Source: Clostridia bacterium (GTDB lineage Bacteria; Bacillota; Clostridia; Christensenellales; Aristaeellaceae). From it: a stretch of 64,000 nt of DNA. The stretch is from the NCBI GenBank assembly GCA_017448975.1, contig JAFSKN010000036.1, positions 44,140 to 108,139 of the forward strand, written 5' to 3'. The position numbers were made by a program, and so were the translations under genes. The notes under the pieces were generated by a model. The model was given only the letters and a program-made list of their open reading frames with translations, was not told the origin of the DNA and did no database searches. Below are positions 1 through 64,000 of the stretch, in pieces (position 1 is the stretch's first letter; each line of letters opens with the position of its first letter).

Positions 1-990
1 GACCTGGAAGAAAACCTTTCCCAGATTCAAAAGGAACTGATGGACGGTACCTACAAGGTGGGGCCGTACCGGGAATTTTATGTGCGCTACCCAAAACCGC
101 GTCTGGTGATGGCGCTGGGCTTTCGGGACAGGGTGGTGCAATGGGCGATCTACCGGCAGATTGACCCCTATGTGGATAAGCGCTTCATTACGCACAGCTA
201 CGGTTGCCGGAAGGAAAAAGGAACGCTGGCGGCTGCACAGCAGTTGATGGAATGGCTGCGCATCATCAGCCGGAAACCAGACGCGAAGGATTACTGGATC
301 ATCAAGGGCGACATCAGCAAGTATTTCTATCGCGTGGATCATGAAATCGTGATGGACTGTTACCGGGAAATCTGCGACGAAGACTGGTTCCTGTGGCTGA
401 TGGACACCATCATCAACAACCCGGACGTGCCGTTCGGCTTGCCGGAGGGAATGGGGATAGATGATTGCCCGAGGGATAAACGCTTGTACAGTGTGGGGCA
501 ACCCATAGGCAACCTTACAAGCCAGGAAACCGCGAACATTTATCTTGACCGATTCGACCAATGGTGCAAGCATACGCTCCGCCTGAACAAATACGCCCGG
601 TACATGGATGATTTTCAGGCGATTGTGAAAGGCAGGGAGAACGCGGAGAGGATCATGCGGGAAATGACGAATTTCCTGCGGGACAAACTCAAGCTGAACA
701 TGAGCGCGAAAGCGCGTATTGTGCGGGCAGACAGGCCGGTTGAGTTTGTGGGCTTCATCGTATCTCCCCACGGGCTGCGGCTGCGGAAGAAGACTGTATA
801 CCATGTGAAGCGGAGCCTGAAACACCTGAAAAACCTGTACGCGGATTGGATCATCAGCTTTGACCGGGTAAAGGAATCCATTATCTGCTATTACGGGATG
901 TGTAAGCGCTGTAATGCCCGCTATCTGGAAACATGGATTGAAGAAAACATCATCTTGCAGCGAAAGGAAAAGCCGGATGAAGACGATTGA
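1..990 (+). CDS. Reverse transcriptase, DGR type (5' end outside window)
   Basis: RNA-directed DNA polymerase cut by the window start: the frame is open from base 1 and no start codon is visible. Seen in order: the first catalytic Asp in IIKGDISKYF (about visible residues 97-107), IGNLTSQETANIYL (about 170-183), the catalytic YMDD in ARYMDDF (about 200), then EFVGFIVS and a basic thumb ending near IEENI. The IGNLTSQ form, instead of the QGxxxSP form of retrons and group II introns, is the known hallmark of diversity-generating retroelement (DGR) enzymes, which copy a template repeat with adenine errors into a variable repeat of a target gene, often a phage tail protein. No maturase or HNH domain follows. 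The next gene overlaps it by 14 bases and leads into the lysis genes, so the target gene and template repeat would lie left of the window. Reverse transcriptase is certain; the DGR assignment is strong but untested without the repeats. Confidence 0.88.
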   Translation, partial: DLEENLSQIQKELMDGTYKVGPYREFYVRYPKPRLVMALGFRDRVVQWAIYRQIDPYVDKRFITHSYGCRKEKGTLAAAQQLMEWLRIISRKPDAKDYWIIKGDISKYFYRVDHEIVMDCYREICDEDWFLWLMDTIINNPDVPFGLPEGMGIDDCPRDKRLYSVGQPIGNLTSQETANIYLDRFDQWCKHTLRLNKYARYMDDFQAIVKGRENAERIMREMTNFLRDKLKLNMSAKARIVRADRPVEFVGFIVSPHGLRLRKKTVYHVKRSLKHLKNLYADWIISFDRVKESIICYYGMCKRCNARYLETWIEENIILQRKEKPDEDD

Positions 991-1144
991 AGCGCTGTGC
1001 GGCCTGCTGGAAGAAGCCATCGGCATTATCCGGCAGCAGGCGGAATTACTGGAAATGCACGGGATTGCGACCCGTGACGGGAACATGGAAAAAGCACGGG
1101 AGGATTTGCTTTCCCGCGCTGAACGGGAGGGGTGGACGGCATGA
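977..1144 (+). CDS. Small helical phage protein, unknown function
   Basis: A 55-residue frame starting at ATG 977 inside the last codons of the reverse transcriptase and ending in an ATGA overlap with the endolysin start, so the three are translationally coupled. It is acidic and predicted helical (GLLEEAIGIIRQQAELLEMHGI). No family is recognised. Its position between reverse transcriptase and endolysin makes a late or lysis-module protein likely, but that is inference from context only. Confidence 0.6.
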   Translation: MKTIEALCGLLEEAIGIIRQQAELLEMHGIATRDGNMEKAREDLLSRAEREGWTA

Positions 1145-2136
1145 ACAGGCTGACCATCTACCGGCGTTATTTTTATAACGCCAGTTGCTATCAATCCGCG
1201 ACCCCCATCAAGCCGAGCGGCGTACAGGTACACAGCACGGGGGCCAATAACCCCTGGCTGAAACGGTACGTTCAGCCGGACGACGGGCGATTAGGCACGA
1301 ACACCAACGGAAACCACAACAACCGGGCCGGGAACGTATGCGCCCATGCCTACATCGGCAAACAGGCGGACGGGACGGTGGCCGTGTACCAGACCTTGCC
1401 CTGGGAACAGCGGTGTTGGCTGTCCGGCAGCGGGCCGAAGGGAAACGCCAATAAGCTGGGGTATATCGGCTTCGAGATTTGCGAGGACGCGAAAACCGAT
1501 TACAACTATTTCATTGACGCTATGATCGCCGCTTCCAAGCTGACCGCCTACCTGTGCCAAACTTACGGCATTGACCCGGAAACGGGCGTAAAGGATCACA
1601 AAGAACTGCACGACATGGGCCTTGCGTCCAACCACGGCGACATCGGCCATTGGACAAAGCTGCACGGGGAATCCATGGACACCTTCCGGGGTATGGTCAT
1701 GGGCTGGATGGTTGGCGGCCTGGAAGTGGAATACATCGACTGCGACGGGGAGGCGACGGAATTGTACCAGGCGAAAGCAACCTGCGACGGAACCTATCTC
1801 AATCTGCGGGCTGGGAAAGGCACGTCCTACGCATCCCTGGCCCGGATCACAAAGGGCGATACCGTGGGCGTGGTGAATGATTCGGACACGGAATGGTGGT
1901 ACGTGCAATACCAGGGCTTGACCGGCTATGCCATGCGCAAATACCTGACCCCGATTGAACAGCCCAAGGAAGCCCCGGAGGAAAGGACGGACGAGCCGGA
2001 AGAACCGGACGCGCCCCAGGAACAGCCGGAGAAAACGGAGGACACCGTGCCGGTAAGCATCCTGAAACTGAAAGAAATCGAAGCGTGCCTTGCGGACGCA
2101 TTGAGCGTAGTGCGGGCGGCGCTGGGAAGGACATGA
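1141..2136 (+). CDS. Endolysin: N-acetylmuramoyl-L-alanine amidase with SH3 domain
   Basis: A 331-residue peptidoglycan hydrolase that would cut the amide bond between N-acetylmuramic acid and the stem peptide. The N-terminal 190 residues match amidase_2/PGRP folds: VQVHSTGANNP carries the first metal-type His (about residue 31), CAHAYIG a second region, and HKELHDMG with GDIGHW the C-terminal metal/catalytic site. Residues about 205-265 form a bacterial SH3 domain (TYLNLRAGKGTSY, WWYVQYQGLTGYAM), a usual wall-binding module. A Pro/Glu-rich linker and a short helix follow. ATG 1141 is chosen because GGGAGGGG lies just upstream and it overlaps the preceding stop. No signal peptide is present, as expected for a holin-dependent lysin; the holin candidate lies about 1.2 kb downstream. 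Confidence 0.9.
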   Translation: MNRLTIYRRYFYNASCYQSATPIKPSGVQVHSTGANNPWLKRYVQPDDGRLGTNTNGNHNNRAGNVCAHAYIGKQADGTVAVYQTLPWEQRCWLSGSGPKGNANKLGYIGFEICEDAKTDYNYFIDAMIAASKLTAYLCQTYGIDPETGVKDHKELHDMGLASNHGDIGHWTKLHGESMDTFRGMVMGWMVGGLEVEYIDCDGEATELYQAKATCDGTYLNLRAGKGTSYASLARITKGDTVGVVNDSDTEWWYVQYQGLTGYAMRKYLTPIEQPKEAPEERTDEPEEPDAPQEQPEKTEDTVPVSILKLKEIEACLADALSVVRAALGRT

Positions 2137-2140
2137 CCTG

Positions 2141-2581
2141 ATGGAGAAAGTGAAACAGGCAGGATGGCGGGCCGCGCTGCTGGCCGCTCTCCTGCTACTG
2201 ATTTACATTGTGACCCTGCCTGTTCCTGCGGACACGGAGGACTGGACGGAAGACGAGTGGCCGGAAGGGCGCTATACGCTGATTACCCTGCCGGAGATCG
2301 AGGAAAGCGAGTGGCCCGCCGAACTGTTTGTAGCCCACATCATGCGGGTGGAACTGGATTGGGAGGCGGTGACAGAAGACAATTTCCTGCGGGTGTATCT
2401 CAATCTTCCGTATTCGGGCAATCAGGTGTACGACGTGCTGCTGACGGACGGGCAGATATGGGTACACGCGAACATCGTACAGCTTGGGTACTGCACCCTG
2501 CGCCTGACCTTCGACGCTGAATTGCTGCGACAGATGGAAGAAGGTACATGGAAGTATCTGGCCGTCGTCGCTATCATATAG
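2141..2581 (+). CDS. Membrane-anchored phage protein, unknown
   Basis: 146 residues starting four bases after the endolysin. One N-terminal hydrophobic segment (about residues 11-29, AALLAALLLLIYIVTLPVP) is followed by an acidic, Trp-rich external-looking domain (TEDWTEDEWPEGRY). No family is recognised. The single anchor and its place between endolysin and holin could suit a spanin-like or lysis-regulating role, but Gram-positive phages do not normally need spanins, so no function is assigned. Confidence 0.6.
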   Translation: MEKVKQAGWRAALLAALLLLIYIVTLPVPADTEDWTEDEWPEGRYTLITLPEIEESEWPAELFVAHIMRVELDWEAVTEDNFLRVYLNLPYSGNQVYDVLLTDGQIWVHANIVQLGYCTLRLTFDAELLRQMEEGTWKYLAVVAII

Positions 2582-2597
2582 GGAGGGGGAGAACAAC

Positions 2598-3023
2598 ATG
2601 CAGCCGATTGAAGGTATCACGCCGCAATCTTTGTGGACGTTCCTGGGCGTACTCGTTGGCCTGGGGGCGTTGATCGTGTTGGCAGATAAGGTCATGGACG
2701 TATGGCGCAAGCATAAGGCGAGGAAGAAAATCGAAAGCGGCCCGGAGAGCCAGCTTGCAGAGGAAATCAGCAAGAAGGTACTGGAAAAATTGGAACCGAG
2801 ATTCCAGGAAATAGACCGCAAGCTGAACAATGATAAGGTGCGCCTGGACGATCAAGCGCAAAAGCTTACGAGGCTGGGAGCCAGGAACGACACATTGGAG
2901 GCTGGACAGAAAGCCATGTGCCGGGGCGTGCTGGCCCTGCTCTCCCACGAAATCAACGGCAACAGCACGGACAAGCTGCGGGACGCGCAGACCGACATCA
3001 ACAACTTCCTGATCGAAAAATAA
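2598..3023 (+). CDS. Single-TM coiled-coil phage protein
   Basis: 141 residues behind a strong GGGAGGGGGAG ribosome site. Residues about 12-32 (LWTFLGVLVGLGALIVLADKV) form one membrane segment, followed by a basic patch (RKHKARKK) and a long charged helix/coiled coil (about residues 45-105). This architecture recurs in small proteins near phage lysis genes in Clostridia. It could be a holin partner or minor tail protein; no family is recognised with certainty. Confidence 0.6.
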   Translation: MQPIEGITPQSLWTFLGVLVGLGALIVLADKVMDVWRKHKARKKIESGPESQLAEEISKKVLEKLEPRFQEIDRKLNNDKVRLDDQAQKLTRLGARNDTLEAGQKAMCRGVLALLSHEINGNSTDKLRDAQTDINNFLIEK

Positions 3024-3034
3024 GGGAGGCCGCT

Positions 3035-3250
3035 ATGGCAGAGGAACATTGCGCGATCTGCTGGGCCGTGATCCCGGAAGGGCGCTGGGTATGCCCTGAT
3101 TGCGAACGCCGCGTATTGCGGAGCCAGCCCACAGACAAAGGCGAACAAGGCGCGAAAAAGCGCGGGCTGTTCGCAAGAATCAAGATGCGTTTCAAAGGTA
3201 GGAGCAAACTCCCTGCGGGTTTGCGACGCGGAAGGAACAACGAAACGTGA
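3035..3250 (+). CDS. Small zinc-ribbon protein
   Basis: 71 residues starting at ATG 3035 after GGGAGG. Two CxxC knuckles (CAICW near residue 6 and CPDCE near residue 22) suggest a single zinc ribbon, followed by a very basic tail (KKRGLFARIKMRFKGRSK) that could contact nucleic acid or membrane phosphate. It sits between the coiled-coil membrane protein and the holin. Function unknown. Confidence 0.55.
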   Translation: MAEEHCAICWAVIPEGRWVCPDCERRVLRSQPTDKGEQGAKKRGLFARIKMRFKGRSKLPAGLRRGRNNET

Positions 3251-3309
3251 GCGTTGAGAGCCTGCCTCCCCGAAAGAGGCAGGCGGTGAAACTCGAAAGG
3301 AGAAGAACC

Positions 3310-3792
3310 ATGAAGATTGATCTGACCCCCATCATTCAGGCCGTGATCGCGCTGCTGGCGGCGTTGATTACCTGGAAGGTGATCCCCTGGATCAACGCCC
3401 GCACCACCAAGGAACAGAAAGCCAATATGCGGGCCATGCTCCGCGTGCTGGTGTGCGCTGCGGAACAGCTTTACGGGGCCAACAAAGGCGCGGAAAAGCT
3501 GGACTACGTTGTGGCGCGGCTGGAAGAAATGGGCTACAAGGTGGACAGAAGCGAGATCGAGGCCGCTGTATATCAGGCTTTCAACAGCCTGCCCCTGCTC
3601 GGAGCTGCGTATGACGTATACGATACCAATATTGAAAACTGGACGCTGGAACAGTTGAAATCCTTCTGCGAATTGAATGATATTCCGGCTGACGGGTGCG
3701 TGACGCGGGAGGACTACATGAACGCCATCGAACGCGGCGGACGCACGAGCGACCAACCGCCTGATGAAGCAGCGGAGAGCCGCGAGGAATAA
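3310..3792 (+). CDS. Phage holin, LLH family
   Basis: 160 residues, start ATG 3310 chosen because of GAAAGGAGAAG directly upstream. Residues about 8-28 (IIQAVIALLAALITWKVIPWI) form one membrane segment. The following part (KANMRAMLRVLVCAAEQLYGANKGAEKLDYV...LEEMGYKVD) is typical of the LLH phage holin family (Phage_holin_6_1). Holins permeabilise the membrane to let the endolysin reach the wall. A C-terminal extension of about 60 acidic residues (WTLEQLKSFCELNDIPADG) resembles a small helix-extension-helix fold and goes beyond the usual family length. An intrinsic terminator follows, so this is the end of the lysis transcript. Confidence 0.75.
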   Translation: MKIDLTPIIQAVIALLAALITWKVIPWINARTTKEQKANMRAMLRVLVCAAEQLYGANKGAEKLDYVVARLEEMGYKVDRSEIEAAVYQAFNSLPLLGAAYDVYDTNIENWTLEQLKSFCELNDIPADGCVTREDYMNAIERGGRTSDQPPDEAAESREE

Positions 3793-3851
3793 ATGCGCGC
3801 GCGAGAAAAATGCGCGGACGTTTTCGTATTTACTTTCTTTGACTATTGCAC

Positions 3852-3886
3852 AGGATGGGCGCGGAAACGCGCCTGTCCCTTTTTTT
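3852..3886 (+). terminator. Rho-independent terminator after lysis genes
   Basis: A GC-rich hairpin with GGCGCG-GAAA-CGCGCC at its core is followed, after a short TGTCCC, by a run of seven T. It lies between the holin stop and the recombinase start. Confidence 0.7.
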
Positions 3887-3923
3887 CGGCGCGTAACCTA
3901 TACGTTTTGGGGAGGTTTGCAAT

Positions 3924-4628
3924 GTGAAGTACACACGAAGCAACAGCGGGGGGCTGGCCGCCAGCATCCAGCAGGAACAGGCGGAGCAGCAGAAGGAGGA
4001 AAGCCGGAAGCGGCGGGCCGCCAGGTCAACGGGGGCGCACACATCCATGCCCATTGAGGATATGCGCATGGTGGATAAGTGGCTGACCATTGCCAGGGAA
4101 CACGACGAACACAGGAATCGGGGCGGGATCAGTTGGTATCTTCTCCTGCTGCTGGGTTTCAATACGGCACTGCGGATCGGTGATATATGCCAGCTAAGGG
4201 TTCGGGACGTGCGGGATCAGGAGCGGGTGCGCGTGATCGCGGACAAGACGGATAAGCTGACCAATATTCCTTTGCAGGAAACGGCGCGGAAAGCCATCGG
4301 CGGGCTGCTCCGGGGCCTGGACGCGGAAGATTATGTGCTGACCAGCCGCCAGAAAGGGCGCAAGGACGGGCGCGTGAAGCCTGTTTCCCGGCAACGATGT
4401 TATGCTATCGTGCAGGAAATCGCAAAGCGGGCAGGCTTCACCGAACAGGTGGGATGCCATACCATGCGCAAGACCTTCGCCCTGAACTTCTACCGGGCCA
4501 GCGGCGGCGATCTGGCAAAGCTCCAAAAGGTACTGAACCATTCCAGCCAGGAAGCGACGCTGCATTACCTGGGGCTGGATCAGAAAGCGATAGACAACGT
4601 GGTACACAATATGCACAGCATGGTATAG
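3924..4628 (+). CDS. Small tyrosine recombinase
   Basis: 234 residues with a GTG start at 3924; the ATG two bases earlier is followed at once by TGA, and GGAGG lies at a normal distance from the GTG. The protein is almost only the catalytic domain: the first Arg in NTALRIGDICQLR, Lys near DKTDKLTNIPL, HTMRKTF (His-x-x-Arg), LNHSS for the third His and the nucleophile Tyr in THHYLGL-like context (LHYLGLDQKA). A short charged N-terminal region replaces the full core-binding domain of classical phage integrases. It may be the element's integrase or a dimer-resolving recombinase. It lies 11 kb from the tRNA genes, so it is not next to an obvious attachment site. Confidence 0.85.
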   Translation: MKYTRSNSGGLAASIQQEQAEQQKEESRKRRAARSTGAHTSMPIEDMRMVDKWLTIAREHDEHRNRGGISWYLLLLLGFNTALRIGDICQLRVRDVRDQERVRVIADKTDKLTNIPLQETARKAIGGLLRGLDAEDYVLTSRQKGRKDGRVKPVSRQRCYAIVQEIAKRAGFTEQVGCHTMRKTFALNFYRASGGDLAKLQKVLNHSSQEATLHYLGLDQKAIDNVVHNMHSMV

Positions 4629-4650
4629 GCCATGACGGAGGATAACACAG

Positions 4651-5202
4651 ATGCTATACAAAACGATATACGCAGACCCGCCCTGGATGGAGTACGGCGG
4701 CGGGAAAATAAAGCGCGGCGCGGACAGGCATTACCCGCTGATGGACACGGAAGAAATCAAGGCCCTGCCGGTTCAAAATCTGGCAGACCCGGAAGGATGT
4801 CATCTGTATTTGTGGACGACAAACAACTTTCTCCCGGACGCGCTGGAGGTTGTGAAAGCCTGGGGCTTCGAGTATGTGACGATCATCACCTGGACGAAGG
4901 ACAGGAAGGGCCTGGGCCAGTATTACCGGGGATTGACCGAGCATTGTATCTTTGCCAGGACGAAAAAGATACTGCCCTATAAGCTGCTGGACGGAAAGCG
5001 ACAGCAGGGCGTGACGGGTTTCTATGCGCCCAAGGGAGAACACAGCCAGAAACCGGAGGAAATGCGGGAAATGATCGAGAGAGTGAGCTACGGCCCGCGC
5101 ATTGAGCTATTCGCCCGCGAGCATCACCCCGGCTGGGCCGCCTGGGGAAACGAGATCACAGACGCCGTTCCCTTTGCGGGGGGGGGGGGGGGTAATGCTT
5201 GA
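4651..5202 (+). CDS. MT-A70 family adenine-N6 methyltransferase with poly-G 3' end
   Basis: 183 residues. DPPW near residue 9 (YADPPWMEYG) is the catalytic motif of MT-A70 family S-adenosylmethionine-dependent adenine methyltransferases; LYLWTTNNF and a C-terminal EHHPGWAAWGNE are also typical of prophage members. Phage copies probably methylate DNA and protect against host restriction. Oddity: the last codons contain 15 consecutive G (5178-5192), so the product ends in a Gly run. Length change of the tract would alter only the extreme C terminus: one more G gives an immediate TAA, one fewer gives a longer Phe/Glu tail. The catalytic core is not affected. Confidence 0.85.
   Translation: MLYKTIYADPPWMEYGGGKIKRGADRHYPLMDTEEIKALPVQNLADPEGCHLYLWTTNNFLPDALEVVKAWGFEYVTIITWTKDRKGLGQYYRGLTEHCIFARTKKILPYKLLDGKRQQGVTGFYAPKGEHSQKPEEMREMIERVSYGPRIELFAREHHPGWAAWGNEITDAVPFAGGGGGNA
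5178..5192 (+). repeat. Homopolymeric tract of 15 G
   Basis: Fifteen uninterrupted G inside the 3' end of the methyltransferase gene. Such tracts slip during replication and are hallmarks of phase-variable genes in other bacteria. It may also be an unstable assembly or sequencing call. Confidence 0.9.
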
Positions 5203-5357
5203 AGTCTTTTTCTTTGAGGCGGCTTAGTTTGACGTTATTTGCATTTGTCCGCTAACACCCAAATGACGCGCCATGATCACGTATATTAAGTGGAAGCAAT
5301 TTTTCAGGAATTACATTTACAATCTCTCCAAACGTAAAACTAAGGGAGGCAATACGC

Positions 5358-5678
5358 ATGAACGAACAATGCACCATCACCGTATCAGAGGATGATTTGA
5401 TGGTCTTGGCAAGCATGATATACAACGACGGGGAAACCATGGCGGATCTGAATATGCAAATGCTGGAAGATGGGATGGCGCAAAAGGAGGACGGGGAGGG
5501 ATTTGAAGCGCTGATGGAATATTATAGGCGGTACATCAACCTGTTTATGGACGAAGCGGCAAAGCACCAGAGCGCGGCACAGGCTAAAGTCACGCGGAAG
5601 TGGCGGGCAGACCGCAACGCGGCCCTGGATTTCTATATCGCGCAGTACAAGCGGGAGGTAAAAAAGCGGGGCCGGTAA
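5358..5678 (+). CDS. Phage protein of unknown function
   Basis: 106 residues behind a good AAGGGAGG site. The protein is acidic in its first half (TVSEDDLMVLASMIYNDGETM) and basic at its end (KVTRKWRADRNAALDFYIAQYKREVKKRGR). It is the last gene of the + strand phage arm. No family recognised. The 155 bases before it contain no other clear gene. Confidence 0.6.
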   Translation: MNEQCTITVSEDDLMVLASMIYNDGETMADLNMQMLEDGMAQKEDGEGFEALMEYYRRYINLFMDEAAKHQSAAQAKVTRKWRADRNAALDFYIAQYKREVKKRGR

Positions 5679-5689
5679 GCGGCGGCATG

Positions 5690-5729
5690 AAAAAGGGGCA
5701 ACTACTCGAAAATCTCGAATAGTTGCCCC
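5690..5729 (-). terminator. Intrinsic terminator at the meeting point of both phage arms
   Basis: A near-perfect hairpin with arms GGGGCAACTA / TAGTTGCCCC. Read on the - strand it is followed by TTTTT, so it terminates the long - strand operon; on the + strand it can still stop the late transcript weakly. A second small hairpin (CGGGATGATCCCG) lies just to its right. Confidence 0.75.
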
Positions 5730-5756
5730 TGCGGGATGATCCCGTGGCGTTATGCC

Positions 5757-6188
5757 CTATGCACGCTGGCGAAAAACAACGAGGTATCTTTCTTCCTTTG
5801 CGTCCCATGATATGCTGACGATGCTTTCCGCATTTTCCAGTGCGGCCCATTTCTCTTGAAGATCATCATACACGCCGGGAAAATCATGGCCGCCGCTCAG
5901 ATAACGCCCTATCTCGTCGATGTTTTGACACCAGTTTCGGCGGATCGTCATGCCCCTTTTGTATATAGAGCTATTTTCCTGCTCCTGCTCCGGGCTTTCT
6001 TCATGCGCGTCTGTTTCGCTCCTGCTGACATAGATTACCTGATCCCCGTTTTCGAGCCAGCATACAATCGCGTTTGGTATTTGATCGTTTTCGTTCATTC
6101 CCTCAATGAACATACCAGAAGCGGGGCGATAATCGCAGATGCCTGAAATTGATTGCTTGGCAATGCGATAGATTTCTCCGTATGTCAT
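5757..6188 (-). CDS. Phage accessory protein, unknown
   Basis: 143 residues, last gene of the - strand phage operon. Start ATG 6188 follows GAAAGGAGACGACGCA. The sequence reads like a small soluble protein (TYGEIYRIAKQSISGICDYR, RRNWCQNIDEIGRYLSG). No known family. It has no member of the repeated SD-hairpin in front of it. Confidence 0.6.
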   Translation of the reverse strand: MTYGEIYRIAKQSISGICDYRPASGMFIEGMNENDQIPNAIVCWLENGDQVIYVSRSETDAHEESPEQEQENSSIYKRGMTIRRNWCQNIDEIGRYLSGGHDFPGVYDDLQEKWAALENAESIVSISWDAKEERYLVVFRQRA

Positions 6189-6242
6189 TGCGTCGTCTCC
6201 TTTCTCTTTATGACGTTATTATACCAAACGGGGCATTGCACG

Positions 6243-6866
6243 TCAATCACTGGCAATCAGGCCTGCGAATTTATCAGGCTCCATGGTGACAGGTTCATCA
6301 CGCACGAAGGAAAGGGAGTCCTGACACAAGGACAGGCTGCCGTCAATCATCTGCACCATGTACGGGAAGGAACGGAGGAACAGCTTGCCGAAGCACTTCA
6401 CCTTGTCCGGCTGCCAATTCCAGATCGTTTCATTCAGGTCGGCCTTTTCATCCACCAGATACACAGAGTAACCGGCAGAGCGGGACGCCATCGCGTCATG
6501 ATTGAGCATGATCCAAAGGATCACGTTCTCCTTGCTTTCCTCCATGATGGAGCGCGTTTCCCCCAGGGGATTCTTTGACGTACACCAAGTAATGCGATAC
6601 ATATTATCATCCTCCTTTTTGTGCGATACCATTTTTGTAAAATCCTGCGCGGTAATTGGGGCAATGCTTTTCAGTGGGTAACGCTTGAAACACTTATGGT
6701 AACTGTCTTTGTAGGCGATCATGTCATGCGCTATCAGCGTGCGATTGAATAAAGTAAAATCCTTTTGAGTGCGAATCAGGACGATGCACAGCAATTTCGC
6801 CAATTCTGGTACGCGCTTCTCCGGCGTATTCTCCACGACGTACCACGTAGTATTATCCATGCTCAT
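6243..6866 (-). CDS. Phage protein, possibly two fused frames with an internal start
   Basis: 207 residues from ATG 6866, which has AAAGGAGACGC upstream and overlaps the previous gene by 14 bases. Inside the same frame a textbook ribosome site (AAAAAGGAGGATGATAAT) precedes another ATG at 6602 (MYRITWCTSKN...), which would give a 119-residue product. The parts look like separate small proteins: both begin with a similar short pattern (NTTWYVVENTP and YRITWCTSKNP). Either a stop codon was lost and two neighbouring genes fused, or a short isoform is made by internal initiation. No family recognised. Confidence 0.6.
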   Translation of the reverse strand: MSMDNTTWYVVENTPEKRVPELAKLLCIVLIRTQKDFTLFNRTLIAHDMIAYKDSYHKCFKRYPLKSIAPITAQDFTKMVSHKKEDDNMYRITWCTSKNPLGETRSIMEESKENVILWIMLNHDAMASRSAGYSVYLVDEKADLNETIWNWQPDKVKCFGKLFLRSFPYMVQMIDGSLSLCQDSLSFVRDEPVTMEPDKFAGLIASD

Positions 6867-7149
6867 AATGCGTCTCCTTTGCAGCGTAGCTGGAATCAAG
6901 CTCTTTATCAATCTCGTCCATCCTGCACGAAAGATTATGCGTTAGCCACGGATCAGAAGGGACGAAGCCAGAAGCAGAATCGCTCTCGACGATCTTATAG
7001 AATCCATCACTCACGGCACGGATGAATCCATAAGCCGCTTTGCTCTCGCGCCATGCGTCTATCAGGCGTACCTTGTGACGCTGCAACTGCTCAAGCGTCA
7101 TTCCATCAATAGGCATGCATAGCAAATCTCTCGCAGATTTGATGTTCAT
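6853..7149 (-). CDS. Phage protein, unknown
   Basis: 98 residues; its ATG at 7149 overlaps the stop of the 44-residue gene by four bases (ATGA), and its own end overlaps the next start by 14 bases, so three genes are translationally coupled. Helical and charged (GMTLEQLQRHKVRLIDAWRE). No family recognised. Confidence 0.6.
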   Translation of the reverse strand: MNIKSARDLLCMPIDGMTLEQLQRHKVRLIDAWRESKAAYGFIRAVSDGFYKIVESDSASGFVPSDPWLTHNLSCRMDEIDKELDSSYAAKETHYEHG

Positions 7150-7280
7150 ATCCGAATCTCACGCCCTTCCTTGACGACGATGTACTTATTATCACCGATC
7201 CAAACCACGGACGAAACGGGAACGCCGTACTCCTTTGCCAATGATTCCCGGTCTTTGCTTGCTTTTTCAATCGGGTGCAT
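7146..7280 (-). CDS. Tiny phage protein (44 aa)
   Basis: A 44-codon frame, start ATG 7280 with AAGGAGGAACC directly upstream and an SD-adjacent hairpin copy before that. It starts MHPIEKASKDRESLAKEYGV and ends VVKEGREIRI, followed by TGA overlapping the next ATG. The ribosome site, the hairpin and the four-base coupling make it a real gene in spite of its size. Function unknown. Confidence 0.65.
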   Translation of the reverse strand: MHPIEKASKDRESLAKEYGVPVSSVVWIGDNKYIVVKEGREIRI

Positions 7281-7291
7281 GGTTCCTCCTT

Positions 7292-7318
7292 GCCCGCGCA
7301 TGATGCCCACGGGCGGGC
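7292..7318 (-). repeat. SD-adjacent hairpin, copy 1
   Basis: GCCCGC/GCGGGC arms (on the - strand) around a 15-base loop, ending one base before the AAGGAGG of the 44-aa gene. The loop reads ATCATGC where other copies have ATGGTAC. Confidence 0.85.
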
Positions 7319-7326
7319 GTGATGCC

Positions 7327-7632
7327 TTAGAATTTAATGGCTACAAGGGACATAAGCATATGCGCTGCCGTCAACAGGCTATCAGCGGTGACGTTCACCA
7401 CATAGAGCAAGGCGCGGGGGTCAACGTCGGCAGGGCAGGGCGTTTCCCACACGAAGAAATATTCTTCCCCGGTACGCAGAGAAAACCGCTTGCGCTCCCA
7501 CTCCGAAAAGGATGATATGCTCTCGTCGGTGGGGCGGTCATAGGTAATAGCGATGTCGCTGCGCCGTCCGTACAGGTGTATCATGTCCTCGATCCGCTGC
7601 GCAATATCCCGCATTTCATCATCACGTGCCAT
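7327..7632 (-). CDS. Phage protein, unknown
   Basis: 101 residues, start ATG 7632 with AAGGAGCCGAG upstream. Small, mixed alpha/beta-looking protein (DIAQRIEDMIHLYGRR, EEYFFVWETP). No family recognised. It belongs to the set of genes preceded by the repeated hairpin. Confidence 0.6.
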   Translation of the reverse strand: MARDDEMRDIAQRIEDMIHLYGRRSDIAITYDRPTDESISSFSEWERKRFSLRTGEEYFFVWETPCPADVDPRALLYVVNVTADSLLTAAHMLMSLVAIKF

Positions 7633-7647
7633 GCTCGGCTCCTTCCT

Positions 7648-7674
7648 GCCCGCGTATGATGCCCACGGGCGGGC
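7648..7674 (-). repeat. SD-adjacent hairpin, copy 2
   Basis: Same arms as copy 1, with loop variant ATCATAC. It ends three bases upstream of the AAGGAG of the gene at 7327-7632. Confidence 0.85.
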
Positions 7675-7682
7675 GTAATGAT

Positions 7683-8078
7683 TCAGGCGCGTTGTTCCTG
7701 ACTGCTTTCTTTGAACAGCTTCCAGGCGGTGATGTTATTGGCGACATAGGCCAGTTCACCGCCCAGCGCACCCATGTCCTGCCATGCGCAGCGGCCCTCG
7801 TCCAGGGTCTTGATCGTTCCGACGCGGTTGCGGATATACTCGCGCTTTGCCTTGTCGAAGTGGACGAGCGCCACCCTGATCCAGCACCCTTCATTCCCGT
7901 CCTCTGTTACGCACTCAATGTAATCATCGTCGATATCAAACGTCATGGAATCACGGTCGAAATGCGCGTAATCAATAACAGACGAACCGGTTTTCTCCCC
8001 TGAATAGTAGCCCTTTTCGTTAGGTTCAATACCGAAGATTTCAGCATAGGCGGCGGACAAAATCTGCATCGTGGTCAT
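7683..8078 (-). CDS. Phage protein, unknown
   Basis: 131 residues from ATG 8078 (AAAGGAGCACGCT upstream). A longer upstream reading of the same frame exists but runs through the hairpin and the neighbouring gene and is not used. Acidic, Tyr-rich N-terminal half (YAEIFGIEPNEKGYYSGEKT, FDIDDDYIECV). No family recognised. Confidence 0.6.
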   Translation of the reverse strand: MTTMQILSAAYAEIFGIEPNEKGYYSGEKTGSSVIDYAHFDRDSMTFDIDDDYIECVTEDGNEGCWIRVALVHFDKAKREYIRNRVGTIKTLDEGRCAWQDMGALGGELAYVANNITAWKLFKESSQEQRA

Positions 8079-8093
8079 AGCGTGCTCCTTTCT

Positions 8094-8120
8094 GCCCGCG
8101 TACCATGCCCACGGGCGGGC
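8094..8120 (-). repeat. SD-adjacent hairpin, copy 3
   Basis: Consensus copy (loop ATGGTAC). It ends three bases before the AAAGGAG of the gene at 7683-8078. Confidence 0.88.
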
Positions 8121-8136
8121 AAATGATCGTGCGGCG

Positions 8137-8508
8137 TTACCTGTCCGCGTAGAACACAAGGCCATCAAATTGCCTGCGAATCGCGGCGCGGTAGGTTTTC
8201 TGGCTTTCCACGTGGGGCATAATGTTTGTTCTGTAAAATGCAGCGCGTCCCTGTTCTTCCATGCGCGACATCTCTTTGCACAGGTAGGAAATGCTGTCAC
8301 GCTCCTGCTTATCATGCGCGTCGTTTTGGATGAACCGCATATAGGACACATCAGCCAGGGAAAAGGCGCAGGAGCCTGTCTCTTGCACGGCGCGGCGCAC
8401 GTCCGCTTCCGTCCAGTTTGCCCCAGCGTTTGCAAGGGCTTCAATCAGGCCGTGCGTTTTGATAATGCGGTGCAGTTCGTCAAACTGCTGGCTTGTGATT
8501 TCGCTCAT
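8137..8508 (-). CDS. Phage protein, unknown
   Basis: 123 residues, ATG 8508 with GGGAGG upstream, 16 bases after the stop of the DUF2786 gene and without a hairpin copy between them, so it is probably read through from that gene. Largely helical (QQFDELHRIIKTHGLIEALA, ISYLCKEMSRMEEQ). No family recognised. Confidence 0.6.
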   Translation of the reverse strand: MSEITSQQFDELHRIIKTHGLIEALANAGANWTEADVRRAVQETGSCAFSLADVSYMRFIQNDAHDKQERDSISYLCKEMSRMEEQGRAAFYRTNIMPHVESQKTYRAAIRRQFDGLVFYADR

Positions 8509-8524
8509 TACCGTATGCCTCCCG

Positions 8525-9262
8525 TCACATCACATCCGCAAGGGTTAATTGCTCATGATTCCCGGCTTGTCCAGGCAGGGATTTGGTGGGCTTAAATGTT
8601 CTCCCGTCGTTATATCCCTGGCGCACGTATTGAGCATCCGGGCTTTCAAAGCGGAATTTGATCTTGTTTTTCTTTAGCGTTCCCAAATAGTCCTCAACCT
8701 CCTTGGGAATGACCAGGGAAAGGGCAAGGCTTTCTTCTCCGTCCTGCCCCTTGAATTGCGCTTTGTATTGGTCACGCAGGCCACGGGCAAACGCGGGCGG
8801 GTAGCTGGATGCCCATACGCGCATCGTATCATTGCGCATACGCTGGTCTGAAAGGCAGCGGTTGATCGCTTCGCGCTGGCGTTCTTCCTCGCGCTTGATG
8901 TGGCGCACGGCATACCTGAAAATATCCTGGACGATATACGGATCATCGTCCAATCCGGCAAAGCCCACAGTGCATACGGTGCTTCCTTCCCTGTGCCGCG
9001 AAATGGCGACACAGCAATGGTTCTCCGCAATAATGCGGGACAGATCGGCTTTCCAGTTATCCTTCACGCCGGAAAAGCATTGATCCGTAAAGACTTGATG
9101 CAATTCACGGGGCGCGTCCTTTTGCTGCACGTCCTTTTCGGACAGCTTATAGCGGGCCATCAGGTCACGCGCTTTCATGAGCGCGGCCTTTGCCTCGTGA
9201 TCCTCCGCGTCGGCGGCCAGGGCCAGCAGCTTTTGAATCTTCTCAACAATGGATTCGTTCAT
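8525..9262 (-). CDS. DUF2786 domain protein
   Basis: 245 residues. The N-terminal 45 residues (IVEKIQKLLALAADAEDHEA, ARDLMARYKLSEKDV) match DUF2786, a short helical domain common in phage and plasmid proteins. The middle has a conserved-looking core with paired Cys-His region (ENHCCVAISRHREG) and a helical stretch rich in charged residues (HIKREEERQREAINR). The role of the family is not known; members are often near phage recombination or replication genes. ATG 9262 is chosen because AAGGAGG lies just upstream and a hairpin copy abuts it. Confidence 0.75.
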   Translation of the reverse strand: MNESIVEKIQKLLALAADAEDHEAKAALMKARDLMARYKLSEKDVQQKDAPRELHQVFTDQCFSGVKDNWKADLSRIIAENHCCVAISRHREGSTVCTVGFAGLDDDPYIVQDIFRYAVRHIKREEERQREAINRCLSDQRMRNDTMRVWASSYPPAFARGLRDQYKAQFKGQDGEESLALSLVIPKEVEDYLGTLKKNKIKFRFESPDAQYVRQGYNDGRTFKPTKSLPGQAGNHEQLTLADVM

Positions 9263-9273
9263 GGTGCCTCCTT

Positions 9274-9300
9274 GCCCGCGTACCATGCCCACGGGCGGGC
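9274..9300 (-). repeat. SD-adjacent hairpin, copy 4
   Basis: Consensus copy. Its 3' arm GCGGGC is followed by one A-containing step into AAGGAGG of the DUF2786 gene, so the hairpin touches the ribosome site. Confidence 0.88.
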
Positions 9301-9309
9301 GGCTGTGCG

Positions 9310-9552
9310 TTATCCAAAGTAGCAGAGGATCAGGAGCGGGCCGAAGAACAGGCCCAGGGCGGCGCCGCACAGGGACAGGGCGAAGCCGTTCATTTCCTCG
9401 TCCATGGCGCGGTCAATGCGTCGAAGAATGGCGCTGGCGCGTTCCTTCATGGACGGCTGCAAGGCGGCGTGACGCGGGGCGTAGGGCCTGACAGCGTGAC
9501 GCGGGGTGTAGGGGTACAGGATGCCGGTGGTGTTGGCGAGTTTCTGGATCAT
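9310..9552 (-). CDS. Small membrane protein of the phage operon
   Basis: 80 residues from ATG 9552. Basic N-terminal part with Tyr-Thr-Pro-Arg-His repeats (YPYTPRHAVRPYAPRHAALQ), then a C-terminal membrane segment (about residues 58-78, LSLCGAALGLFFGPLLILCY). The 15 bases from ribosome site to start (GGAGGATCGCACATG) are identical to those of the DUF3560 gene. Function unknown. Confidence 0.6.
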   Translation of the reverse strand: MIQKLANTTGILYPYTPRHAVRPYAPRHAALQPSMKERASAILRRIDRAMDEEMNGFALSLCGAALGLFFGPLLILCYFG

Positions 9553-9569
9553 GTGCGATCCTCCCTTCT

Positions 9570-9596
9570 GCCCGCGTACCATGCCCACGGGCGGGC
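9570..9596 (-). repeat. SD-adjacent hairpin, copy 5
   Basis: Consensus copy, ending four bases before the GGGAGG of the small membrane protein gene. Confidence 0.88.
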
Positions 9597-9604
9597 TATG
9601 CGCA

Positions 9605-10738
9605 TCAATCCATCTGGTAATACATGATGGATGTGAAGCCTTCTTGGTTCAGGCTTTCGGAAAACGTCTCGGCCATTTTGCTGTGACGGTTTCCTTGCCC
9701 ACTCTGAAAGCCGGAGATCACAAGGTAAGTGGGATTGCGGATCAGCTTATGGTCAGGCCCGTAATGATCCTTGAATGGTTTCCAGTCATAGCAGAGCAGG
9801 CCAGCGTCGTGGATTGCCTGTTCCGCGTCGGCCTTTTTCAATCCGCAGGCAGCGAAGTCCAGCGCGGGGGAATCGAAATTGCAGGTGCCGCCGTCCTCGT
9901 GGTCGATGTACTGGGCGGAAGCGACGGCGGCGCGTTTCAGCGCCCACGTTAAGCGCTTCGCGGCGTCCTGCCCATCCTGGGGATCGGCGTACAGGGCGGC
10001 GAAATTCTCGGCGCTCATGTCAACGCAGGGCTTGCCCGTCCCGTCTTCGCCGTGAAGTACGGTCACGCCGTCCGCAATGGTGAATGGCCTGCGGGGAATT
10101 GATTCCGCCGCGTCGTCATTCGGCCTGGGGGCCGGGTCGTTCCCGCGCCGCACATGGTCATAATCAAAGGCGATCATGTAATCAGGCCACAGCGCTTTAA
10201 TATCGTCAATGAAACGTTCGTCGAAACAAGCGTACTTGCTTTGCATGAGATGGCCGGAGCCGTCGCTGCTGATGGTGTTGAACGTGGCGGATTTATCCAG
10301 CTCGCGCCACCCCTCATAAATCATGAAGGATTTATTGTAGAGGTATTGGCGGCGCTTGTGACGCTTCTTGAAGGGCGTATAGTCAACCGCCACAGCGTCC
10401 CCATACTGCGCGTAGCCGGTCAATTCCGCGCCGTGATAGGTGATGCGCTCTGCCAGGGGGAAACCAAACTCGCCCAGGGAAACGAGCGTGTAGCGTTCAC
10501 CAGGGATCAGCTTGGCGCGGCAGAAAGCGGCTTGCAGGCGGCCCGCGTGAAGCTGGATCATTGCGTAAAACTCCCGTTCCGCGTCCTCGATGGTGGACGA
10601 GCGGGCAACGCTCAATTCATCGCCTGTCACGGCGTTCAGGACCATGGTTTCATACTGGCCGGGCGCGATCTCCGACGTGTCAATGATGATGTGCGGGCCG
10701 TTAGCTTTCGTCTCCTGGCGGAAAATGTGCTTGGTCAT
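9605..10738 (-). CDS. Large phage protein, unknown
   Basis: 377 residues from ATG 10738 (AAAGGAGCCAACACC upstream). The first 130 residues look like a YodL/antirestriction-type small-domain region (GEFGFPLAERITYHGAELTG, GDAVAVDYTPF), the middle contains a region of uncertain character and the end (residues about 300-377) another domain (HDAGLLCYDWKPFKDHYGPD, SGFQSGQGNRHSKMAET). No family can be named with confidence. The last part could be a nucleotide-binding or nuclease-like fold, but no catalytic motif is clear. Confidence 0.6.
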   Translation of the reverse strand: MTKHIFRQETKANGPHIIIDTSEIAPGQYETMVLNAVTGDELSVARSSTIEDAEREFYAMIQLHAGRLQAAFCRAKLIPGERYTLVSLGEFGFPLAERITYHGAELTGYAQYGDAVAVDYTPFKKRHKRRQYLYNKSFMIYEGWRELDKSATFNTISSDGSGHLMQSKYACFDERFIDDIKALWPDYMIAFDYDHVRRGNDPAPRPNDDAAESIPRRPFTIADGVTVLHGEDGTGKPCVDMSAENFAALYADPQDGQDAAKRLTWALKRAAVASAQYIDHEDGGTCNFDSPALDFAACGLKKADAEQAIHDAGLLCYDWKPFKDHYGPDHKLIRNPTYLVISGFQSGQGNRHSKMAETFSESLNQEGFTSIMYYQMD

Positions 10739-10755
10739 GGTGTTGGCTCCTTTCT

Positions 10756-10778
10756 GCCCTCGTGACCTCCGGGGCGGG
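10756..10778 (-). repeat. SD-adjacent hairpin, divergent copy 6
   Basis: A degenerate relative at the same place relative to the ribosome site: arms are changed (CCCGCCCC...GAGGGC on the - strand) and the loop is shorter, but position and GC pattern are kept. Confidence 0.55.
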
Positions 10779-10794
10779 AAATGATCTCGCGGCG

Positions 10795-12129
10795 TTATTC
10801 TGCGGGGTTTTCGTCGGCACGTTTGCGAATGATGCCGTCGCTCCAATCCGTGATACGCAGGCACCATTCTTCATGACTGCTCCACGCAACCTTCGTCGGC
10901 TTGCGGATGATGGGCTTTTCGTCGCCGGTCTGAAGGGTCACACTCTTATCCGTGGCCTTGATGATACGGAACGTGAGCTTATCGGTATTACCCTTCGCGC
11001 TGTTCCAGCGGTGGCAGGTATATTCATCGCCCACCCGGAACGGGTGCTTTTCGTCCCTCGCTTCCACGGCCTTGACGATGGCGCTGATCTCCGCGTAAGG
11101 CACAACGGGCGTGAAGACCGTTCCGCCAACCACTTCCCGGATCACACAATTCTTGGGGCCTACGGAAACAACCTCGCCCTCGTTGCCCCTGTACCGCACG
11201 ATATAACCGGGCTTGATATTGTCCGGCGAATACTGGACGCCGCCCAGCTTGTCCAGGCAATCCTGATAGAAGCCCAGCTCGTCCAGCTTCACTTCCATGC
11301 GCTCAAGATAATGCTCAAGCCACTCCTGCGCACGCTCGGCGGTGATGGTGACGGGCGAACCGTATTGATCCTTCGGCGTTTCGCCCTTTTCAAACGTGGC
11401 GACGTACCCTTCATAGAGCGTGACCAGCTTTTGCAGCTTGCGCAGGTCGCTTTCCCGCTCTCTGATGCGGCGCATCACGAAGCCCTTGCTCTGCAATTCC
11501 TTCTGATCGGCGGTAGCGCGGGCGCTGGCGGCGCGGCCCTTCCAATAGGCGGACTTGTTGAACTCCTTGAAACCTTGCTCGAAGCTGGCCCACATCCTTT
11601 CACGCTGGCGGGTGAAAGCGCGTCCCGCGCTGGTGTTGATATTGGGCTGGGTGAAGAAGGAAATGTCGCCGTGATGGTCGTTGATGGGCTTCTGCAAATG
11701 CTCGGCCCGCGTCGCGGCAGCGTCGGCGCGTCCCTCGTAACGATCCGCCCGCCGCTCTGCGCGTTCCGCCTTGCGCTCCATCTGCTCGGCGAAGGAAAGA
11801 CGCTCGCCTTCCGATCCGGCGTCATAGAGGCCCAGGGATTCGGCGCACTTCCGGGCGAAGTACAAATTCGGCTCCTTGCACCGGCTGATCCAGCAGCCGG
11901 AATGACGGCCCCACAGGAAATTGGCTTTCACGTCCTTGCGCTGCGCGTCTGTCAGCGCGTCATAGGTGGATTTCTGGAAATGCAGTTCCAGCTTGCCGGT
12001 TTCCTTGTTGACGATGAAATAATCATCGGGCGTTTCGTCGGCAGGCACGGCGGGCGCGTCCTGCGCGGGTGCGTACTTGGCGGCGAACTCGTCAGGGGTC
12101 ATGGTTTCCAATGCTTGCGTAATGTTCAT
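10795..12129 (-). CDS. DUF3560 domain protein
   Basis: 444 residues from ATG 12129 (GGAGGATCGCAC upstream). Near residues 45-100 a small F-x-W...W motif domain (LHFQKSTYDALTDAQRKDVK, FLWGRHSGCWISR) is followed by a strongly charged coiled coil (EQMERKAERAERRADRYEGR) that is the signature of DUF3560, a family found in phages, plasmids and conjugative elements. The C-terminal third (YIVRYRGNEGEVVSVG, PFRVGDEYTCHRW) looks like small beta-barrel domains. The N terminus carries the motif TPDEFAA, which recurs at the C terminus of the neighbouring BRCT protein. Function of the family is unknown. Confidence 0.75.
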   Translation of the reverse strand: MNITQALETMTPDEFAAKYAPAQDAPAVPADETPDDYFIVNKETGKLELHFQKSTYDALTDAQRKDVKANFLWGRHSGCWISRCKEPNLYFARKCAESLGLYDAGSEGERLSFAEQMERKAERAERRADRYEGRADAAATRAEHLQKPINDHHGDISFFTQPNINTSAGRAFTRQRERMWASFEQGFKEFNKSAYWKGRAASARATADQKELQSKGFVMRRIRERESDLRKLQKLVTLYEGYVATFEKGETPKDQYGSPVTITAERAQEWLEHYLERMEVKLDELGFYQDCLDKLGGVQYSPDNIKPGYIVRYRGNEGEVVSVGPKNCVIREVVGGTVFTPVVPYAEISAIVKAVEARDEKHPFRVGDEYTCHRWNSAKGNTDKLTFRIIKATDKSVTLQTGDEKPIIRKPTKVAWSSHEEWCLRITDWSDGIIRKRADENPAE

Positions 12130-12143
12130 GTGCGATCCTCCTA

Positions 12144-12734
12144 TCACGCCGCGAAAGCCGCGGCAAATTCATCGGGTGTCAGGGTCAAGGGCTGATTCAC
12201 GAGCGTCCAGAACCGTTGTGCGTCGATGATCTTCACGCCACGTTCCCGCGCCTTTTCGCGCTTGTAAGTGCCTGGATGCTCACCCAGCACAAGCAGCGTG
12301 GTACAGGCTGGCATATCCTCAAATGCCCTGCCGCCGTTGGCGGCCACGGCCTGAATGGCTTCGGCGCGTGTCATGTCCGGCAGCTTGCCAGAGAACGCCA
12401 CACATTCACCGGCGAAAGCGTTATTACCCACGAATGAGCGCGGCGCGGGAGCGGGGCGGGGCGCTGGCTGCTGAACTGGCGCGGGGGCTGGGCTTTCCGC
12501 CTGCTGGGGCGGCGCTGGCTCCATGGGAGCGGGAACCTTGCGCGGCCTGCCGCGCTTGCGCTTGGGCGTTTCGGGAATGGACGGGACGGGCGGAACGATT
12601 TCTGCGGCGTTGCTGGCCGCGCCTTGCTCCTGGGCGTTCCCTTCCGCGTTCCTGCGAAGCGCGGAGATTATCAGAACCGCAACAATAATCAGCGACAGGC
12701 CCATCAATGCGGGGATGATGTTGAAATTGCCCAT
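12144..12734 (-). CDS. Membrane-anchored AT-hook / BRCT domain protein
   Basis: 196 residues from ATG 12734, which has AAGGAGG eight bases upstream; an upstream GTG in frame overlaps that site and is rejected. Order: one N-terminal membrane segment (about residues 4-25, FNIIPALMGLSLIIVAVLII), an AT-hook-like KRKRGRPRK (about 58-66), a Pro/Ala linker, then a BRCT domain of the DNA-ligase type (ECVAFSGKLPDMTRAEAI, NGGRAFE, TTLLVLGEHPGTYKREKA, GVKIIDAQRFWTLV). Ligase-type BRCT domains bind DNA ends or phosphopeptides. The C-terminal tail contains TPDEFAA, also found at the start of the DUF3560 protein downstream. A membrane-tethered DNA-binding protein could attach phage DNA to the membrane; this is inference. 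Confidence 0.8.
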   Translation of the reverse strand: MGNFNIIPALMGLSLIIVAVLIISALRRNAEGNAQEQGAASNAAEIVPPVPSIPETPKRKRGRPRKVPAPMEPAPPQQAESPAPAPVQQPAPRPAPAPRSFVGNNAFAGECVAFSGKLPDMTRAEAIQAVAANGGRAFEDMPACTTLLVLGEHPGTYKREKARERGVKIIDAQRFWTLVNQPLTLTPDEFAAAFAA

Positions 12735-12749
12735 GCGGCGCACCTCCTT

Positions 12750-12776
12750 GCCCGCGTACCATGCCCACGGGCGGGC
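12750..12776 (-). repeat. SD-adjacent hairpin, copy 7
   Basis: Consensus copy; GCGGGC is followed directly by AAGGAGG of the BRCT gene. Confidence 0.88.
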
Positions 12777-12782
12777 GAATGG

Positions 12783-13661
12783 TCACGCGGCGTGATCCTC
12801 GATGTGCTCCACCATGTCCGCGAATTGCCACGGATTCAAGGCGTATTCTGGATTCTGCTCAACATTCGCGGAATAACCCTTGAGCAACTCGTGCAGAACG
12901 TGGGCGTGATAATTCCTGCGGCGTTCCGCGTTGCGGGCGGCTTCTTCCTCGGCTTCGCGCTGGGCGTTCTGCTGATTCTGCTGCTCCTTCTTTTCGGCGA
13001 TCCGCATAGGCAGCAGGAGCGCGTCACCGCGTTCGGACGTAAACCACACGGTTGCCAGCGCGTTCATTTTTCCGGTCAGCGTGTCGGCAAATGCTTTCGC
13101 GTCGTTGCCCATGACGGCCAGCATGTCGAGCAAAAACCCGGCGTTCACGGCGGGCTTTCCTTCGCCGAAATCCCAAATGGGCGTGAAGTTCTTGCGTTCC
13201 GCACGGGAAAGGGTGGCGCGGGCGTTCGCGGTTTCCACGGCGATATGCGCCTTGAGTTCGGCAACGGTGGGCAGTTCCAGCGCCAATGCCGGATCGTTGA
13301 CCGGCGCGTGGAATACCTTGTCCAAGTCAACCGGTTCCCCCGCGTCGTCGGGGCGTGCTTCCAGGGGCAGCGCGTCTTTCAGGCGATAGGCACGGAACCC
13401 GTCGCAGGCGCATTGACGGCCCTGGTCATCCGTCCAGGCGTAGGCCAGCGCGGGCCGATTGCTTTTCTTCACGTCGTTCAGCATCCGCGTGATGGTTTTC
13501 ACGGCGTCCAGGCTGCCGCGCTGGGACGCGGTTTCCAGGCGGATTTTTGCTTCCAGGTCGTCGGCGAGCTTGTGAAGCTCGATCTTCGCGCACACGCTAT
13601 GATCCGGGTCGAGCAGGGAAATGGCGGTGCGCACACGGGCGAGAATGTCCTGGGTGTTCAT
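12783..13661 (-). CDS. Phage protein, possible sliding-clamp-like fold
   Basis: 292 residues from ATG 13661 (GAAGGAGGCCAACACCAC upstream). The middle reads like a clamp-type or transcript-poor beta protein (ALAYAWTDDQGRQCACDGFR then AYRLKDALPLEARPD), reminiscent of DnaN-like phage proteins in which a residue row senses DNA, and the end is a charged helix (KEQQNQQNAQREAEEEAARN). The clamp idea rests on a short stretch only and is weak. No hairpin copy precedes the gene. It is upstream in the operon of the BRCT and DUF3560 genes, which suggests a DNA-related role. Confidence 0.6.
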   Translation of the reverse strand: MNTQDILARVRTAISLLDPDHSVCAKIELHKLADDLEAKIRLETASQRGSLDAVKTITRMLNDVKKSNRPALAYAWTDDQGRQCACDGFRAYRLKDALPLEARPDDAGEPVDLDKVFHAPVNDPALALELPTVAELKAHIAVETANARATLSRAERKNFTPIWDFGEGKPAVNAGFLLDMLAVMGNDAKAFADTLTGKMNALATVWFTSERGDALLLPMRIAEKKEQQNQQNAQREAEEEAARNAERRRNYHAHVLHELLKGYSANVEQNPEYALNPWQFADMVEHIEDHAA

Positions 13662-13810
13662 GTGGTGTTGGCCTCCTTCAAAATGGTTTCGCGGCATAAT
13701 GGCTTTCCGCGACGCGCTCCACACTTGCGCATGAGGCGCGTTTCGGCTGGGAGCCGTCCAGCCAGTCGTCAGGCGGAACAATACGCGGGCCAGCGCCCGC
13801 CTGAACGCCC

Positions 13811-14656
13811 TCATGCGAGGGCGTTCAGGGTGGCGGCCAGCTCCTGCGCGGCGCGGTACGCCTTGCACGTGAGCTTCTTGTTCCAGGAATGGAGCTGGGC
13901 GCTCCAGTAGAAACCGGCCTGCTCAATGGCTTCGCGCTGCGCCTGGGTGGGCTCGGCCTGGAACAATACGCGGGTGCGCTGGGTGGCCTCGTCAAAGGCG
14001 ATGTTCCAGCCCTTGCCGCAAATGGTGGTGCCGATCCAGGGCTTGTCCGCGGGGGCCTGCACAGCCACGGGAGCGGGGGCGTGAGCGGGAGCGGCCACGG
14101 GAGCGGGGGCGGGAGCGGGCTTGCTGGCCTTGCGGGCCTTGCTGGGCTTGTCCTGGGCGGCTTCCTGCGCATGGGCCTGCACAGCCACGGGAGCGGGGGC
14201 AGGAGCGGGAGCGGCCACGGGAGCGGGGGCGGGAGCGGGGGCGGGAGCGGGGGCGGGAGCGGGCTTGCTGGCCTTGCGGGCCTTGCTGGGCTTGTCCTGG
14301 GCGGCTTCCTGCGCGGGGGCCTGCACGGCCACGGGAGCGGGAGCGGGAACGGGAACGGGGGCGGGAGCGGCCTTGCCCTGGGCGAAATGATTCGCGGCTT
14401 TTGCAGCGGCGAGGCAGTTCGCGTACATGGGCATATCCGCACCCACATGGATGCGCACCGGCACGTCGCATACCTGGGCGAACACGTACACGTCGCCAGA
14501 GCGGGCAAGGCTGTACTGGGCATCGAACCGCCGACCGTTGACGGTCACGGTTTCGGGAGCGAAGCTCCACACGGGGGCGCTCACGGGAGCGGGTACGGGA
14601 GCGGGAGCCTGGACGGGAGCGGGGGCCTGGGTGTTGGCGGTTTTCGCGGTTTTCAT
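13811..14656 (-). CDS. Ala-Pro-rich repeat protein with C-terminal F-x-W motif domain
   Basis: 281 residues from ATG 14656; AGAAAGAGAGGCACCCCC lies upstream. It begins with an Ala/Pro tract, has a small domain (about residues 30-95, VTVNGRRFDAQYSLARSG), then a long low-complexity section of APAP units containing two near-identical blocks (QEAAQDKPSKARKASKPAPA twice), and ends with a domain (VLFQAEPTQAQREAIEQAG, FYWSAQLHSWNKK) similar in pattern to the N-terminal domain of the DUF3560 protein. The DNA of the repeats is itself repetitive (GGGAGCGGGGGC). Likely first gene of the - strand phage operon. Function unknown; the Pro/Ala arms may act as extended spacers. Confidence 0.7.
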   Translation of the reverse strand: MKTAKTANTQAPAPVQAPAPVPAPVSAPVWSFAPETVTVNGRRFDAQYSLARSGDVYVFAQVCDVPVRIHVGADMPMYANCLAAAKAANHFAQGKAAPAPVPVPAPAPVAVQAPAQEAAQDKPSKARKASKPAPAPAPAPAPAPAPVAAPAPAPAPVAVQAHAQEAAQDKPSKARKASKPAPAPAPVAAPAHAPAPVAVQAPADKPWIGTTICGKGWNIAFDEATQRTRVLFQAEPTQAQREAIEQAGFYWSAQLHSWNKKLTCKAYRAAQELAATLNALA

Positions 14657-15637
14657 GGGGGTGCCTCTCTTTCTGGCCTGTTGGCCTGTTTGTGCTGGCC
14701 GGTTTCCCTGGCCGCACTGAAAGCATAGCACACTTTCGGCCCCTGTGCCGGAAGCACCCCCTTTTTCGGCCCGCCTAACTTCCCTTCGGGAAGTTAAAAA
14801 AATTTTTTGAGGGGCCAACGGGCGCACGCGCGACAGTTGTTCCCGCGCGCGAGAGCTTCCGGCTGCTGGCCCCCAGCGCCAGCCCCCCAGGGGAGCAGCG
14901 CCAGATCCCCCAGGGGAGCGCCAGCCGCCACCCCAGCGCCAGATCCCCCAGGGGAGCAGCGCCAGCCCCCAGGGGAGCGCCAGCCCCCCCCAGGGGAGCA
15001 GCGCCAGCCCCCAGGGGAGCGCCAGCCCCCCCAGGGGAGCAGCGCCAGCCCCCCCAGGGGAGCGCCAGCCGCCACCCCAGCGCCAGCCCCCAGGGGAGCG
15101 CCACCCGATCCCGCCAGCGTACAGCGCCAGCAGGCCCAGCGCTGCCCGCGCTGCGCTGCCCGCAACCCTGCCCGCGTTTCTCGCAACCGTGCGGCCTGCG
15201 CTGCCTGGGCAATGCCCGCGTTTCGCGCAACCGTGCAACCCGCGCCACCCTGCGCGTTGCCCGCTGCGCTATGTGCGCTACCCGCTGCGCGTTGGGCGCA
15301 TTGTGTGGGTGCGCTGGGCTGTGCGCGTAGGTACTGTGCACATAGAAAAATTTCAATGCGGCCGGCGAAGACCCAAGATCAGCCAAAATATTATATTTTT
15401 TTTATTTATTTCATTCACCTGACCACCCAGGGCGGCATCCTCGCGCGCGCACGTGCGCGAATATTATAGAAATAAAAAACAGCGGCAAAATGGCTTCTGC
15501 CTCTTGCTGCTGTGATGCAAGGTGAAATCGCCTGCATTGAAAAATTTCACCCCATGAGTGCGGTCAATATGTTGTAAATAGTGTAGTAAATAGAGAAGTA
15601 TAAACACAAATAAACAAATTTGCCCTCTGGATCACGA
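14657..15637. other. Gene-free, low-complexity end of the phage region
   Basis: No convincing gene. From the left: the operon's upstream region with a small hairpin (AACTTCCC/GGGAAGTT) near 14780, the 21-bp-periodic array (entered separately), then about 200 bases built of GCGCTGCCCGC-like words with a 24-base near-repeat containing GTTGCGCGAAACGCGGGC, and from about 15,340 an abrupt change to AT-rich sequence. A palindrome GCGCGCACGTGCGC lies near 15,442. Open frames on both strands here arise from GC-rich repetition. Confidence 0.7.
14881..15105. repeat. Iteron-like array, about 21-bp period
   Basis: Nine copies of CCCCAGGGGAGC(AG)CGCCAG begin (base A of AGGGGAGC) at 14889, 14912, 14950, 14971, 14992, 15013, 15033, 15056 and 15092. 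Most spacings are 20-23 bp, close to two helical turns; two larger gaps (36-38 bp) contain a decayed unit. Each unit centres on CCCCAGGGG, an odd palindrome. Such phased arrays are typical of replication or partition protein binding sites, but no function is shown. Confidence 0.7.
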
Positions 15638-15685
15638 CAAAAAAGAAATCCCGCAAGCCCTTGATACATAAGGGTTTGCGGGATT
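15638..15685 (-). terminator. Terminator of the tRNA-Ser operon
   Basis: Hairpin with arms AATCCCGCAA / TTGCGGGATT and inner CCCTT/AAGGG, followed on the - strand by TTTCTTTTTT. It begins directly after the CCA end of tRNA-Ser(GCU). Confidence 0.92.
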
Positions 15686-15686
15686 C

Positions 15687-15778
15687 TGGCGGAGAAGGAG
15701 AGATTTGAACTCTCGCTACGATTCACTCGTACTACTCCCTTAGCAGGGGAGCCCCTTCGGCCACTTGGGTACTTCTCC
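15687..15778 (-). tRNA. tRNA-Ser (anticodon GCU)
   Basis: 92 bases with encoded CCA. Acceptor GGAGAAG pairs with CTTCTCC, the anticodon arm CTCCC-CTGCTAA-GGGAG displays GCU (codons AGC/AGU), and the long variable arm and GTTCAAATC T-arm are typical of serine tRNA. Confidence 0.97.
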
Positions 15779-15802
15779 ATATGGCACGGTATAGGCACAA
15801 AA

Positions 15803-15891
15803 TGGCGGAGAGAGAGGGATTCGAACCCCCGGTGCCTTTCAGCATCACTGGTTTTCAAGACCAGCGCCATCAACCACTCGGCCATCCCTCC
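15803..15891 (-). tRNA. tRNA-Ser (anticodon UGA)
   Basis: 89 bases with encoded CCA. Anticodon arm CTGGT-CTTGAAA-ACCAG displays UGA (codons UCN, mainly UCA). Long variable arm and GGTTCGAATCC T-arm are present. It lies 24 bases upstream of tRNA-Ser(GCU) in the same transcript. Confidence 0.97.
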
Positions 15892-15929
15892 GCGTGCTGC
15901 GGCCGACAGCCTCACCGAAGTGCTTATCA

Positions 15930-15958
15930 ACTATATCACCATTAGAACTGATTGTCAA
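15930..15958 (-). promoter_or_regulatory. Sigma-A promoter of the tRNA-Ser operon
   Basis: TTGACA, a 17-base spacer and TATAGT on the - strand, ending 39 bases before the first tRNA: close to consensus. The rest of the 294-base gap before the next gene holds only its own likely promoter (TTGTGC near 16,072 with TATTAT about 16 bases on). Confidence 0.88.
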
Positions 15959-16185
15959 TCCCCTTTTTAAAATATTGCCGAACGGCAGCATGAAAGTTAA
16001 TTCCAGTAAATTCCAGCAGTATGAAAGCCAGGGCCGGTCCGGGGTTTCTCTCCACCCAAAACTGAATTTCTTGTGCAAAAATTGTTTTTATGTTATTATT
16101 TTCATGTGCTGTAAAAGCGCCATACCGCGGAGAAATGGGCAGTTTTCCCTTTGCTCAGGACCCCGCGCAGATTTTTTATTCGGTG

Positions 16186-17586
16186 ATGAAAATGGAAGAC
16201 AAAAACATTCTGATGGCCCGCAGGATCGCCGCCGAGGTTCACAATGCGGGCGGCCACACGTATTACGTGGGCGGCTTTGTTCGCGATCTGATCCTGGGGC
16301 TGGAAAACAAGGACATCGATATCGAAGTTCACGGGATTCCCGTGGCGGCGCTGGAAGCCATTCTGGACGGTTTGGGCGAACGCCTTACCATGGGCGCCAG
16401 CTTCGGCGTAATGGGGCTGCGCCATTATGAGCTGGATATTGCCATGCCGCGTTCGGAGGTGGCTACCGGCCGGGGACACAAAGATTTCGCGGTCTTCGTC
16501 GATCCCTTTTTGGGAGCGGAAAAAGCGGCCCGCCGCCGGGATTTTACCATGAACGCCCTGATGCAGGACGTATTGACCGGGGAAGTGCTGGACTTTTTCG
16601 GCGGCCGGGAGGACATGGCCCGCGGGCGCATCCGGCACGTGGACGATCAAACCTTCGCGGAAGACCCGCTGCGGGTGTTCCGGGCGGCGCAGTTTGCCGC
16701 CCGTTTCGGTTTCACCGTGGCAGAGGAAACAACGGCGTTTTCCGCCGGGATGGACGTGGCCGCGCTGGCGGGCGAGCGCGTCATGGGCGAACTGGAAAAG
16801 GCGCTGCTGAAAGCGCAGAAGCCCTCCGTGTTTTTTGAAGAACTGCGAAAAATGAACCAGCTTGGCTGCTGGTTTCCGGAACTGGAAGCGCTTTCGGGCA
16901 TCCCCCAAAGCCCCGTTCATCACCCGGAAGGCGACGTATGGAACCATACCATGCAGGTGCTGGACGAAGCGGCGGCGCTGCGAAGCTCGGCTTCGGAACC
17001 TCTGTGGTTCATGCTGGCGGCCCTGTGCCACGATTTCGGAAAAGCTTCCGCCACGGAGGAAAAAAACGGCGCGCTGCACGCTTATGGCCATGAAGTATCC
17101 GGGCTCCCGCTGGCCGAACGGTTTTTAGGGCGGATCACCAGCGAAGTGAAGCTGACCAAATACGTGCTGAATATGACAGAGCTGCACATGCAGCCAAACA
17201 AAAAAGCCCGGGAAGCCTCCCACGTGAAGTCCTTTATGGCGATGTTCGACCGCTCCGTCTGCCCGGAAGACCTGCTCCTGCTGGCAAAGGCCGATCATAT
17301 GGGCCGCCTGGGCCCCGGGATGCGGCGGGAAGCGACGGCTGAAGAATACGCGGAAATGGGAGGCAGGCTGCGGGAAATGCTGACGCTGTATAAAGAAAGA
17401 ATGAACCAGCCGTATGTGATGGGCCGGGATCTGATCGAGGCCGGGGTGAAACCGAGCCCGCTTTTCGCCGACGCGCTGGCCTATGCCCACAAGCTCCGCC
17501 TGGCGGGGATCCCCAAAGAGGAACAGCTTTTGCAGACCCTGGGGTATCTGCGCAAAGCACAGCAAAAAAGCGGCGATAAAGAATGA
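16186..17586 (+). CDS. cca: CCA tRNA nucleotidyltransferase / HD domain protein
   Basis: 466 residues. It adds or repairs the CCA end of tRNAs. The nucleotidyltransferase head shows GGFVRDLILG (about residues 25-34) and the metal-binding pair in DIDIEVHG, followed by RRDFTMNALM and the RNA-binding region with EDPLRVFRAAQFAARF. The C-terminal part has a conserved HD phosphohydrolase domain (HHPEGDVWNHTMQVLDEA, LCHDFGKA, HEVSG), as in long CCA enzymes that also act as 2',3'-cyclic phosphodiesterases. The start is uncertain: no strong ribosome site is visible; ATG 16186 fits the family N terminus, while an in-frame ATG at 16090 would add 32 unlikely residues. The RNase Z gene follows 12 bases later. 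Confidence 0.92.
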   Translation: MKMEDKNILMARRIAAEVHNAGGHTYYVGGFVRDLILGLENKDIDIEVHGIPVAALEAILDGLGERLTMGASFGVMGLRHYELDIAMPRSEVATGRGHKDFAVFVDPFLGAEKAARRRDFTMNALMQDVLTGEVLDFFGGREDMARGRIRHVDDQTFAEDPLRVFRAAQFAARFGFTVAEETTAFSAGMDVAALAGERVMGELEKALLKAQKPSVFFEELRKMNQLGCWFPELEALSGIPQSPVHHPEGDVWNHTMQVLDEAAALRSSASEPLWFMLAALCHDFGKASATEEKNGALHAYGHEVSGLPLAERFLGRITSEVKLTKYVLNMTELHMQPNKKAREASHVKSFMAMFDRSVCPEDLLLLAKADHMGRLGPGMRREATAEEYAEMGGRLREMLTLYKERMNQPYVMGRDLIEAGVKPSPLFADALAYAHKLRLAGIPKEEQLLQTLGYLRKAQQKSGDKE

Positions 17587-17598
17587 GGTGACGCATCC

Positions 17599-18531
17599 AT
17601 GATCGATATTACCCTGCTTGGCACATCGGCGCTCGTTCCGCTGCCCGATCGGGCGCTGACCGCGGTCGCGTTGACCTGCGCCGGGCATTCCATCCTGTTT
17701 GACTGCGGCGAGGGCACCCAGGCCGCGGCGAGAAAAGCGGGCGTCAGCCTGATGAAAGCGGACCTGATCGCCCTGACGCACTACCACGGCGACCATATTT
17801 TCGGCATGCCGGGCCTGCTGCAGACCATGTGCTGCCTGGGCCGCACGGAAACGCTGTACATCACCGGCCCCGCTGGACTGAAGGAAGAGCTTTCGCCCAT
17901 TTTGAAGCTGGCGGGCTGGACATCCTACGAAATCGTGCTGCTTCCGTTCCCGGTGGATGGCCTGCGGCTGGAAACGCTGGCAAAGGGCTGGCCGCCGGAA
18001 GCCAAGCTCACCGCCTTTTCGACGGAACACCGGGTGCCCAGCCAGGGGTACTGCTTCACGCTGGATCGGGCGGGGAAATTCATGCCGGAGAAAGCAAAGG
18101 CGCTGGGCGTGCCCACGAACCAATGGGGACTGCTCCAGAAGGGCCAGAGCGTGCAGGTGGGCGAAGCCGTCATTCGTCCGGACCAGGTATTGGGAGAACC
18201 GCGCAAAGGCCTCAAATTCGTGTTTACCGGCGACACAGCGGCGTGCCCCGCATTGACATGCGCGGCGGCGGATGCCGATCTGCTGATCAGCGAAGCGACC
18301 TACGGCGAAAACGAGCAGGGAGCGCTGGCCGTCGATCACGGGCATATGAACTTTGCCCAGGCGGCGGAGACGGCGGCAAAGGCCAATGTTAAGGAGCTTT
18401 GGCTCGCCCATTATTCTCAGATGATCGAAGACCCGCAGGAATATTTGCCCAACGCCACGGCAATCTTTTCAAATGCGATATGCGGTCAGGATGGCATGGG
18501 GACGACCCTGCAGTTTGAAAAAGACCGGTGA
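17599..18531 (+). CDS. rnz: Ribonuclease Z
   Basis: 310 residues, the usual short RNase Z length. Metallo-beta-lactamase fold with LTHYHGDHIFGMPGL (motif II, HxHxDH near residues 60-66), FSTEHRVPSQGY, FTGDT (motif IV Asp) and LWLAHYS (motif V His). The enzyme cuts tRNA precursors 3' of the discriminator base when CCA is not encoded. It directly follows cca, 12 bases away, with GAGGTGACG as ribosome site, so both tRNA 3'-end enzymes share a transcript. A frame-shifted relative is not visible; the gene appears intact. Confidence 0.93.
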   Translation: MIDITLLGTSALVPLPDRALTAVALTCAGHSILFDCGEGTQAAARKAGVSLMKADLIALTHYHGDHIFGMPGLLQTMCCLGRTETLYITGPAGLKEELSPILKLAGWTSYEIVLLPFPVDGLRLETLAKGWPPEAKLTAFSTEHRVPSQGYCFTLDRAGKFMPEKAKALGVPTNQWGLLQKGQSVQVGEAVIRPDQVLGEPRKGLKFVFTGDTAACPALTCAAADADLLISEATYGENEQGALAVDHGHMNFAQAAETAAKANVKELWLAHYSQMIEDPQEYLPNATAIFSNAICGQDGMGTTLQFEKDR

Positions 18532-18623
18532 AACGCCGTCGGGAAGCGGGGCAGCGGGATAAAACCTGAAAAGCGCATCGAAAATGAGGAATATCACATT
18601 ATAACGCAAAGGAGAATAAGGCC

Positions 18624-19751
18624 ATGAGCGAAACGCAAACCAATCGTAATCTATCGGCCATCCGCGGCAGCCTGGTGGGCGGCGCCGTGGGCGACGCGCT
18701 GGGCTATCCTGTGGAATTCATGGACTGGGCAAGAATACAGAAGGCGCACGGCCCGCAGGGGATTCAAAAATACGAATTGGATTTTGAAGAAGGATCGGCC
18801 GTTATTTCCGATGATACCCAAATGACCCTGTTCACAGCCAACGGGCTGCTGACGGGCGATACCTGCAACGCGCTGCAGGGCGTGAATTATTCCCCGGTCA
18901 GTTCAATTTATGACGCGTACCGGGATTGGTATTTCTGCCAGCAGAGCATGCATCTGCCGCCCAAGAACCGCTCCTGGCTTTCGGTCATTCCGGAAATGCA
19001 CAAGCGGCGCGCGCCCGGAAATACCTGCCTGTCCGCCCTGCGCATGGGCCGGCCGGGAGATTTGGATGAACCCGTCAATTTCAACAAGGGCTGCGGCGGG
19101 ATCATGCGGGTAGCCCCCATCGCCCTCTGGGATCAGGGGAAACGCCCCATTGAAGAAATCGATTTGCTGGGCGCGAAAGCCGCCGCCCTGACCCACGGCC
19201 ATCCCCTGGGCTACATGCCCGCCGCCGCGCTGGTGCATTTGGTTTCCCGGGCCGCCTTTAGCGACCGCGGCGGCACGGACGGCCTGTATGCCGTTGCGAC
19301 GGATTGCCGGGAAACCATGGGGCGGCTGTTTTCGGATAACGGCTTTCTGCCCGAATTGCTTCGCATCATGGATCAGGCTGTGGCGTTTTCCCGCAACGAT
19401 AGGCCGGACGTGGAAAATATCCATGCCATCGGCGGCGGCTGGACGGGGGAGGAAGCCTTGGGCATCGCCCTTTATTGCAGCCTGAAATACCAGAACGATT
19501 TTTCCGGGGCCATGGCCGCCTCCGTCAATCACAGCGGCGACAGCGATTCCACCGGCGCCGTTACCGGCAATATCTTAGGCGCGTGGCTGGGCTATGAGGC
19601 GATTGAGGAAAAATGGCTGAAGGATCTGGAGCTCAGGCGCGTCCTGCTGGAAATGGCGGACGATCTGTATACCGGGTGCCCCAAAACCGCCGAAGCGATC
19701 AACAGGAATGAAACGTGGTTCAATCGGTACGGCGCATCCTGCAAAAAATAA
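18624..19751 (+). CDS. ADP-ribosylglycohydrolase family protein
   Basis: 375 residues. DraG-type fold: GGAVGDALGYPVEF near residues 18-31, the metal-binding SDDTQM (about 61-66) and the C-terminal NHSGDSDSTGAVTGNI hold the Asp residues that bind two Mg ions in this family. Members remove ADP-ribose from arginine or other acceptors on proteins or nucleic acids. The gene stands alone behind AAAGGAGAATAAGGCC, with a terminator after it, so its target cannot be told from context. Confidence 0.88.
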   Translation: MSETQTNRNLSAIRGSLVGGAVGDALGYPVEFMDWARIQKAHGPQGIQKYELDFEEGSAVISDDTQMTLFTANGLLTGDTCNALQGVNYSPVSSIYDAYRDWYFCQQSMHLPPKNRSWLSVIPEMHKRRAPGNTCLSALRMGRPGDLDEPVNFNKGCGGIMRVAPIALWDQGKRPIEEIDLLGAKAAALTHGHPLGYMPAAALVHLVSRAAFSDRGGTDGLYAVATDCRETMGRLFSDNGFLPELLRIMDQAVAFSRNDRPDVENIHAIGGGWTGEEALGIALYCSLKYQNDFSGAMAASVNHSGDSDSTGAVTGNILGAWLGYEAIEEKWLKDLELRRVLLEMADDLYTGCPKTAEAINRNETWFNRYGASCKK

Positions 19752-19797
19752 GCTGCTTTGCCGGTTTTCCTCCAAAACCGCGCTTCACAATTTAAAG

Positions 19798-19826
19798 CCT
19801 GCCCGCAAACGAACGGGCGGGTTTTT
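19798..19826 (+). terminator. Rho-independent terminator
   Basis: CCTGCCCG / CGGGCGGG hairpin (one G-T pair) with an eight-base loop, followed by TTTTT. It separates the ADP-ribosylglycohydrolase gene from the germination operon. Confidence 0.88.
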
Positions 19827-19892
19827 CGTATGCCGCATAAAACCCGGTTGCTTTCCGCATACTGTGAAAAAACGCGGAAAGGAAAAACGGGG

Positions 19893-21431
19893 ATGGAAGA
19901 AAACGCCTGGGAACCTCTGAAGGACGGCGTGATGACGGATCACTACGCGCGGAATGTGCAATTGATCCGGCAGGCCGCCCACGCGGAGGAAAGCGAGGAC
20001 GTGATTCTGCGTCCCTTTGAGGCCCTGGGACAAAAGGCGGCGCTTCTGTATGTGGACGGGCTGACCGACGGTGAAACCCTCCAGCGTTTCCTGATGGACC
20101 CGCTGCTGAAAGCCGTCCCGCCCACGGACGGCACGCCCCTGGATACGTATTTGACCCGGCACGTTCTTCCGCTTGCGTCCGTAGCGCCCACGGCCCAGCT
20201 GTCCACGGTGCTCAACCGGGTGTTCAGCGGGGACGCCGCCCTGATCGTGGATACCATGCCCGGGGCGCTCATCGCCGACGCCAAAGGCTTTGTGAAGCGC
20301 GGCGTCAGCGAACCGGTGAACGAATCGGTGGTGGCGGGACCCCACGAGGGATTCACGGAATCGCTGCGGGACAATACGGTGCTGCTGCGAAGGCTGCTGC
20401 GCACCCCCGCCCTGATCAGCGAGCAAATGACCGTGGGAAACAAGGTGCCCGTGCGGCTGTGCATGCTGTATTTAGACGGTATTGCCCGCCGGGAAAACAT
20501 AGAAGAAGCGCGCCGGCGGATCGCGGGCTGCAACGTGGATTACGTGGCCAGCCTGGGCATGCTGGAGCAATTGATCGAAGACAGCCCCTTCGCCCTGCTG
20601 CCCCAGGCTGTGGCGACGGAACGGCCCGACCGGGCGGTGAGCTTCCTCAACGAAGGGCAGATCGTGCTGCTGATGGAAAACGCGCCCCAGGCCCTGGCCC
20701 TGCCCGCCGGTTTCCTGCATTTTTTCCACGCGCCGGACGATTCCGCCCTGCGCTGGCAGTACGGCGCTTTCCTGCGGCTGCTGCGGCTGATCGGCATGGG
20801 CATTTCCGTTTTGCTGCCCGCCATTTTCATCGCGCTTACGGTATATCATCCGGAGGGCATGAGCCTGTCCCTGCTGACCTCGGTGATCGAAAGCCAGGCC
20901 AAGGTGCCCCTATCTCTGTTTTCCTCTTTGCTGATCATGCTGCTGGTATTCAGCCTGATCAACGAAGCGGGCATCCGGGTGCCGGGAGCCATGGGGGCCA
21001 GCCTGTCCATTGTTGGCGGTCTGATTTTAGGGCAGGCGGTGGTGGAGGCGGAACTGATCAGCCCCCTGGTGCTGATCGTGGTGGCTTTAAGCGGCTTAGG
21101 CAGCTATGCCGCGCCCTCCTTTTCCCTGACGCTGTCCATCCGTATCATACAGCTCGCCCTGGCCGTCGGCGCGGGCGCAGGAGGTTATTTGGGCATGACG
21201 CTGGTGCTGTTCTGTTTGCTTTTGCGCGCTTTCCGCCTGACCAGTTTGGGCCAGCCTTATTTTGCGCCCTTCGCACCCAAGCGTCCCGCCAATCCGGACG
21301 GCGCTGTGCGCATGCCCGTTTGGCGGCAGCGGCTGCGGGGAGCCATGGCCGATCCTTTTCATATGAATAAAGTTTCCGGCCCCATGCGCGCCTGGGATCA
21401 ACCCAAGGAGAACGGCCATGGGACGAACTGA
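19893..21431 (+). CDS. Spore germination protein, GerA family
   Basis: 512 residues; the A subunit of a germinant receptor in the inner spore membrane. A soluble N-terminal domain (to about residue 290: KAALLYVDGLTDGETLQRFL, IVDTMPGALIADAKGFVKRG, EPVNESVVAGPHEGFTESLR, FLNEGQIVLLMENAPQAL) matches GerA family consensus, followed by about five membrane segments (about 300-440) with PLSLFSSLLIMLLVFSLINE and EAGIRVPGAMGASLSIVGGL. ATG 19893 follows GGAAAAACGGGG; the longer frame upstream is not used because it runs back through the terminator. The next gene overlaps by 14 bases. Confidence 0.93.
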   Translation: MEENAWEPLKDGVMTDHYARNVQLIRQAAHAEESEDVILRPFEALGQKAALLYVDGLTDGETLQRFLMDPLLKAVPPTDGTPLDTYLTRHVLPLASVAPTAQLSTVLNRVFSGDAALIVDTMPGALIADAKGFVKRGVSEPVNESVVAGPHEGFTESLRDNTVLLRRLLRTPALISEQMTVGNKVPVRLCMLYLDGIARRENIEEARRRIAGCNVDYVASLGMLEQLIEDSPFALLPQAVATERPDRAVSFLNEGQIVLLMENAPQALALPAGFLHFFHAPDDSALRWQYGAFLRLLRLIGMGISVLLPAIFIALTVYHPEGMSLSLLTSVIESQAKVPLSLFSSLLIMLLVFSLINEAGIRVPGAMGASLSIVGGLILGQAVVEAELISPLVLIVVALSGLGSYAAPSFSLTLSIRIIQLALAVGAGAGGYLGMTLVLFCLLLRAFRLTSLGQPYFAPFAPKRPANPDGAVRMPVWRQRLRGAMADPFHMNKVSGPMRAWDQPKENGHGTN

Positions 21432-22542
21432 AACCGGCGTTCACAGCCCGGAGCAGATGATTTGTCAGCGGCGGACAGCGGCCCTTCGGGATAAAAGCAG
21501 CCTCAATGCCATGAGCGTGTACGCCCAGCTTTGCATCGGGTTTTCCCTGTACCTGTACGGGCAGGTGAGCACGCCGGGGTATCTTTCCGCCCTGCTGATG
21601 ATGCCGGTCTTATTGCTGCTTTTCCTGCCGTCTTGGTTCCTTGCCCGACGGAAGCGGCCGGGACTGTCGGTGACGGCATCGGCGGCGGGGGAAAGGGGCG
21701 CAAAGCTTTTTTTCCTCTGCTTTTTCCTTGTGCATCTGCTGGACGCCCAACTGGCCTTTTTTACCCTGTGCGCCGTGGTGCGGGACGTGATGCCCGATTT
21801 CGAGCGGGCGGCTGCGGCCCTGGCTGCCGCGCTTTTCTGCGCCTTGGGCGGCGGCGAGGACGAGGGCCTGAACCGCCTTTCCCGTCCCCTCAAACGGGTG
21901 GTGGGCGCGCTGCTTTTGTACTGTGCCGTCATCGCTGTGCCTCATGGCAGCGCGGCCCATTTCTTCCCGCTGCTGGGCTTCGGCCCCGCCTCTGTCCTGC
22001 GGGGAACGCTGTGGATGAGCGGCGGGTTGGCGTCCGTTGTGTGGCCCCTGCTGAATCGGGAAGATACCGAACCGCCCCAGCGTTTTTTCTTCACGCTTCG
22101 GGCGCCTCTGCTGGCTTTAGGCTTGGGCGTTATCACCTATGCGGCGAGCGTATGGCTCATGCCGGTATACGTGATGCAAAGGCCGGAAAGCTTGGGCTGG
22201 CGCATGCTGCTTCTGGTGCATATGACCCCTTCGGTGCCCGCCTGGAGCATGGAAGTGATCGGTCTTATGCTTTTGCTGCTGGCCGCGTCCACGTACAGCA
22301 CCACCCAGGCCGCAAGGGCGCTTTCCCAATTCGGCGGAAAACAAAAAACGCCGCGATTCCTCACCGCCGTGCTGCTGTTTCTGCTGGTGCCCGCCTGTGT
22401 GATTGACCCGGATAACGTGCAGAAAATGCTTACCGCCGCCGCGCCCTTGCGGGCCGCCGGTTCTTTCATTTTGCTGGGATTGCTGTGCCTGTGCAGCCTG
22501 ATCCGCAAGAAAAAGAAAGCGGACAGGGGGGATTTAGTATGA
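21418..22542 (+). CDS. Spore germination protein, GerB (APC-type permease) family
   Basis: 374 residues with about ten hydrophobic segments and little soluble sequence, in the B position of a gerA-B-C operon. Sequence match to the GerB consensus is weak by eye (GFSLYLYGQVSTPGYLSALL near residue 40 fits an early transmembrane segment), so the assignment relies partly on gene order. GerB subunits belong to the APC superfamily and are thought to bind the germinant. It begins 14 bases inside gerA and ends in an ATGA overlap with gerC. Confidence 0.8.
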   Translation: MGRTETGVHSPEQMICQRRTAALRDKSSLNAMSVYAQLCIGFSLYLYGQVSTPGYLSALLMMPVLLLLFLPSWFLARRKRPGLSVTASAAGERGAKLFFLCFFLVHLLDAQLAFFTLCAVVRDVMPDFERAAAALAAALFCALGGGEDEGLNRLSRPLKRVVGALLLYCAVIAVPHGSAAHFFPLLGFGPASVLRGTLWMSGGLASVVWPLLNREDTEPPQRFFFTLRAPLLALGLGVITYAASVWLMPVYVMQRPESLGWRMLLLVHMTPSVPAWSMEVIGLMLLLLAASTYSTTQAARALSQFGGKQKTPRFLTAVLLFLLVPACVIDPDNVQKMLTAAAPLRAAGSFILLGLLCLCSLIRKKKKADRGDLV

Positions 22543-23672
22543 AGCGCTTGATGAGTTTTCTTCTGATTTTCTGCTGTTTCTTTTCCGGCTGCGCCGGGCG
22601 GAACGTGGAGGAAGAATTGCTGGTGATCGTGCTGGCCATTGACCGCTTGGAACAGGGAAACGTGACGGTTGCCGTAAAGGTGCCCGCCAATGCGTCCGCC
22701 CCCGGGAACGGCGCGGGCGACAGTCAAAATCAGGCGGGATATATTCAGCTGGAAGCCACCGGCCACAGCTTTACCGACGCCGTTTCCATGCTGAACGCCA
22801 CCACGCCCCGGCGGCTGAATTTCTCCCAGGTGCGGGAGGTGGTCATCGGGGACGAGGCGGCCCGGCAGCGGGATTTCACCCAACTGCTCACTCAGATCGA
22901 CGCGCTGCCCCGGTTCCGCTGCTCCGCAGCCGTGATCATCTGCCGGGGAAGCGCCCTGCAATTCGCGGAGAATCAAAAGCCCATCGTGGGCATGCGCCTG
23001 AGCCGTTACGCGGAAAACACCCTGGCGAACTACGCCGGAAAGGGCTTTACCCCGGATACCGACCTGTGCGCCGGGCGGCGGGATCTGGACGGCGGTTTCC
23101 GGGACCCCCTGTTCATCTTAGGCGGTATAAATGATTTTTCCAGCGCGGATGAACCAAATGCGGGTAATTCCCTTGCTTCCGAAGCGGGGAACTTGCCCCG
23201 GAAAAGCATCGAGGCCGTGGAAATGTTCGGGGCCGCCGCCACAGACGGCATTTCCGTGTGCGGTTATCTGACCGGCTACGAAATGGCGCTGATGCATTTG
23301 ATCGAGGGCCACGTGGAAGCGCTCGCCGTGCGCGTGGACGGCGTGCCCCTGCACGTCACCGCCTCGGGACCCGCCACCCTTTCAGTGGATGTATCGGCCT
23401 CCCCCGCTATTCTCCGCGTCGGTCTTCACTGCGAAGCCAAATATCCCCAAGGCAGCCGGGCGGACAAAACAGCCGTGCAGACGCTGCTGGAACGGGATAT
23501 CCTTGCCCTCGTCGCCCGTTTGCAGGCACTGCGGTGCGACGGCGTCGGTTTCGGGCAAATCGCCGTCCGGCGTTTTCTCACGGTGCAGGCATGGGAAGCC
23601 TTCGGCTGGCGGGATGTTTACGCCGCCGCACAGGCACAGGTATGCGTCACTGTACAGTTGAGGGGCAGTTAA
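22539..23672 (+). CDS. Spore germination lipoprotein, GerC family
   Basis: 377 residues from ATG 22539 (AGGGGGGATTTAGT upstream). A signal peptide ending in the lipobox FFSGC (Cys 18) marks a lipoprotein. GerC-family features follow: VLAIDRLEQGNVTVAVKVPA, FSQVREVVIGDEAARQRDFT with the DxL-type middle, and a C-terminal AWEAFGWRDVYAAA block. GerC completes the receptor complex on the outer face of the inner spore membrane. It is the last gene of the operon; the inverted-repeat element at 23,686 follows it. Confidence 0.88.
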   Translation: MKRLMSFLLIFCCFFSGCAGRNVEEELLVIVLAIDRLEQGNVTVAVKVPANASAPGNGAGDSQNQAGYIQLEATGHSFTDAVSMLNATTPRRLNFSQVREVVIGDEAARQRDFTQLLTQIDALPRFRCSAAVIICRGSALQFAENQKPIVGMRLSRYAENTLANYAGKGFTPDTDLCAGRRDLDGGFRDPLFILGGINDFSSADEPNAGNSLASEAGNLPRKSIEAVEMFGAAATDGISVCGYLTGYEMALMHLIEGHVEALAVRVDGVPLHVTASGPATLSVDVSASPAILRVGLHCEAKYPQGSRADKTAVQTLLERDILALVARLQALRCDGVGFGQIAVRRFLTVQAWEAFGWRDVYAAAQAQVCVTVQLRGS

Positions 23673-23685
23673 GCCGTTTTGGGCA

Positions 23686-23793
23686 GAGTTGAGAGTTGAG
23701 AGTTGAAATGATACTGAACCTGCTGCGGATGTCAACGATAAACTGGTCAGCTCTATCAATCTCAACTCTCCGCTCTCAACTCTTCACTCTTTT
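23686..23793. repeat. MITE-like inverted repeat element, copy 1
   Basis: Left end repeats GAGTTGA in tandem, right end carries the reverse complement (TCAACTCTC...CTCTCAACTCTTCACTC); the roughly 50-base middle is not conserved. It fills the gap between the convergent gerC and bofA genes. A second copy lies at 53,808-53,928. Confidence 0.75.
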
Positions 23794-23794
23794 C

Positions 23795-24043
23795 TCACAG
23801 CCTCGCGATCATCCACAAAGCTGCGTACCCCGGCAATCCCAAGGCACTGGCGGCAATCAGGTTGATGCCGTTCAGCCCGATGCCGCCCATGCTGCCGCTG
23901 ATCCAAAGAAAAGCCGCCGTCCAGAACACCCTTTGTCCCCAGCGGTATCCCCGGATTTTCGGCGAATAAAAAACGGAAATCAGCCATAAGGCGGTCAGCA
24001 GCGCCGCCGTCAGCCCCACCATGATCCAATGTGCCGCATCCAT
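23795..24043 (-). CDS. bofA: Pro-sigma-K processing inhibitor BofA family
   Basis: 82 residues from ATG 24043, with GGGAGGGATATGC upstream. Two or three hydrophobic segments; the C-terminal GIGLNGINLIAASALGLPGY followed by a hydrophobic end is the BofA signature (usual form IGxNPxNALxxGxLGxPG). BofA holds the SpoIVFB protease inactive until the forespore signal arrives, delaying sigma-K activation in the mother cell. It is usually monocistronic and here converges on the germination operon. Confidence 0.82.
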   Translation of the reverse strand: MDAAHWIMVGLTAALLTALWLISVFYSPKIRGYRWGQRVFWTAAFLWISGSMGGIGLNGINLIAASALGLPGYAALWMIARL

Positions 24044-24139
24044 GCATATCCCTCCCGTGAACGCTATGCGCGATGATTGACAATTATGCGCGGGAGGTGT
24101 AAAATATCCGGGTATTCTTTCCATGATTTGGAGGTAAGA

Positions 24140-24886
24140 ATGATGGGCATCATCCCTTCCCGTAATTTGGAAGATCAGCGCCGTGAGGAAAACGGCATCG
24201 TATATTTTGACCGGGGCACCGTCACCGGCAAGAACGGCCGGAAATACGACCGCTTCGCCATTCAGACCCATTTCGTCCAGCGGGGCGAAAGCCAGAAGGA
24301 ACTGGTGGAAAAATACGTGCGGCCCCTGTATAAAGAGGGCGACGTGCTTTCCTTCGGCGCCAAGGTCATGTGCATGTGCGTGGAAAGCGTAAAGACCCGG
24401 GACGAGGTGAAACCCGGCTTCTGGGCCAACCTGCTGTGGCGCTTCGCGGGCATTAACCATACCGGCGTTGGCATGCACGAACCCTACAAGCTGCAATTGG
24501 TCATCGATATCTGCGGCCTGCCCCGTGTGCTGCTTGCCACTTTCCTTTCCGCCGTTACCAAGCCCTTTGGCGTGCACGGCGTATTTTACAAGGTGTGCGG
24601 CAAGGGTGTAGGCGGCATCGACGGCTTCTATTTCCGTTCCAGCTTCGACGTATACAAGGAAATGGCCCTCATCAACCCCAGCAACCCCGTGGAGCTCTGC
24701 GACCAGCTTTATAAGGAAACGGGCATCCCCGTGGTGCTCATGGACGCCAACGACATCCAGCGGGATCAGCTGGGTAAGTGCAAGGGCTTCCCCCTGACCG
24801 ACGAGGAGATTCAGGACGCCATGCAGGACAACCCCTCCGGCCAGGGCGACGAACTGACGCCCCTGATCCTGATTAGGCCCCTGTAA
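24140..24886 (+). CDS. Coenzyme F420:L-glutamate ligase-like protein
   Basis: 248 residues from ATG 24140 (TTTGGAGGTAAGA upstream). Resembles the CofE/FbiB fold group: TVTGKNGRKYDRFAIQTHFV, a central KPGFWANLLWRFAGINHTG, and PVVLMDANDIQRDQLGKCKG, where the acidic residues would bind metal and nucleotide. Bacillota carry many such proteins although most do not make F420, so the true substrate is unknown. It stands alone and is followed by a long palindrome and a terminator. Confidence 0.7.
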   Translation: MMGIIPSRNLEDQRREENGIVYFDRGTVTGKNGRKYDRFAIQTHFVQRGESQKELVEKYVRPLYKEGDVLSFGAKVMCMCVESVKTRDEVKPGFWANLLWRFAGINHTGVGMHEPYKLQLVIDICGLPRVLLATFLSAVTKPFGVHGVFYKVCGKGVGGIDGFYFRSSFDVYKEMALINPSNPVELCDQLYKETGIPVVLMDANDIQRDQLGKCKGFPLTDEEIQDAMQDNPSGQGDELTPLILIRPL

Positions 24887-24896
24887 TGGAAAATTA

Positions 24897-24941
24897 CTGG
24901 GGGAAACCGCTCTTTGGAGGCCAAAGAGCGGTTTCCCCCAG
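24897..24941 (+). repeat. 21-bp perfect palindrome (REP-like hairpin)
   Basis: Arms CTGGGGGAAACCGCTCTTTGG and its exact complement around a 3-base AGG loop, nine bases after the F420 ligase-like stop. It has no T run, so it may stabilise the 3' end of the message rather than terminate. Followed by ACCCCCTTCC. Confidence 0.9.
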
Positions 24942-25009
24942 ACCCCCTTCCGAGAAAGCCAAAAAAGCATCTTTTTCCATTCGCAAGGCTGTTTTTTTGT
25001 GTATCTGCT

Positions 25010-25039
25010 CTCCGGCGATTGCGCCGGAGGGATTTTTTT
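25010..25039 (+). terminator. Terminator just before the purB promoter
   Basis: CTCCGGCG-ATTG-CGCCGGAG then GGATTTTTTT. The likely -10 box of purB (TATAAT at 25,042-25,047) starts three bases later. Confidence 0.88.
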
Positions 25040-25093
25040 GGTATAATCCCAAGTGGTTTACCGATTTCTCATGTTTCAGGAGGACAGCGCCTT

Positions 25094-26533
25094 ATGCCGC
25101 AGGACAATACTGGTTATCTATCCCCCTTCTCCACCCGCTACGCCAGCAAGGAAATGCAATACCTGTTTTCCGCCCAGAACAAGTTTTCCCTGTGGCGGAA
25201 GCTGTGGATCATCTTAGCCGAAGCAGAGCAGGAATTGGGCCTGCCCATTACCGACGAGCAGATCAACGAAATGCGCGCCCACGTGGACGACATCGATTTT
25301 GACCGCGCGGCGGAGTATGAAAAAAAGCTGCGCCACGACGTGATGGCCCACATTCACGCCTGGGGCGAACAGTGTCCCGCCGCCCGGCCCATCATTCATT
25401 TGGGGGCCACCAGCTGTTATGTGGGCGATAACGCCGACGTGCTGATCCTGCGGGACGCGCTGCAATTGATCCGCAAGCGGCTGATTGCCGTGATCCGGGC
25501 GCTTTCCGGGTTCGCGGAAACCTATGCCGGTCTCCCCTGCTTAGCTTTCACCCACTTCCAATCCGCCCAGCCCACCACCGTGGGCAAACGGGCCACATTA
25601 TGGCTCAACGATTTGACATTGGATTTGGAAGAAATCGATTTCTGTCTGTCCACCCTGAAACCCTTAGGCTGTAAGGGCACCACGGGCACCCAGGCCAGCT
25701 TCGTGGAGCTGTTCCACGGGGATGATGAAAAGATTCGGGCCATTGATCCCCTCATCGCAAAGAAAATGGGCTTTGAAAAAGCGGTGCCCGTTTCCGGCCA
25801 AACCTATTCCCGGAAAACGGACAGCCGCATCCTGAACGCCCTTTCCCAAATCGGCCAGAGCGCCCACAAATTCGCCAACGACATCCGCCTGCTGGCCCAT
25901 AAAAAGGAAATTGAAGAGCCCTTTGAAAAGAACCAGATCGGCTCCTCCGCAATGGCCTACAAGCGCAACCCCATGCGCTCCGAGCGCATGACCGCCCTCT
26001 CCCGTTTTCTGATCGCCAATGCCCAGAACGGAGCCATGACCGCCGCCGAGCAGTGGTTCGAGCGCACCTTGGACGACAGCGCCAACCGCCGCCTGTCCCT
26101 GGCCGAAGGCTTCCTGTGCTGCGACGCGGTGCTGTCCCTGTACCTGAACATCGCTTCCGGTCTGGTGGTGTATGAAAAGGTGATCGAAAAGCACCTGCGG
26201 GAAGAACTGCCCTTCATGGCCACCGAAAACATCATGATGGACGCGGTGGAACGGGGCGGCGACCGGCAGGAACTGCATGAACGCATCCGCGTTCATTCCA
26301 TCGCCGCCGCCAACGCGGTAAAAATGGAGGGCAAGCCCTGCGACCTGCTTTCCCGCATCGCCGCCGACCCGGCTTTCCAGACGGACGAGGAAACGCTTAC
26401 CGCCTCCCTCTCCCCCGAAAACTTCATCGGCTGCGCGGAAAAACAGACCCAACAGTATTTAGCCGAAGTGATTCGGCCCATTTTGGCGGATAACGAAGGC
26501 CAGACCGTGCAGGCGCAGGAGATCAACGTATAA
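25094..26533 (+). CDS. purB: Adenylosuccinate lyase
   Basis: 479 residues. It splits adenylosuccinate to AMP and SAICAR to AICAR, both releasing fumarate. The family signature [15 protein letters not shown] is intact (flexible loop with the catalytic Ser), with [30 protein letters not shown] and the TQASFVELF region. ATG 25094 has TCAGGAGGACAGCG upstream. The gene is alone, with its own promoter-like TATAAT, not in a purine operon. The length agrees with the longer purB type. Confidence 0.95.
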
Positions 26534-26581
26534 AAAGCGATCATCAAGCCGCCAAAGGTGAATCTCAGTATACTGCTAATG

Positions 26582-26627
26582 AAAGCGCACTTATCTCCGT
26601 CTGACAGGCGGTGAATCAGTGCGCTTT
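26582..26627. terminator. Bidirectional terminator hairpin
   Basis: AAAGCGCAC / GTGCGCTTT arms around an inner CCG/CGG, with TTTT on the + side, between the convergent purB and kinase-like genes. Confidence 0.8.
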
Positions 26628-26643
26628 TCTGCATCTACTGTCT

Positions 26644-27285
26644 TTACAGCCCAAAAGCTGCTTCTACCAATGCCAAAGTTTGCCCGATCGTTCTGTTTTC
26701 ATCGCGAAAAACAACCGGAAACCCCGAATGCAGCAGTTCGTCATAGGATTCCTGGGAGCAAATCAGTTCGAGGCCCTTCCTGTAATTCTCCATCGCTTTT
26801 TCAGGATCAGGTTCTTCCATGATCAGTCTGTACAGGAATTGCTTTTCAGGATCAGGCCGATCGAAGAACCTGTGAATCGCGATCTGCGGATCGGCAAGCA
26901 TCACGACCACATGATGCTTCGGCGCGATCGAACGCAAAGTTTCAATCCCGATATTGGTGTCAACAAACACTTGTTTGCCCTGATTGCAGATATCCGGCAG
27001 CATCCTGAGCTCCAGAATCTCGCATTCTTTTTTTGCGCCGTCGATCCAGGCTTTATATTCCTGGGGTGATCTTCTGATAAAATCATGCCAGTCCTTTAGA
27101 TCCCTGGTATAGGTCAGGCAGGGAAATTCCTTCGCTTCATGCTCCCCCGGATAATTATCGTGATAGTTTTCTTCGCAGGCCACTCCTCCATGCTTTTTCG
27201 CCAGTTCCTTCACCATGGTGGATTTTCCAGCATACGAAGTGCCAATAATAAAATACGCGTTTTCAAAAAACAAACGGTCTTTCAT
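26644..27285 (-). CDS. P-loop kinase-like protein
   Basis: 213 residues from ATG 27285 (AAGGAGGCGTATGC upstream). A Walker A motif GTSYAGKST (about residues 14-22) and a DTNIGIETL segment suggest a nucleoside- or small-molecule-kinase fold. LADPQIAIHRFFDRPDPEKQ holds Arg residues of a lid. No substrate can be assigned; the fold is like adenylylsulfate/shikimate/nucleoside kinases. The gene is 26 bases downstream of the decarboxylase-family gene, so they share a transcript. Confidence 0.7.
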   Translation of the reverse strand: MKDRLFFENAYFIIGTSYAGKSTMVKELAKKHGGVACEENYHDNYPGEHEAKEFPCLTYTRDLKDWHDFIRRSPQEYKAWIDGAKKECEILELRMLPDICNQGKQVFVDTNIGIETLRSIAPKHHVVVMLADPQIAIHRFFDRPDPEKQFLYRLIMEEPDPEKAMENYRKGLELICSQESYDELLHSGFPVVFRDENRTIGQTLALVEAAFGL

Positions 27286-27311
27286 GCATACGCCTCCTTG
27301 AAACGTAAAGA

Positions 27312-28682
27312 TCAAAGCGTGATTCCGTTACTGCAGATAAACGATTGCCGCACCACCCGGCAGGAAGAAATATTGTAATACTGAAAGCACCTTACGGCGG
27401 CTTCGTCCACTTCTTCCCCGCAGGCGATAATGGGGATGCAGGGCGGACAGCTCACCTGGGCGTCGGCCAGCACGCGGCCCACCGCCTGCTCCACCGGGAT
27501 TTCTTCTGTCGGGGCCAGCATCGCTTCCCGGATGGAAAGCACCCGCCGGGGATGGGGTAAAGCAGGCGGATTTTCGTCGATCTTCGGCTTTCGGGGAATG
27601 GACAGCAGGGCCTTTTCCGCCCACTGTACATCCGTTTCCGCCAGGGCGGGCGTCAGCATCATGGTCAGGAAATCCGGATCAGAAAATTCGCATTCGATTC
27701 CCCGCTGCCGAAGGGAATCGTGCAATTGGTCTCCCGTGTACCCCCATCCCTTGGCCGCTATGGTGATTTTGAAGGGTTCTTCGCCAATCAAAGTATATCC
27801 GTAAGCCGTGAGCTTGCCATTCAATTCATCCAGTCGTTCCGCAAATTCGGCCAAGCGGCCCGCGTCCTCCGCAAGCAAGGCGTTGCACCGATCAAGGGAT
27901 TGCAAAATCAGATAGGACGGGCTGGAGGAAGCAAACAATTCCATGGCGCGGTTGGCCTGTTCCCGAAGCATCGCCGGAGCGTTTTGGGAAATATGCAGGT
28001 ACGCGCCGCCCGTGAGCACCGGCAGGGTCTTGTGGGCGGAATCGCAGCACAAGTCGGCCCCAAGGGGCATGGGATGGCGGTCGGGCCGCAGGAATTTCAG
28101 GTACGCCCCGTGGGCGTTATCCACCAGCAGCAGCACGTTATGACGGCGGCACACCGCGCTTAATTCCGCGATATTCAATACATGGCCCAAATAATCCGGG
28201 CTGGTTACGTAAACCGCAATCGGTTTTTCCGGCAAAGCCGTCAACTGCTTTTCCAGCCCCGGCCCGGTGATTTCGCAGGCAATCAAATTCTGTTCCCGCT
28301 CCGGGTACAGCCAGCGCACGTCCGCGTCCAGCAGGGCCGCGGCGGAAAGAAATGCCTTGTGGGCGTTGCGGCCCGCCAAGATCACAGGCTTCCGGCCCAT
28401 ACTTTTTCCCCACACCAGCGCCAAATAAATCATGGCCCGGATGCAGAGGGAAGATCCCTCCGTGGAATATACCGTTTTGCCCGCGCCAAAAAGCGAGGAA
28501 GCGTTTTCCTCGCTTTTCAAAATGACGCCATGGGGATGAAAAAGCTCGTCCGCTCCGCTGACTTCGGTAATATCCAAGCTCTCCATGCCAAGGATGGTCT
28601 GCCCCTTGTGTCCCGGCATATGCAGGCGGAGCGTCCTTTTTTCCTGATATGATTGCACAAAGTCAAAAATGGGTGTGTCCAT
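27312..28682 (-). CDS. Orn/Lys/Arg decarboxylase-family PLP enzyme
   Basis: 456 residues, similar in length to the SpeA/YaaO-type short decarboxylases of Bacillota. LHMPGHKGQ at residues 19-27 is the family N terminus; VDNAHGAYL and the PLP-binding DSAHKTLPVLTGGAYL with its Lys are intact. The C-terminal decarboxylase domain (REAMLAPTEEIPVEQAVGRV, PIIACGEEV) is present. It would make agmatine, cadaverine or putrescine, precursors of polyamines. Substrate cannot be fixed by eye. Confidence 0.88.
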   Translation of the reverse strand: MDTPIFDFVQSYQEKRTLRLHMPGHKGQTILGMESLDITEVSGADELFHPHGVILKSEENASSLFGAGKTVYSTEGSSLCIRAMIYLALVWGKSMGRKPVILAGRNAHKAFLSAAALLDADVRWLYPEREQNLIACEITGPGLEKQLTALPEKPIAVYVTSPDYLGHVLNIAELSAVCRRHNVLLLVDNAHGAYLKFLRPDRHPMPLGADLCCDSAHKTLPVLTGGAYLHISQNAPAMLREQANRAMELFASSSPSYLILQSLDRCNALLAEDAGRLAEFAERLDELNGKLTAYGYTLIGEEPFKITIAAKGWGYTGDQLHDSLRQRGIECEFSDPDFLTMMLTPALAETDVQWAEKALLSIPRKPKIDENPPALPHPRRVLSIREAMLAPTEEIPVEQAVGRVLADAQVSCPPCIPIIACGEEVDEAAVRCFQYYNISSCRVVRQSFICSNGITL

Positions 28683-28687
28683 GATAT

Positions 28688-29040
28688 GAAATGCTCCTAT
28701 TATGACTTTCTCGGAAGGTTTTGAAGCTGCAGGCGCAGCCGGTGTATTCTTTTCGGTTCAGGATGCGGCCCTTTTCCCTCCAGTACCAAATGGAAGATTC
28801 GTTTCACCACAGGCGCGGCTTCCTCATCTACGATCCAATGCCCTTTCTGCGCCGGGTCATCCTGGCAGCCATAGGACGGACGGCTGACGTACTTGACGAT
28901 GATGATGCCGGCCCTGCCTTCGCTTGCCAGGGAAAGCGGCGCCTGTATGGCGGGACGGTTGAAGCTGGTTCCAGTGTAACCGTCATCTATGTAGTAGCTG
29001 GTTTTGATACAAAGAATAATTAAATCATAGGCCGTGAAGC
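28688..29040 (-). pseudogene. Decayed large serine recombinase
   Basis: No intact gene, but the - strand frames spell recombinase pieces in the right order: YIDDGYTGTSFNRPAIQ, then GRAGIIIVKYVSRPSYG, then a deletion, then KGHWIVDEEAAPVVKRIFHL and, after a frameshift near 28,770, ILNRKEYTGCACSFKTFRES. These match the catalytic-domain end and the recombinase domain of large serine recombinases of Clostridial ICEs and phages. The catalytic Ser and much of the middle are missing. It is the remnant of an old mobile element. The rest of the gap to 29,430 is AT-rich with a 9-base inverted repeat (GAACGTGAT / ATCACGTTC, 29,267-29,340) and no gene. Confidence 0.8.
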
Positions 29041-29430
29041 CGTTGAAATATAAGGATTCCCGCGTAGGGGGTATGCAAAAATCGCCGTTTTTTGCTCTGT
29101 GAAGCGGGTTTTCGCCCTTTTTTATTCGCCGCCATATTTGAGTACCCCTGCCTGTTTTGGGGGGAGAAAAATTAAATTTTGTAGGAGAATCGTTAAATTG
29201 TATAAAACGGGTAATATGGTATGGGAAAGTGGGACAGAATCCTGATAGATTTTGATTTCGAAGGAAAGAACGTGATAGTTATAAGTGCCTAAATAGGCTA
29301 TTAGTACCCAGAATTCTGAATCAGAAAATGGATCACGTTCATACATCATGACTGTACTGCGGAAAGGAGATCACACAGAAGCCTAAGACAAAGCAAAAGC
29401 TTTATTACTATACATGCAAAAGCCATCGTT

Positions 29431-30222
29431 TTATTGTTCTTCGAGGTCATGTCCATATACTTCCCATGCACGGAGGGAAGGGAAAGCGGAGGGGTCATTG
29501 CTTTTGCACATTCTTTCCAGCCGAAGCCAGCGCACGTTTTGACCGCCCAGATGAATCCATTGACGTTCTTTTGTCTTCTCCAGATCAAACATGATTTCTT
29601 TTCCGCTGGAAGACACCACGCAGGCGGAGACCCAATAAGCGTCATGGGGAAAATCCGCCCGCAGGGTCAGCGCCATACTATCCACAAAAACCTCTCTGCC
29701 AAAGTCCAGCAGACACCAGGCGTCCTCACGCGCTCCGATCCCCCAGCTTTCAAAAGGCCATTCCCCGTGGGACGTGTTGAAGCGAAGTCCGTCGATCACA
29801 TTCCGGGCGGCAAACACGGACTCATTCCTGGTTTCCACATTGGCGGTGCAATGAGGATAGAAGTTGGTATCCCCGCGCAGATCGAGCGGATTGCGGGCCA
29901 GGTCGCGGCGCAGCGCTGTTTCATCTTTTCCCATGACGCGGGCAGAGATGATATGCCGTTTTCCGTCAAATAATCCTGGAGCATAAGCAATGCGGTGTTC
30001 TCCATACGGAACGGGCCAGGTCATTTCTCCCGTCGGAAGGCAGACCTCTCCCTGGAGCATGGAAGCGTCCACCGTGATATGTAAATGGGAGCATGCCGGA
30101 GCATTGAACAGGACGCAATCTCCTTCCTGCCACACATGATCGAGACATAATCCCGCTTCCGATGGATGCTCGGTCTCTCCGAGAACCACGTTATCCCTGT
30201 CCACAATCCTGATCTGTACCAT
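29431..30222 (-). CDS. Carbohydrate-binding (discoidin-like) domain protein
   Basis: 263 residues from ATG 30222 (GAAAGGAAACGTATC upstream). The C-terminal half looks like an F5/8 type C/galactose-binding-like beta-sandwich (ARNVIDGLRFNTSHGEWPFE, WCLLDFGREVFVDSMALTL, WIHLGGQNVRWLRLERM, LRAWEVYG). The N-terminal part is another beta-rich domain. No signal peptide and no catalytic motif. It follows the AraC gene on the same strand and may act in glycan sensing or modification; similar proteins of unknown role occur in Clostridial glycan loci. Confidence 0.65.
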   Translation of the reverse strand: MVQIRIVDRDNVVLGETEHPSEAGLCLDHVWQEGDCVLFNAPACSHLHITVDASMLQGEVCLPTGEMTWPVPYGEHRIAYAPGLFDGKRHIISARVMGKDETALRRDLARNPLDLRGDTNFYPHCTANVETRNESVFAARNVIDGLRFNTSHGEWPFESWGIGAREDAWCLLDFGREVFVDSMALTLRADFPHDAYWVSACVVSSSGKEIMFDLEKTKERQWIHLGGQNVRWLRLERMCKSNDPSAFPSLRAWEVYGHDLEEQ

Positions 30223-30268
30223 GATACGTTTCCTTTCTTCCGCCGATTCGGTTTTATGAAATGCTGGT

Positions 30269-31264
30269 TTATTGATCACGTAAAACGCTGATATCAATTT
30301 CACTTGCCCGTGTTGAACGGTTGACATCCCAAATATTCGTGTTGGATAAAGAATCATCAGCTACTACGGGACCTGGGCTGGAGGTCTCCTGATACAGCGT
30401 CTGCATCATACTGTTCCCGGAAACACTGCGATGATCATCGCTGGGAGAATGACCCAGCGTTTTTTTGTAAGCCCGGTAGAAACCCGCGTAATCACCGAAT
30501 CCTGCGGCGCTTCCCGCCTGAGCAGCCGGAATGCCATTCAGCAATAATTGCTGTGCGTAGCTGATGCGCCTTTTCGTGACATAATCCATTGTCGACATTT
30601 CCATCTGTTGATGGAATAATTGGTTCAGCTTCCCTTTTGAGAGATGAAAGCGAACGCTCAGATCATCCAGTGTCAGTTTTTGCGTCAGGTTTTGATGAAT
30701 ATAGCTCAGGATTGGCGCCAGTTCATTTTTCCCTTTGTGATAAGGCTGAACGCCGACGATCCTTCTTCCTTCATATACATGAAGCAAATACCGGGCCAGA
30801 ATCGTTTCCGTGACTGCCCCTGCCATAGCGTCCCGCAAAGGTTCAGGGAACTGTATCAACTTTTCATATTCCTGCATCAAAGGCAGGATATCCAGTTTTT
30901 CAGCATCCTGAAGAATATAGGGATGGGTTTCCGCTCCGCTGCGGATTGTTTCCTCTGTGGGCAAATTTCCCATCAACACGTCCCGGCGTTTGGGAGCGAT
31001 CAGTTCCTCTGTAAAATGGGCCGTATACCGTTCATAAGGATTGCTGTTTGCTACGCGAAGGCCGTGAAAAACATCGGGGACAAAAATGATGAACGTATGC
31101 GGGAGCAGGGCATATTCAGTTCCGTCATACAGGATATGAACGTCTCCGCCCACAAAATAATAAAGCTCATAAAACGCATGGCTGTGTATGAGATAGTTTT
31201 CGGAAGCAACATGGCTGATGTTGTGCGCCATATGATAGGCGGGACCGATGATTTCACGATACAC
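30269..31264 (-). CDS. AraC-family transcriptional regulator
   Basis: 331 residues with a GTG start at 31264 behind AAAGGGGGT; the nearby ATG is out of frame and stops at once. The N-terminal cupin sensor (NYLIHSHAFYELYYFVGGDV) would bind a sugar, and the C-terminal AraC DNA-binding domain shows two helix-turn-helices (LTLDDLSVRFHLSKGKLNQL and GSAAGFGDYAGFYRAYKKTL). It is divergent from the GH88 gene over a 267-base AT-rich gap and probably controls it. A Ser/Asp-rich tail of about 45 residues follows the usual end. Confidence 0.88.
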   Translation of the reverse strand: MYREIIGPAYHMAHNISHVASENYLIHSHAFYELYYFVGGDVHILYDGTEYALLPHTFIIFVPDVFHGLRVANSNPYERYTAHFTEELIAPKRRDVLMGNLPTEETIRSGAETHPYILQDAEKLDILPLMQEYEKLIQFPEPLRDAMAGAVTETILARYLLHVYEGRRIVGVQPYHKGKNELAPILSYIHQNLTQKLTLDDLSVRFHLSKGKLNQLFHQQMEMSTMDYVTKRRISYAQQLLLNGIPAAQAGSAAGFGDYAGFYRAYKKTLGHSPSDDHRSVSGNSMMQTLYQETSSPGPVVADDSLSNTNIWDVNRSTRASEIDISVLRDQ

Positions 31265-31531
31265 AAGTCATACCCCCTTTCGGTTAGTTATTGTAATTGT
31301 ATCACATTCAGCTATTTATGGCAACTGTATATTGCAAATAATTTTCCACATACTAATAGTAATGGACAAATACAAGAAAAACGCTCCTGATAATCACATT
31401 TAAAAAAATAAATCATGAATTATTCGCAATGATTTATAACAGATTAACAATGGACGAAATGATTTTCCAGTGATATGATGCCTTTGAAAGCTGATAGACC
31501 TCATGTCAATACGGAGTGGGGAGGCAGAAAA
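31265..31531. promoter_or_regulatory. Divergent control region of AraC and GH88 operons
   Basis: 267 AT-rich bases between divergent genes. TATGAT at about 31,475 fits a -10 box for the + strand operon. AraC sites cannot be defined by eye; AATTGTATCACATT near 31,295 is a possible half site. Confidence 0.4.
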
Positions 31532-32695
31532 ATGGCATCCGATCAGATCACATGTTTTCAGGATCAAGTCTGGCTAAAGGATGTCTCCGAGAAGCTGGAC
31601 CAAAAGATGCGGTTCATCATACGGAAGGCTCAGGGCGTGAATTATATTCCTTATTCTACTGTGAACGGTGAATTCAAGCCTACGGACATCAACTGGTGGA
31701 CGAACGGTTTTTGGCCCGCCGCCATGTGGCAGATGTACCTGATGACGAAGGGTGATGCCTACCGTGAAGAAGCGGTTCGCACGGAAGCGATGCTGGATCA
31801 GGCGCTGCGCAATTTTAAGAAGCTCGATCACGATATGGGATTTCTGTGGCTGATTCATTCCGGTGTGCGGTATCGCCTGGAGGGAAATGCGGACAGCTTT
31901 GACCGGCTTCTGTTTACCGCCAATATGCTGGCGGGACGGTATAACCCCCATGGTTTCATTCGCGCCTGGAATAACTGGGATCAAACAGCGCGGCGTGAGG
32001 GATGGGCCATCATTGACTGCATGATGAACCTGCCGCTGCTGTACTGGGCCAGCCGCGCAACGGGCGATCCGCGCTTTAAACTGATTGCCATGTCCCACGC
32101 CGATACCACCACGAAGTATTTCGTGCGGGAGGACGGCAGCTGCAACCACATCGTGATCTTTGACCCGGAAACGGGCGAATATCTGGATAATCCCGGCGGG
32201 CAAGGGTATGCCAGCGGTTCCAGCTGGAGCCGGGGCCAGGCCTGGGCGCTGTACGGGTTTACGCTGAGCTATATGCAATCCGGGAAAGCCGCTTATTTGG
32301 AAACAGCCAGGCGTGTGGCCCGCTATTTTATCAGCCAGGTTGAGGGTGACTGGCTGCCCCGGTGCGATTTACGCCAGCCCGCCGAACCCATTCTCTATGA
32401 CGATGCTGCGGGAAACATCGCTGCCTGCGGTTTGATGGAATTGGCAAAGCTCGTTTCCGGCATCGAGGCGGAAAACTGTTTCCGGGCGGCGTTCAATCTG
32501 CTGAAAGCCATGGAACAGCGGCATGCGGACTGGTCGGAAAACGTTCCCGCCATCTTCACAAAATGTACCTCCGCTTATCACGATCTGCCAGGCCGCCACA
32601 TCACGATGGATTACGCGGACTATTTCTTTATCGAAGCGGTAAACAAGCTTCGCGGAGAGAAACTGCTGTTTTGGTATCCTGATCAAAAAGACTGA
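31532..32695 (+). CDS. Glycoside hydrolase family 88 (unsaturated glucuronyl hydrolase type)
   Basis: 387 residues from ATG 31532, with GGGGAGGCAG upstream. An (alpha/alpha)6-barrel enzyme that hydrates and opens 4,5-unsaturated uronic acid at the end of oligosaccharides made by lyases. The two family Asp sites are visible: HDMGFLWL (about residue 107) and AIIDCMMNLPLLYW (about 167). SWSRGQAWALYGF is the conserved substrate-binding strip. No signal peptide, so it acts in the cytoplasm on imported disaccharides from pectin, hyaluronan-like or acidic glycans. First gene of the operon. Confidence 0.9.
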   Translation: MASDQITCFQDQVWLKDVSEKLDQKMRFIIRKAQGVNYIPYSTVNGEFKPTDINWWTNGFWPAAMWQMYLMTKGDAYREEAVRTEAMLDQALRNFKKLDHDMGFLWLIHSGVRYRLEGNADSFDRLLFTANMLAGRYNPHGFIRAWNNWDQTARREGWAIIDCMMNLPLLYWASRATGDPRFKLIAMSHADTTTKYFVREDGSCNHIVIFDPETGEYLDNPGGQGYASGSSWSRGQAWALYGFTLSYMQSGKAAYLETARRVARYFISQVEGDWLPRCDLRQPAEPILYDDAAGNIAACGLMELAKLVSGIEAENCFRAAFNLLKAMEQRHADWSENVPAIFTKCTSAYHDLPGRHITMDYADYFFIEAVNKLRGEKLLFWYPDQKD

Positions 32696-32710
32696 AAGAG
32701 GCTGATTTAC

Positions 32711-33847
32711 ATGACGACCCGTCAGGAATGGCTGAATGCGCTGCTGAAAATCGTTTCACCCGTGCTGAACGCCCTTGCAGATGGAAAGCTGAAAGCTGCG
32801 CTGCCGCAGGAATTTCATCCTGATCGCGCTTCATTTGCCCCGCTGGAAGCCTTTGGCCGCAGTATGCTGGGCCTTGCTCCCTGGCTGGAGGCAGATGAAA
32901 ACGCCTTGGACGCGGAAGAACGCGCCCTGCAAAAAGCATGGCGGGAAAAAGCCCTCGTTTGCTTAGACAGGGCCACCGATCCCACTTCTCAGGACTTCAT
33001 GCTGTTTGACCGGGGCGGCCAGCCTTTGGTGGACACAGCGTTTCTCGCCCATGCCGTTGTTCGCGCGCCGAAAGCGCTGGCGGCCCGCCTGGACAGCCGG
33101 GTGAAAAAGCAGCTGGCCAACGCTTTCCGCGCTTCCCGCGCTATCGCAGCCTATGACAGCAACTGGCTGTTCTTTACTTCCATGGTGGAAGCCGGACTGT
33201 ATGTGCTGGGCGAGGAATACGATTCCATGCGATTGCTTTCTGCCCTGCGCCGCTTCCAATCCTGGTACCTGGGCGATGGGGTGTACGGCGACGGCCCTGA
33301 ATTCCATTGGGATTACTACAACAGCTTCGTGATCCAGCCCATGTATGTTGATCTTGTGAATTTGATGCGCGGCGAATACCCGGAGATCGAAGCCATGCGG
33401 GAGACGGTGAACCACCGCGCCGCCCGATATGCCTCTGAATTGGAACGGATGATCGGGCCGGAGGGGAGCTATCCCATCATCGGCCGCTCCATCTGCTACC
33501 GTTTCGGCGCGTTCCAGATGCTTTCCCAGGCCGCGCTGGAGCGTATGCTGGAACCTCATTTGATTCCCGCCGGGGTGCGATGCGGATTGACAGCGGTGAT
33601 CCGCAGGGTGATGGAAACGACACCCATGTTTGACGATAACGGTTTTCTGCTGCCTGGCGTGGTCGGCTGCCAGCCTGAACTGGCCGAACCCTACATCAAC
33701 ATTGGTTCCCTGTACTTATGCAGCGCCGTGTTCCTGCCCCTGGGCCTTGCGCCGGACGATCCTTTCTGGTCGGGTCCGGATGAAGCCTGGACAGGCAAAA
33801 AAGTCTGGAGAGGCGATCATATCACCATTGATCACGCTTTGACCTGA
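32711..33847 (+). CDS. DUF2264 domain protein
   Basis: 378 residues, the usual DUF2264 length; APLEAFGRSMLGLAPWLEA, YDSNWLFFTSMVEAGLYVLG, YGDGPEFHWDYYNSFVIQPM and RYASELERMIGPEGSYP are family blocks. Proteins of this family are all-helical barrels found in glycan loci and related to uronic-acid-active hydrolases; the present CAZy grouping would be GH154 if correct. It starts 15 bases after the GH88 gene. Cytoplasmic, no signal peptide. Likely role: further removal of an acidic sugar. Confidence 0.82.
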   Translation: MTTRQEWLNALLKIVSPVLNALADGKLKAALPQEFHPDRASFAPLEAFGRSMLGLAPWLEADENALDAEERALQKAWREKALVCLDRATDPTSQDFMLFDRGGQPLVDTAFLAHAVVRAPKALAARLDSRVKKQLANAFRASRAIAAYDSNWLFFTSMVEAGLYVLGEEYDSMRLLSALRRFQSWYLGDGVYGDGPEFHWDYYNSFVIQPMYVDLVNLMRGEYPEIEAMRETVNHRAARYASELERMIGPEGSYPIIGRSICYRFGAFQMLSQAALERMLEPHLIPAGVRCGLTAVIRRVMETTPMFDDNGFLLPGVVGCQPELAEPYINIGSLYLCSAVFLPLGLAPDDPFWSGPDEAWTGKKVWRGDHITIDHALT

Positions 33848-33958
33848 ATCCATTTGGATGCTTTCCGGCAGTGTTCCGGAAATCAGATAGAGCCGGGAAA
33901 CCGGCAGAATAAAAAAGGAGCTGAACGGCAGCGGAATTTTCTGAGGGGAGGAAGAAAG

Positions 33959-34852
33959 ATGCAGAGATTCAAGGATTACAGCAAGGGGGATAAAGCATTT
34001 GTTATCTTCGTCGGCATTATTCTGACGCTGTTTTTTATCGCCGTTCTCTACCCGTGCGTTTTCGTGATCAGCGCCTCCTTTTCCTCCGGCACGGCAGTGC
34101 AATCAGGCCGTGTGGTGCTGTTCCCGGTGGATTTCAGCCTGGATGGATACAAGACCGTGTTTAACACGCCCACCATTTGGACGGGCTACCGGAACTCTAT
34201 CCTGTATACTGTGGCAGGCACCCTGATCAACTTGTTCATGACCCTGATCGCAGCCTATTGTATGTCCCGCCACGACCTGCCGGGCAGGAATGCGATCATG
34301 CTGCTCTTTACATTCACCATGTTTTTTAATGGCGGCCTGATTCCTATGTATATGCAGGTACAGAGCCTTCATTTGCTCAACAGTCCGCTTGCGCTGATGC
34401 TGCCAGGTGCGATTAGCGTATATAATATGATTGTGGCTCGAACGTTCTTTATCAACACCATACCGCATGAACTGCTGGAAGCGTCGCAGATCGACGGCTG
34501 CTCCGATATAAAGTACTTCATCAGTATCGTGCTGCCGTTGTCCAAAGCTATCATTGCCGTGCTCACGCTGTTTTACGCGGTAGGTCATTGGAACGCTTAC
34601 TTCAACGCCATGATTTATCTGCATGACAAGAACCTTTATCCATTGACCCTGTTCCTGCGGGAAATCCTAATGTCCAGCCAGATCGACCCTTCCACCGTTT
34701 CCGATCCCGAATTGCAGGCGCGGCTGGCTGATATCGCCGCTGTTATCAAATATGCGCTGATCATGGTCAGCGTGGTTCCGGTGCTGCTGATTTATCCCTT
34801 TGTTCAAAAGTATTTTGTTACTGGCGTCATGATCGGTTCTGTTAAAGGCTGA
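33959..34852 (+). CDS. Sugar ABC transporter permease (LplC type), orphan
   Basis: 297 residues with six hydrophobic segments and the EAA-type loop EASQIDGCSDIKYFISIVLP that contacts the ATPase. VISASFSSGTAVQSGRVVLF is typical of the LplC/YtcP permeases that import oligosaccharides with two partner proteins. The partner permease and solute-binding protein are not next to it: the region directly downstream is a truncated hydrolase gene. It is probably a leftover of a larger transporter operon. Confidence 0.85.
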   Translation: MQRFKDYSKGDKAFVIFVGIILTLFFIAVLYPCVFVISASFSSGTAVQSGRVVLFPVDFSLDGYKTVFNTPTIWTGYRNSILYTVAGTLINLFMTLIAAYCMSRHDLPGRNAIMLLFTFTMFFNGGLIPMYMQVQSLHLLNSPLALMLPGAISVYNMIVARTFFINTIPHELLEASQIDGCSDIKYFISIVLPLSKAIIAVLTLFYAVGHWNAYFNAMIYLHDKNLYPLTLFLREILMSSQIDPSTVSDPELQARLADIAAVIKYALIMVSVVPVLLIYPFVQKYFVTGVMIGSVKG

Positions 34853-34892
34853 TTACAGATTATTTCTTGCGGCAGACAAAGCGCGCTGAAGT

Positions 34893-35726
34893 CAGGCTGG
34901 GTATGAGAACGTGGACTATGTTTCCCTCCATCGCTACTATGGCAATCCCACCGACGACACACCGGGTTTCCTTGCGCGCAGCATGGATTTAGACGACTTT
35001 ATCAAGGAAGTAACCGCCATCTGCGACGCCGTGGGCGGCAGAAAGCACGCAAAGAAAAAGCTGAACCTGTCCTTTGATGAATGGAACATCTGGTATCATT
35101 CCAGCGAGCAGGACAAGGAAGTGCTCAAGGCCGACAAATGGGGACGGGCGCTGCCGTTGCTGGAAGATATTTATAACTTCGAGGATGCTTTACTGGCCGG
35201 AGCGATGCTGATCACTTTCCTGAAAAACGCGGATCGGGTGAAGGTGGCTTGCCTGGCCCAGCTGGTCAACGTGATCGCTCCAATCATGACCAGGAACGGC
35301 GGCGGATGCTGGGCGCAGACGATCTTCTATCCCTTCATGCACGCTTCCCGCTATGGCCGGGGCGCTGCCTTGCGGCCTGTGATCTCTTCTCCTGTGTATG
35401 ACTGCAAGGATTATGAAAAAGTCCCCTGTGTGGATGCTGCCGCCTCTGTCTCAGAAGATGGGGATGTCACCATCTTTGCCGTCAATCGGGATATGACGGA
35501 TGATATCTTGTTGGACTGCGATTTGCGGGCCTTCGGGAATCTCCGGGTAAAAGAGCATATTCTGCTTCACCACGATGACGTGAAAGCGGTGAATACAGAA
35601 AACAATCCAAACGAAGTTGCTCCTGTACAGGGAAACGGCGCGGCCTGTGAAAACGGAGAAATCACAGTTAAGCTGCCAAGATTGAGTTGGAATGTAATTC
35701 GATTGGGAGAATACTCCCCTCTGTAA
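34893..35726 (+). pseudogene. C-terminal half of GH51 alpha-L-arabinofuranosidase
   Basis: The frame enters GH51 in mid-domain at YENVDYVSLHRYYGNPTDD after a TGA at 34,887. The catalytic nucleophile Glu is present in LSFDEWNIWYHSS, and ATIFYPFMHASRYGRG-like sequence and the C-terminal beta-domain (VSEDGDVTIFAVNRDM) follow. The N-terminal half, including the acid/base GNE motif, is absent, so it cannot work. GTG 34911 could be used as a start only by chance. The 40 bases before it come from another place, so a deletion removed the first half plus neighbouring genes. Confidence 0.85.
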
Positions 35727-36129
35727 ATCTGTAGAAGAATACTTTGATCCATAACAAAATGCGCCTCCTTTCGGCAGACACAGTTTACCGTCAGGAAGCG
35801 CATATTGGAAGCGGGTGCGGAGAGAATTATCAAAAAATTATCAGATTTTTAGATGGCGAAATAAGGTTGAGCAGAAAAGCCTTGTATCCTTTTTGCTTCC
35901 TACGAGATGAGGAAGGGAAAAAGGTACAAGGCGTTCTTTGCGTGTTCTGATTCTTTTAGGTTTCTTTAAGCCTCATATGGCACAATGTGTTTGTCTCAAG
36001 AGGAAAGCTATCATGAACGCCTGCAAGGCCCAAGCGGAAGAAATCATCTTCCAGGAAATCATCTTCGCATAAAGGATAGCACAAATACAGAACCTCGGCA
36101 AGCCGTCAGGAAGAATTTGAAGCAATGAT
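35727..36129. other. Gene-poor gap with relic sequences
   Basis: After the truncated GH51 gene. It contains a hairpin-and-peptide remnant (35,760-35,856, entered separately), an 18-codon frame at 36,013 (MNACKAQAEEIIFQEIIFA) preceded by AAGAGGAAAGCT with no known family, and no other feature. It looks like debris of an inserted element. Confidence 0.5.
35760..35856 (+). pseudogene. Paralogous coding remnant A
   Basis: The + strand frame reads VYRQEAHIGSGCGENYQKI. A relative at 57,269-57,358 reads YYRQEAHIARSGEANYQKV. The two differ mostly at third codon positions (GAA/GAG, CAT/CAC, CAA/CAG), which means both were once translated. A hairpin (GCGCCTCCT...AGGAAGCGC) overlaps its start in both copies. 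The family is not recognised. Confidence 0.5.
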
Positions 36130-37083
36130 TTATCTCTTATCCTCCACATCCATCCAGTCCCGTGCCTTCATACGGTCATACTCTTCCTCAGTGATGGGAA
36201 GAATGGTTCCGTGTTTGAAGCGGTATGGAAAGGAAAACTGACTGTCACTGAGGATAAAGCGGCCACTCGCCAGCGAATCTGCTACAAACGGAATATAGCC
36301 CTGTCCTGCTCCCCTCACGCCATAATAATCCACGAATAGACACCATCGTCCATCTTCCAGTTGTACGGCTGTCGGTGCTTCGTGTTTCCCCGCCTCCAGG
36401 ACGGATAGGGAAGTATCAAAGGCAGGAATCGGAACAAATGGCCCGGTGATGGTGTCCGACACCAGCTCAATCACCTGCTTTGGATAGAGGGACTTCTTTA
36501 CAAAGAGATAGTATTTCCCATTCTCCCTGTACATGGCAGAATCGATCACGTCGATACCCGGCACGCTGTATAGCACAGAAGGTTTCGAGAAATGGATAAA
36601 ATCCTTCGTGCGGCTGTACCAGATGGCTTTCACACGGTAATCGTCGGAGACGTGAGAGGACGACCAGTGAAGAAGGTAATCACCGTTCTCTTCGTCGTAG
36701 ATAATATCGGGAGCCCAAACACAGCCGAAATCATCCCCCATGGGCAGCAATTCCTCTTCCGTCCAGTTCACCAGATCATCGGACTGCCAATGGGCAAGGG
36801 ACTTGCTTCCATACCGTGTGATGTTGTCCCAGGAGTGAGCGTACTTGCCGCGCATACCATAGGAGAGGGAAAGGTCGGTAGCAAAGATGTGGAATCGGCC
36901 GGTTCTCCTGTCTCGGATGATTGTCATATCCCGCACGCCCCGATCTCCATAATACGCCCAGAGGACGGGCCGACCGCTGTTGAGAGCCTCCCAGTGAAAG
37001 CCGTTCCGGCTCAGGGCAAAGTACACCTGTTCGCCGTCGGGCGTAGTTGTTTCCCGGAAATGGATAAATAGATAATATTTCAT
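36130..37083 (-). CDS. Glycoside hydrolase family 43
   Basis: 317 residues from ATG 37083 (GAAAGAAAGGCAAGC upstream), no signal peptide. Five-bladed propeller features: GVRDMTIIRD (first Asp region), VWAPDIIYDEENGDY (second Asp) and KHEAPTAVQLEDGR with the general acid Glu. Intracellular members hydrolyse short arabinose- or xylose-containing oligosaccharides; exact substrate cannot be read. It is the last gene in the - strand glycan block, after the alpha/beta hydrolase. Confidence 0.82.
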   Translation of the reverse strand: MKYYLFIHFRETTTPDGEQVYFALSRNGFHWEALNSGRPVLWAYYGDRGVRDMTIIRDRRTGRFHIFATDLSLSYGMRGKYAHSWDNITRYGSKSLAHWQSDDLVNWTEEELLPMGDDFGCVWAPDIIYDEENGDYLLHWSSSHVSDDYRVKAIWYSRTKDFIHFSKPSVLYSVPGIDVIDSAMYRENGKYYLFVKKSLYPKQVIELVSDTITGPFVPIPAFDTSLSVLEAGKHEAPTAVQLEDGRWCLFVDYYGVRGAGQGYIPFVADSLASGRFILSDSQFSFPYRFKHGTILPITEEEYDRMKARDWMDVEDKR

Positions 37084-37141
37084 GCTTGCCTTTCTTTCTT
37101 TCATTCCATCGCCTGAAGAAGCGGCGTTCGTGGTCTAATTT

Positions 37142-37936
37142 TCATTTCAGGTAAAAAGTGGATTCCTTTTCCATAGCTTCCGTTCTGGCCTTTCCCATAA
37201 AACCGTGGCCCTGGCCAGGCATAACGACCAATTCTGCATTGGGGAATATTTGGGCTGCCCGTTCCGAATAGCGAAGGGGAACAATCGCATCCTTGTCACC
37301 GTGAAGAATCAGCACAGGGCCGGTATAAGCTCCAATCATATCATACAAGTCAAAGGATACAGCGTCCTCATTGTATTTCCGGCTGATTGTCATGCCCATA
37401 ACGCGGCTTGTTTCAGGGAATGTCCCATCATCATTCGCCCGCGCTTTTGCGTCGTCTTGCAGGACGATGGCCGGAAATTCCAATACAACCTTTGCAATAT
37501 CATCCGGGCGCTGGGAGGCAACCAGCGCGGAAACGAATCCGCCTTGGCTTGCACCCCAGAGATAGATAGCGCTGAATCTGGCGTCCGCTTTGTAATAATC
37601 AACGATGGCGCTCAAGTCTTCCGCTTCCGTCAGGACGGACATATCAAGCATGGTGCCGTCGCTTCTTGAGCCAAAGCCGCCGCCGCAGAAATCGAAATTA
37701 TATGTGGCGAATCCCTGGGAGAAGAAATAGGATGCGTAATCTTTGTCTCCCAAGAGGTTGCCGCCGAAACCATGGGAAAGAATGATGAGAGGGATGGGCG
37801 TATCAGGGGAAGGAACATTCAACTCTCCATAGATTTTTCCATTGCTGCTTGTAATCATTGGAATCTCCTCCGCATTCGTTAGCACTGCTGACAGCAGCAT
37901 GATAAGCATGACAAGAAATGGTATTGCTTTCCTCAT
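37142..37936 (-). CDS. Secreted alpha/beta hydrolase
   Basis: 264 residues from ATG 37936; GAGGG lies at a normal distance, while the longer frame from 37966 is poorly placed. Signal peptide (FLVMLIMLLSAVLTNAEE, cleavage near AEE). Alpha/beta-hydrolase core: ILSHGFGG oxyanion strip, GASQGG nucleophile elbow with Ser, HGDKDAIVP Asp and PGQGHGFMG His. Such secreted members in glycan loci are often esterases that remove acetyl or feruloyl groups; substrate here is unknown. Confidence 0.82.
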   Translation of the reverse strand: MRKAIPFLVMLIMLLSAVLTNAEEIPMITSSNGKIYGELNVPSPDTPIPLIILSHGFGGNLLGDKDYASYFFSQGFATYNFDFCGGGFGSRSDGTMLDMSVLTEAEDLSAIVDYYKADARFSAIYLWGASQGGFVSALVASQRPDDIAKVVLEFPAIVLQDDAKARANDDGTFPETSRVMGMTISRKYNEDAVSFDLYDMIGAYTGPVLILHGDKDAIVPLRYSERAAQIFPNAELVVMPGQGHGFMGKARTEAMEKESTFYLK

Positions 37937-38040
37937 ATAATTAGCCCTCGCCTTTTCATAGATCATTGTTTTGTGCTTCCCGTGCTCTTATACCAGAATT
38001 TTGATATTGGTGCAACGGTCAGGGCCTTGTCCACTCTGCT

Positions 38041-38079
38041 TTTTTCCAGGATAAAGAAGCGTTTCTTCACCAGGAAAAA
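38041..38079 (-). terminator. Possible terminator after the secreted GH51 gene
   Basis: Nested inverted repeats: TTTTTCC / GGAAAAA outside and GAAGAA-ACG-CTTCTT inside, 25 bases after the GH51 stop. Confidence 0.45.
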
Positions 38080-38103
38080 CTGAATGGAAATAAAAACGCA
38101 AGC

Positions 38104-40089
38104 TCATTTTCTTTCTGCCAAAGAGAATTCCAGAACCGTCAGGCTCCAGGGCGGAAGCTTCGTTTCTGCCTTTGAATCGGTGCAGACGATTTCCACTTCC
38201 TGCGGCGCCGCATTATCCGGCTTGGCGAAAGAATTGACGTGGTTTTTTTCTCCCGCGAGCATCTGCCCGTGAGCTGTCTGGTCGGGGATCCCTGAAAGCA
38301 GGAGCGTCAACGGCTTCGTTTTTTCCGAAAGATTGACGATTTTTATTTGGAGCGCGTTTCCCGTTCGGGTGGCCACTTGAAATAAGTCCCCGTCTGTTTC
38401 GCTTGCCACCAATTCCGTTCCGCAAGCCAGGGAAAACATCTGCTGCACGTAATAGCTGGGCGTGGCGTACACCTCATCGTCGTTGAACCAGATCAGGTCG
38501 GGCGTCCAGTCCACTTCCCCTTCCCGGCACAAAAGCGGCGCGTAGCAGCTCATCACCACCACGTCGCTGTTCCGCTCGACGCCGGTCAGGTAGGCCGCTT
38601 CACACAGGGCGGCGTATACGTTATTGGGCCGACGGGTTCCCTGCACCGGTTCATGGGCGGCATATTCGCCCAGGAACACCTTTGTGGCGCGGGGATATTT
38701 ATCGTAGCGGCTTATATGGGAGGGGAACCAGGCGCTGTTCATATAATAATGCTCATCCACCAGATCGCCTGCAAACATGCGGCGGATATTGCTCCAGCTG
38801 TCGTTAAACAGGCCGCCCTCCGCCACCGGTCCGGCAGCCACGATGCATGTGATGTCCGGGTAACGGTCCTTCACCGTCTTCGACAGAATCTCATAGCGGC
38901 TGAAGTAAACTGTGCCCCAGTTTTCGTTGCCGATGGCGATGTACTGCAGGTCAAAAGGCTCCGCATGTCCCATCTGAACCCGCAGCGCACCCCACGTCGT
39001 ATCGGCGTCCCCGGTGGCGAACTCGATCAGATCCAGAATATCCTGGGCGTAAACGGCCGTTTCCTCCAGGGTCAGGGGCGGGTCTTTCACGTCCCGCGCC
39101 TGGCACAGCACCCCGGCATGCACCACGGGCACCGGCAGCGCGCCTAGCTCTTCGCAGAGGCAGAAATATTCATAGAAGCCCACGCCCATGGTCTGCATCC
39201 CGCCCCAGGTATTGGGGATTTCCCGACGGGTTTCCACATTGCCCACGGTGACTTTCCAGTCATAGGCGTTTTCCCGCACATACGTGCCTTCCACCACGCA
39301 TCCGCCGGGGAAGCGCAGGAATCGGGGCTTCAATTCCCGTAGCATATCCACGATGTCCGTCCGCATCCCGCCGCCTGGCCAATCCGCACCTGTTCGGCTC
39401 TGCGGCATCAGGGAAAACATATCCAGGTCGATCGTCCCCTGGCCGGAAACGGTCACGGACAGTACGGCCCCGCCTGTTGCTTCCGCTGTAAACGCTGTGC
39501 CGATCTTAACCCATTGATTCTCTTCCTCCTGCCGCGCCAGCGAAATATCCAGCGGCGCGCCGCAGAGGGAATTGCCCGCCGCGTCCGTCAGCGAAATCAC
39601 GATCCTTCCTCCGGCGACCGCGGTTTCGTCCGCCCGCATCCAAAAGGAGAAATCATAGCTTTCCCCCGCGACGATGGGGACGCCGCCCCGGAAGCTATTG
39701 CCGCCGAAGCCCTGGTTCACCACCCGGATCAGTCCCCCTGCCTCCATGGAGACGCGCAGATAGGTGGGATTGTTTTCGTGGAGCGGCGCGTCGTTTTCCA
39801 GCACAGCCTGGGCCTTTTCCCGCTTTTTCAAGCTCCAAGCTTCCCAATGATCCGCATGCTGGGGATTCCAGAGCCCCTCGTTTTCAAAGGAACGGTTTTT
39901 CAGCAGCTCCGCGTACAGGCCGCCGTCCACGGCGCAGTTGATATCCTCAATGAAAATGCCGTACAGGGTGGGGCTGACGGCGTGAACCGGCTGATCCTGG
40001 TTTACGGTCAGCGTGTCGGCAAAAGCCGGGGCGCAACAGCAGACCATGAACACCGTAAAGGCCAAAGCCATCGCAAATCTATTTCTCAT
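38104..40089 (-). CDS. Secreted GH51 alpha-L-arabinofuranosidase
   Basis: 661 residues: signal peptide (ALAFTVFMVCCCAPAFADT, cleavage after AFA), N-terminal GH51 strand GIFIEDINCAVDGGLYAELL, an inserted beta-sandwich CBM-like domain (about residues 110-225, YLRVSMEAGGLIRVVNQGF), then the barrel with acid/base Glu in YIAIGNENWG and nucleophile Glu in VFLGEYAAHEP, and a C-terminal beta domain. It releases arabinose from arabinan or arabinoxylan outside the cell. Its start overlaps the stop of the ArsR-type regulator by four bases (ATGA), so the two are coupled. Confidence 0.92.
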   Translation of the reverse strand: MRNRFAMALAFTVFMVCCCAPAFADTLTVNQDQPVHAVSPTLYGIFIEDINCAVDGGLYAELLKNRSFENEGLWNPQHADHWEAWSLKKREKAQAVLENDAPLHENNPTYLRVSMEAGGLIRVVNQGFGGNSFRGGVPIVAGESYDFSFWMRADETAVAGGRIVISLTDAAGNSLCGAPLDISLARQEEENQWVKIGTAFTAEATGGAVLSVTVSGQGTIDLDMFSLMPQSRTGADWPGGGMRTDIVDMLRELKPRFLRFPGGCVVEGTYVRENAYDWKVTVGNVETRREIPNTWGGMQTMGVGFYEYFCLCEELGALPVPVVHAGVLCQARDVKDPPLTLEETAVYAQDILDLIEFATGDADTTWGALRVQMGHAEPFDLQYIAIGNENWGTVYFSRYEILSKTVKDRYPDITCIVAAGPVAEGGLFNDSWSNIRRMFAGDLVDEHYYMNSAWFPSHISRYDKYPRATKVFLGEYAAHEPVQGTRRPNNVYAALCEAAYLTGVERNSDVVVMSCYAPLLCREGEVDWTPDLIWFNDDEVYATPSYYVQQMFSLACGTELVASETDGDLFQVATRTGNALQIKIVNLSEKTKPLTLLLSGIPDQTAHGQMLAGEKNHVNSFAKPDNAAPQEVEIVCTDSKAETKLPPWSLTVLEFSLAERK

Positions 40090-41015
40090 GCTTTTTCTTC
40101 CTCAATCGGCGCGTAGTGCATCCGCATCCGAATGTCCTGGGGATAGTTGCCGAACCCCTTACCGAACAGGGTGGCTCCGCCTACGTGCTGGGAGTTTTCC
40201 GGCACTTCGATCCGAAAGGCGATGGCCCGTCCGGGGCGAATATTGATGTCGTAGATCGTGGCATCGCTGATACGGCCCCCGTCCATGAAGGTGCCCTGAC
40301 CATTGATGGACAGAAGTTTGAACAGGCCGTGCTGGTTCCAGTTGGGAAACCACCAGGAAGGATTGTAAATGCCGCGGATGCGGCCGAAATCCCCAGGGCT
40401 GGTCCAATAGCCTAAGTTCACGCCATTCATACGGAAATAAATGTCGCTGGGCCAGTTTTCCTGCACGCCAGGGGCTTCGGAGGAGATTTCCATGGAAATC
40501 TGCAATTCCAGGGGCTGCTGGCCTTCCTTCAGGAAGCAGGGCAGCATGTAATCCACATAGCCGCTGGAAAACCACAGGATATGCGCGTCCATCCGCTCAG
40601 CGTCGGCGAAGCAGGCAGGCACGTCTACCTTGCCGATGATGTGCTCCGGGGTGCAGATGCCGCAGGTGGGACGCACTTCATAATTGGTGTACTGCCCCAC
40701 GCCGATTTCGGTTTCGTACATGTTTTCCGTTACGGAGACCACCGGCGTGGAAATGAGCAGGCTGCTTTCCACCGCCGTACAGATTTTCAGAATGCCATGC
40801 TTTCCTTCCCGCATCGTCACATCAATGAGGCCGCTGTCCTGAAGAATGCGGATATGCGGGGTCAGCGACCCGGCAGTGAGGCCCGTCCGTTCACAAAGGG
40901 CAGTGATGCTTTTGGGGCCTTCCTGCAGAAGCAGTTCCATGATGGACAACCGTGTTTCGGAGGCCAGGGCTTTAAAAACGGGCAAACCAGCCCGAAGGGA
41001 GGGAATTCTCAGCAT
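40086..41015 (-). CDS. ArsR-type HTH regulator with fused C-terminal domain
   Basis: 309 residues. Residues about 10-85 form a winged helix of ArsR type (ASETRLSIMELLLQEGPKSI, LTAGSLTPHIRILQDSGLID). The remaining 220 residues are a beta-rich domain (ILWFSSGYVDYMLPCFLKEG, LELQISMEISSEAPG, RIEVPENSQHVGGATLFGKG) that probably binds the inducing sugar. This two-part form is known next to Clostridial arabinofuranosidase genes. It is translated just before the GH51 gene and likely regulates it or the transport genes. Confidence 0.82.
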   Translation of the reverse strand: MLRIPSLRAGLPVFKALASETRLSIMELLLQEGPKSITALCERTGLTAGSLTPHIRILQDSGLIDVTMREGKHGILKICTAVESSLLISTPVVSVTENMYETEIGVGQYTNYEVRPTCGICTPEHIIGKVDVPACFADAERMDAHILWFSSGYVDYMLPCFLKEGQQPLELQISMEISSEAPGVQENWPSDIYFRMNGVNLGYWTSPGDFGRIRGIYNPSWWFPNWNQHGLFKLLSINGQGTFMDGGRISDATIYDINIRPGRAIAFRIEVPENSQHVGGATLFGKGFGNYPQDIRMRMHYAPIEEEKA

Positions 41016-41117
41016 ACGGTTTCCTTCTTTGCGGATATTTGCGAAAGACAGAACCGGGCGAAGCGCCCGAAGGCACTCCGCCCGGCGTTGGTTCGTCAGG
41101 TTTTTTGTAAATGTGCG

Positions 41118-42530
41118 TTATTCGCCGTACACGCTGTAGAACACCTTCATGGCGTCCTCATAGTACTGACGGCCCGCTTCGCCCAGCGCGTCGGTATAGT
41201 CGTAGGGATCGATGGCGCCGGCGTTGATGGCGGCTTCAATGCCCACATAGCCGTTGTAGTCAGAGCCGTGATAGTAGTCGGCAATGAAGGTGTTGAAGCC
41301 GGGAATGGTGCGCCCGCCGAAGGTGACGGGGTTCTGGATGTTGGCCAGATATTCGGACCAATCGTTCCAGTAGCCCAGATCGGGGAACAGGGGACTCAGA
41401 GCGGCAACCACTTCATCATCTTCGATCATAGGCAGGGAGCCGGGCAGACGGTAGATCTTATCGCCCGCTTCATTGGTGAGCACGCCGTACTGATTGGTGC
41501 GTTCCAGCCAGCCTTCCTTGCCCCAGGTGAGGAACTTGGCCACTTCGTAAGCTTCGCGGGGATGTTCGGTGGTAGCGGAAATGGATACCATGTCGATCCA
41601 GCCAAACTGGCCGCCCTCTTCCACATCTTCACCAATGGGGCTGTTGTAGGGCACCATCTGCAAGCCGCGTTCCAAAGCGGCGGGCTGGGTGTAGATGTTG
41701 TTCATGGTCCAGTAGGCATCCATCTGGATGGCCACGTGGCCGGATTCGCCGGGCCACATATCATCGGGCACCACTGCCAGGTAGGCGTCGCTGCCCTGGA
41801 TGGCCTGATAGCCCAGACGGGCGTATTCGCTCTGCTTTTCAACCATTTCCACCCAGCCGGTGTCGAAGTGGTAGTTTTCGCCGTCCCAGCCGAATTCACC
41901 CAGCACGTTGTCCGTCAGGGCGATGGGGCCCAGGGTGACGGGGCCCATATAGAAGTTGTAGGCCCAAATGCCCTGGGCGGGGTCGGTCATGGTTTCGATC
42001 ATATCCAGCATTTCTTCCCAGGTCCAATCCTGGGCGGGCAGTTCCTTGTTCAGCTTATCGAACACGGCCTTATCCAGGTAGATGACGGCGGGCAGGAATT
42101 CGCCGGGCATGAAGTAGCTGCGCTGTCCATCCACATAGCCCACACGGCGGAGGGAGGGATACAGCTTGGTCTGGGCTTCTTCATCGGCCTCCAGGTAGGG
42201 GGCGATGTTCAGGCACATGGGGTTGGCCATGAGGGGATCCAGATCCAGCCAGAAGAACACGTCGGGCAGGTTGTTGTCCGCCGCCAGGTTGGTCAGGGTG
42301 GCGGTGCAGTCGGCCGTGGTGGTCTGGATGATTTCCACGGTGATGTTGGGATGCAGCTCATGGAACTTGTCGGCCAGCGCCTGGGTCAGCTCAAAGTCGT
42401 CCCAGGTCAGGAAGGAGATGGTGATTTCGTCGGTAGTGTTCAGTTCGGGCACGGTGTTTTCCGCGGCGGCAAAGCTGCACAGGGAAAGCGCCATCGCCAG
42501 AACCAGCAGCAAGGATACCAGTTTCTTCAT
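41118..42530 (-). CDS. Sugar ABC transporter solute-binding protein 1
   Basis: 470 residues with a signal peptide (LLLVLAMALSLCSFAAAENT). Extracellular solute-binding protein family 1: ITISFLTWDDFELTQALADK, a hinge and the typical YEVAKFLTWGKEGWLERTNQ segment near residue 315. It delivers an oligosaccharide to the two permeases upstream in the operon. AAAGGAGGAAACAAAC precedes ATG 42530. No conserved lipobox Cys at the cleavage site. Confidence 0.9.
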   Translation of the reverse strand: MKKLVSLLLVLAMALSLCSFAAAENTVPELNTTDEITISFLTWDDFELTQALADKFHELHPNITVEIIQTTTADCTATLTNLAADNNLPDVFFWLDLDPLMANPMCLNIAPYLEADEEAQTKLYPSLRRVGYVDGQRSYFMPGEFLPAVIYLDKAVFDKLNKELPAQDWTWEEMLDMIETMTDPAQGIWAYNFYMGPVTLGPIALTDNVLGEFGWDGENYHFDTGWVEMVEKQSEYARLGYQAIQGSDAYLAVVPDDMWPGESGHVAIQMDAYWTMNNIYTQPAALERGLQMVPYNSPIGEDVEEGGQFGWIDMVSISATTEHPREAYEVAKFLTWGKEGWLERTNQYGVLTNEAGDKIYRLPGSLPMIEDDEVVAALSPLFPDLGYWNDWSEYLANIQNPVTFGGRTIPGFNTFIADYYHGSDYNGYVGIEAAINAGAIDPYDYTDALGEAGRQYYEDAMKVFYSVYGE

Positions 42531-42694
42531 GTTTGTTTCCTCCTTTTTTGTTTATCAATAGCCCCTGGGGGGCTTTGATTCAGAGTTTGGAGTTCAGAGC
42601 ACAGCGTTCAGATGATATGGCAGAACAATGGGGCCCCCCAAATTCATTCGTCTTTTCATCTGTACGCCGCACGCCGCACGCTGTTCACCGGGCC

Positions 42695-43684
42695 TTACTC
42701 GCCCGTGATACCCGCCCGATCCACCGATTCCACAAACTGCTTTTGCAGCACGAAGTACAAAATCAGCAGCGGGGCAATAGCCAGCATGGTGCCCGCCATA
42801 CGGATGGCGTCGTTGATCTTGTTGGTGGAGGTTACAGAGCTTGCCCGGGCGTCGAAAGTGGTGTTGTAGGAATCCTCGAACTTTTGCAATTCGATCATCA
42901 GGGTGGTCAGGCCTTTGGCGCGGGTGTGGCCGTAGCCCAGGTACTCTCTCACCAGGGTGGTTTCATTCCAATACCATACAAAGCTGAACAGGGTGACCAC
43001 CACGATAGCGGCGGTGCACAGCGGCACAGCGATGCGCCAGTAGGCCTTGAAGTGCCCCGCGCCGTCAATTTCCGCAGCTTCCACCAGGGACTGGGGCGTC
43101 TGCCGGTGGAAATTATAGAAGATCAGCACGCACAGCACGCTCTTGAATCCCTGACCCAGAATGGCGGTAATCACGAAGGGCTTCACCGTGCCATCCGCCA
43201 GCTTGAGGCGGGAGAAGGTAAGGTAATTGGGCAGGGACGTGACTTGGGTAGGCAAAAGGAATGCCAGAAGCAGCACAGCCATCCAGAAGCCCTTCAGCGG
43301 GAATTTATACCGGGCGAAGCCGTAGCCCACCATGGAGCAGATGAACACCTGGCAGATGGTGGGAAGCAGCGCCAGCACCAGGTTCTTCCACAGGCTGTTC
43401 CAGTAATCCAGAGTAAGGACGGCGTCTTGGTAGTTTTTCCCGGTAACTTGGGAGGGAAGCCATTTGGCGGAAGCATCCAGCAGGTCGCTGCGGGTCATGA
43501 GGGAACGGGAGAACATGTACAGCACGGGATAGAGATAAATGAACGCGATGGTGATGAGCAGCACATAGACCACGACGGTCATGAGCAAGCCCCGCTTATC
43601 GGCGCTGCCCAGCATGCGCTTTTTGAATTTTTCTTTCCGGATAGACTTTTTTCTTTCCTTCAACTCCATAGCCGTTATGCTCAT
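42695..43684 (-). CDS. Sugar ABC transporter permease (MalG type)
   Basis: 329 residues, six membrane segments, EAA loop EAAEIDGAGHFKAYWRIAVP. Inner-membrane half of an oligosaccharide importer; its ATG overlaps the stop of the next permease by four bases. The region after its stop (42,580-42,690) contains GTACGCCGCACGCCGCACGC, a repeated word set in no gene. Confidence 0.92.
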   Translation of the reverse strand: MSITAMELKERKKSIRKEKFKKRMLGSADKRGLLMTVVVYVLLITIAFIYLYPVLYMFSRSLMTRSDLLDASAKWLPSQVTGKNYQDAVLTLDYWNSLWKNLVLALLPTICQVFICSMVGYGFARYKFPLKGFWMAVLLLAFLLPTQVTSLPNYLTFSRLKLADGTVKPFVITAILGQGFKSVLCVLIFYNFHRQTPQSLVEAAEIDGAGHFKAYWRIAVPLCTAAIVVVTLFSFVWYWNETTLVREYLGYGHTRAKGLTTLMIELQKFEDSYNTTFDARASSVTSTNKINDAIRMAGTMLAIAPLLILYFVLQKQFVESVDRAGITGE

Positions 43685-44787
43685 GCCGCTTTCCCCCTTT
43701 CCAGCATCTTCTGCACCTTTTTGCTCTGCATGCCGCGCCTTGCGCTTTCCACATCCCGCCGCCAGATATCGTTGCTCTTCTTTTCCTTCTTTTCTTTGAC
43801 GACCAGGAAAGTGATCAAAAGCAGGATCGCCACGATGACGGTGTACATCCAGGTCATTGCCGCGGCGTAGGAGTAGCCCTTCGTGACGGCGTAGGTGGCG
43901 TTGTAAATCAGGTCAATGATGGGGTTGGTACTGCCGGTGGCCAGGGTGACCACGGTGTAGATGGAGTTAAGCAGGATCATGGAGCGCAGGGTGGGCAGGG
44001 TGATCTTCCAGAAGGTTTCCCAGCCGGAAGCGCCGTCGATTTTGGCCGCTTCATACATGGCCGTGGGCACCTTCTGCAAGCCCGCCAGGAAAATCAGGAT
44101 TTGGATGCCCGAATTCCACAGGATCAGGATCAATTGGGAAAACAGATCGCTGATGGGGGTGGCGATGAATTCCGGCATGCCCGCAAGCACGGAAGTGATC
44201 ACATTCTGGCTCACCATGGGCACGCTGGACACGCCCTGGGCGGTCAGTTGATTCATGACAGGGCCGGTGGCGATGATGACCGGCAGGAAAAAGATGGTGC
44301 GGAAGATGCCGCGGCCCTTGATCCTCCCGTTGAGCATCAAAGCGATGATCAAAGAGAACGCGATGATGACGGGCAATTGCAAAATCAGGCTGACGGCGAA
44401 ATTCGCCAGGGTGACGGGATAGTTCAGTTCTTTGTTGAATACGGAAATGTAATTGGCCAGGGGGGTATATACCGTAGTTCCCAGCGCGTCCTCCCCGGTC
44501 AGGGGGATCAATTGCAGGCCGTTATCCAGCTTCAGGTTATAGAAGGAATACAGCAGGGAATTGGCAACGCCGCTGAGGAAGAAAATGCAGATACCCACCA
44601 TCCAGGGGAAGATGAAGAAATAGCCCCAAAGGGATTCCCGGACCCCGCGCTGCACGGGCTTTTTCTGCGCCGTGCGCACGATCGCGTAAATAAATGCGGC
44701 AACCAGCGCTATGCATACGCCGATCAGCAAGGCGTAAGGAACATATTCCAGCAGGGGCAAAACCTTTTCATACAGCCAGTTTCCCAT
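43681..44787 (-). CDS. Sugar ABC transporter permease (MalF type)
   Basis: 368 residues, with an extra N-terminal membrane segment compared to the MalG type. EAAKIDGASGWETFWKITLP is the ATPase-contact loop. WGYFFIFPWMVGICIFFLSG is the typical entry into the core. Pairs with the permease downstream. It starts two bases after the DUF5696 stop. Confidence 0.92.
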   Translation of the reverse strand: MGNWLYEKVLPLLEYVPYALLIGVCIALVAAFIYAIVRTAQKKPVQRGVRESLWGYFFIFPWMVGICIFFLSGVANSLLYSFYNLKLDNGLQLIPLTGEDALGTTVYTPLANYISVFNKELNYPVTLANFAVSLILQLPVIIAFSLIIALMLNGRIKGRGIFRTIFFLPVIIATGPVMNQLTAQGVSSVPMVSQNVITSVLAGMPEFIATPISDLFSQLILILWNSGIQILIFLAGLQKVPTAMYEAAKIDGASGWETFWKITLPTLRSMILLNSIYTVVTLATGSTNPIIDLIYNATYAVTKGYSYAAAMTWMYTVIVAILLLITFLVVKEKKEKKSNDIWRRDVESARRGMQSKKVQKMLERGKAA

Positions 44788-44789
44788 GC

Positions 44790-46988
44790 TCAGTTCACCG
44801 CCTTCCAGCTCATGGGTTCCAGTACGACGCCGTCCAGCTCGCCTTCGGCTTCACCATAGTTCAAATAGACCTTCACGCCGTTGGACCAGGTGACCCGGGT
44901 GATGTCGCCCAGAATATCGTGGGCGATGATGGACGCGCCGCCGATGCTTTCATGCAGTTCCTTCAGCTGAGCATACCACATGGCCAGCGTGACCCGGTAC
45001 AGATCCCAGCGGGCGGAATAAATATCGGAGGAATTGGTGTTCTGCAGTTCGATGGGGTCTTCCATGGTCAGGAGGAAGCAGGGGCGCGTGCCCTGTTCCG
45101 CCAGCCGCAGGAAGAATTTGTGCGCGTTGGCCTGGAAGTTCACATATTCCAGATACGCCGGCATTTTCCCGGACAGGGCGATAGCCAGCAGCGGCACATC
45201 CTGGCTGACGTAAGCGTAATCGGAGCCGGTAACGGGCAGATCGTTCAGGGCGCTTGCGCAGGGCCACAGATACGCGTTGGCGGATTTCAGCGTGGTACGG
45301 AAATTATTCGCCGCGGAAAGGGCGATTTCCTTGTAGATTTCCGCCAGTTTTCCGGATTCCTGATAATGGTTCTGGTAGTAGTAATCCGCCATCAGCTGGG
45401 TGATGCCCGTCAGCTCAACGCCGGGCACCTTGGCGGAACGCATGGCGTTCAGGGCATCCTGAGCCACAGCCTGGGAACGGTCCGGGGCCAGGTAGTACAG
45501 GGTATCGTACACCGGGCCGAAGGTGGGACGGCTCCAGGTTTGGCTGGTAATTTTCTTGAATGCGGAATAGGTCAGGGTGGGATGGGTTTCGGTATTCAGC
45601 GAAAGGAAATCCGCTTCCAGAGAGAAATCCACGCCCAGGCCGTCGCATTTCCGAATCAGTGCTTCCAGGCCTCCGCTGCCGCCCAGGGAGCCTGCCGGAC
45701 TGTAGGCCGTGGGCACGCCGCCGGTGAGGCCGTTGGCCTGCCAGCCTCGATAGATCACCGAAACCTGGTCCACGCCGTCGGTTTTCATGGATTCCAGGAT
45801 CTCGCCCGCCTGCTGGAAGGTGGTCATGACCACGTCCGTTTTGCCCAGCACGTCGTTTTCACGCTCAACGCCCAGGAAATCCACTTCCACGTCGAAGGGG
45901 CGTTCCGCGTCCGCGTGGGCGAAGAAGCCTTTTTCTTCCATGTACTCCCGCCAGGCGATGGCCAGACCGGCATAGGTGGCTTCTTCCCCGTCGGCCAGCA
46001 GGAAATGCTGAACGATATCAAAGACGCGGGGCGCTTCGGTGAGCATATCCACAGCGCCGGAGGAGGGGCCGGTGGGCTGCTTGTACACCATCCGGTAGGT
46101 GTATTTGGCGCTGATCCAGTCAAAGCTTAAATTGTTGGCCCCGTTGGGATAGGCGCGGATGCGGGCAGCGCTGTCGCCCTGCTCGATCACGCCCAGGAAG
46201 CCGATTTGATCGGCGGTATGCACCATGCCGAATACCGGCATGATCACTGGCTCAGTACCTACGCTCCAGCGGGAATTGACCGTGTCCTCAATGCCAATGT
46301 TGGTGCCGTACACAGGCCGGTCAAAGGGAGAGGAGAAGCGCTTTTCGTTATCCTTCAATTCGATCAGCGCGCCCTGTCCGTCCGGAATGATCATATAGCC
46401 TTCATCCTGCCCCAGCACGCTGTGGCCCAGGAAAGGGTACACGGTAAAGGTGGATACGGTGTAGCGGTGTTCTTCCGTTTCCCCGTTGATGATTTTGTCC
46501 TGGGGAATCGTGACCGTAAGGCCCCGTTCATCCAGCGTCACCACGGCGGTATAGCCCACGCCGTATGCGGGGAAGATCACGTCAGCGGAAAAGCCGTTGT
46601 CCAGGTAAGTCATCTGGATCTGGGCTTCCATGTTGATGAAATCCGCCTGGGTATTGGTGCTTTTCACATCCTCGATAAATTCCATCACGATGCCGCTTTG
46701 ATAAAAGCCCTTCCAAGCGGCCTGATCCTTGAAATCATCGGGATTCTGCACGGTGGAGTAGAGCAGGCTGCCGTTCAGCTTGCTTTCCAGGATGATGGCC
46801 AGGGTGTCTTCCCGCACGTACAGATTGAAGCGGGAGGACTGGGCCGCTAACTTGTATTCCGGCGGAACGGCGGATGTGCTTTCTTCCGCCAGGCCCATGC
46901 CGCACAGCCCCAGCAGCAGCGCCGCCGCCAGGCACAGTGCCGCTATCAGCTTAAACCTTCCTGACAAAGCGATACACCACCTCTCCAT
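44790..46988 (-). CDS. DUF5696 domain secreted protein
   Basis: 732 residues with an N-terminal hydrophobic segment (LIAALCLAAALLLGLCGMGL). Blocks of the DUF5696 family occur throughout (FLGHSVLGQDEGYMIIPDGQ, YYQNHYQESGKLAEIYKEIA, CFLLTMEDPIELQNTNSSDI). The fold looks like a beta-sandwich plus barrel, similar to some glycoside hydrolases, and catalytic activity is possible but untested. The family almost always lies with YIP1-type and sugar ABC genes. Start: ATG 46988 has no good ribosome site; TTG 46967 (after GAGAGGTGG) is an equally likely start and would leave a better signal peptide. Confidence 0.82.
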   Translation of the reverse strand: MERWCIALSGRFKLIAALCLAAALLLGLCGMGLAEESTSAVPPEYKLAAQSSRFNLYVREDTLAIILESKLNGSLLYSTVQNPDDFKDQAAWKGFYQSGIVMEFIEDVKSTNTQADFINMEAQIQMTYLDNGFSADVIFPAYGVGYTAVVTLDERGLTVTIPQDKIINGETEEHRYTVSTFTVYPFLGHSVLGQDEGYMIIPDGQGALIELKDNEKRFSSPFDRPVYGTNIGIEDTVNSRWSVGTEPVIMPVFGMVHTADQIGFLGVIEQGDSAARIRAYPNGANNLSFDWISAKYTYRMVYKQPTGPSSGAVDMLTEAPRVFDIVQHFLLADGEEATYAGLAIAWREYMEEKGFFAHADAERPFDVEVDFLGVERENDVLGKTDVVMTTFQQAGEILESMKTDGVDQVSVIYRGWQANGLTGGVPTAYSPAGSLGGSGGLEALIRKCDGLGVDFSLEADFLSLNTETHPTLTYSAFKKITSQTWSRPTFGPVYDTLYYLAPDRSQAVAQDALNAMRSAKVPGVELTGITQLMADYYYQNHYQESGKLAEIYKEIALSAANNFRTTLKSANAYLWPCASALNDLPVTGSDYAYVSQDVPLLAIALSGKMPAYLEYVNFQANAHKFFLRLAEQGTRPCFLLTMEDPIELQNTNSSDIYSARWDLYRVTLAMWYAQLKELHESIGGASIIAHDILGDITRVTWSNGVKVYLNYGEAEGELDGVVLEPMSWKAVN

Positions 46989-48993
46989 AGATCGAGGAAA
47001 CGAAATCGATCAGCTGGCCGATCAGCACGTACACCACAAACAGCAGCGCCACGGTGACCAGCACGGTAAACAGAGTAATCACGATGATGGCAAGGGTCTT
47101 TTTGAAGGAGTAATCGTTCAGATACATGATGGCCAGCACGATCAGCACGCCGGTAAAGCCGTAGGCCACCACGTCCAGCAGGGTCAGGAAGAATTCCTCG
47201 TTGAAGGTGACCACGTTGCTCAGGATCAGCCGGATGGGCAGGGCGATCAGCATGGGGGTCAGGGCCGCCGCGCCGCCGATCACGATATCCTTGAACCGGG
47301 CTTCGCCGTCCTTGATGGTGCACACCAGGTAGCAGCAGACCGTCAGCAGCAGGAAAGCGCCGAAGGTCAGCGCGCCGTCCCGCAGCAGCTCATATTCGCC
47401 CTCCCGCACGGTTTTGAACAGGAAACCGGAAGCGTATTTATTAGCCACCTGAAGAATAAAGAACAGCACCACGATGATGGCCGCGGCCCACAGGGAGGAG
47501 CGCTTTTCTTTCTTGATGCCGTAGCTGCAGTCGAAGGGATTGCGCATCATGGTAAAGCACCAGCCAACCTGCCGCAGAATCGGAATGTTCTTGATTTTGT
47601 CCGTTGCGGCGCGCACAGGAACCATAAAGTGGAACTTTTGATCCAGCATGCTCAGGATCTTGAGCACCACCGCGGCCGCCACGATGACGATCAGGATGCC
47701 GCCCAGGTTCTTATGCAGCCAATCGGAACGCATTTCCCAGAAGGCGTCGGAGTAGCCCTTTCGATTGCCGCCGTTGCGGAAGGCGGCGAGGGCTTCGTCA
47801 AAATTGCCTTCCCGGTACAGCGCTTCGCCAAGGCCCGTGGAAGCGTAGGTGAACAGACTGTTCATGCGCAGCACTTCGGTCCAGGGCACCTTGGATTCGG
47901 CGTACTTGCCATCCTGGAACAGGGTGAACGCCTGATGCACCAGATCGGTAAATTCCGTGGCCCGCATCACCTGCACGCTGTTCAGTATTTCGTCCAGCAC
48001 AAAGATGTTGTAGTCGTCGGTCACCACCAGCCCGGTCACGGATTTGAAGGTGCCCACCCGCTGATCGCCGGTGTCGGTAGCCCCGAAGTAGAACAGGGTG
48101 CTGCCTTCGGAGGTGTACTCCATGATGTAGCCGTCTTTATTGGCGGTAAAGATGGAACCGAAGCTGTTCACGGCCACGGCCGTGGTGCGTTCCGTGTTGT
48201 AGTCGGTGGTCAAAGTATTGCTGCCCGCCACGTTCAGGCGGCGCAGGGCAGCGTTTTCCGCTTCCGATACCGTATACACCATGCCCTTTTCGTCAATGGC
48301 CAGGTTTTTGACGGAGGTGGGCACGATATCCGCCTGCATCTTCAGCTGCTCTTCGCTCATGATCTTTTGGCGGATGGCGGTGATCCAGGTCACGCGGCTC
48401 TGGTTCGCGCCGTAGTAGCCCAGGAATTCGCCGCCGCCCACGGGGCTCAGCTGCACGATGCCGTTGGTGTTGCCCGTGGAGGCGATATACAGGTTGCCGC
48501 GCTTGTCCAGCACGATCTTGTTGGGCTTGAATGCGGCGTTTTCACCGAACAGGGGCGTATCGGTGGGCTTGGTATAGGTGCGGATCTCGTTTCCGTCCTT
48601 ATCAAACACCACCACGGCCCGGGCCTTTTCGTCGGCCACGAACACGTTCAGATCGCCGTCCACAAATACGCCCTGGGCGGATTTGAGGCTCTTCTTATTG
48701 CCGATTTCCTTTACGTATTCGCCGTTCTGGGTAATGACCAGGATGCGGTTATTGCCGTCGTCGGCGATATACAGGTTTCCGTCGGGACCCATCCGCATGT
48801 CCGCCGGGTTTTTCAGGGTGGTTTCCCCAAAACGGGTCATGGTGCGGATGGGTTCGTAGGCGGCCTGGGTCTGCACCAGGTTGCCGTCCATCCCCAGGGT
48901 GAACGTCCGGTACGGCACCGAGGCCAGGGCGCTTCCGGCCTGCATGATCAGCAGAGCTGAGAGCAGGAGAAGCGCAATCCCTTTCTTTCGCAT
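46951..48993 (-). CDS. NHL-repeat / YIP1-type membrane protein
   Basis: 680 residues. Signal peptide (LLLLSALLIMQAGSALASV), then about six NHL beta-propeller blades (about residues 50-340, PADMRMGPDGNLYIADDGNN, DGDLNVFVADEKARAVVVFD), a TPR-like helical part (FTYASTGLGEALYREGNFDE), and a C-terminal membrane domain of the YIP1 type with about seven segments (about 430-670). An outside sensor propeller joined to a membrane domain. Its role with sugar importers is unknown; it may anchor or regulate the large binding protein. Overlaps the DUF5696 gene by 17 to 38 bases depending on that gene's start. Confidence 0.85.
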   Translation of the reverse strand: MRKKGIALLLLSALLIMQAGSALASVPYRTFTLGMDGNLVQTQAAYEPIRTMTRFGETTLKNPADMRMGPDGNLYIADDGNNRILVITQNGEYVKEIGNKKSLKSAQGVFVDGDLNVFVADEKARAVVVFDKDGNEIRTYTKPTDTPLFGENAAFKPNKIVLDKRGNLYIASTGNTNGIVQLSPVGGGEFLGYYGANQSRVTWITAIRQKIMSEEQLKMQADIVPTSVKNLAIDEKGMVYTVSEAENAALRRLNVAGSNTLTTDYNTERTTAVAVNSFGSIFTANKDGYIMEYTSEGSTLFYFGATDTGDQRVGTFKSVTGLVVTDDYNIFVLDEILNSVQVMRATEFTDLVHQAFTLFQDGKYAESKVPWTEVLRMNSLFTYASTGLGEALYREGNFDEALAAFRNGGNRKGYSDAFWEMRSDWLHKNLGGILIVIVAAAVVLKILSMLDQKFHFMVPVRAATDKIKNIPILRQVGWCFTMMRNPFDCSYGIKKEKRSSLWAAAIIVVLFFILQVANKYASGFLFKTVREGEYELLRDGALTFGAFLLLTVCCYLVCTIKDGEARFKDIVIGGAAALTPMLIALPIRLILSNVVTFNEEFFLTLLDVVAYGFTGVLIVLAIMYLNDYSFKKTLAIIVITLFTVLVTVALLFVVYVLIGQLIDFVSSIYGEVVYRFVRKV

Positions 48994-49005
48994 TGCTTCT
49001 CCTCC

Positions 49006-49872
49006 TTACTTGATGCCGGAATAGGCCATGGTGTTCATCACGCTGGACTGCATGACGATAAACAAAAGCAGATTGGGAACGAACATGATCAGCGCCGCCG
49101 CCGCCGCCATGCCCTGGCCCTGCACGGAGCCCACGGAGGTGAGCGTGTTCATGTAGAAGGGCAGGGTGCGAATACCTTCGGCGGAGGTGAACAAATTGGA
49201 GGTTTCCACGTTCGTCCACACGCTCTGGAACGCCAGGATGGCGCCGGTGGCGATGGCGGGCTTGGTCAAAGGAATGATGATCTTGCGGTAGATGGTGAAG
49301 GAGCCCGCGCCCTCCAGCTGCGCCGCTTCGATCAGGGAATTGGGTACGCCGTCGATGAACTGCTTGATCAAAAACAGGCACACCGGCATGGCGATCAGGG
49401 GCAGAATGTGAGCCCAATAGGTGTCCAGGATGCCCAGGGTGTTGATGGTCAGATAGCGCGGAATGGTCACCGCCGTGGCCACGAACATGAGGGCGATGTT
49501 GTTCACCTCAAAAATGGGGCCCTTGAGCTTGAAATCCATCTTGGAGAGGGCGAAGCCCGCCATGGTGGAAATCAGGATGGACAGGAACACCACCGCCAGC
49601 GTTACGATGAAGGAGTTGAAAATGTAACGGCTGATGGGAATGGAGGAGCCTGCCGTGGTTTGGAAGAGATTGCGGAAATTCACCAGGGAAGGATGGGAAA
49701 CAAAGAATCGGGGCGGGAACGCAAACAGCTCATCCATGGGCTTGAACGCGTGATTGATGATGTAAATGATGGGCGCGCCCATAAAAATCGCAATGGGCAC
49801 CAGGTACAGATACAGCGGAATCTGGTTTTTATGAAACTTTTGGGGATTCACCTTCGTGCCGCCGATCGCCAT
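49006..49872 (-). CDS. Sugar ABC transporter permease (second system, MalG type)
   Basis: 288 residues with six membrane segments and EAA loop EAAQLEGAGSFTIYRKIIIP. Part of the second importer with the permease upstream and the 954-residue binding protein. Cys and acidic residues are rare in its helices. Start ATG 49872 has TAGGAGGTGTTGAATT upstream. Confidence 0.92.
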   Translation of the reverse strand: MAIGGTKVNPQKFHKNQIPLYLYLVPIAIFMGAPIIYIINHAFKPMDELFAFPPRFFVSHPSLVNFRNLFQTTAGSSIPISRYIFNSFIVTLAVVFLSILISTMAGFALSKMDFKLKGPIFEVNNIALMFVATAVTIPRYLTINTLGILDTYWAHILPLIAMPVCLFLIKQFIDGVPNSLIEAAQLEGAGSFTIYRKIIIPLTKPAIATGAILAFQSVWTNVETSNLFTSAEGIRTLPFYMNTLTSVGSVQGQGMAAAAALIMFVPNLLLFIVMQSSVMNTMAYSGIK

Positions 49873-49955
49873 AATTCAACACCTCCTATGCGGAAAAGAC
49901 GATTTTACGAGGAAATGGGCCCTTTGGCCTTTGCTTGGTCGATTGCGCCAGCAAA

Positions 49956-50843
49956 TCATTCGTCTTTGGGAGCAAACAGCTTGCGCGCCACGAAGGAAAA
50001 CGCGTAAATCAATGCCAGCAGCGCCACGGAAACAGCGGCGGCGTAGCCCATTTCATAGCGGGTGAAGCCGTAGTCGTCGATGTGGTTCACCATCAGCTGA
50101 GCGGCGTAGCCGGGGGTGGGATTGGAGCCGGTGAGCATCACGCCGATGTTGCCCGCCTGGAACGCGCCCACGATGCTCATGACCGCGCCGAACAGCATCT
50201 GCGGCTTCATGGAAGGAATGGTGATATAGAACACTTCCTGAATCCGGTTCTTGATGCCGTCGATGGCTCCGGCTTCATACAGCTCCGCGTTGATGTTCAG
50301 CAAGCCCGCCAGCATGGCCAGAAAGCCCACGCCCATGCTGCTCCACAGCGCCACGATGATCACGATGGGCAGGATATACTGGGTATTCAGCATCCACACG
50401 ATGGGCTCGGTGATGACGCCCAATTGGGTGAGCACATAGTTGGCGATGCCGCTCTGATCCCCCAGGAACACCACCCGCCACATGACCGTCATGGCAACGC
50501 CCATGGTCATGGAGGGGGAATAGATGATCAGCGCCAGGATGGTGCGGGGCAGCCGGGTCAATTGGCTCAGGGACCAGGCCAGAAAGAAGGCCAGCAGATA
50601 CCCCACCGGGCCCACGATCACGGCAAAGAGGATCGTGTTGGGCAGCACGTATTGCAGGAAAATAGTATCCTGCGTAAGAAGGTTGATGTAGTTGGTCAGG
50701 CCTACAAACTGGGGAGCCTGCACGGCGTTATAGTTGGTGAAGGACAGGCCGACGGCCATGACCGTGGGAATGATAATGAAAATCAGGAACAGAACCAGAT
50801 AAGGCGCCAGGAACAGATACGGCGTGCTTTTTTTCGTTCTCAT
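49956..50843 (-). CDS. Sugar ABC transporter permease (second system, MalF type)
   Basis: 295 residues. [20 protein letters not shown] opens the first helix and [20 protein letters not shown] is the ATPase-contact loop. It begins inside the last codon of the binding-protein gene (ATGA overlap), which shows tight coupling of binding protein and permease synthesis. Confidence 0.92.
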
Positions 50844-53704
50844 TTCTGTCCCTCCTCTCCGGCCGGATGGGCCGCGTTCCAGCTGTCGATGTATTTCCGT
50901 ACAACGTCAACCGTAGGCGTGGGGAAGTCCTTCAGCATTTCCCCATCTTTGTAATAACCGAATTCCTCCAGCTTGCGGTAGGTTTCGCGGTTGATGCGCT
51001 TTACCGCCGTATCCAGGGCGCGGCGGGCGTCCATGCCGTCCACCACCACGGAGATGAAAGCGTTGGACAGCTCGCGCTCCAGCATGTACGTGCCAAGCAC
51101 CCAGGGGGCTTCGGTCATCCATTCCATCTGATCCATGATGACCTTTTTGTGGGCGCTCTTTAAGGGCAGGGTGGCGAACGCGTTGGTGTTCGCGGTGGGC
51201 CAGATATATTCGGAGCCGTAGGTGCTTTGCAGGAGCGAGCCAAATTCGGCCTGCACTTCATCGCTGCTCCACCATTTCAGGAACGCCCAGGCCTCGTCCG
51301 GCATATCGGTCTGGGACATGATGGCCATGGTTTCCGCGCCGCCGGTGGTCCAGCGTGCCACGGAGCCGTCCTCCTGCTCAAGACCCGGGAACAGGGCGAT
51401 ATCCCACAGGGAATCCAGTTCCGGCGCGGCGTTGAGCAGCAGGTTGTAGGTACCGAGATCGGCAATGCCGATGGGCAGCGTGCCGTCCCGGAACTGCTGG
51501 TAGAAGCCCGGAGAGGGCACATCGGTGGGCATGTTGTACACAGTGAACAGTTCGGTCATTTCCCGGAAGCCCTTCAGGGACTCATCGCTGTCCAGGGTGG
51601 TATCGCTCACCGTATCGGCGTAAATGGAGCCGCCGGACTGCAGGATCAGGGGCAGCGTTCCGGGGAATACCTTCATGCCGCTCATGCCCGCGGTGGGGAA
51701 GTAGAAGTTCATGTTCCGCCGCTGCAATTCGGGCAGGATCAGCTTCACTTCCTCCATGCTGTCCGGCACCTGGATGGACAGAGCGTCCAAAATGTCCTTG
51801 CGGTAGAACATCACCCAGAAATTCACCGTTTCCGGCATGGCGTACACGCCATCCCCCAGGGTGTAGGGAATAAACAGACCGGAAGAGAACCGCTGGGCCA
51901 CTTCGCCGAAATCCTCAAACTGGGTCAGGTCATACAGCGCGCCGCGGATATTCAGATAGCTGGGCACCACGTACTGCAATGAAAGCACCACGTCCGGGGC
52001 CGTGCCCGCCGCGTTGGCCAGCACCAGCTTGTTGGCGTCCGGCATCAGGGAAATATCCACCCGAATGCCGGTTTGAGGCGTGAACTGCATATCGATCAGG
52101 TTCTGCACCAGCTCCACGTACTGGCGGCTGCGGCCCATCCACACCTGCAGATGACCATTTTCGCCGGTACCGGCGGCGTAATCCTGACTGGAGAAGGAGG
52201 TAACGAAGCGCTCCACGCTCTTGCCGGCGGATTCCATGAAGCCGGCGCGGGAGGGAAGCTGGGCCTCCTCCTGATAGAAAATGATCTGGTCGATGGCTAC
52301 GTCGTTATTCGCCATATCCTGCAATTGCTGAGCCAGCATGCGGGAGGCGGAATTGGAGCCGGTGGACAATTCCGACAGCCGCCGTGGCAGATCCTCCGGC
52401 TTTTCCGCCAAGCGGCGAAGCTGGTCCGCGCACAGGGTCAGGCTGGAAAAGGCGCTGCCCGAGCCGTTGGAGGAAAACTGCTTGATGTAATCCACCGCCG
52501 CGGCGCAATCCCGGCTCCAGCCGTTCAGCCGGTCTTCAATATCCGGAATGTATTCCCGCACATTGTAGTTGCGGTACTGGTCGGCCTTTCCGCCGGAAAG
52601 GCGGGTGATTTCGAGGCTCAGGGTGTTGATTTCGCTCAGCACCCGGTCGATCATTTCATACACCGGCGTCAGCGGCGCGGCATTGATGCGAAGCGACAGG
52701 GTGTGTTCCCCTTCCGAAAGATAGAACGTCTGGGGCGCGCTGCCGCTCATGACGGTCATATCAGTGAAAGAAGTGGAATAATCCATATGGATCTGCTTGG
52801 CTGCTTCCGAGGGCATGGCGCCGTCGATCAAGAGATCAAAGAACACGGGGAAATCAGCCTTTACGCTCTGGCGGTAATGGAAGTCCAGGTTATACCAGCC
52901 GGCTTTTTCCGCCTTGAAAGCATAGGTCACAGTGTCTCCCGCCGTATCGAAGGAAGCGCCATCCAGGTGATTGAGCACCCGATGATCGATGCTGTACGGC
53001 GTCAGCACGGCGTTGAATTCTCCCGCGCCGCGGATGGAGGATTTACTGCGGCTGTAAATGTCCTCGCCCTCGATCACGATCATGCCGCTGCCCTGGGCTT
53101 TTTCCCCGGCGTAAGCAGGCAGAGCGTCCGGCCCTTTCAGGGTGACGGCGCTGATATGCGTTCCGCTGTCCTGGCATTCCAGGGCCAGGGTGTGGCTTCC
53201 CGCTTTTAATTCAAACAGGAAGGGCGTATCGATCCGGGCTGTGGAATCGGTGACGCCCACAGACTGTCCCACTTGGGCAGACACCGGCGTAGGCGCGATT
53301 TCATTGCCGTAACGGTCCACGGGGATCTCGTCCGAATCTACCACCCAAAGGGAATTGAGCTTTACACGCCGCAGCTCGTAAAAGGGCAATTCCCCGTCCA
53401 CCCGCAGGATCAATTCCGTGGGCAGCGTGGATTGGGTTGTGTTTTGGTAGGTCAGCCAGATTTCATACTGACCGTCCTCCGGAACGCTGAAATCTACCTG
53501 CGCGCTGTCGCCGACGGCCAGGGTCAGGTCGGTTTCAAAGCCGACCGCTTCTTTCCCGTACACAGGCAGGGTATATCCTGCTTGTGCCTGGGAATAAAGC
53601 GGTTCCGTCCGGCCCATTTGGACGTTATCCTCCGCCAGGGCCTCCCATGCGATACAGCTTACCAGCAGCACCAGAGCCGCCAGCAAAGCCAATCCTCTGC
53701 GCAT
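50840..53704 (-). CDS. Very large solute-binding protein with carbohydrate-binding-like modules
   Basis: 954 residues from ATG 53704, where AACGGGAGGTGCGTTTG gives a good ribosome site; the longer frame to 53737 is not needed. N-terminal export signal with a possible lipobox LVSC (Cys 17) or signal peptidase I site ALAED. Two beta-sandwich modules follow (about 40-190, [20 protein letters not shown]; and 205-345, [20 protein letters not shown]), resembling CBM6/35 domains, then a helical spacer and a full family-1 solute-binding domain (about 490-940, [15 protein letters not shown]-like, [17 protein letters not shown]). This is more than twice the usual size. It would hold long glycan chains near the permeases. 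Confidence 0.88.
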
Positions 53705-53807
53705 CAAACGCACCTCCCGTTTTCTTTGCTTTTTCATATAATAAATATACTTTTCCGAATTTGATTAGCGATAAACACGAAAGAAGACTTTATGTTAGGA
53801 ACGAAAG

Positions 53808-53928
53808 GAGTTGAGAGTTAAGAGTTGAGAGTTGAAATTTATTTTGTTGACGCATGTTATCTGCCGGATTTACAGTAAGAAAGAGCGTGCGACCATATAA
53901 CTCTCAACTCTCAACTCTTAACTCTCTT
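53808..53928. repeat. MITE-like inverted repeat element, copy 2
   Basis: 121 bases. Left end GAGTTGAGAGTTAAGAGTTG plus AGAGTTGAAAT, right end its near-perfect reverse complement of about 31 bases. The middle (ATTTATTTTGTTGACGCATG...) is unlike copy 1. It lies directly downstream of the GH43 stop. Confidence 0.8.
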
Positions 53929-53947
53929 ATCGACTGATTTCAGCCCA

Positions 53948-55390
53948 TTATTCCGCAATTCCGTCCGTTCGGATGCCCCAGACGGCTTCTCCTTTTTCGT
54001 TCAGCGCCGTGAAGCAGGAGACCCACGCCGTCTGCGCCCCGTCGTAGCAGCGGGCGAACACGCCGGTATAGGCTTCCCCGTTCAGGGACAGGCGTACCTT
54101 TCCATCCTCCGTGCTTTCCCAGGTTCCCTCGCAGGCGCCGTCCACCTTACCGTCAGCAAGCAGCGCGGCGGTTTGGGACACGTGCTCCACCGCGTTGATG
54201 TCATGCTCATGGAACAGGATCTTATATGCCCCGGGGCGGTTCTCCTTTGGAGGCGCTTCCTTGCCTTCCCCGGTATAGCGCAGGGGCGCGACCACCGGCC
54301 ATCCGTCCTCGTTCATGAACATCTGATGCACCCGCACGGAAAAGCTTTCGCCGCTGCCCGCGAAGCGGGTGTGGAAAATCAGGAAATAGCGGCCCGTTTC
54401 TTCCTCATAATAGGCGCTGTTGTGGCCGGGCGAACGGAACGCCTGCGCCATTTTGTTGGTATCGCTGTCCGCGGGGGCGAACTTGTAGCCGCCCATCAGC
54501 TTGACCCCGTAGGGCTCATAGTCCACGTCGTGGAAGAAGGTGCCATTGGCCCCGCCGCACTTGATCATTTCCTGGCCCAGGCTGTCTTCATAGGGCCCGT
54601 CCGGATTTATGGAGCGGCAAACCCGGATGTTGTACCCGCCGTTGCTGTCCAGCCCGCCAAAGGAAAGGAACAAATAGTAATAATCCGTTTCCGGGCTGTA
54701 CAGGATATAAGGCCCTTCAATGCGGGCGTGGTTCTTGCCCAGCAGCTTTGTGCCATAGCCCTGCCCTTCCAGCGGGAAACCCGTTTCCGTATCCATTTCC
54801 AGAATGAAGATACCGCCGGAATAACTGCCGTACACCATCCACAGGCGGCCTTCCTTGTCAAAGAAAGCACAGGGATCCACCACATTGGGATAATAAGTGG
54901 CGTTATAGCCCGCCATGCCGCTTTTCAGGAACACGCCCTGATCCACGTAAGGCCCTTCCGGCGCGTCCGAAATGGCCAGACCCAGCGCCGACAGGGGGCT
55001 GGAGCCCTCGCAGGTGCAGTAATACATGGCGTAGCGTCCATCGGGCAGCTGCTGCACGTCCGGGGCCCAGAAGGTGGTCGTTTTAGCCCAGGAAAGGGCT
55101 TCCTTCATCTGCGCCTGCACGTTTTCCACCAGGGTGCAGCCCGCCTGGGCGTCCTTGCTGATGAGGGTCCAGTTGATCAGATCCTCCGATTTGGCCGCGG
55201 CCATGTGGCTGCCGAAAATATAAAACGTACCGTCCTCTGCCCGGATGACGGAGGGATCGTGCACCGATACGCTCTTGTATTTGGGGGCCTTCATCACTTC
55301 CTCCGCCGCCGTGCTTTCCGCTGTTCCGCAGACGCAGGCCGCCCACAGAATGCCCAATCCCATCACCATCGCCAGAAGCCTTCTTTTCAT
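53948..55390 (-). CDS. Secreted GH43 endo-arabinanase-like enzyme
   Basis: 480 residues with a signal peptide (LLAMVMGLGILWAACVCGTA). Propeller motifs: SVHDPSVIRAEDGTFYIFGS (base Asp), FWAPDVQQLPDGRYAMYYC (second Asp), ARIEGPYILYSPETDYYYLF (acid Glu). The C-terminal 100 residues form the additional beta domain seen in two-domain arabinanases such as AbnB-type enzymes. It would cut alpha-1,5-arabinan outside the cell and supply the importers. Confidence 0.88.
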   Translation of the reverse strand: MKRRLLAMVMGLGILWAACVCGTAESTAAEEVMKAPKYKSVSVHDPSVIRAEDGTFYIFGSHMAAAKSEDLINWTLISKDAQAGCTLVENVQAQMKEALSWAKTTTFWAPDVQQLPDGRYAMYYCTCEGSSPLSALGLAISDAPEGPYVDQGVFLKSGMAGYNATYYPNVVDPCAFFDKEGRLWMVYGSYSGGIFILEMDTETGFPLEGQGYGTKLLGKNHARIEGPYILYSPETDYYYLFLSFGGLDSNGGYNIRVCRSINPDGPYEDSLGQEMIKCGGANGTFFHDVDYEPYGVKLMGGYKFAPADSDTNKMAQAFRSPGHNSAYYEEETGRYFLIFHTRFAGSGESFSVRVHQMFMNEDGWPVVAPLRYTGEGKEAPPKENRPGAYKILFHEHDINAVEHVSQTAALLADGKVDGACEGTWESTEDGKVRLSLNGEAYTGVFARCYDGAQTAWVSCFTALNEKGEAVWGIRTDGIAE

Positions 55391-55555
55391 GGGGTTCGTC
55401 CTTTCCTGGTGAGTTTGATTTGGATAAAGTCAAAACAAAAAGCATTTTTCCTTATCACAATCATAATGGATCGAATGGAAAATGTCAATACATAATCGAC
55501 AAAAAAAGTGAAAAAATATGGAAAAAGCGGCCTGAAAGCCGCCTAAACCCATTGA

Positions 55556-56539
55556 TTATTCTTTTTCCTCTTGAAAGATCTGGTTTCGGTAATCGAACAC
55601 CGGCAGGCCCTCCGAAAAATACAGCTTCATCACAAACGTGTGGCGGTTGGGATCATAGAGCGGATCGCCGGTGATTTCATCATAGGTCCGGGCGTGATAG
55701 GCCATATACGCCTGCCCTGCTTCATCCCGGAAAAAGCTGTTGTGTCCCGGCCCGAATAAGCCCTTTTCCGCGTCCGTGGTGCAGACGGGACGGCTGGATT
55801 TGTGCCAGGCGGAAATATCCATGGGGTCGCCGTCCCTGTCCATCCACAGCAAGCCCATGCAGTAGGCGGGGCCGGTATCGCTGGCGGAATAGGCCAGAAC
55901 CAGCTTGCTTTCCGTTTCCAGCGCGGCGGGGCCTTCGTTGACCCAGAAGCCATGCCTTTCCCAGCCGTAGGCGGGCGAGGTGAGCAGCATTTGCGGTGTT
56001 TTCAGGGCCAGGGCGTTTTTCATCTCTGCAATATACAGATTTGAAATCTTTTTTCCTGTGCCTACCTTTTCAGCCCATACGCAGTACCGTTTTCCATGGT
56101 GCGCAAAGGTGGTCATATCCAAAGAAAAATCGGTGAAGCTGAATTCGTCGCCCTCGGCGCGTTCCAAATTGCCGCATTCCACCCAGGGCCCCTCCATCGG
56201 ATCTTTCCCCTGACAATGCAGGGCCCAAGGACGGATTTCCCATGGATTCTCTTTTTCGCCCGCGGCAAAATACAGATACCATACACCATCGATCTTGTGC
56301 AGCTCCGGTGCCCAGATATGCTTGCTCATCACACCGGAAGCGTGCGCCGACCAGACTGTTTTTTCCACCGCCGTCCGCAGATCTTCCAGACTGTTCGCAC
56401 ATCTCAATACGATCCGGTCATATGTGGGCACCGAGGCGGTAAAATACCATCGCCCATCCATCCGTGTAATAAACGGATCAGCCCGCTGGGCAATAAAAGG
56501 CGTATTCCAGGGGGTGTGCCGCGCATTATTCTGGTTCAT
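55556..56539 (-). CDS. Glycoside hydrolase family 43 (intracellular)
   Basis: 327 residues from ATG 56539 (GGAGAAGGACAGGC upstream), no signal peptide. RADPFITRMDGRWYFTAS (base Asp), SKHIWAPELHKIDGVWYLYF (second Asp) and WVNEGPAALETESKLVLAYS (acid Glu) are conserved. Probably an exo-acting arabinofuranosidase of the cytoplasm that degrades imported oligomers. It is the first gene of the large - strand glycan operon. Confidence 0.85.
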   Translation of the reverse strand: MNQNNARHTPWNTPFIAQRADPFITRMDGRWYFTASVPTYDRIVLRCANSLEDLRTAVEKTVWSAHASGVMSKHIWAPELHKIDGVWYLYFAAGEKENPWEIRPWALHCQGKDPMEGPWVECGNLERAEGDEFSFTDFSLDMTTFAHHGKRYCVWAEKVGTGKKISNLYIAEMKNALALKTPQMLLTSPAYGWERHGFWVNEGPAALETESKLVLAYSASDTGPAYCMGLLWMDRDGDPMDISAWHKSSRPVCTTDAEKGLFGPGHNSFFRDEAGQAYMAYHARTYDEITGDPLYDPNRHTFVMKLYFSEGLPVFDYRNQIFQEEKE

Positions 56540-56682
56540 GCCTGTCCTTCTCCTTCGTTCCGCTTCCTGTTCCACTCCAGAAGAGAAAGGGAAACCGCAT
56601 TCTCCTTCACTTCAAGCCATTCAATCTTCTCATAGTTTTTTTCCACTGTCAAGTCCCTTTCCAGTTTTTGATGCGGCACCCT

Positions 56683-56896
56683 TGTAGGACTACAATACAT
56701 CTTGGACAGCGGGTTCCCAAAAAGAAAGTGCAGGAGGATGCGAAATCGGTTATAGTTGAGTTGCAGCAACAACGAAGCCGAAAGGAGCATCTCCTGCATG
56801 AAGAGTATAACACAGAACATGAGGTATCTGCAATCCCTAATGAACTACGCACAGCGGTATGGGGTGAAGGCATCCAGCCGAATGCCCGCTACCATC
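56683..56896 (+). pseudogene. Transposase N-terminal relic
   Basis: From ATG 56798 (behind AAAGGAGCATCTCCTGC) the frame reads KSITQNMRYLQSLMNYAQRY then GVKASS, the usual N-terminal helix-turn-helix of IS481-like integrase-core transposases, and stops matching after about 28 codons, where the end of the DUF6809 gene begins. Upstream sequence with TTGGACAGCGGGTTCCC looks like an IS end region. The catalytic DDE part is gone. Confidence 0.7.
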
Positions 56897-57178
56897 TCAG
56901 CTATTCGGTGCATTTTCCACGCCTCCTCCCGTGGAGAGGATTTCCATCATCAGCCTCACGCCGAACCTCACACCTTCCGCGAAAGCCGCCTCCCCCTCAT
57001 CCATCACCAGTTCCATATAGGCGTCCTGTGAAGCGTCGATCAGGCTCCGCTTCTCTTCGGGTAGGGCTGCGAGTAGGGCTTCCTGTGCCTTATCCAGCCG
57101 ATCACGGGCTTTACCGTTTTTCGTCGTGATTGTGGAGTAGGGGCTGATTTTTCCCCGGTATAGGTCTTGCATGAGCAT
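56897..57178 (-). CDS. DUF6809 family protein
   Basis: 93 residues from ATG 57178, GAGG about eight bases upstream. DLYRGKISPYSTITTKNGKA near the start, LPEEKRSLIDASQDAYMELV, then FAEGVRFGVRLMMEIL at the end are the pattern of DUF6809, small helical proteins of Clostridia and their mobile elements with unknown role. It lies next to transposase and unknown relics, so it may be cargo of an old element. Confidence 0.72.
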   Translation of the reverse strand: MLMQDLYRGKISPYSTITTKNGKARDRLDKAQEALLAALPEEKRSLIDASQDAYMELVMDEGEAAFAEGVRFGVRLMMEILSTGGGVENAPNS

Positions 57179-57505
57179 CCAAAAAACCTCCTCTTTTTCC
57201 CCGACATCCGGCTACGCCTTCTTTCGAGGTGTGTGCGCTCACGTCGTGGCTTGGGTGGACGCGAAAAAAGCGCCACCCTCGTAGTAGTGGCATACTACCG
57301 TCAGGAGGCGCACATTGCAAGAAGCGGTGAAGCGAATTATCAGAAAGTTAAAGATTGATTATCCCTGTATGTTCTGTACTCTTATGCAAGTGATAGATAT
57401 GTCTGTCCCTTTTCCGCGCAGATTATCTGTCTTAATTCATTATCAGAATTGAAGAGGATCATTTGATATCCAATAGGCCGAATCAGGGTAACCTCATAGA
57501 TCAGA
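57179..57505. other. Gap with relic sequences
   Basis: Contains coding remnant B (57,269-57,358) and, on the - strand between 57,385 and the ferredoxin stop, a startless open stretch (LIYEVTLIRPIGYQMILFNS) that ends at TAA. No complete gene is visible. Confidence 0.5.
57269..57358 (+). pseudogene. Paralogous coding remnant B
   Basis: Frame VVVAYYRQEAHIARSGEANY then QKVKD and a TGA. Related to remnant A at 35,760, with third-position differences. A hairpin (GTAGTA...TACTAC) overlaps its start. Confidence 0.5.
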
Positions 57506-57694
57506 TTACTGCTCCGCGGTGATTGCGCTGACCGGGCAGCCGTTGATGGCTTCTGTCACAGCTTCACGATTTTCATCATTAGTATCACCATAGGCTTCAG
57601 CCTTTCCCGCTTCGTTCATCCGGAACACCTCCGGACAGGTTCCCTCGCACAGGCCGCACCCGATGCACATTTCCTGATCTACATATGTTTTCAT
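57506..57694 (-). CDS. Small 4Fe-4S ferredoxin
   Basis: 62 residues from ATG 57694 (GAGGATGAGCAGGCA upstream). CIGCGLCEGTCPEVF binds most of one 4Fe-4S cluster and the last Cys lies in GCPVSAI; acidic overall. A single-cluster electron carrier. It follows the dehydrogenase gene by 13 bases, so it is likely co-expressed under the Crp/Fnr-type regulator. Confidence 0.9.
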   Translation of the reverse strand: MKTYVDQEMCIGCGLCEGTCPEVFRMNEAGKAEAYGDTNDENREAVTEAINGCPVSAITAEQ

Positions 57695-57707
57695 TGCCTG
57701 CTCATCC

Positions 57708-58745
57708 TCAAAAGCATCTTTCTTTTCGTTCTTTTTTGCAATGTTCGATGTTTCCGCAATGATAGCACAGTTCGTTGTCACAGATGCCGTCTTTTTCAAA
57801 ATAGGACTGGATGTTACCTACTGTGGTTTCCGCGATGTTATTCAAGGCTTCCTCCGTCAGAAACGCCTGATGGGAGGTCACGATCACATTTGGCATGGAG
57901 ATCAGGCGGGAAAGGAGGTCGTCGTTCAGGATGTGCCCTGACCGGTCCTCGAAGAAAATGTCCGCTTCTTCCTCATACACATCCAGGCAGGCAGCTCCGA
58001 TTTTTCTGGCCTTAATGCCCTCCAGCAGCGCTTCGGCGTCGATCAGGCCGCCGCGGGAGGTGTTGACGATCACTACACCCTTTTTCATTTTGCTGATGGC
58101 ATCCGTGCCGATCATGTGCCGGGTTTCGTCAGTCAGCGGGCAATGCAGGGAGATGATGTCGCTGCGCTTAAATAGATCGTCAAGCGACACATACTCGATG
58201 CCGCTGTCCTTCGCCGGGAATCGGTCGTAGGCAATCACTTTCATGCCGAACCCCCGGCAAATGTCGATGAAGATTCTGCCAATCTTGCCGGTGCCGATAA
58301 CGCCCATGGTCTTGCCGTGGAAATCGAAGCCGGTCAGCCCGTTCAGGGAAAAATTGAATTCCCGTGTGCGGTTGTACGCCTTATGGATGCGGCGCACGGA
58401 GGTGAGCAGCAGCGCAATGGCGTGCTCCGCTACGGCGTAGGGAGAATAGGCCGGGACGTGAACGACGTGAATCTTTCCGAAGGCAGAGCGCACATCCACA
58501 TTGTTGTACCCAGCGGAACGGAGGGCGATGAGCTTCACGCCCAATTCGTACAGCTTATCAATGACCTTGGCATTCACCGTATCGTTGACAAAGACGCATA
58601 CCACGTCGCAACCACGAGCCAGCTCCACGGTGTCCTCGTTCAGCTTCGTTTCCAGAAAACGGAACTGCATTTTCTCCATTGCGCCGTAACGCTCAAAAGA
58701 GAGTTTATCGTATTCCTTGGTGTCATAAAAAGCTACCTTGATCAT
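57708..58745 (-). CDS. D-2-hydroxyacid dehydrogenase (D-lactate dehydrogenase type) with Cys-rich tail
   Basis: 345 residues from ATG 58745 (GGGGAGGCGATCAC upstream). IALRSAGYNNVDV and the NAD-binding GVIGTGKIGRIFIDICRGF (GxGxxG), VNTSRGGLIDAEAL with the catalytic Arg region and NVIVTSHQAFLTEEAL with the catalytic His are all intact. It would reduce pyruvate to D-lactate with NADH. The last 25 residues carry a Cys cluster (CDNELCYHCGNIEHCKKERK then ERCF) not needed for catalysis, with spacing that could bind a metal or Fe-S centre. The gene sits between two ferredoxin-type genes. Confidence 0.9.
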   Translation of the reverse strand: MIKVAFYDTKEYDKLSFERYGAMEKMQFRFLETKLNEDTVELARGCDVVCVFVNDTVNAKVIDKLYELGVKLIALRSAGYNNVDVRSAFGKIHVVHVPAYSPYAVAEHAIALLLTSVRRIHKAYNRTREFNFSLNGLTGFDFHGKTMGVIGTGKIGRIFIDICRGFGMKVIAYDRFPAKDSGIEYVSLDDLFKRSDIISLHCPLTDETRHMIGTDAISKMKKGVVIVNTSRGGLIDAEALLEGIKARKIGAACLDVYEEEADIFFEDRSGHILNDDLLSRLISMPNVIVTSHQAFLTEEALNNIAETTVGNIQSYFEKDGICDNELCYHCGNIEHCKKERKERCF

Positions 58746-58782
58746 GTGATCGCCTCCCCGTTTTTTAGTTTGCGAAAAATGC

Positions 58783-59478
58783 TCAATCCAGTATCCGTCC
58801 GTCACGGGAGATAGTCACCACTTGCCAGGGGATAAACTTACCGCTGGCCTGCAAGGCGTTCTGCGCCGCACGCTGTAATCCGCCGCAGCAAGGAACCTCC
58901 ATCCGCACGATGGTAACACTCTTAATATCGTTTGTTTTGATGATCTCCGTCAGCTTCTCCGTATAATCCACGGCGTCCAACTTGGGACAGCCGATGATGG
59001 TGACCTTGCACCTCATGAATTCCTCATGTAGATTGGCGTAGGCGTAAGCTGTGCAGTCCGCCGCGATCAGCAGCTTCGCGCCATCGAAAAACGGAGCCTG
59101 CGTCGGTACAAGTTTGATCTGGCAGGGCCATTGGGCAAGGCGGGATACGGGGTTTCCAACCGCAGCCAGGGCGGGCGTTTCTTCGCTATGGGTGAACTGC
59201 ATCATCCTGGAACCGGGGCAGCCGCCTTCATGGTGAGGATGCGCTTCCTTCGATGCCTTCACAGCGGCTTCGTCATATGCTGGCGCCTCCCGTTCTTCAA
59301 AGGTGATTGCTCCCGTTGGACAACCGGGCAGACAGTCTCCGAAGCCATCGCAGAAGTTTTCCCTAACGAGTTTTGCTTTCCCGTTGACCATTTCAATGGC
59401 TCCCTCATGGCAGGCGCTGGCGCACAGGCCGCAGCCGTTACACTTATCTTCATCAATGTGGATGATCTTCCGGATCAT
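58783..59478 (-). CDS. 4Fe-4S binding protein, two clusters plus C-terminal domain
   Basis: 231 residues from ATG 59478 (AAAAGGAGGTAATTACC upstream). The N-terminal 70 residues are a two-cluster ferredoxin (CNGCGLCASACHEGAI and CDGFGDCLPGCPTGAI, the second site with one Asp/Gly change around FGDC). A middle His-Cys stretch (HPHHEGGCPG) and a C-terminal domain (LLIAADCTAYAYANLHEEFM, GCPKLDAVDYTEKL, VPCCGGLQRAA) complete it. This protein form is often adjacent to hybrid-cluster or Crp-type genes and may pass electrons in redox stress or fermentation. First gene of the operon, divergent from the Crp/Fnr gene. Confidence 0.88.
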   Translation of the reverse strand: MIRKIIHIDEDKCNGCGLCASACHEGAIEMVNGKAKLVRENFCDGFGDCLPGCPTGAITFEEREAPAYDEAAVKASKEAHPHHEGGCPGSRMMQFTHSEETPALAAVGNPVSRLAQWPCQIKLVPTQAPFFDGAKLLIAADCTAYAYANLHEEFMRCKVTIIGCPKLDAVDYTEKLTEIIKTNDIKSVTIVRMEVPCCGGLQRAAQNALQASGKFIPWQVVTISRDGRILD

Positions 59479-59608
59479 GGTAATTACCTCCTTTTCTTGG
59501 TACGGCCTTATTGTACAGAAATAATCCCAAAAAATCTGTATCCGGAGATACACAACGAAAAGATTTTTCGTGTATAATAGAGGCTGATAATGGGAAAGGA
59601 GAAGGATC
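59479..59608. promoter_or_regulatory. Divergent promoter region with two operators
   Basis: Palindromes TGTATC-CGGA-GATACA (59,537-59,552) and ACGAAAA-GAT-TTTTCGT (59,555-59,571). The + strand has TATAAT at 59,573-59,578; the - strand has TACAAT at 59,515-59,510. The first palindrome is centred about 41 bases from both predicted transcription starts, the position of class II CRP/FNR activator sites. No strong -35 box is visible on either side, as expected for activator-dependent promoters. Confidence 0.72.
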
Positions 59609-60283
59609 ATGGATTATTCTGTGCTTGAAAGGAGCCCCCTATTTACGGGTATTCCTGCCAAGGAACTGCGGGATGACCTGGAAGCTGTTCCGCATCATAT
59701 CCAATGCTATGAAAAGGGAGAAACCATCCTACTGCTGATGGAAGAAGCAAACCGCATCGGCATCATCTTGGAAGGCCGCGCCCAAGCTCAGAAGCTCTTT
59801 CCCAACGGGAGTCAGGTGAATGTTTCAGTGCGCATTCCCGGCGATATGATCGGCCCTGCGGCAGTTTTTTCCAAGAGCCGCCGCTATCCCTGCGATGTGG
59901 TGGCTATAGAGCCCTGCACCATCATGATGTTCCGGAGGGACGATATTTTGCTCCTCATGCAAAGGGATATCCGCATCCTGGAGAACTTCACCACCGAAAT
60001 CGCCTCCGCTACCTATATGTTACAGCAACGGCTGGAACTGTTTTCATACAGCGGAATCGCGCAGAAGGCGGCGTTTTACCTGCTGATCCAGGCCAGGCAA
60101 ACAGGAAAAATGCAGGTTCAAATTCCTGAATCGTTCTCCAACTGGGCCATGACGATGAATGTGTCCAGACCCTCCCTGCACAGAGAACTGAAAAAGCTTG
60201 AATCGCAGAAAATAATCTCTTATAACCCGCCCACTATCGATATTTTGGATGCCGCCGCCCTTCAAAATGTGTTAAGCCAATAG
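59609..60283 (+). CDS. Crp/Fnr-family transcriptional regulator
   Basis: 224 residues from ATG 59609 (GAAAGGAGAAGGATC upstream). N-terminal cyclic-nucleotide-type beta roll (ILLLMEEANRIGIILEGRAQ, RIPGDMIGPAAVFSKSRRYP), dimer helix, and a C-terminal winged helix (SFSNWAMTMNVSRPSLHREL). No N-terminal Cys cluster, so it does not sense oxygen as FNR does; ligand unknown. Divergent from the ferredoxin/dehydrogenase operon over 130 bases with palindromes, so it most likely controls that operon and itself. Confidence 0.9.
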   Translation: MDYSVLERSPLFTGIPAKELRDDLEAVPHHIQCYEKGETILLLMEEANRIGIILEGRAQAQKLFPNGSQVNVSVRIPGDMIGPAAVFSKSRRYPCDVVAIEPCTIMMFRRDDILLLMQRDIRILENFTTEIASATYMLQQRLELFSYSGIAQKAAFYLLIQARQTGKMQVQIPESFSNWAMTMNVSRPSLHRELKKLESQKIISYNPPTIDILDAAALQNVLSQ

Positions 60284-60284
60284 C

Positions 60285-61378
60285 TCACGCCCTAAACTCC
60301 TTCACCAAGGCAAGATAGGCGCGTCCATCCGTCGCGCCGAATGCCTTACGGAGTTCATTATAGGCGATGCGGAGGCTTGCACTGCTGCTCACGATGGAGG
60401 CGATCTGTGCTGCGGCTTCAACATCACGATCAACGAGGAACCGCTCCAACGTGGCTTCCGCCTGCGGCTCTTCCGCATGTGGCTGTTCTTGCTCGTCTTG
60501 CGTCTGCTGCTCCGTTTCTTCCTCCGTGGAGGGCGTGGTCACCTCTGTCTGGACTGCTGACGGGGTCTCAAACCGTTCCTTTATCATCCTATAATATTGG
60601 CTCCCCTGTTTCCGCCCGAAGGCTTTTGCAAGCCCATTATAGGCGGATAAGAGGTTCTTGCTCTCGGAGAGAATGGCGGCGACCAGGTCTGCGTGTCGGG
60701 GTGGAATCCCCGCTTCGATAAGAGCAACCCGTGGTTCGTCAACAGCCTGTGGTTCCTTTTCATCGACGGCGGGCTGTCCTTCGCCGGGCTGTTCATCTGC
60801 CGTTTCTTTTTCGGCGGCGGAGAGATGTTCATCAATGATGGCAGGCTGTTTATCGGCGACAGGCTGTTGTTCCGTATGACTACCGGCAACGGATCGAAGA
60901 GATATCCAAACGGAGCCATTTTCGCCGGGCTCCAACACAAACCACGCTGAGTATTGTGTTTCCAGATACATGCCTTGGGCCACATGGGGTTAATGCGGCC
61001 GGGTTCACCCATGCCGATAACATCTATACCGGCGGCACGGAGGTGAAAGGCGAGGGGAGAAAAGTCCGAATCAGAGGACGCAATTATCACGGCGTCCACC
61101 TTTTTATCTTCCGAGGTCTGTGAGATGCGGAGCAATTCCATCGCGCCAATTGTCAGAGCGATGTCGGAGCTGTTTTTATACTTGTTTGGCCGGAGAGTGA
61201 AATTGGTGTGGATGGTGTTTTCCAAGATCGGGTCGGCCCATTCGTTCAACGCAATTCCCGCTCCATAAATCTCACGGATGGTTACCTCACCCAGGGAACG
61301 GGCATACGAAAAGATTTGATTGGCAAAGGACGGGTCTACGTTTTCTGCGTCGACGAGAATAGCGATATTTGCAGGCAT
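60285..61378 (-). pseudogene. NYN-domain protein gene with frameshift and duplicated C-terminal domain
   Basis: From ATG 61378 (AAAGGAAAAACTTCAT upstream) the frame gives an NYN (PIN-like, LabA/Limkain type) ribonuclease domain: IAILVDAENVDPSFANQIFS, KVDAVIIASSDSDFSPLAFH, DVIGMGEPGRINP, with the catalytic Asp set. At about 60,960-60,985 the sense changes frame (NPMWPKAC then MYLETQYSAWFVLEP in the -1 frame), so about 230 residues of the original C-terminal part run in another frame down to 60,285. That part has a Glu/Gln-rich linker and two copies of a 45-residue helical domain (LLSAYNGLAKAFGRKQGSQY and LRIAYNELRKAFGATDGRAY). It is one gene broken by a one-base indel, or an assembly error. 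Such proteins are thought to be RNA nucleases. Confidence 0.8.
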
Positions 61379-61561
61379 ATGAAGTTTTTCCTTTCGAGTA
61401 AATCCGAAGCGGCGGTTTGTTTTGACCACGCCACCCATTATACCAGAGACGGAATGGATAGTCCAGCCAAAAGACAATTAACAGATTTGTAATATTTTCT
61501 GTAAGGCTTGGAGACATGCGGCTTGGGGGGGTGTCAATTCCCTGGCTGGAAAAATTTCTTC

Positions 61562-61588
61562 CATTGTGTCCCCAGTGCTGTCGTGTAC
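61562..61588 (+). promoter_or_regulatory. Possible promoter of the 54-aa gene
   Basis: TTGTGT, a 16-base spacer and TACAAT, 50 bases before the ATG at 61,641. Confidence 0.45.
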
Positions 61589-61640
61589 AATATGTGGCGA
61601 TCCGGCCATGAGCCAGGAGAACAGAACGGGGGTAAAAGGC

Positions 61641-61805
61641 ATGTCACAGTTTATTCGCGGGATGAAGGTTACCACAGTTTTCGGAGAAGGAACCGTTGTC
61701 AACCTCCCTGTTTCCAACCGGATTGCTGTGCAGTACGAAACTGGTGAAATTCGTTATTTCTGGCCCGAGGACGTGGTTACGGGGCGGATCAGGCCGGCGG
61801 CGTGA
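61641..61805 (+). CDS. Small beta-type protein (54 aa)
   Basis: 54 residues from ATG 61641 with GGGGGTAAAAGGC upstream. SQFIRGMKVTTVFGEGTVVN then RIAVQYETGEIRYFWPEDVV reads like a small SH3-like barrel that binds RNA or DNA. No exact family known. Its end overlaps the convergent gene at 61,789 by 17 bases. Confidence 0.55.
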   Translation: MSQFIRGMKVTTVFGEGTVVNLPVSNRIAVQYETGEIRYFWPEDVVTGRIRPAA

Positions 61806-62244
61806 AAAGCAACTCCCCATCTTTGCTAATGGTTTTATAAATCTCTATCAGCGCTTTGCTCACATTGTACGGGATCTTCTCTACATCCTCTGTTATGGTC
61901 GTTTTGCCGTTCCCGTCATCAAAATATACACACGACCAACGATCCGGCTGGAGGATGTAATACCAATGGTAGTAGCGATCCTCATAAGCAGCGTCATAGC
62001 TGTCAAAGATGGGGTAACGTTCGCGGACGGCTAAGATTGTGTGGCCGTGGATGTCTTGGTAAAGCCCTCGATTCTTATCCACGGTTTTTACTGTCAGGTC
62101 GATGATACGGGAGTAGGATAAACCATTTACGGTGAAGCCAATTGCAGACCATTTCACCTCTTTTCCTGATGGCTTGCGAATCTTATCCCCATCCGTCCAG
62201 GAAATGTGAAGCGTGCCGTTGTCGTTTCTGAGGTTTAGTTTCAT
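61789..62244 (-). CDS. Conserved hypothetical protein
   Basis: 151 residues from ATG 62244, chosen because GGAGGAGGCAGAACAG lies just upstream, in place of a longer frame from 62307. Mixed beta protein (LNLRNDNGTLHISWTDGDKI, GHTILAVRERYPIFDSYDAA, YHWYYILQPDRWSCVYFDDG). No family recognised; no signal peptide or membrane segment. Confidence 0.65.
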   Translation of the reverse strand: MKLNLRNDNGTLHISWTDGDKIRKPSGKEVKWSAIGFTVNGLSYSRIIDLTVKTVDKNRGLYQDIHGHTILAVRERYPIFDSYDAAYEDRYYHWYYILQPDRWSCVYFDDGNGKTTITEDVEKIPYNVSKALIEIYKTISKDGELLFTPPA

Positions 62245-62319
62245 TCTGTTCTGCCTCCTCCGAAAGAAGCGGTCAAGTTGAAAACGCATCTTCTCTCTCC
62301 TTGTCAACGGTGCTGTTTA

Positions 62320-63108
62320 TCAGTCTTCAAAAATCCTATCAATTTTTCCAAGCCGTTGCAGCAACTCTTCCTCTTCCGAAGGCACATCTTTCCCCGATTC
62401 AATTTGTCTCCGGATATCCTGCATTTCTTCATCCAATTCAGCGATACGATCAGCGCAGGATTTGAGCCGGGCGGCTATTGTATCCTGATCCTTGATTTCC
62501 TGTTTATATTTCATGGAATGCTCCAGGCTGGCCCAGAAGTCCATGGCAATCGTGCGAATCTGCACCTCAACAGGGACATCCCGCTTCTGTTCTGCAAAAT
62601 ATACGGGGACACTGACAATCAGATGGAGGCTGCGATAGCCGTTGGATTTGGGATTGGCAATGTAATCCTTCCGTTTGAGCAGCGTCACGTTCTCCTGCCG
62701 GAGCAGAGCGTCCGCCAAGTGGTAAATATCGTCCTCATAGGAGCAGATGATGCGAATGCCCGCGATGTCCTGTATTTCTTTTTCCATGTTTTCGATAGTT
62801 AAGGGAATGCCCCGGCGGATCATTTTTCCGATTATACTCTGATTGCTTTTCACGCGGGAGCTGATGAAGTTGATGGGGTTGCGCTGATTCCGCACCTCGA
62901 ATTCACTATCCAGCACCTCAAACTTGGTACGGACGATTTTCAGCGCGCAGCCATATACCATGCGCAAGTCGGAATAATCCACCATAACATCCATCATTTT
63001 CCTTGCTTGGTTCATAACCGCCTGCATTTCAGCCGGGGAAAGATGGAGACCGTTCCTGTCGAACGCGAAATTGCCCTTGTCAAACGGGATAAGCTGGTTG
63101 TCGTTCAT
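62320..63108 (-). CDS. Small alarmone synthetase (RelA/SpoT synthetase domain)
   Basis: 262 residues. It makes (p)ppGpp from ATP and GDP/GTP. Synthetase motifs: FEVRNQRNPINFISSRVKS, EIQDIAGIRIICSYEDDIY, RKDYIANPKSNGYRSLHLIV and VPVEVQIRTIAMDFWASLEH. No hydrolase, TGS or ACT domain, so it is of the RelQ/RelP (SAS) type. A C-terminal coiled coil (DRIAELDEEMQDIRRQIESG) extends it. It precedes the unknown 151-aa gene on the - strand but with 75 bases between, so a shared transcript is only possible. Confidence 0.92.
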   Translation of the reverse strand: MNDNQLIPFDKGNFAFDRNGLHLSPAEMQAVMNQARKMMDVMVDYSDLRMVYGCALKIVRTKFEVLDSEFEVRNQRNPINFISSRVKSNQSIIGKMIRRGIPLTIENMEKEIQDIAGIRIICSYEDDIYHLADALLRQENVTLLKRKDYIANPKSNGYRSLHLIVSVPVYFAEQKRDVPVEVQIRTIAMDFWASLEHSMKYKQEIKDQDTIAARLKSCADRIAELDEEMQDIRRQIESGKDVPSEEEELLQRLGKIDRIFED

Positions 63109-63163
63109 TGTTTCACCACTTTACTATTTTTTCAAGGATACAAAGATCAGGGTATGTTGACTG

Positions 63164-63769
63164 TCATGGCTTTTCCAGATAACGTCTTTTTCGTACTGTG
63201 GGATTGTGTTCGTTTATGGCATGATAACAGGGGCAGTCCTTCCCGTGGTCATTGATGATTCCGCAAGCCTGCAAGTGGGAATAGACTGTCACTGTGCCCA
63301 GGTATTTGAATCCGCAGTCCCTCAGTTCTCTGGCAATCTCGTCCGACAAACCGTTGCTGACAGGAATGCGTCCTTTTTCGTGACCCATGTACAGAATGGT
63401 TTTGCCTCCGGAATGCGCCCACAGCCAATCGCAGAAGCTTCCGTGCTCCTGCCGGATTTTCTGAAAGCATTTTGCGTTATTGATTACTGCCTCAATCTTG
63501 CGCCGGGAACGGATCATGCCTTCGGTATTCATGATGCGTTCCACATCCGTTTCCGTGTAAGCAGCGATCTTATCATAATCGAAGCCGTCAAAGCAGGCGC
63601 GGAAAATCTCCCGCTTTTTCAGCATGAGGCTCCAGGACAGCCCGCACTGCATGGCTTCCATCATCAGGTGCTCAAACATCAGCCGATCGTCATGCGCCGG
63701 TACGCCCCATTCGGTATCGTGATAGGTTCGCATCGCTTCAAAAGTAAAACCCCAATCACAACTGCTCAT
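63164..63769 (-). CDS. tag: DNA-3-methyladenine glycosylase I
   Basis: 201 residues, standard length. It removes 3-methyladenine from DNA. The N-terminal CDWGFTFEAMRTYHDTEWGV (zinc-binding Cys and His, and the conserved YHDTEWG) and the C-terminal GIINDHGKDCPCYH zinc ligands are present, with the catalytic Glu in LMMEAMQCGLSWSLMLKKRE. Start ATG 63769 overlaps the stop of an upstream open stretch by the spacing of a ribosome site GAGGTGAACG. Confidence 0.95.
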   Translation of the reverse strand: MSSCDWGFTFEAMRTYHDTEWGVPAHDDRLMFEHLMMEAMQCGLSWSLMLKKREIFRACFDGFDYDKIAAYTETDVERIMNTEGMIRSRRKIEAVINNAKCFQKIRQEHGSFCDWLWAHSGGKTILYMGHEKGRIPVSNGLSDEIARELRDCGFKYLGTVTVYSHLQACGIINDHGKDCPCYHAINEHNPTVRKRRYLEKP

Positions 63770-63772
63770 CGT

Positions 63773-63925
63773 TCACCTCAGAAAGAAATAATAACCAGCC
63801 GCCAGGAGAATGATTTGCAAGATCATGAAGACCGGGAAGAACACCTTGAAATACCAATGTGAGGCTTCACTAGAAGATGTGGGTAAATTGTCGAAGACTA
63901 ACTGATGATTTGCATGGGTTTACAT
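63773..63925 (-). pseudogene. Possible C-terminal remnant of a small membrane protein
   Basis: An open stretch of about 50 codons from a TAA near 63,925 to a TGA at 63,773, without a start codon. It ends in a membrane segment (WYFKVFFPVFMILQIILLAA then GYYFFLR). The beginning of the gene is missing or frameshifted. The remaining bases to 64,000 hold a hairpin CCCGCC...GGCGGG (63,976-63,996) and nothing else. Confidence 0.35.
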
Positions 63926-64000
63926 GGAGCAGACATATGTGATAGCCTGTCTGGCGAGCCAGCCATCAATTCCCGCCTATACGGATGGCGGGAAAAATGC

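What the first reader, a model, noticed from the sequence alone, without database searches (positions are those of the whole stretch)
7292..12776. Repeated hairpin directly against the ribosome site of seven phage genes
Six near-identical 27-base copies and one degenerate copy lie at the same place: - strand arms GCCCGC and GCGGGC, 3' arm ending 1-4 bases before AGGAG of a - strand gene (7280, 7632, 8078, 9262, 9552, 10738, 12734). Arms are constant while the loop varies (ATCATGC, ATCATAC, ATGGTAC), which suggests selection on structure. Genes without a copy (8508, 12129, 13661) are spaced so that read-through from the upstream gene is possible. The idea resembles start-associated sequences of cluster K mycobacteriophages, but sequence and host differ. 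It could set translation, protect mRNA ends or be bound by a phage protein: a shared translational regulon.
Basis: partly seen in the sequence, partly recalled or inferred. Interest (0 to 1): 0.72.

Follow-up and report, generated by a model that had tools for sequence, protein, structure and literature searches.

The report
Phage RNA pseudoknot between neighbouring genes
Many gut and rumen phages place a tiny folded RNA knot in the gap between one gene's stop signal and the next gene's start signal, apparently so that ribosomes finishing one gene and starting the next are kept apart.

Summary
The six near-identical 27-base copies are real, occur nowhere else in the host genome, and lie between a stop codon and a Shine-Dalgarno (SD) site. 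The 27-mer reads as a compact H-type pseudoknot: leader GCC, 1 nt, 7-bp stem GCCCGTG/CGCGGGC, loop GGC that pairs with the leader, 6-nt loop. The 7-bp stem does. The leader-loop helix covaries in relatives: mainly GCC/GGC and ACC/GGT, rarely other types. The 'degenerate' seventh copy is a conserved subtype (17 rows). A scanner finds 186 elements in 300 loci chosen for the element, against 1 in reversed sequence. The upstream stop codon lies 6-11 nt before the knot in 111 of 176; the start codon lies 11-17 nt after the stem in 171 of 186. Downstream proteins fall into 149 clusters. No Rfam family matched. Closest known: the T4 gene 32 leader pseudoknot, same 27-nt layout, different use. Best mechanism, inferred: an intercistronic ribosome-facing spacer that lets the downstream gene initiate independently. 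A protein operator and mRNA-end protection are not excluded.

The parts
12750..12776 (-). pseudoknot (class 1) before gene 12734: leader GCC, C, stem, GGC, ATGGTA, stem
   Evidence: stop codon 6 nt upstream of the leader
9570..9596 (-). pseudoknot (class 1) before gene 9552
   Evidence: stop codon 8 nt upstream
9274..9300 (-). pseudoknot (class 1) before gene 9262 (DUF2786/DUF7168 protein)
   Evidence: stop codon 9 nt upstream
8094..8120 (-). pseudoknot (class 1) before gene 8078
   Evidence: stop codon 16 nt upstream, with the CGCC..CATTT box between
7648..7674 (-). pseudoknot (class 1) before gene 7632
   Evidence: stop codon 8 nt upstream
7292..7318 (-). pseudoknot (class 1) before gene 7280; L3 is ATCATG
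   Evidence: stop codon 8 nt upstream
10756..10778 (-). class-3 element before gene 10738: CCC + GCCCCGGAGGTCACGAGGGC, stem with a bulged A; leader-loop pairing weak (CC/GG)
   Evidence: 17 distinct rows in the held loci, this one (as L004) included
12144..12734 (-). gene behind an element; BRCT domain in the C-terminal half
13705..13778 (-). hammerhead-like motif before gene 13661 (which has no pseudoknot)
   Evidence: TTCCGC CTGACGA stem II GAAA stem III TC GCGGAA; no hammerhead family among Rfam matches to E 10
13681..13696 (-). box like CGCCNCGAAAYCATTT, directly before the SD of gene 13661

Best explanation
Shown by comparison: an RNA element of about 25-30 nt that folds as a compact H-type pseudoknot (S1 of 3 bp between a leader, mostly GCC or ACC, and the hairpin loop; S2 of 6-8 bp; L1 1-2 nt; L2 0-1 nt; L3 4-7 nt) and lies between a stop codon and the next SD in phage operons. 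Inferred: the element begins 6-11 nt after the stop codon, where a structure meets the mRNA entry of a ribosome that has the stop codon in its A site, and mostly ends 14-15 nt before the start codon, near the mRNA exit side of an initiating 30S subunit. Its main partner is therefore the ribosome. It works as translational punctuation: it stays folded while the upstream gene is translated and terminated, keeps terminating ribosomes off the next SD, and presents that SD for fresh, independent initiation. It stands in for stop-start coupling where genes do not overlap.
For: Structure: stem covariation in class 1. Two viral scans used patterns with the loop, the 3' part of the stem and the SD but neither the 5' arm nor the leader: in the first, 19 of 19 distinct hits have at least 6 of 7 stem pairs and 18 of 19 have GCC 1-2 nt before the stem; in the second, 11 of 15 have the stem, 10 of these 11 have GCC there, and the 4 hits without a stem have no GCC. 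Leader-loop covariation in class 2, one fixed register with no condition on the leader: 40 of 50 strictly Watson-Crick (23 GCC/GGC, 15 ACC/GGT, 2 CGC/GCG); the other 10 are single cases, among them 1 ACC/GGC and 1 GCC/GGT. A search for loops GGC or GGA in the class-2 frame was a prediction test: SD-tied GGC loops had leader GCC in 9 of 11 in register and in the other two one base out of register; no GGA loop was SD-tied, so that half was not tested. Selected alignment A3. Placement: stop to leader 6-11 nt in 111 of 176, 0-5 nt in only 5; stem end to start codon 11-17 nt in 171 of 186, 14-15 nt in 94. [quoted passage not shown] at the mRNA entry (PMC7282821, passages); stop codon in the A site plus 6-11 nt is about that place. 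Independence from gene content: 186 downstream proteins in 149 clusters. Element genes seldom start within 35 nt of the previous gene (3 of 169), other genes often do (179 of 375; crude gene caller). Termination-reinitiation is almost abolished at about 20 nt (PMC10666635, abstract).
Against: No experiment. Predicted SD-to-start accessibility is hardly better than with the element shuffled (0.557 against 0.530; higher in 99 of 163), and without pseudoknot energies the stem forms with probability over 0.5 in only 122 of 163. A pure spacer does not explain why class-1 loops are so uniform (though they were partly retrieved by loop pattern). Some elements lack a near SD (L009; 10 of 22 SD-less GGT-loop stems with ACC; L157 at 722). 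A second stop-distance group at 20-35 nt (36 of 176). One virus record (L041 and L141) has leader ACC with loop GGC.
Confidence: 0.48

Rival explanations
1. Operator for a phage- or host-encoded RNA-binding protein that represses or activates many early genes together, as gp32 does on its own mRNA.
For: Multiple copies per phage, up to 8 in one locus. Same layout as the T4 gene 32 leader knot: the T4 record reads GCC-A-GCTATGA-GGT-AAAGTG-TCATAGC, 27 nt like class 1, with its 3' end 39 nt before ATG (helix assignment is mine, fitting the published description). SSB genes are present in 9 of 12 longer carrier records. Class-1 loop is uniform.
Against: No SSB among the Pfam families of 134 downstream proteins, so no autoregulation of the T4 kind. 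Loops and stems differ within one locus (17 of 118, crude rule). A protein operator needs no fixed distance to the upstream stop codon.
Confidence: 0.22
2. mRNA processing or end protection: the knot blocks exonucleases and sets the ends of single-gene mRNAs cut from the long transcript.
For: The same phage regions hold self-cleaving ribozymes: Pistol in L139 and Hammerhead_II in L130 above the gathering score, Hammerhead_II in L139 just below it, and 12 distinct hammerhead-like motifs, 0 in reversed control, one of them in this operon. Published precedent for hammerheads flanking prophage genes (PMC3088659, passages).
Against: Nothing ties a nuclease barrier to 6-11 nt after a stop codon and about 14-15 nt before a start codon. 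No cleavage site recognised in the element.
Confidence: 0.17
3. Boundary repeat that promotes exchange of gene cassettes by recombination, with no RNA role.
For: Repeats lie before genes of 149 protein clusters.
Against: Recombination needs sequence identity; here sequence changes while both helices are kept.
Confidence: 0.04
4. Translational riboswitch-like aptamer.
For: Small pseudoknotted riboswitches that overlap an SD exist (PMC9410914, seen only in the listing).
Against: The SD lies outside the fold; the few downstream genes with a family share no pathway (one search shows 25 of 40 families); no Rfam match.
Confidence: 0.03

Closest known systems
T4/T2 gene 32 leader pseudoknot (gp32 autoregulatory operator)
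   Same: Knot in a phage leader upstream of an SD. In the T4 record the layout is leader GCC, 1 nt, 7-bp stem, GGT, 6 nt, 7-bp stem: 27 nt, the same as class 1 (NC_000866; helix assignment mine). NMR of the T2 knot shows two coaxially stacked A-form helices (PMC3014915, passages).
   Different: T4 regulates the gene of its ssDNA-binding protein; the knot's 3' end is 39 nt before ATG with an AU-rich tract between. Here many copies precede unrelated genes and lie next to the SD, and no SSB was found among 134 downstream proteins.
Start-associated sequences (SAS/ESAS) of cluster K mycobacteriophages
   Same: Multi-copy repeats among non-structural genes, at translation starts of genes of different families.
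   Different: SAS is a 13-bp sequence that contains the SD itself; the authors found little support for mRNA hairpins in the ESAS inverted repeats (PMC3203893, passages).
STAXI motif (RF01728)
   Same: Repeated pseudoknot near genes for DNA-handling and antirestriction proteins.
   Different: At least two, usually three repeats in tandem, Enterobacteriales, frequent UUCG loops; the passages seen report no tie to stop and start codons (PMC2864571).
Frameshift-stimulating stem-loops and pseudoknots
   Same: About the same distance from the A-site codon to the structure (PMC7282821, passages).
   Different: Here a stop codon, not a slippery codon, is in the A site, and an SD with a start codon follows the knot.
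timP mRNA pseudoknot
   Same: A pseudoknot in an mRNA leader that is essential for translation initiation (PMC11228461, abstract).
   Different: Knot between two stem-loops (section title: SL1 and SL3) in one toxin mRNA; not a multi-copy intercistronic element.

Membership tests
T4 gene 32-type pseudoknot operator | H-type pseudoknot of the same layout 5' of the SD | tested here: met
   against the T4 record
T4 gene 32-type pseudoknot operator | regulated gene encodes a ssDNA-binding protein | tested here: not met
   no SSB among the 23 Pfam families found in 134 downstream representatives
T4 gene 32-type pseudoknot operator | AU-rich UUAAA tract between knot and SD | tested here: not met
   the SD lies within about 11 nt of the stem by the scanner's rule; in the rows listed the stem is mostly followed at once by AGAAAGGA or AAGGAG
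T4 gene 32-type pseudoknot operator | protein binds the knot | not testable with these tools
   needs a binding assay
SAS/ESAS | 13-bp GGGATAGGAGCCC containing the SD | tested here: not met
   not in the intergenes read; definition from PMC3203893
Any Rfam 15 family | covariance-model match | tested here: not met
   window at gathering: only two tRNAs; 7200-13800 at E<=5: none; 8 class-2 loci at E<=1: 3 weak matches, none at an element
STAXI | tandem pseudoknots in Enterobacteriales | tested here: not met
   single copies with other loops, mostly in contigs labelled Clostridia; Rfam's RF01728 did not match
H-type pseudoknot (structural class) | both helices supported by compensatory changes | tested here: met
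   S1 99.2% and S2 100% of cells paired, 7 pairs with two-sided changes, 0/500 shuffles (rows found by requiring a stem, 7 of 40 picked with leader known; 5 class-2 rows that do not pair in register were left out); unselected for the leader: 40 of 50

The most novel reading that the evidence does not exclude
A dedicated class of viral mRNA punctuation: a ribosome-facing pseudoknot held at set distances from both the terminating and the initiating ribosome, used before dozens of unrelated phage genes, alongside self-cleaving ribozymes as another way to turn one polycistronic transcript into independent translation units.
Probability: 0.42. Interest if true: 0.85.

Novelty: new variant of a known kind. 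Interest (0 to 1): 0.72.

Why it matters
Phage pseudoknots in translation control are known from few cases; [quoted passage not shown] Here is a family with strong covariation support, no Rfam match found, and placement at ribosome-footprint distances, which makes the question how genes in one phage mRNA are kept translationally independent directly testable with short reporters. It also helps to place gene starts in these phages.

Tried and rejected
Chance: rejected. Rfam: nothing. GenBank phages: the window element had no blastn match; two class-2 queries gave weak hits, most of them chance, and one that looks real, Dulem virus 34. Class-2 pattern in 398 genomes of the phylum: 0, so beyond 6 of 150 genomes of the host family with model R2 I can give no host range for class 2. 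SD accessibility as the mechanism: weak. T4-type autoregulation: no SSB downstream. One search fetched the wrong T4 region; one search is the right one. One search used a structure string one column off; in effect a slid control (S1 only, 36.7% paired). The gene-gap count marked only part of the elements and is superseded. Paper searches for the element itself listed nothing that I recognised as it; only open-licence PubMed Central papers are held, so absence from print is not shown. The class names are mine.

Selection told: loci were fetched by patterns for the element, and the patterns held part of the SD, so 186 in 300 loci is no frequency and the SD link is partly by choice. The pattern had no SD (but had the leader): by my reading, 28 of its 29 matches have an SD and start downstream (L018 at longer spacing), L009 does not; some of these are copies of one another. 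A1: 41 of the 44 rows (dropped: L041 2009 and window 3203 as chance, L029 as a duplicate) plus the window copy at 7278; one search required a stem of at least 5 pairs, so the percentage paired is by choice, the two-sided changes are not. The scanner requires Watson-Crick S1, so it cannot test S1; at least three of its 186 (L187, L167+, L333-) look like chance. Searches do not require the leader. In one search, 185 of 406 hairpins at SDs had a complementary leader (permuted mean 77, maximum 100 of 500), but without GGC/GGT loops it was 19 of 204 against 10-13 in three controls, so the rare S1 types (UCC/GGA, CCC/GGG, CGC/GCG, GGC/GCC) rest on single cases. For A3 I took 27 of the 35 rows and dropped L102, L193, L200, L208, L217, L240, L252 and L254 (L240 does not pair; L102, L208, L217 and L252 are one base out of register); I took 6 further GGC rows, left out L287 (one base out) and L206+11227 (ACC with GGG, a mismatch), and added 7 rows whose leader I already knew (L195, L107, L373, L010, L189 at 4165, L206 at 8436, L333).
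Full report
OBSERVATION. The six 27-base copies exist at the stated places, on the - strand, each immediately before an SD site. In the whole 3.08-Mb draft genome there are only these six, even allowing 3 mismatches, and the backwards pattern gives none; covariance model R1 finds six strong and two weak matches. They lie in what looks like a prophage: reverse transcriptase at 43-990, amidase/endolysin at 1132-2136 and MT-A70 at 4651-5202 on one side, two tRNA-Ser genes and then host-type genes (CCA-adding enzyme type, GerA) from 16090 on.

RELATIVES. An exact scan of IMG/VR with the 27-mer, three loop positions left open, gave 26 stretches. Scans with the loop, the end of the stem and the SD, but without the 5' arm or the leader, gave 22 and 16. 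The 5' arm and leader found there were thus not asked for: 19 of 19 distinct hits have at least 6 of 7 stem pairs and 18 of 19 have GCC 1-2 nt before the stem; for it is 11 of 15 with the stem and 10 of these 11 with GCC, and the 4 without a stem have no GCC. The stems change on both sides: GCCCGTG/CGCGGGC, GCCGGGA/TCCCGGC, GCCCGGT/ACCGGGC, GCCGGGT/ACCCGGC, GCCGGTC/GGCCGGC, GCCAGTG/CACTGGC and others. On 42 aligned elements three stem pairs are changed on both sides, in 20 cells; the whole structure with leader-loop pairs scores 0.184 against 0.038 in shuffles, 0/500 reaching it; the leader-loop pairs themselves hardly vary in this set. R1 matches 22 of 308 genomes of the host family (the window's own included; 16 of 50 genera) and 5 of 396 drawn from the order, one of them outside the family. 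A scan of named genomes gave 14 stretches; in 4 (L155, L156, L162, L168) no stem is seen, and the other titles name mostly Clostridia or Clostridiales/Eubacteriales MAGs, several from ruminant rumen or gut, but also Prevotella, Bacteroidales and Verrucomicrobia MAGs, which may be binning errors.

THE KNOT. A second class came up in a scan for hairpins before SD sites: leader ACCGR, stem GCSGGG, loop cGGTATAW, stem, AGAAAGGA, ATG. The pattern of its hairpin alone, without leader, gave 101 stretches; in the loci then held, 35 SD-tied elements with an 8-nt loop, most with leader ACC. As a prediction test I searched for loop GGC or GGA in the same frame. Over all held loci, SD-tied GGC loops had leader GCC in 9 of 11 in register, and the other two (L102, L287) have GCC one base out of register. 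SD-tied GGT loops had ACC in 20 of 27 in register; of the other 7, L208, L217 and L252 have ACC one base out, L272 has ACT, L240 does not pair, and two have GCC (G-U). The one GGG loop had ACC, a mismatch. No GGA loop was SD-tied. Stems without an SD served as background: none of 7 GGC loops had GCC, but 10 of 22 GGT loops had ACC, so some elements that look real lack a near SD. In a fixed register with no demand on leader or third loop base, 40 of 50 class-2 elements are strictly complementary. Rare types are UCC/GGA, CCC/GGG, CGC/GCG and GGC/GCC, each in one to a few rows. On A3 (40 class-2 rows, partly chosen; see Tried and rejected) S1 is paired in 99.2% and S2 in 100% of cells, 7 pairs have two-sided changes, and no shuffle of 500 reaches any of the five measures; the outer S1 pair is A-U 22, G-C 13, C-G 2, G-U 2, U-A 1, the middle one C-G 37, G-C 2, unpaired 1. 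Against: one virus record (L041, L141) has leader ACC with loop GGC, a mismatch at the outer pair. L3 in class 2 is mostly A-rich (ATAW, TAAA, AAAA, CAAA), as in other H-type knots (background knowledge).

THIRD CLASS. The copy before 10738, called degenerate, has the form CCC-GCCCCGGAGGTCACGAGGGC-AGAAAGGAG. The same form occurs in 17 distinct rows of the held loci, with the stop codon 5-7 nt upstream (measured to 4 nt before the stem) in 9 of them; one row (L144 at 2662) has no SD. Its stem carries a bulged A, and its leader-loop pairing is at best 2-3 bp, so whether it is a pseudoknot is open.

PLACEMENT. Scanning 300 loci (2.91 Mb, chosen for the element) for the full description gave 186 elements in 118 loci; the reversed loci gave 1. 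For 176 an upstream reading frame ends nearby: the stop codon is 6-11 nt before the leader in 111, 0-5 in 5, 12-19 in 11, 20-35 in 36, elsewhere in 13; for 10 no such frame was found, several at contig edges or after shorter frames. In the window the distances are 6, 8, 9, 16, 8 and 8. The stem ends 14-15 nt before the start codon in 94 of 186 and 11-17 nt in 171. Genes with the element start within 35 nt of the previous gene in 3 of 169, other genes of the same loci in 179 of 375; the gene caller is crude, and 45 of the 169 fell in its 200-nt-or-more bin, as 12734 did because its neighbour was missed. Many of the 20-35-nt spacers carry a second repeated box.

GENES. The 186 downstream proteins form 149 clusters by blastp at E 1e-5. 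Of 134 representatives scanned (of 149), Pfam names few: ArdC N-terminal domain (2), and one each of FtsK/SpoIIIE, integrase, RadC, BRCT, DUF2786, ribbon-helix-helix and others; PHROGs gave 40 families, of which 25 are shown, each in one member. The element is therefore tied to position, not to a gene family.

MECHANISM. What is shown is a conserved fold and a conserved double spacing. What is inferred is that the ribosome is the partner. [quoted passage not shown] passages). The fold is thus about the nearest that a terminating ribosome would not have to melt. Reinitiation is almost abolished at about 20 nt (PMC10666635 abstract), so downstream genes that start 46-58 nt after the previous stop, as in the window, should start afresh. 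I read the element as a spacer that stays folded under upstream translation and presents the SD. The thermodynamic model gives little help. A protein operator is the main rival, because the layout equals that of the T4 gene 32 leader, which I read from the T4 record: GCC, A, 7-bp stem, GGT, 6 nt, 7-bp stem, 27 nt in all, 3' end 39 nt before ATG. Yet no SSB was found among the 134 downstream proteins, although SSB genes are present in 9 of 12 longer carrier records.

NOVELTY. No Rfam family matches class 1 in the window or class 2 in 8 loci. The open-licence literature searched gave no description that I recognised. The architecture is known (H-type knots in translation initiation regions, T4 gene 32 above all); a multi-copy, intercistronic, ribosome-spaced use of it is, as far as I could search, new. 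I rate it a new variant of a known kind.

Noticed in passing
window 13778-13705 (-); L119 2340-, L123 9564+ and 10406+, L127 7481-, L128 3413+, L130 13358- and 12489-, L133 5236+, L139 1463+, 2077+ and 3149+: Twelve distinct hammerhead-like ribozyme motifs between phage genes, 0 in reversed control: NTCCGC-CTGANGA-stem II-GAAA-stem III-TC-GCGGAW, each with one extra pyrimidine (two nt in the window) between the core and stem II. By eye, loop II (GGCT, GGTT, GGT) is complementary to the bases after stem I (AGCC, AACC, ACC). Rfam names no hammerhead at the window copy.
   Followed up: partly
L139 799-874 and 5613-5679; L130 10506-10570 and 1757-1998: Pistol ribozyme (L139), Hammerhead_II (L130; in L139 just below the gathering score) and RT-2 RNA (L130) in the same phage regions, so transcript self-cleavage may be common there.
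   Followed up: partly
window 13696-13681, 10794-10779, 8136-8121 (-); many in L120, L121, L139, L017, L125: A second repeated intercistronic box, CGCCNCGAAAYCATTT. 142 hits with up to 2 mismatches; 37 directly before an SD and ATG, 19 before a pseudoknot, 86 elsewhere. GAAATCATTTC is a DNA palindrome; function unknown.
   Followed up: partly
window 43-990 (+): Reverse transcriptase (phrog_1423, E 5.9e-93; RVT_1), perhaps of a diversity-generating retroelement; template and variable repeats were not sought.
   Followed up: no
window 13825-14523 (-): Open frame with long repeats of GCTCCCGCCCCC type (Ala/Pro-rich), seen in the sequence.
   Followed up: no
L157 at 722 (-), L009 at 2103 (+), L203 at 1687 (-), L235 at 5035 (+): Elements with the right fold and leader but no near SD behind them; they may be remnants or have another role.
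   Followed up: no
window 15687-15891 (-): Two tRNA-Ser genes (gct, tga) where phage-type genes give way to host-type genes; possible attachment site, not tested.
   Followed up: no
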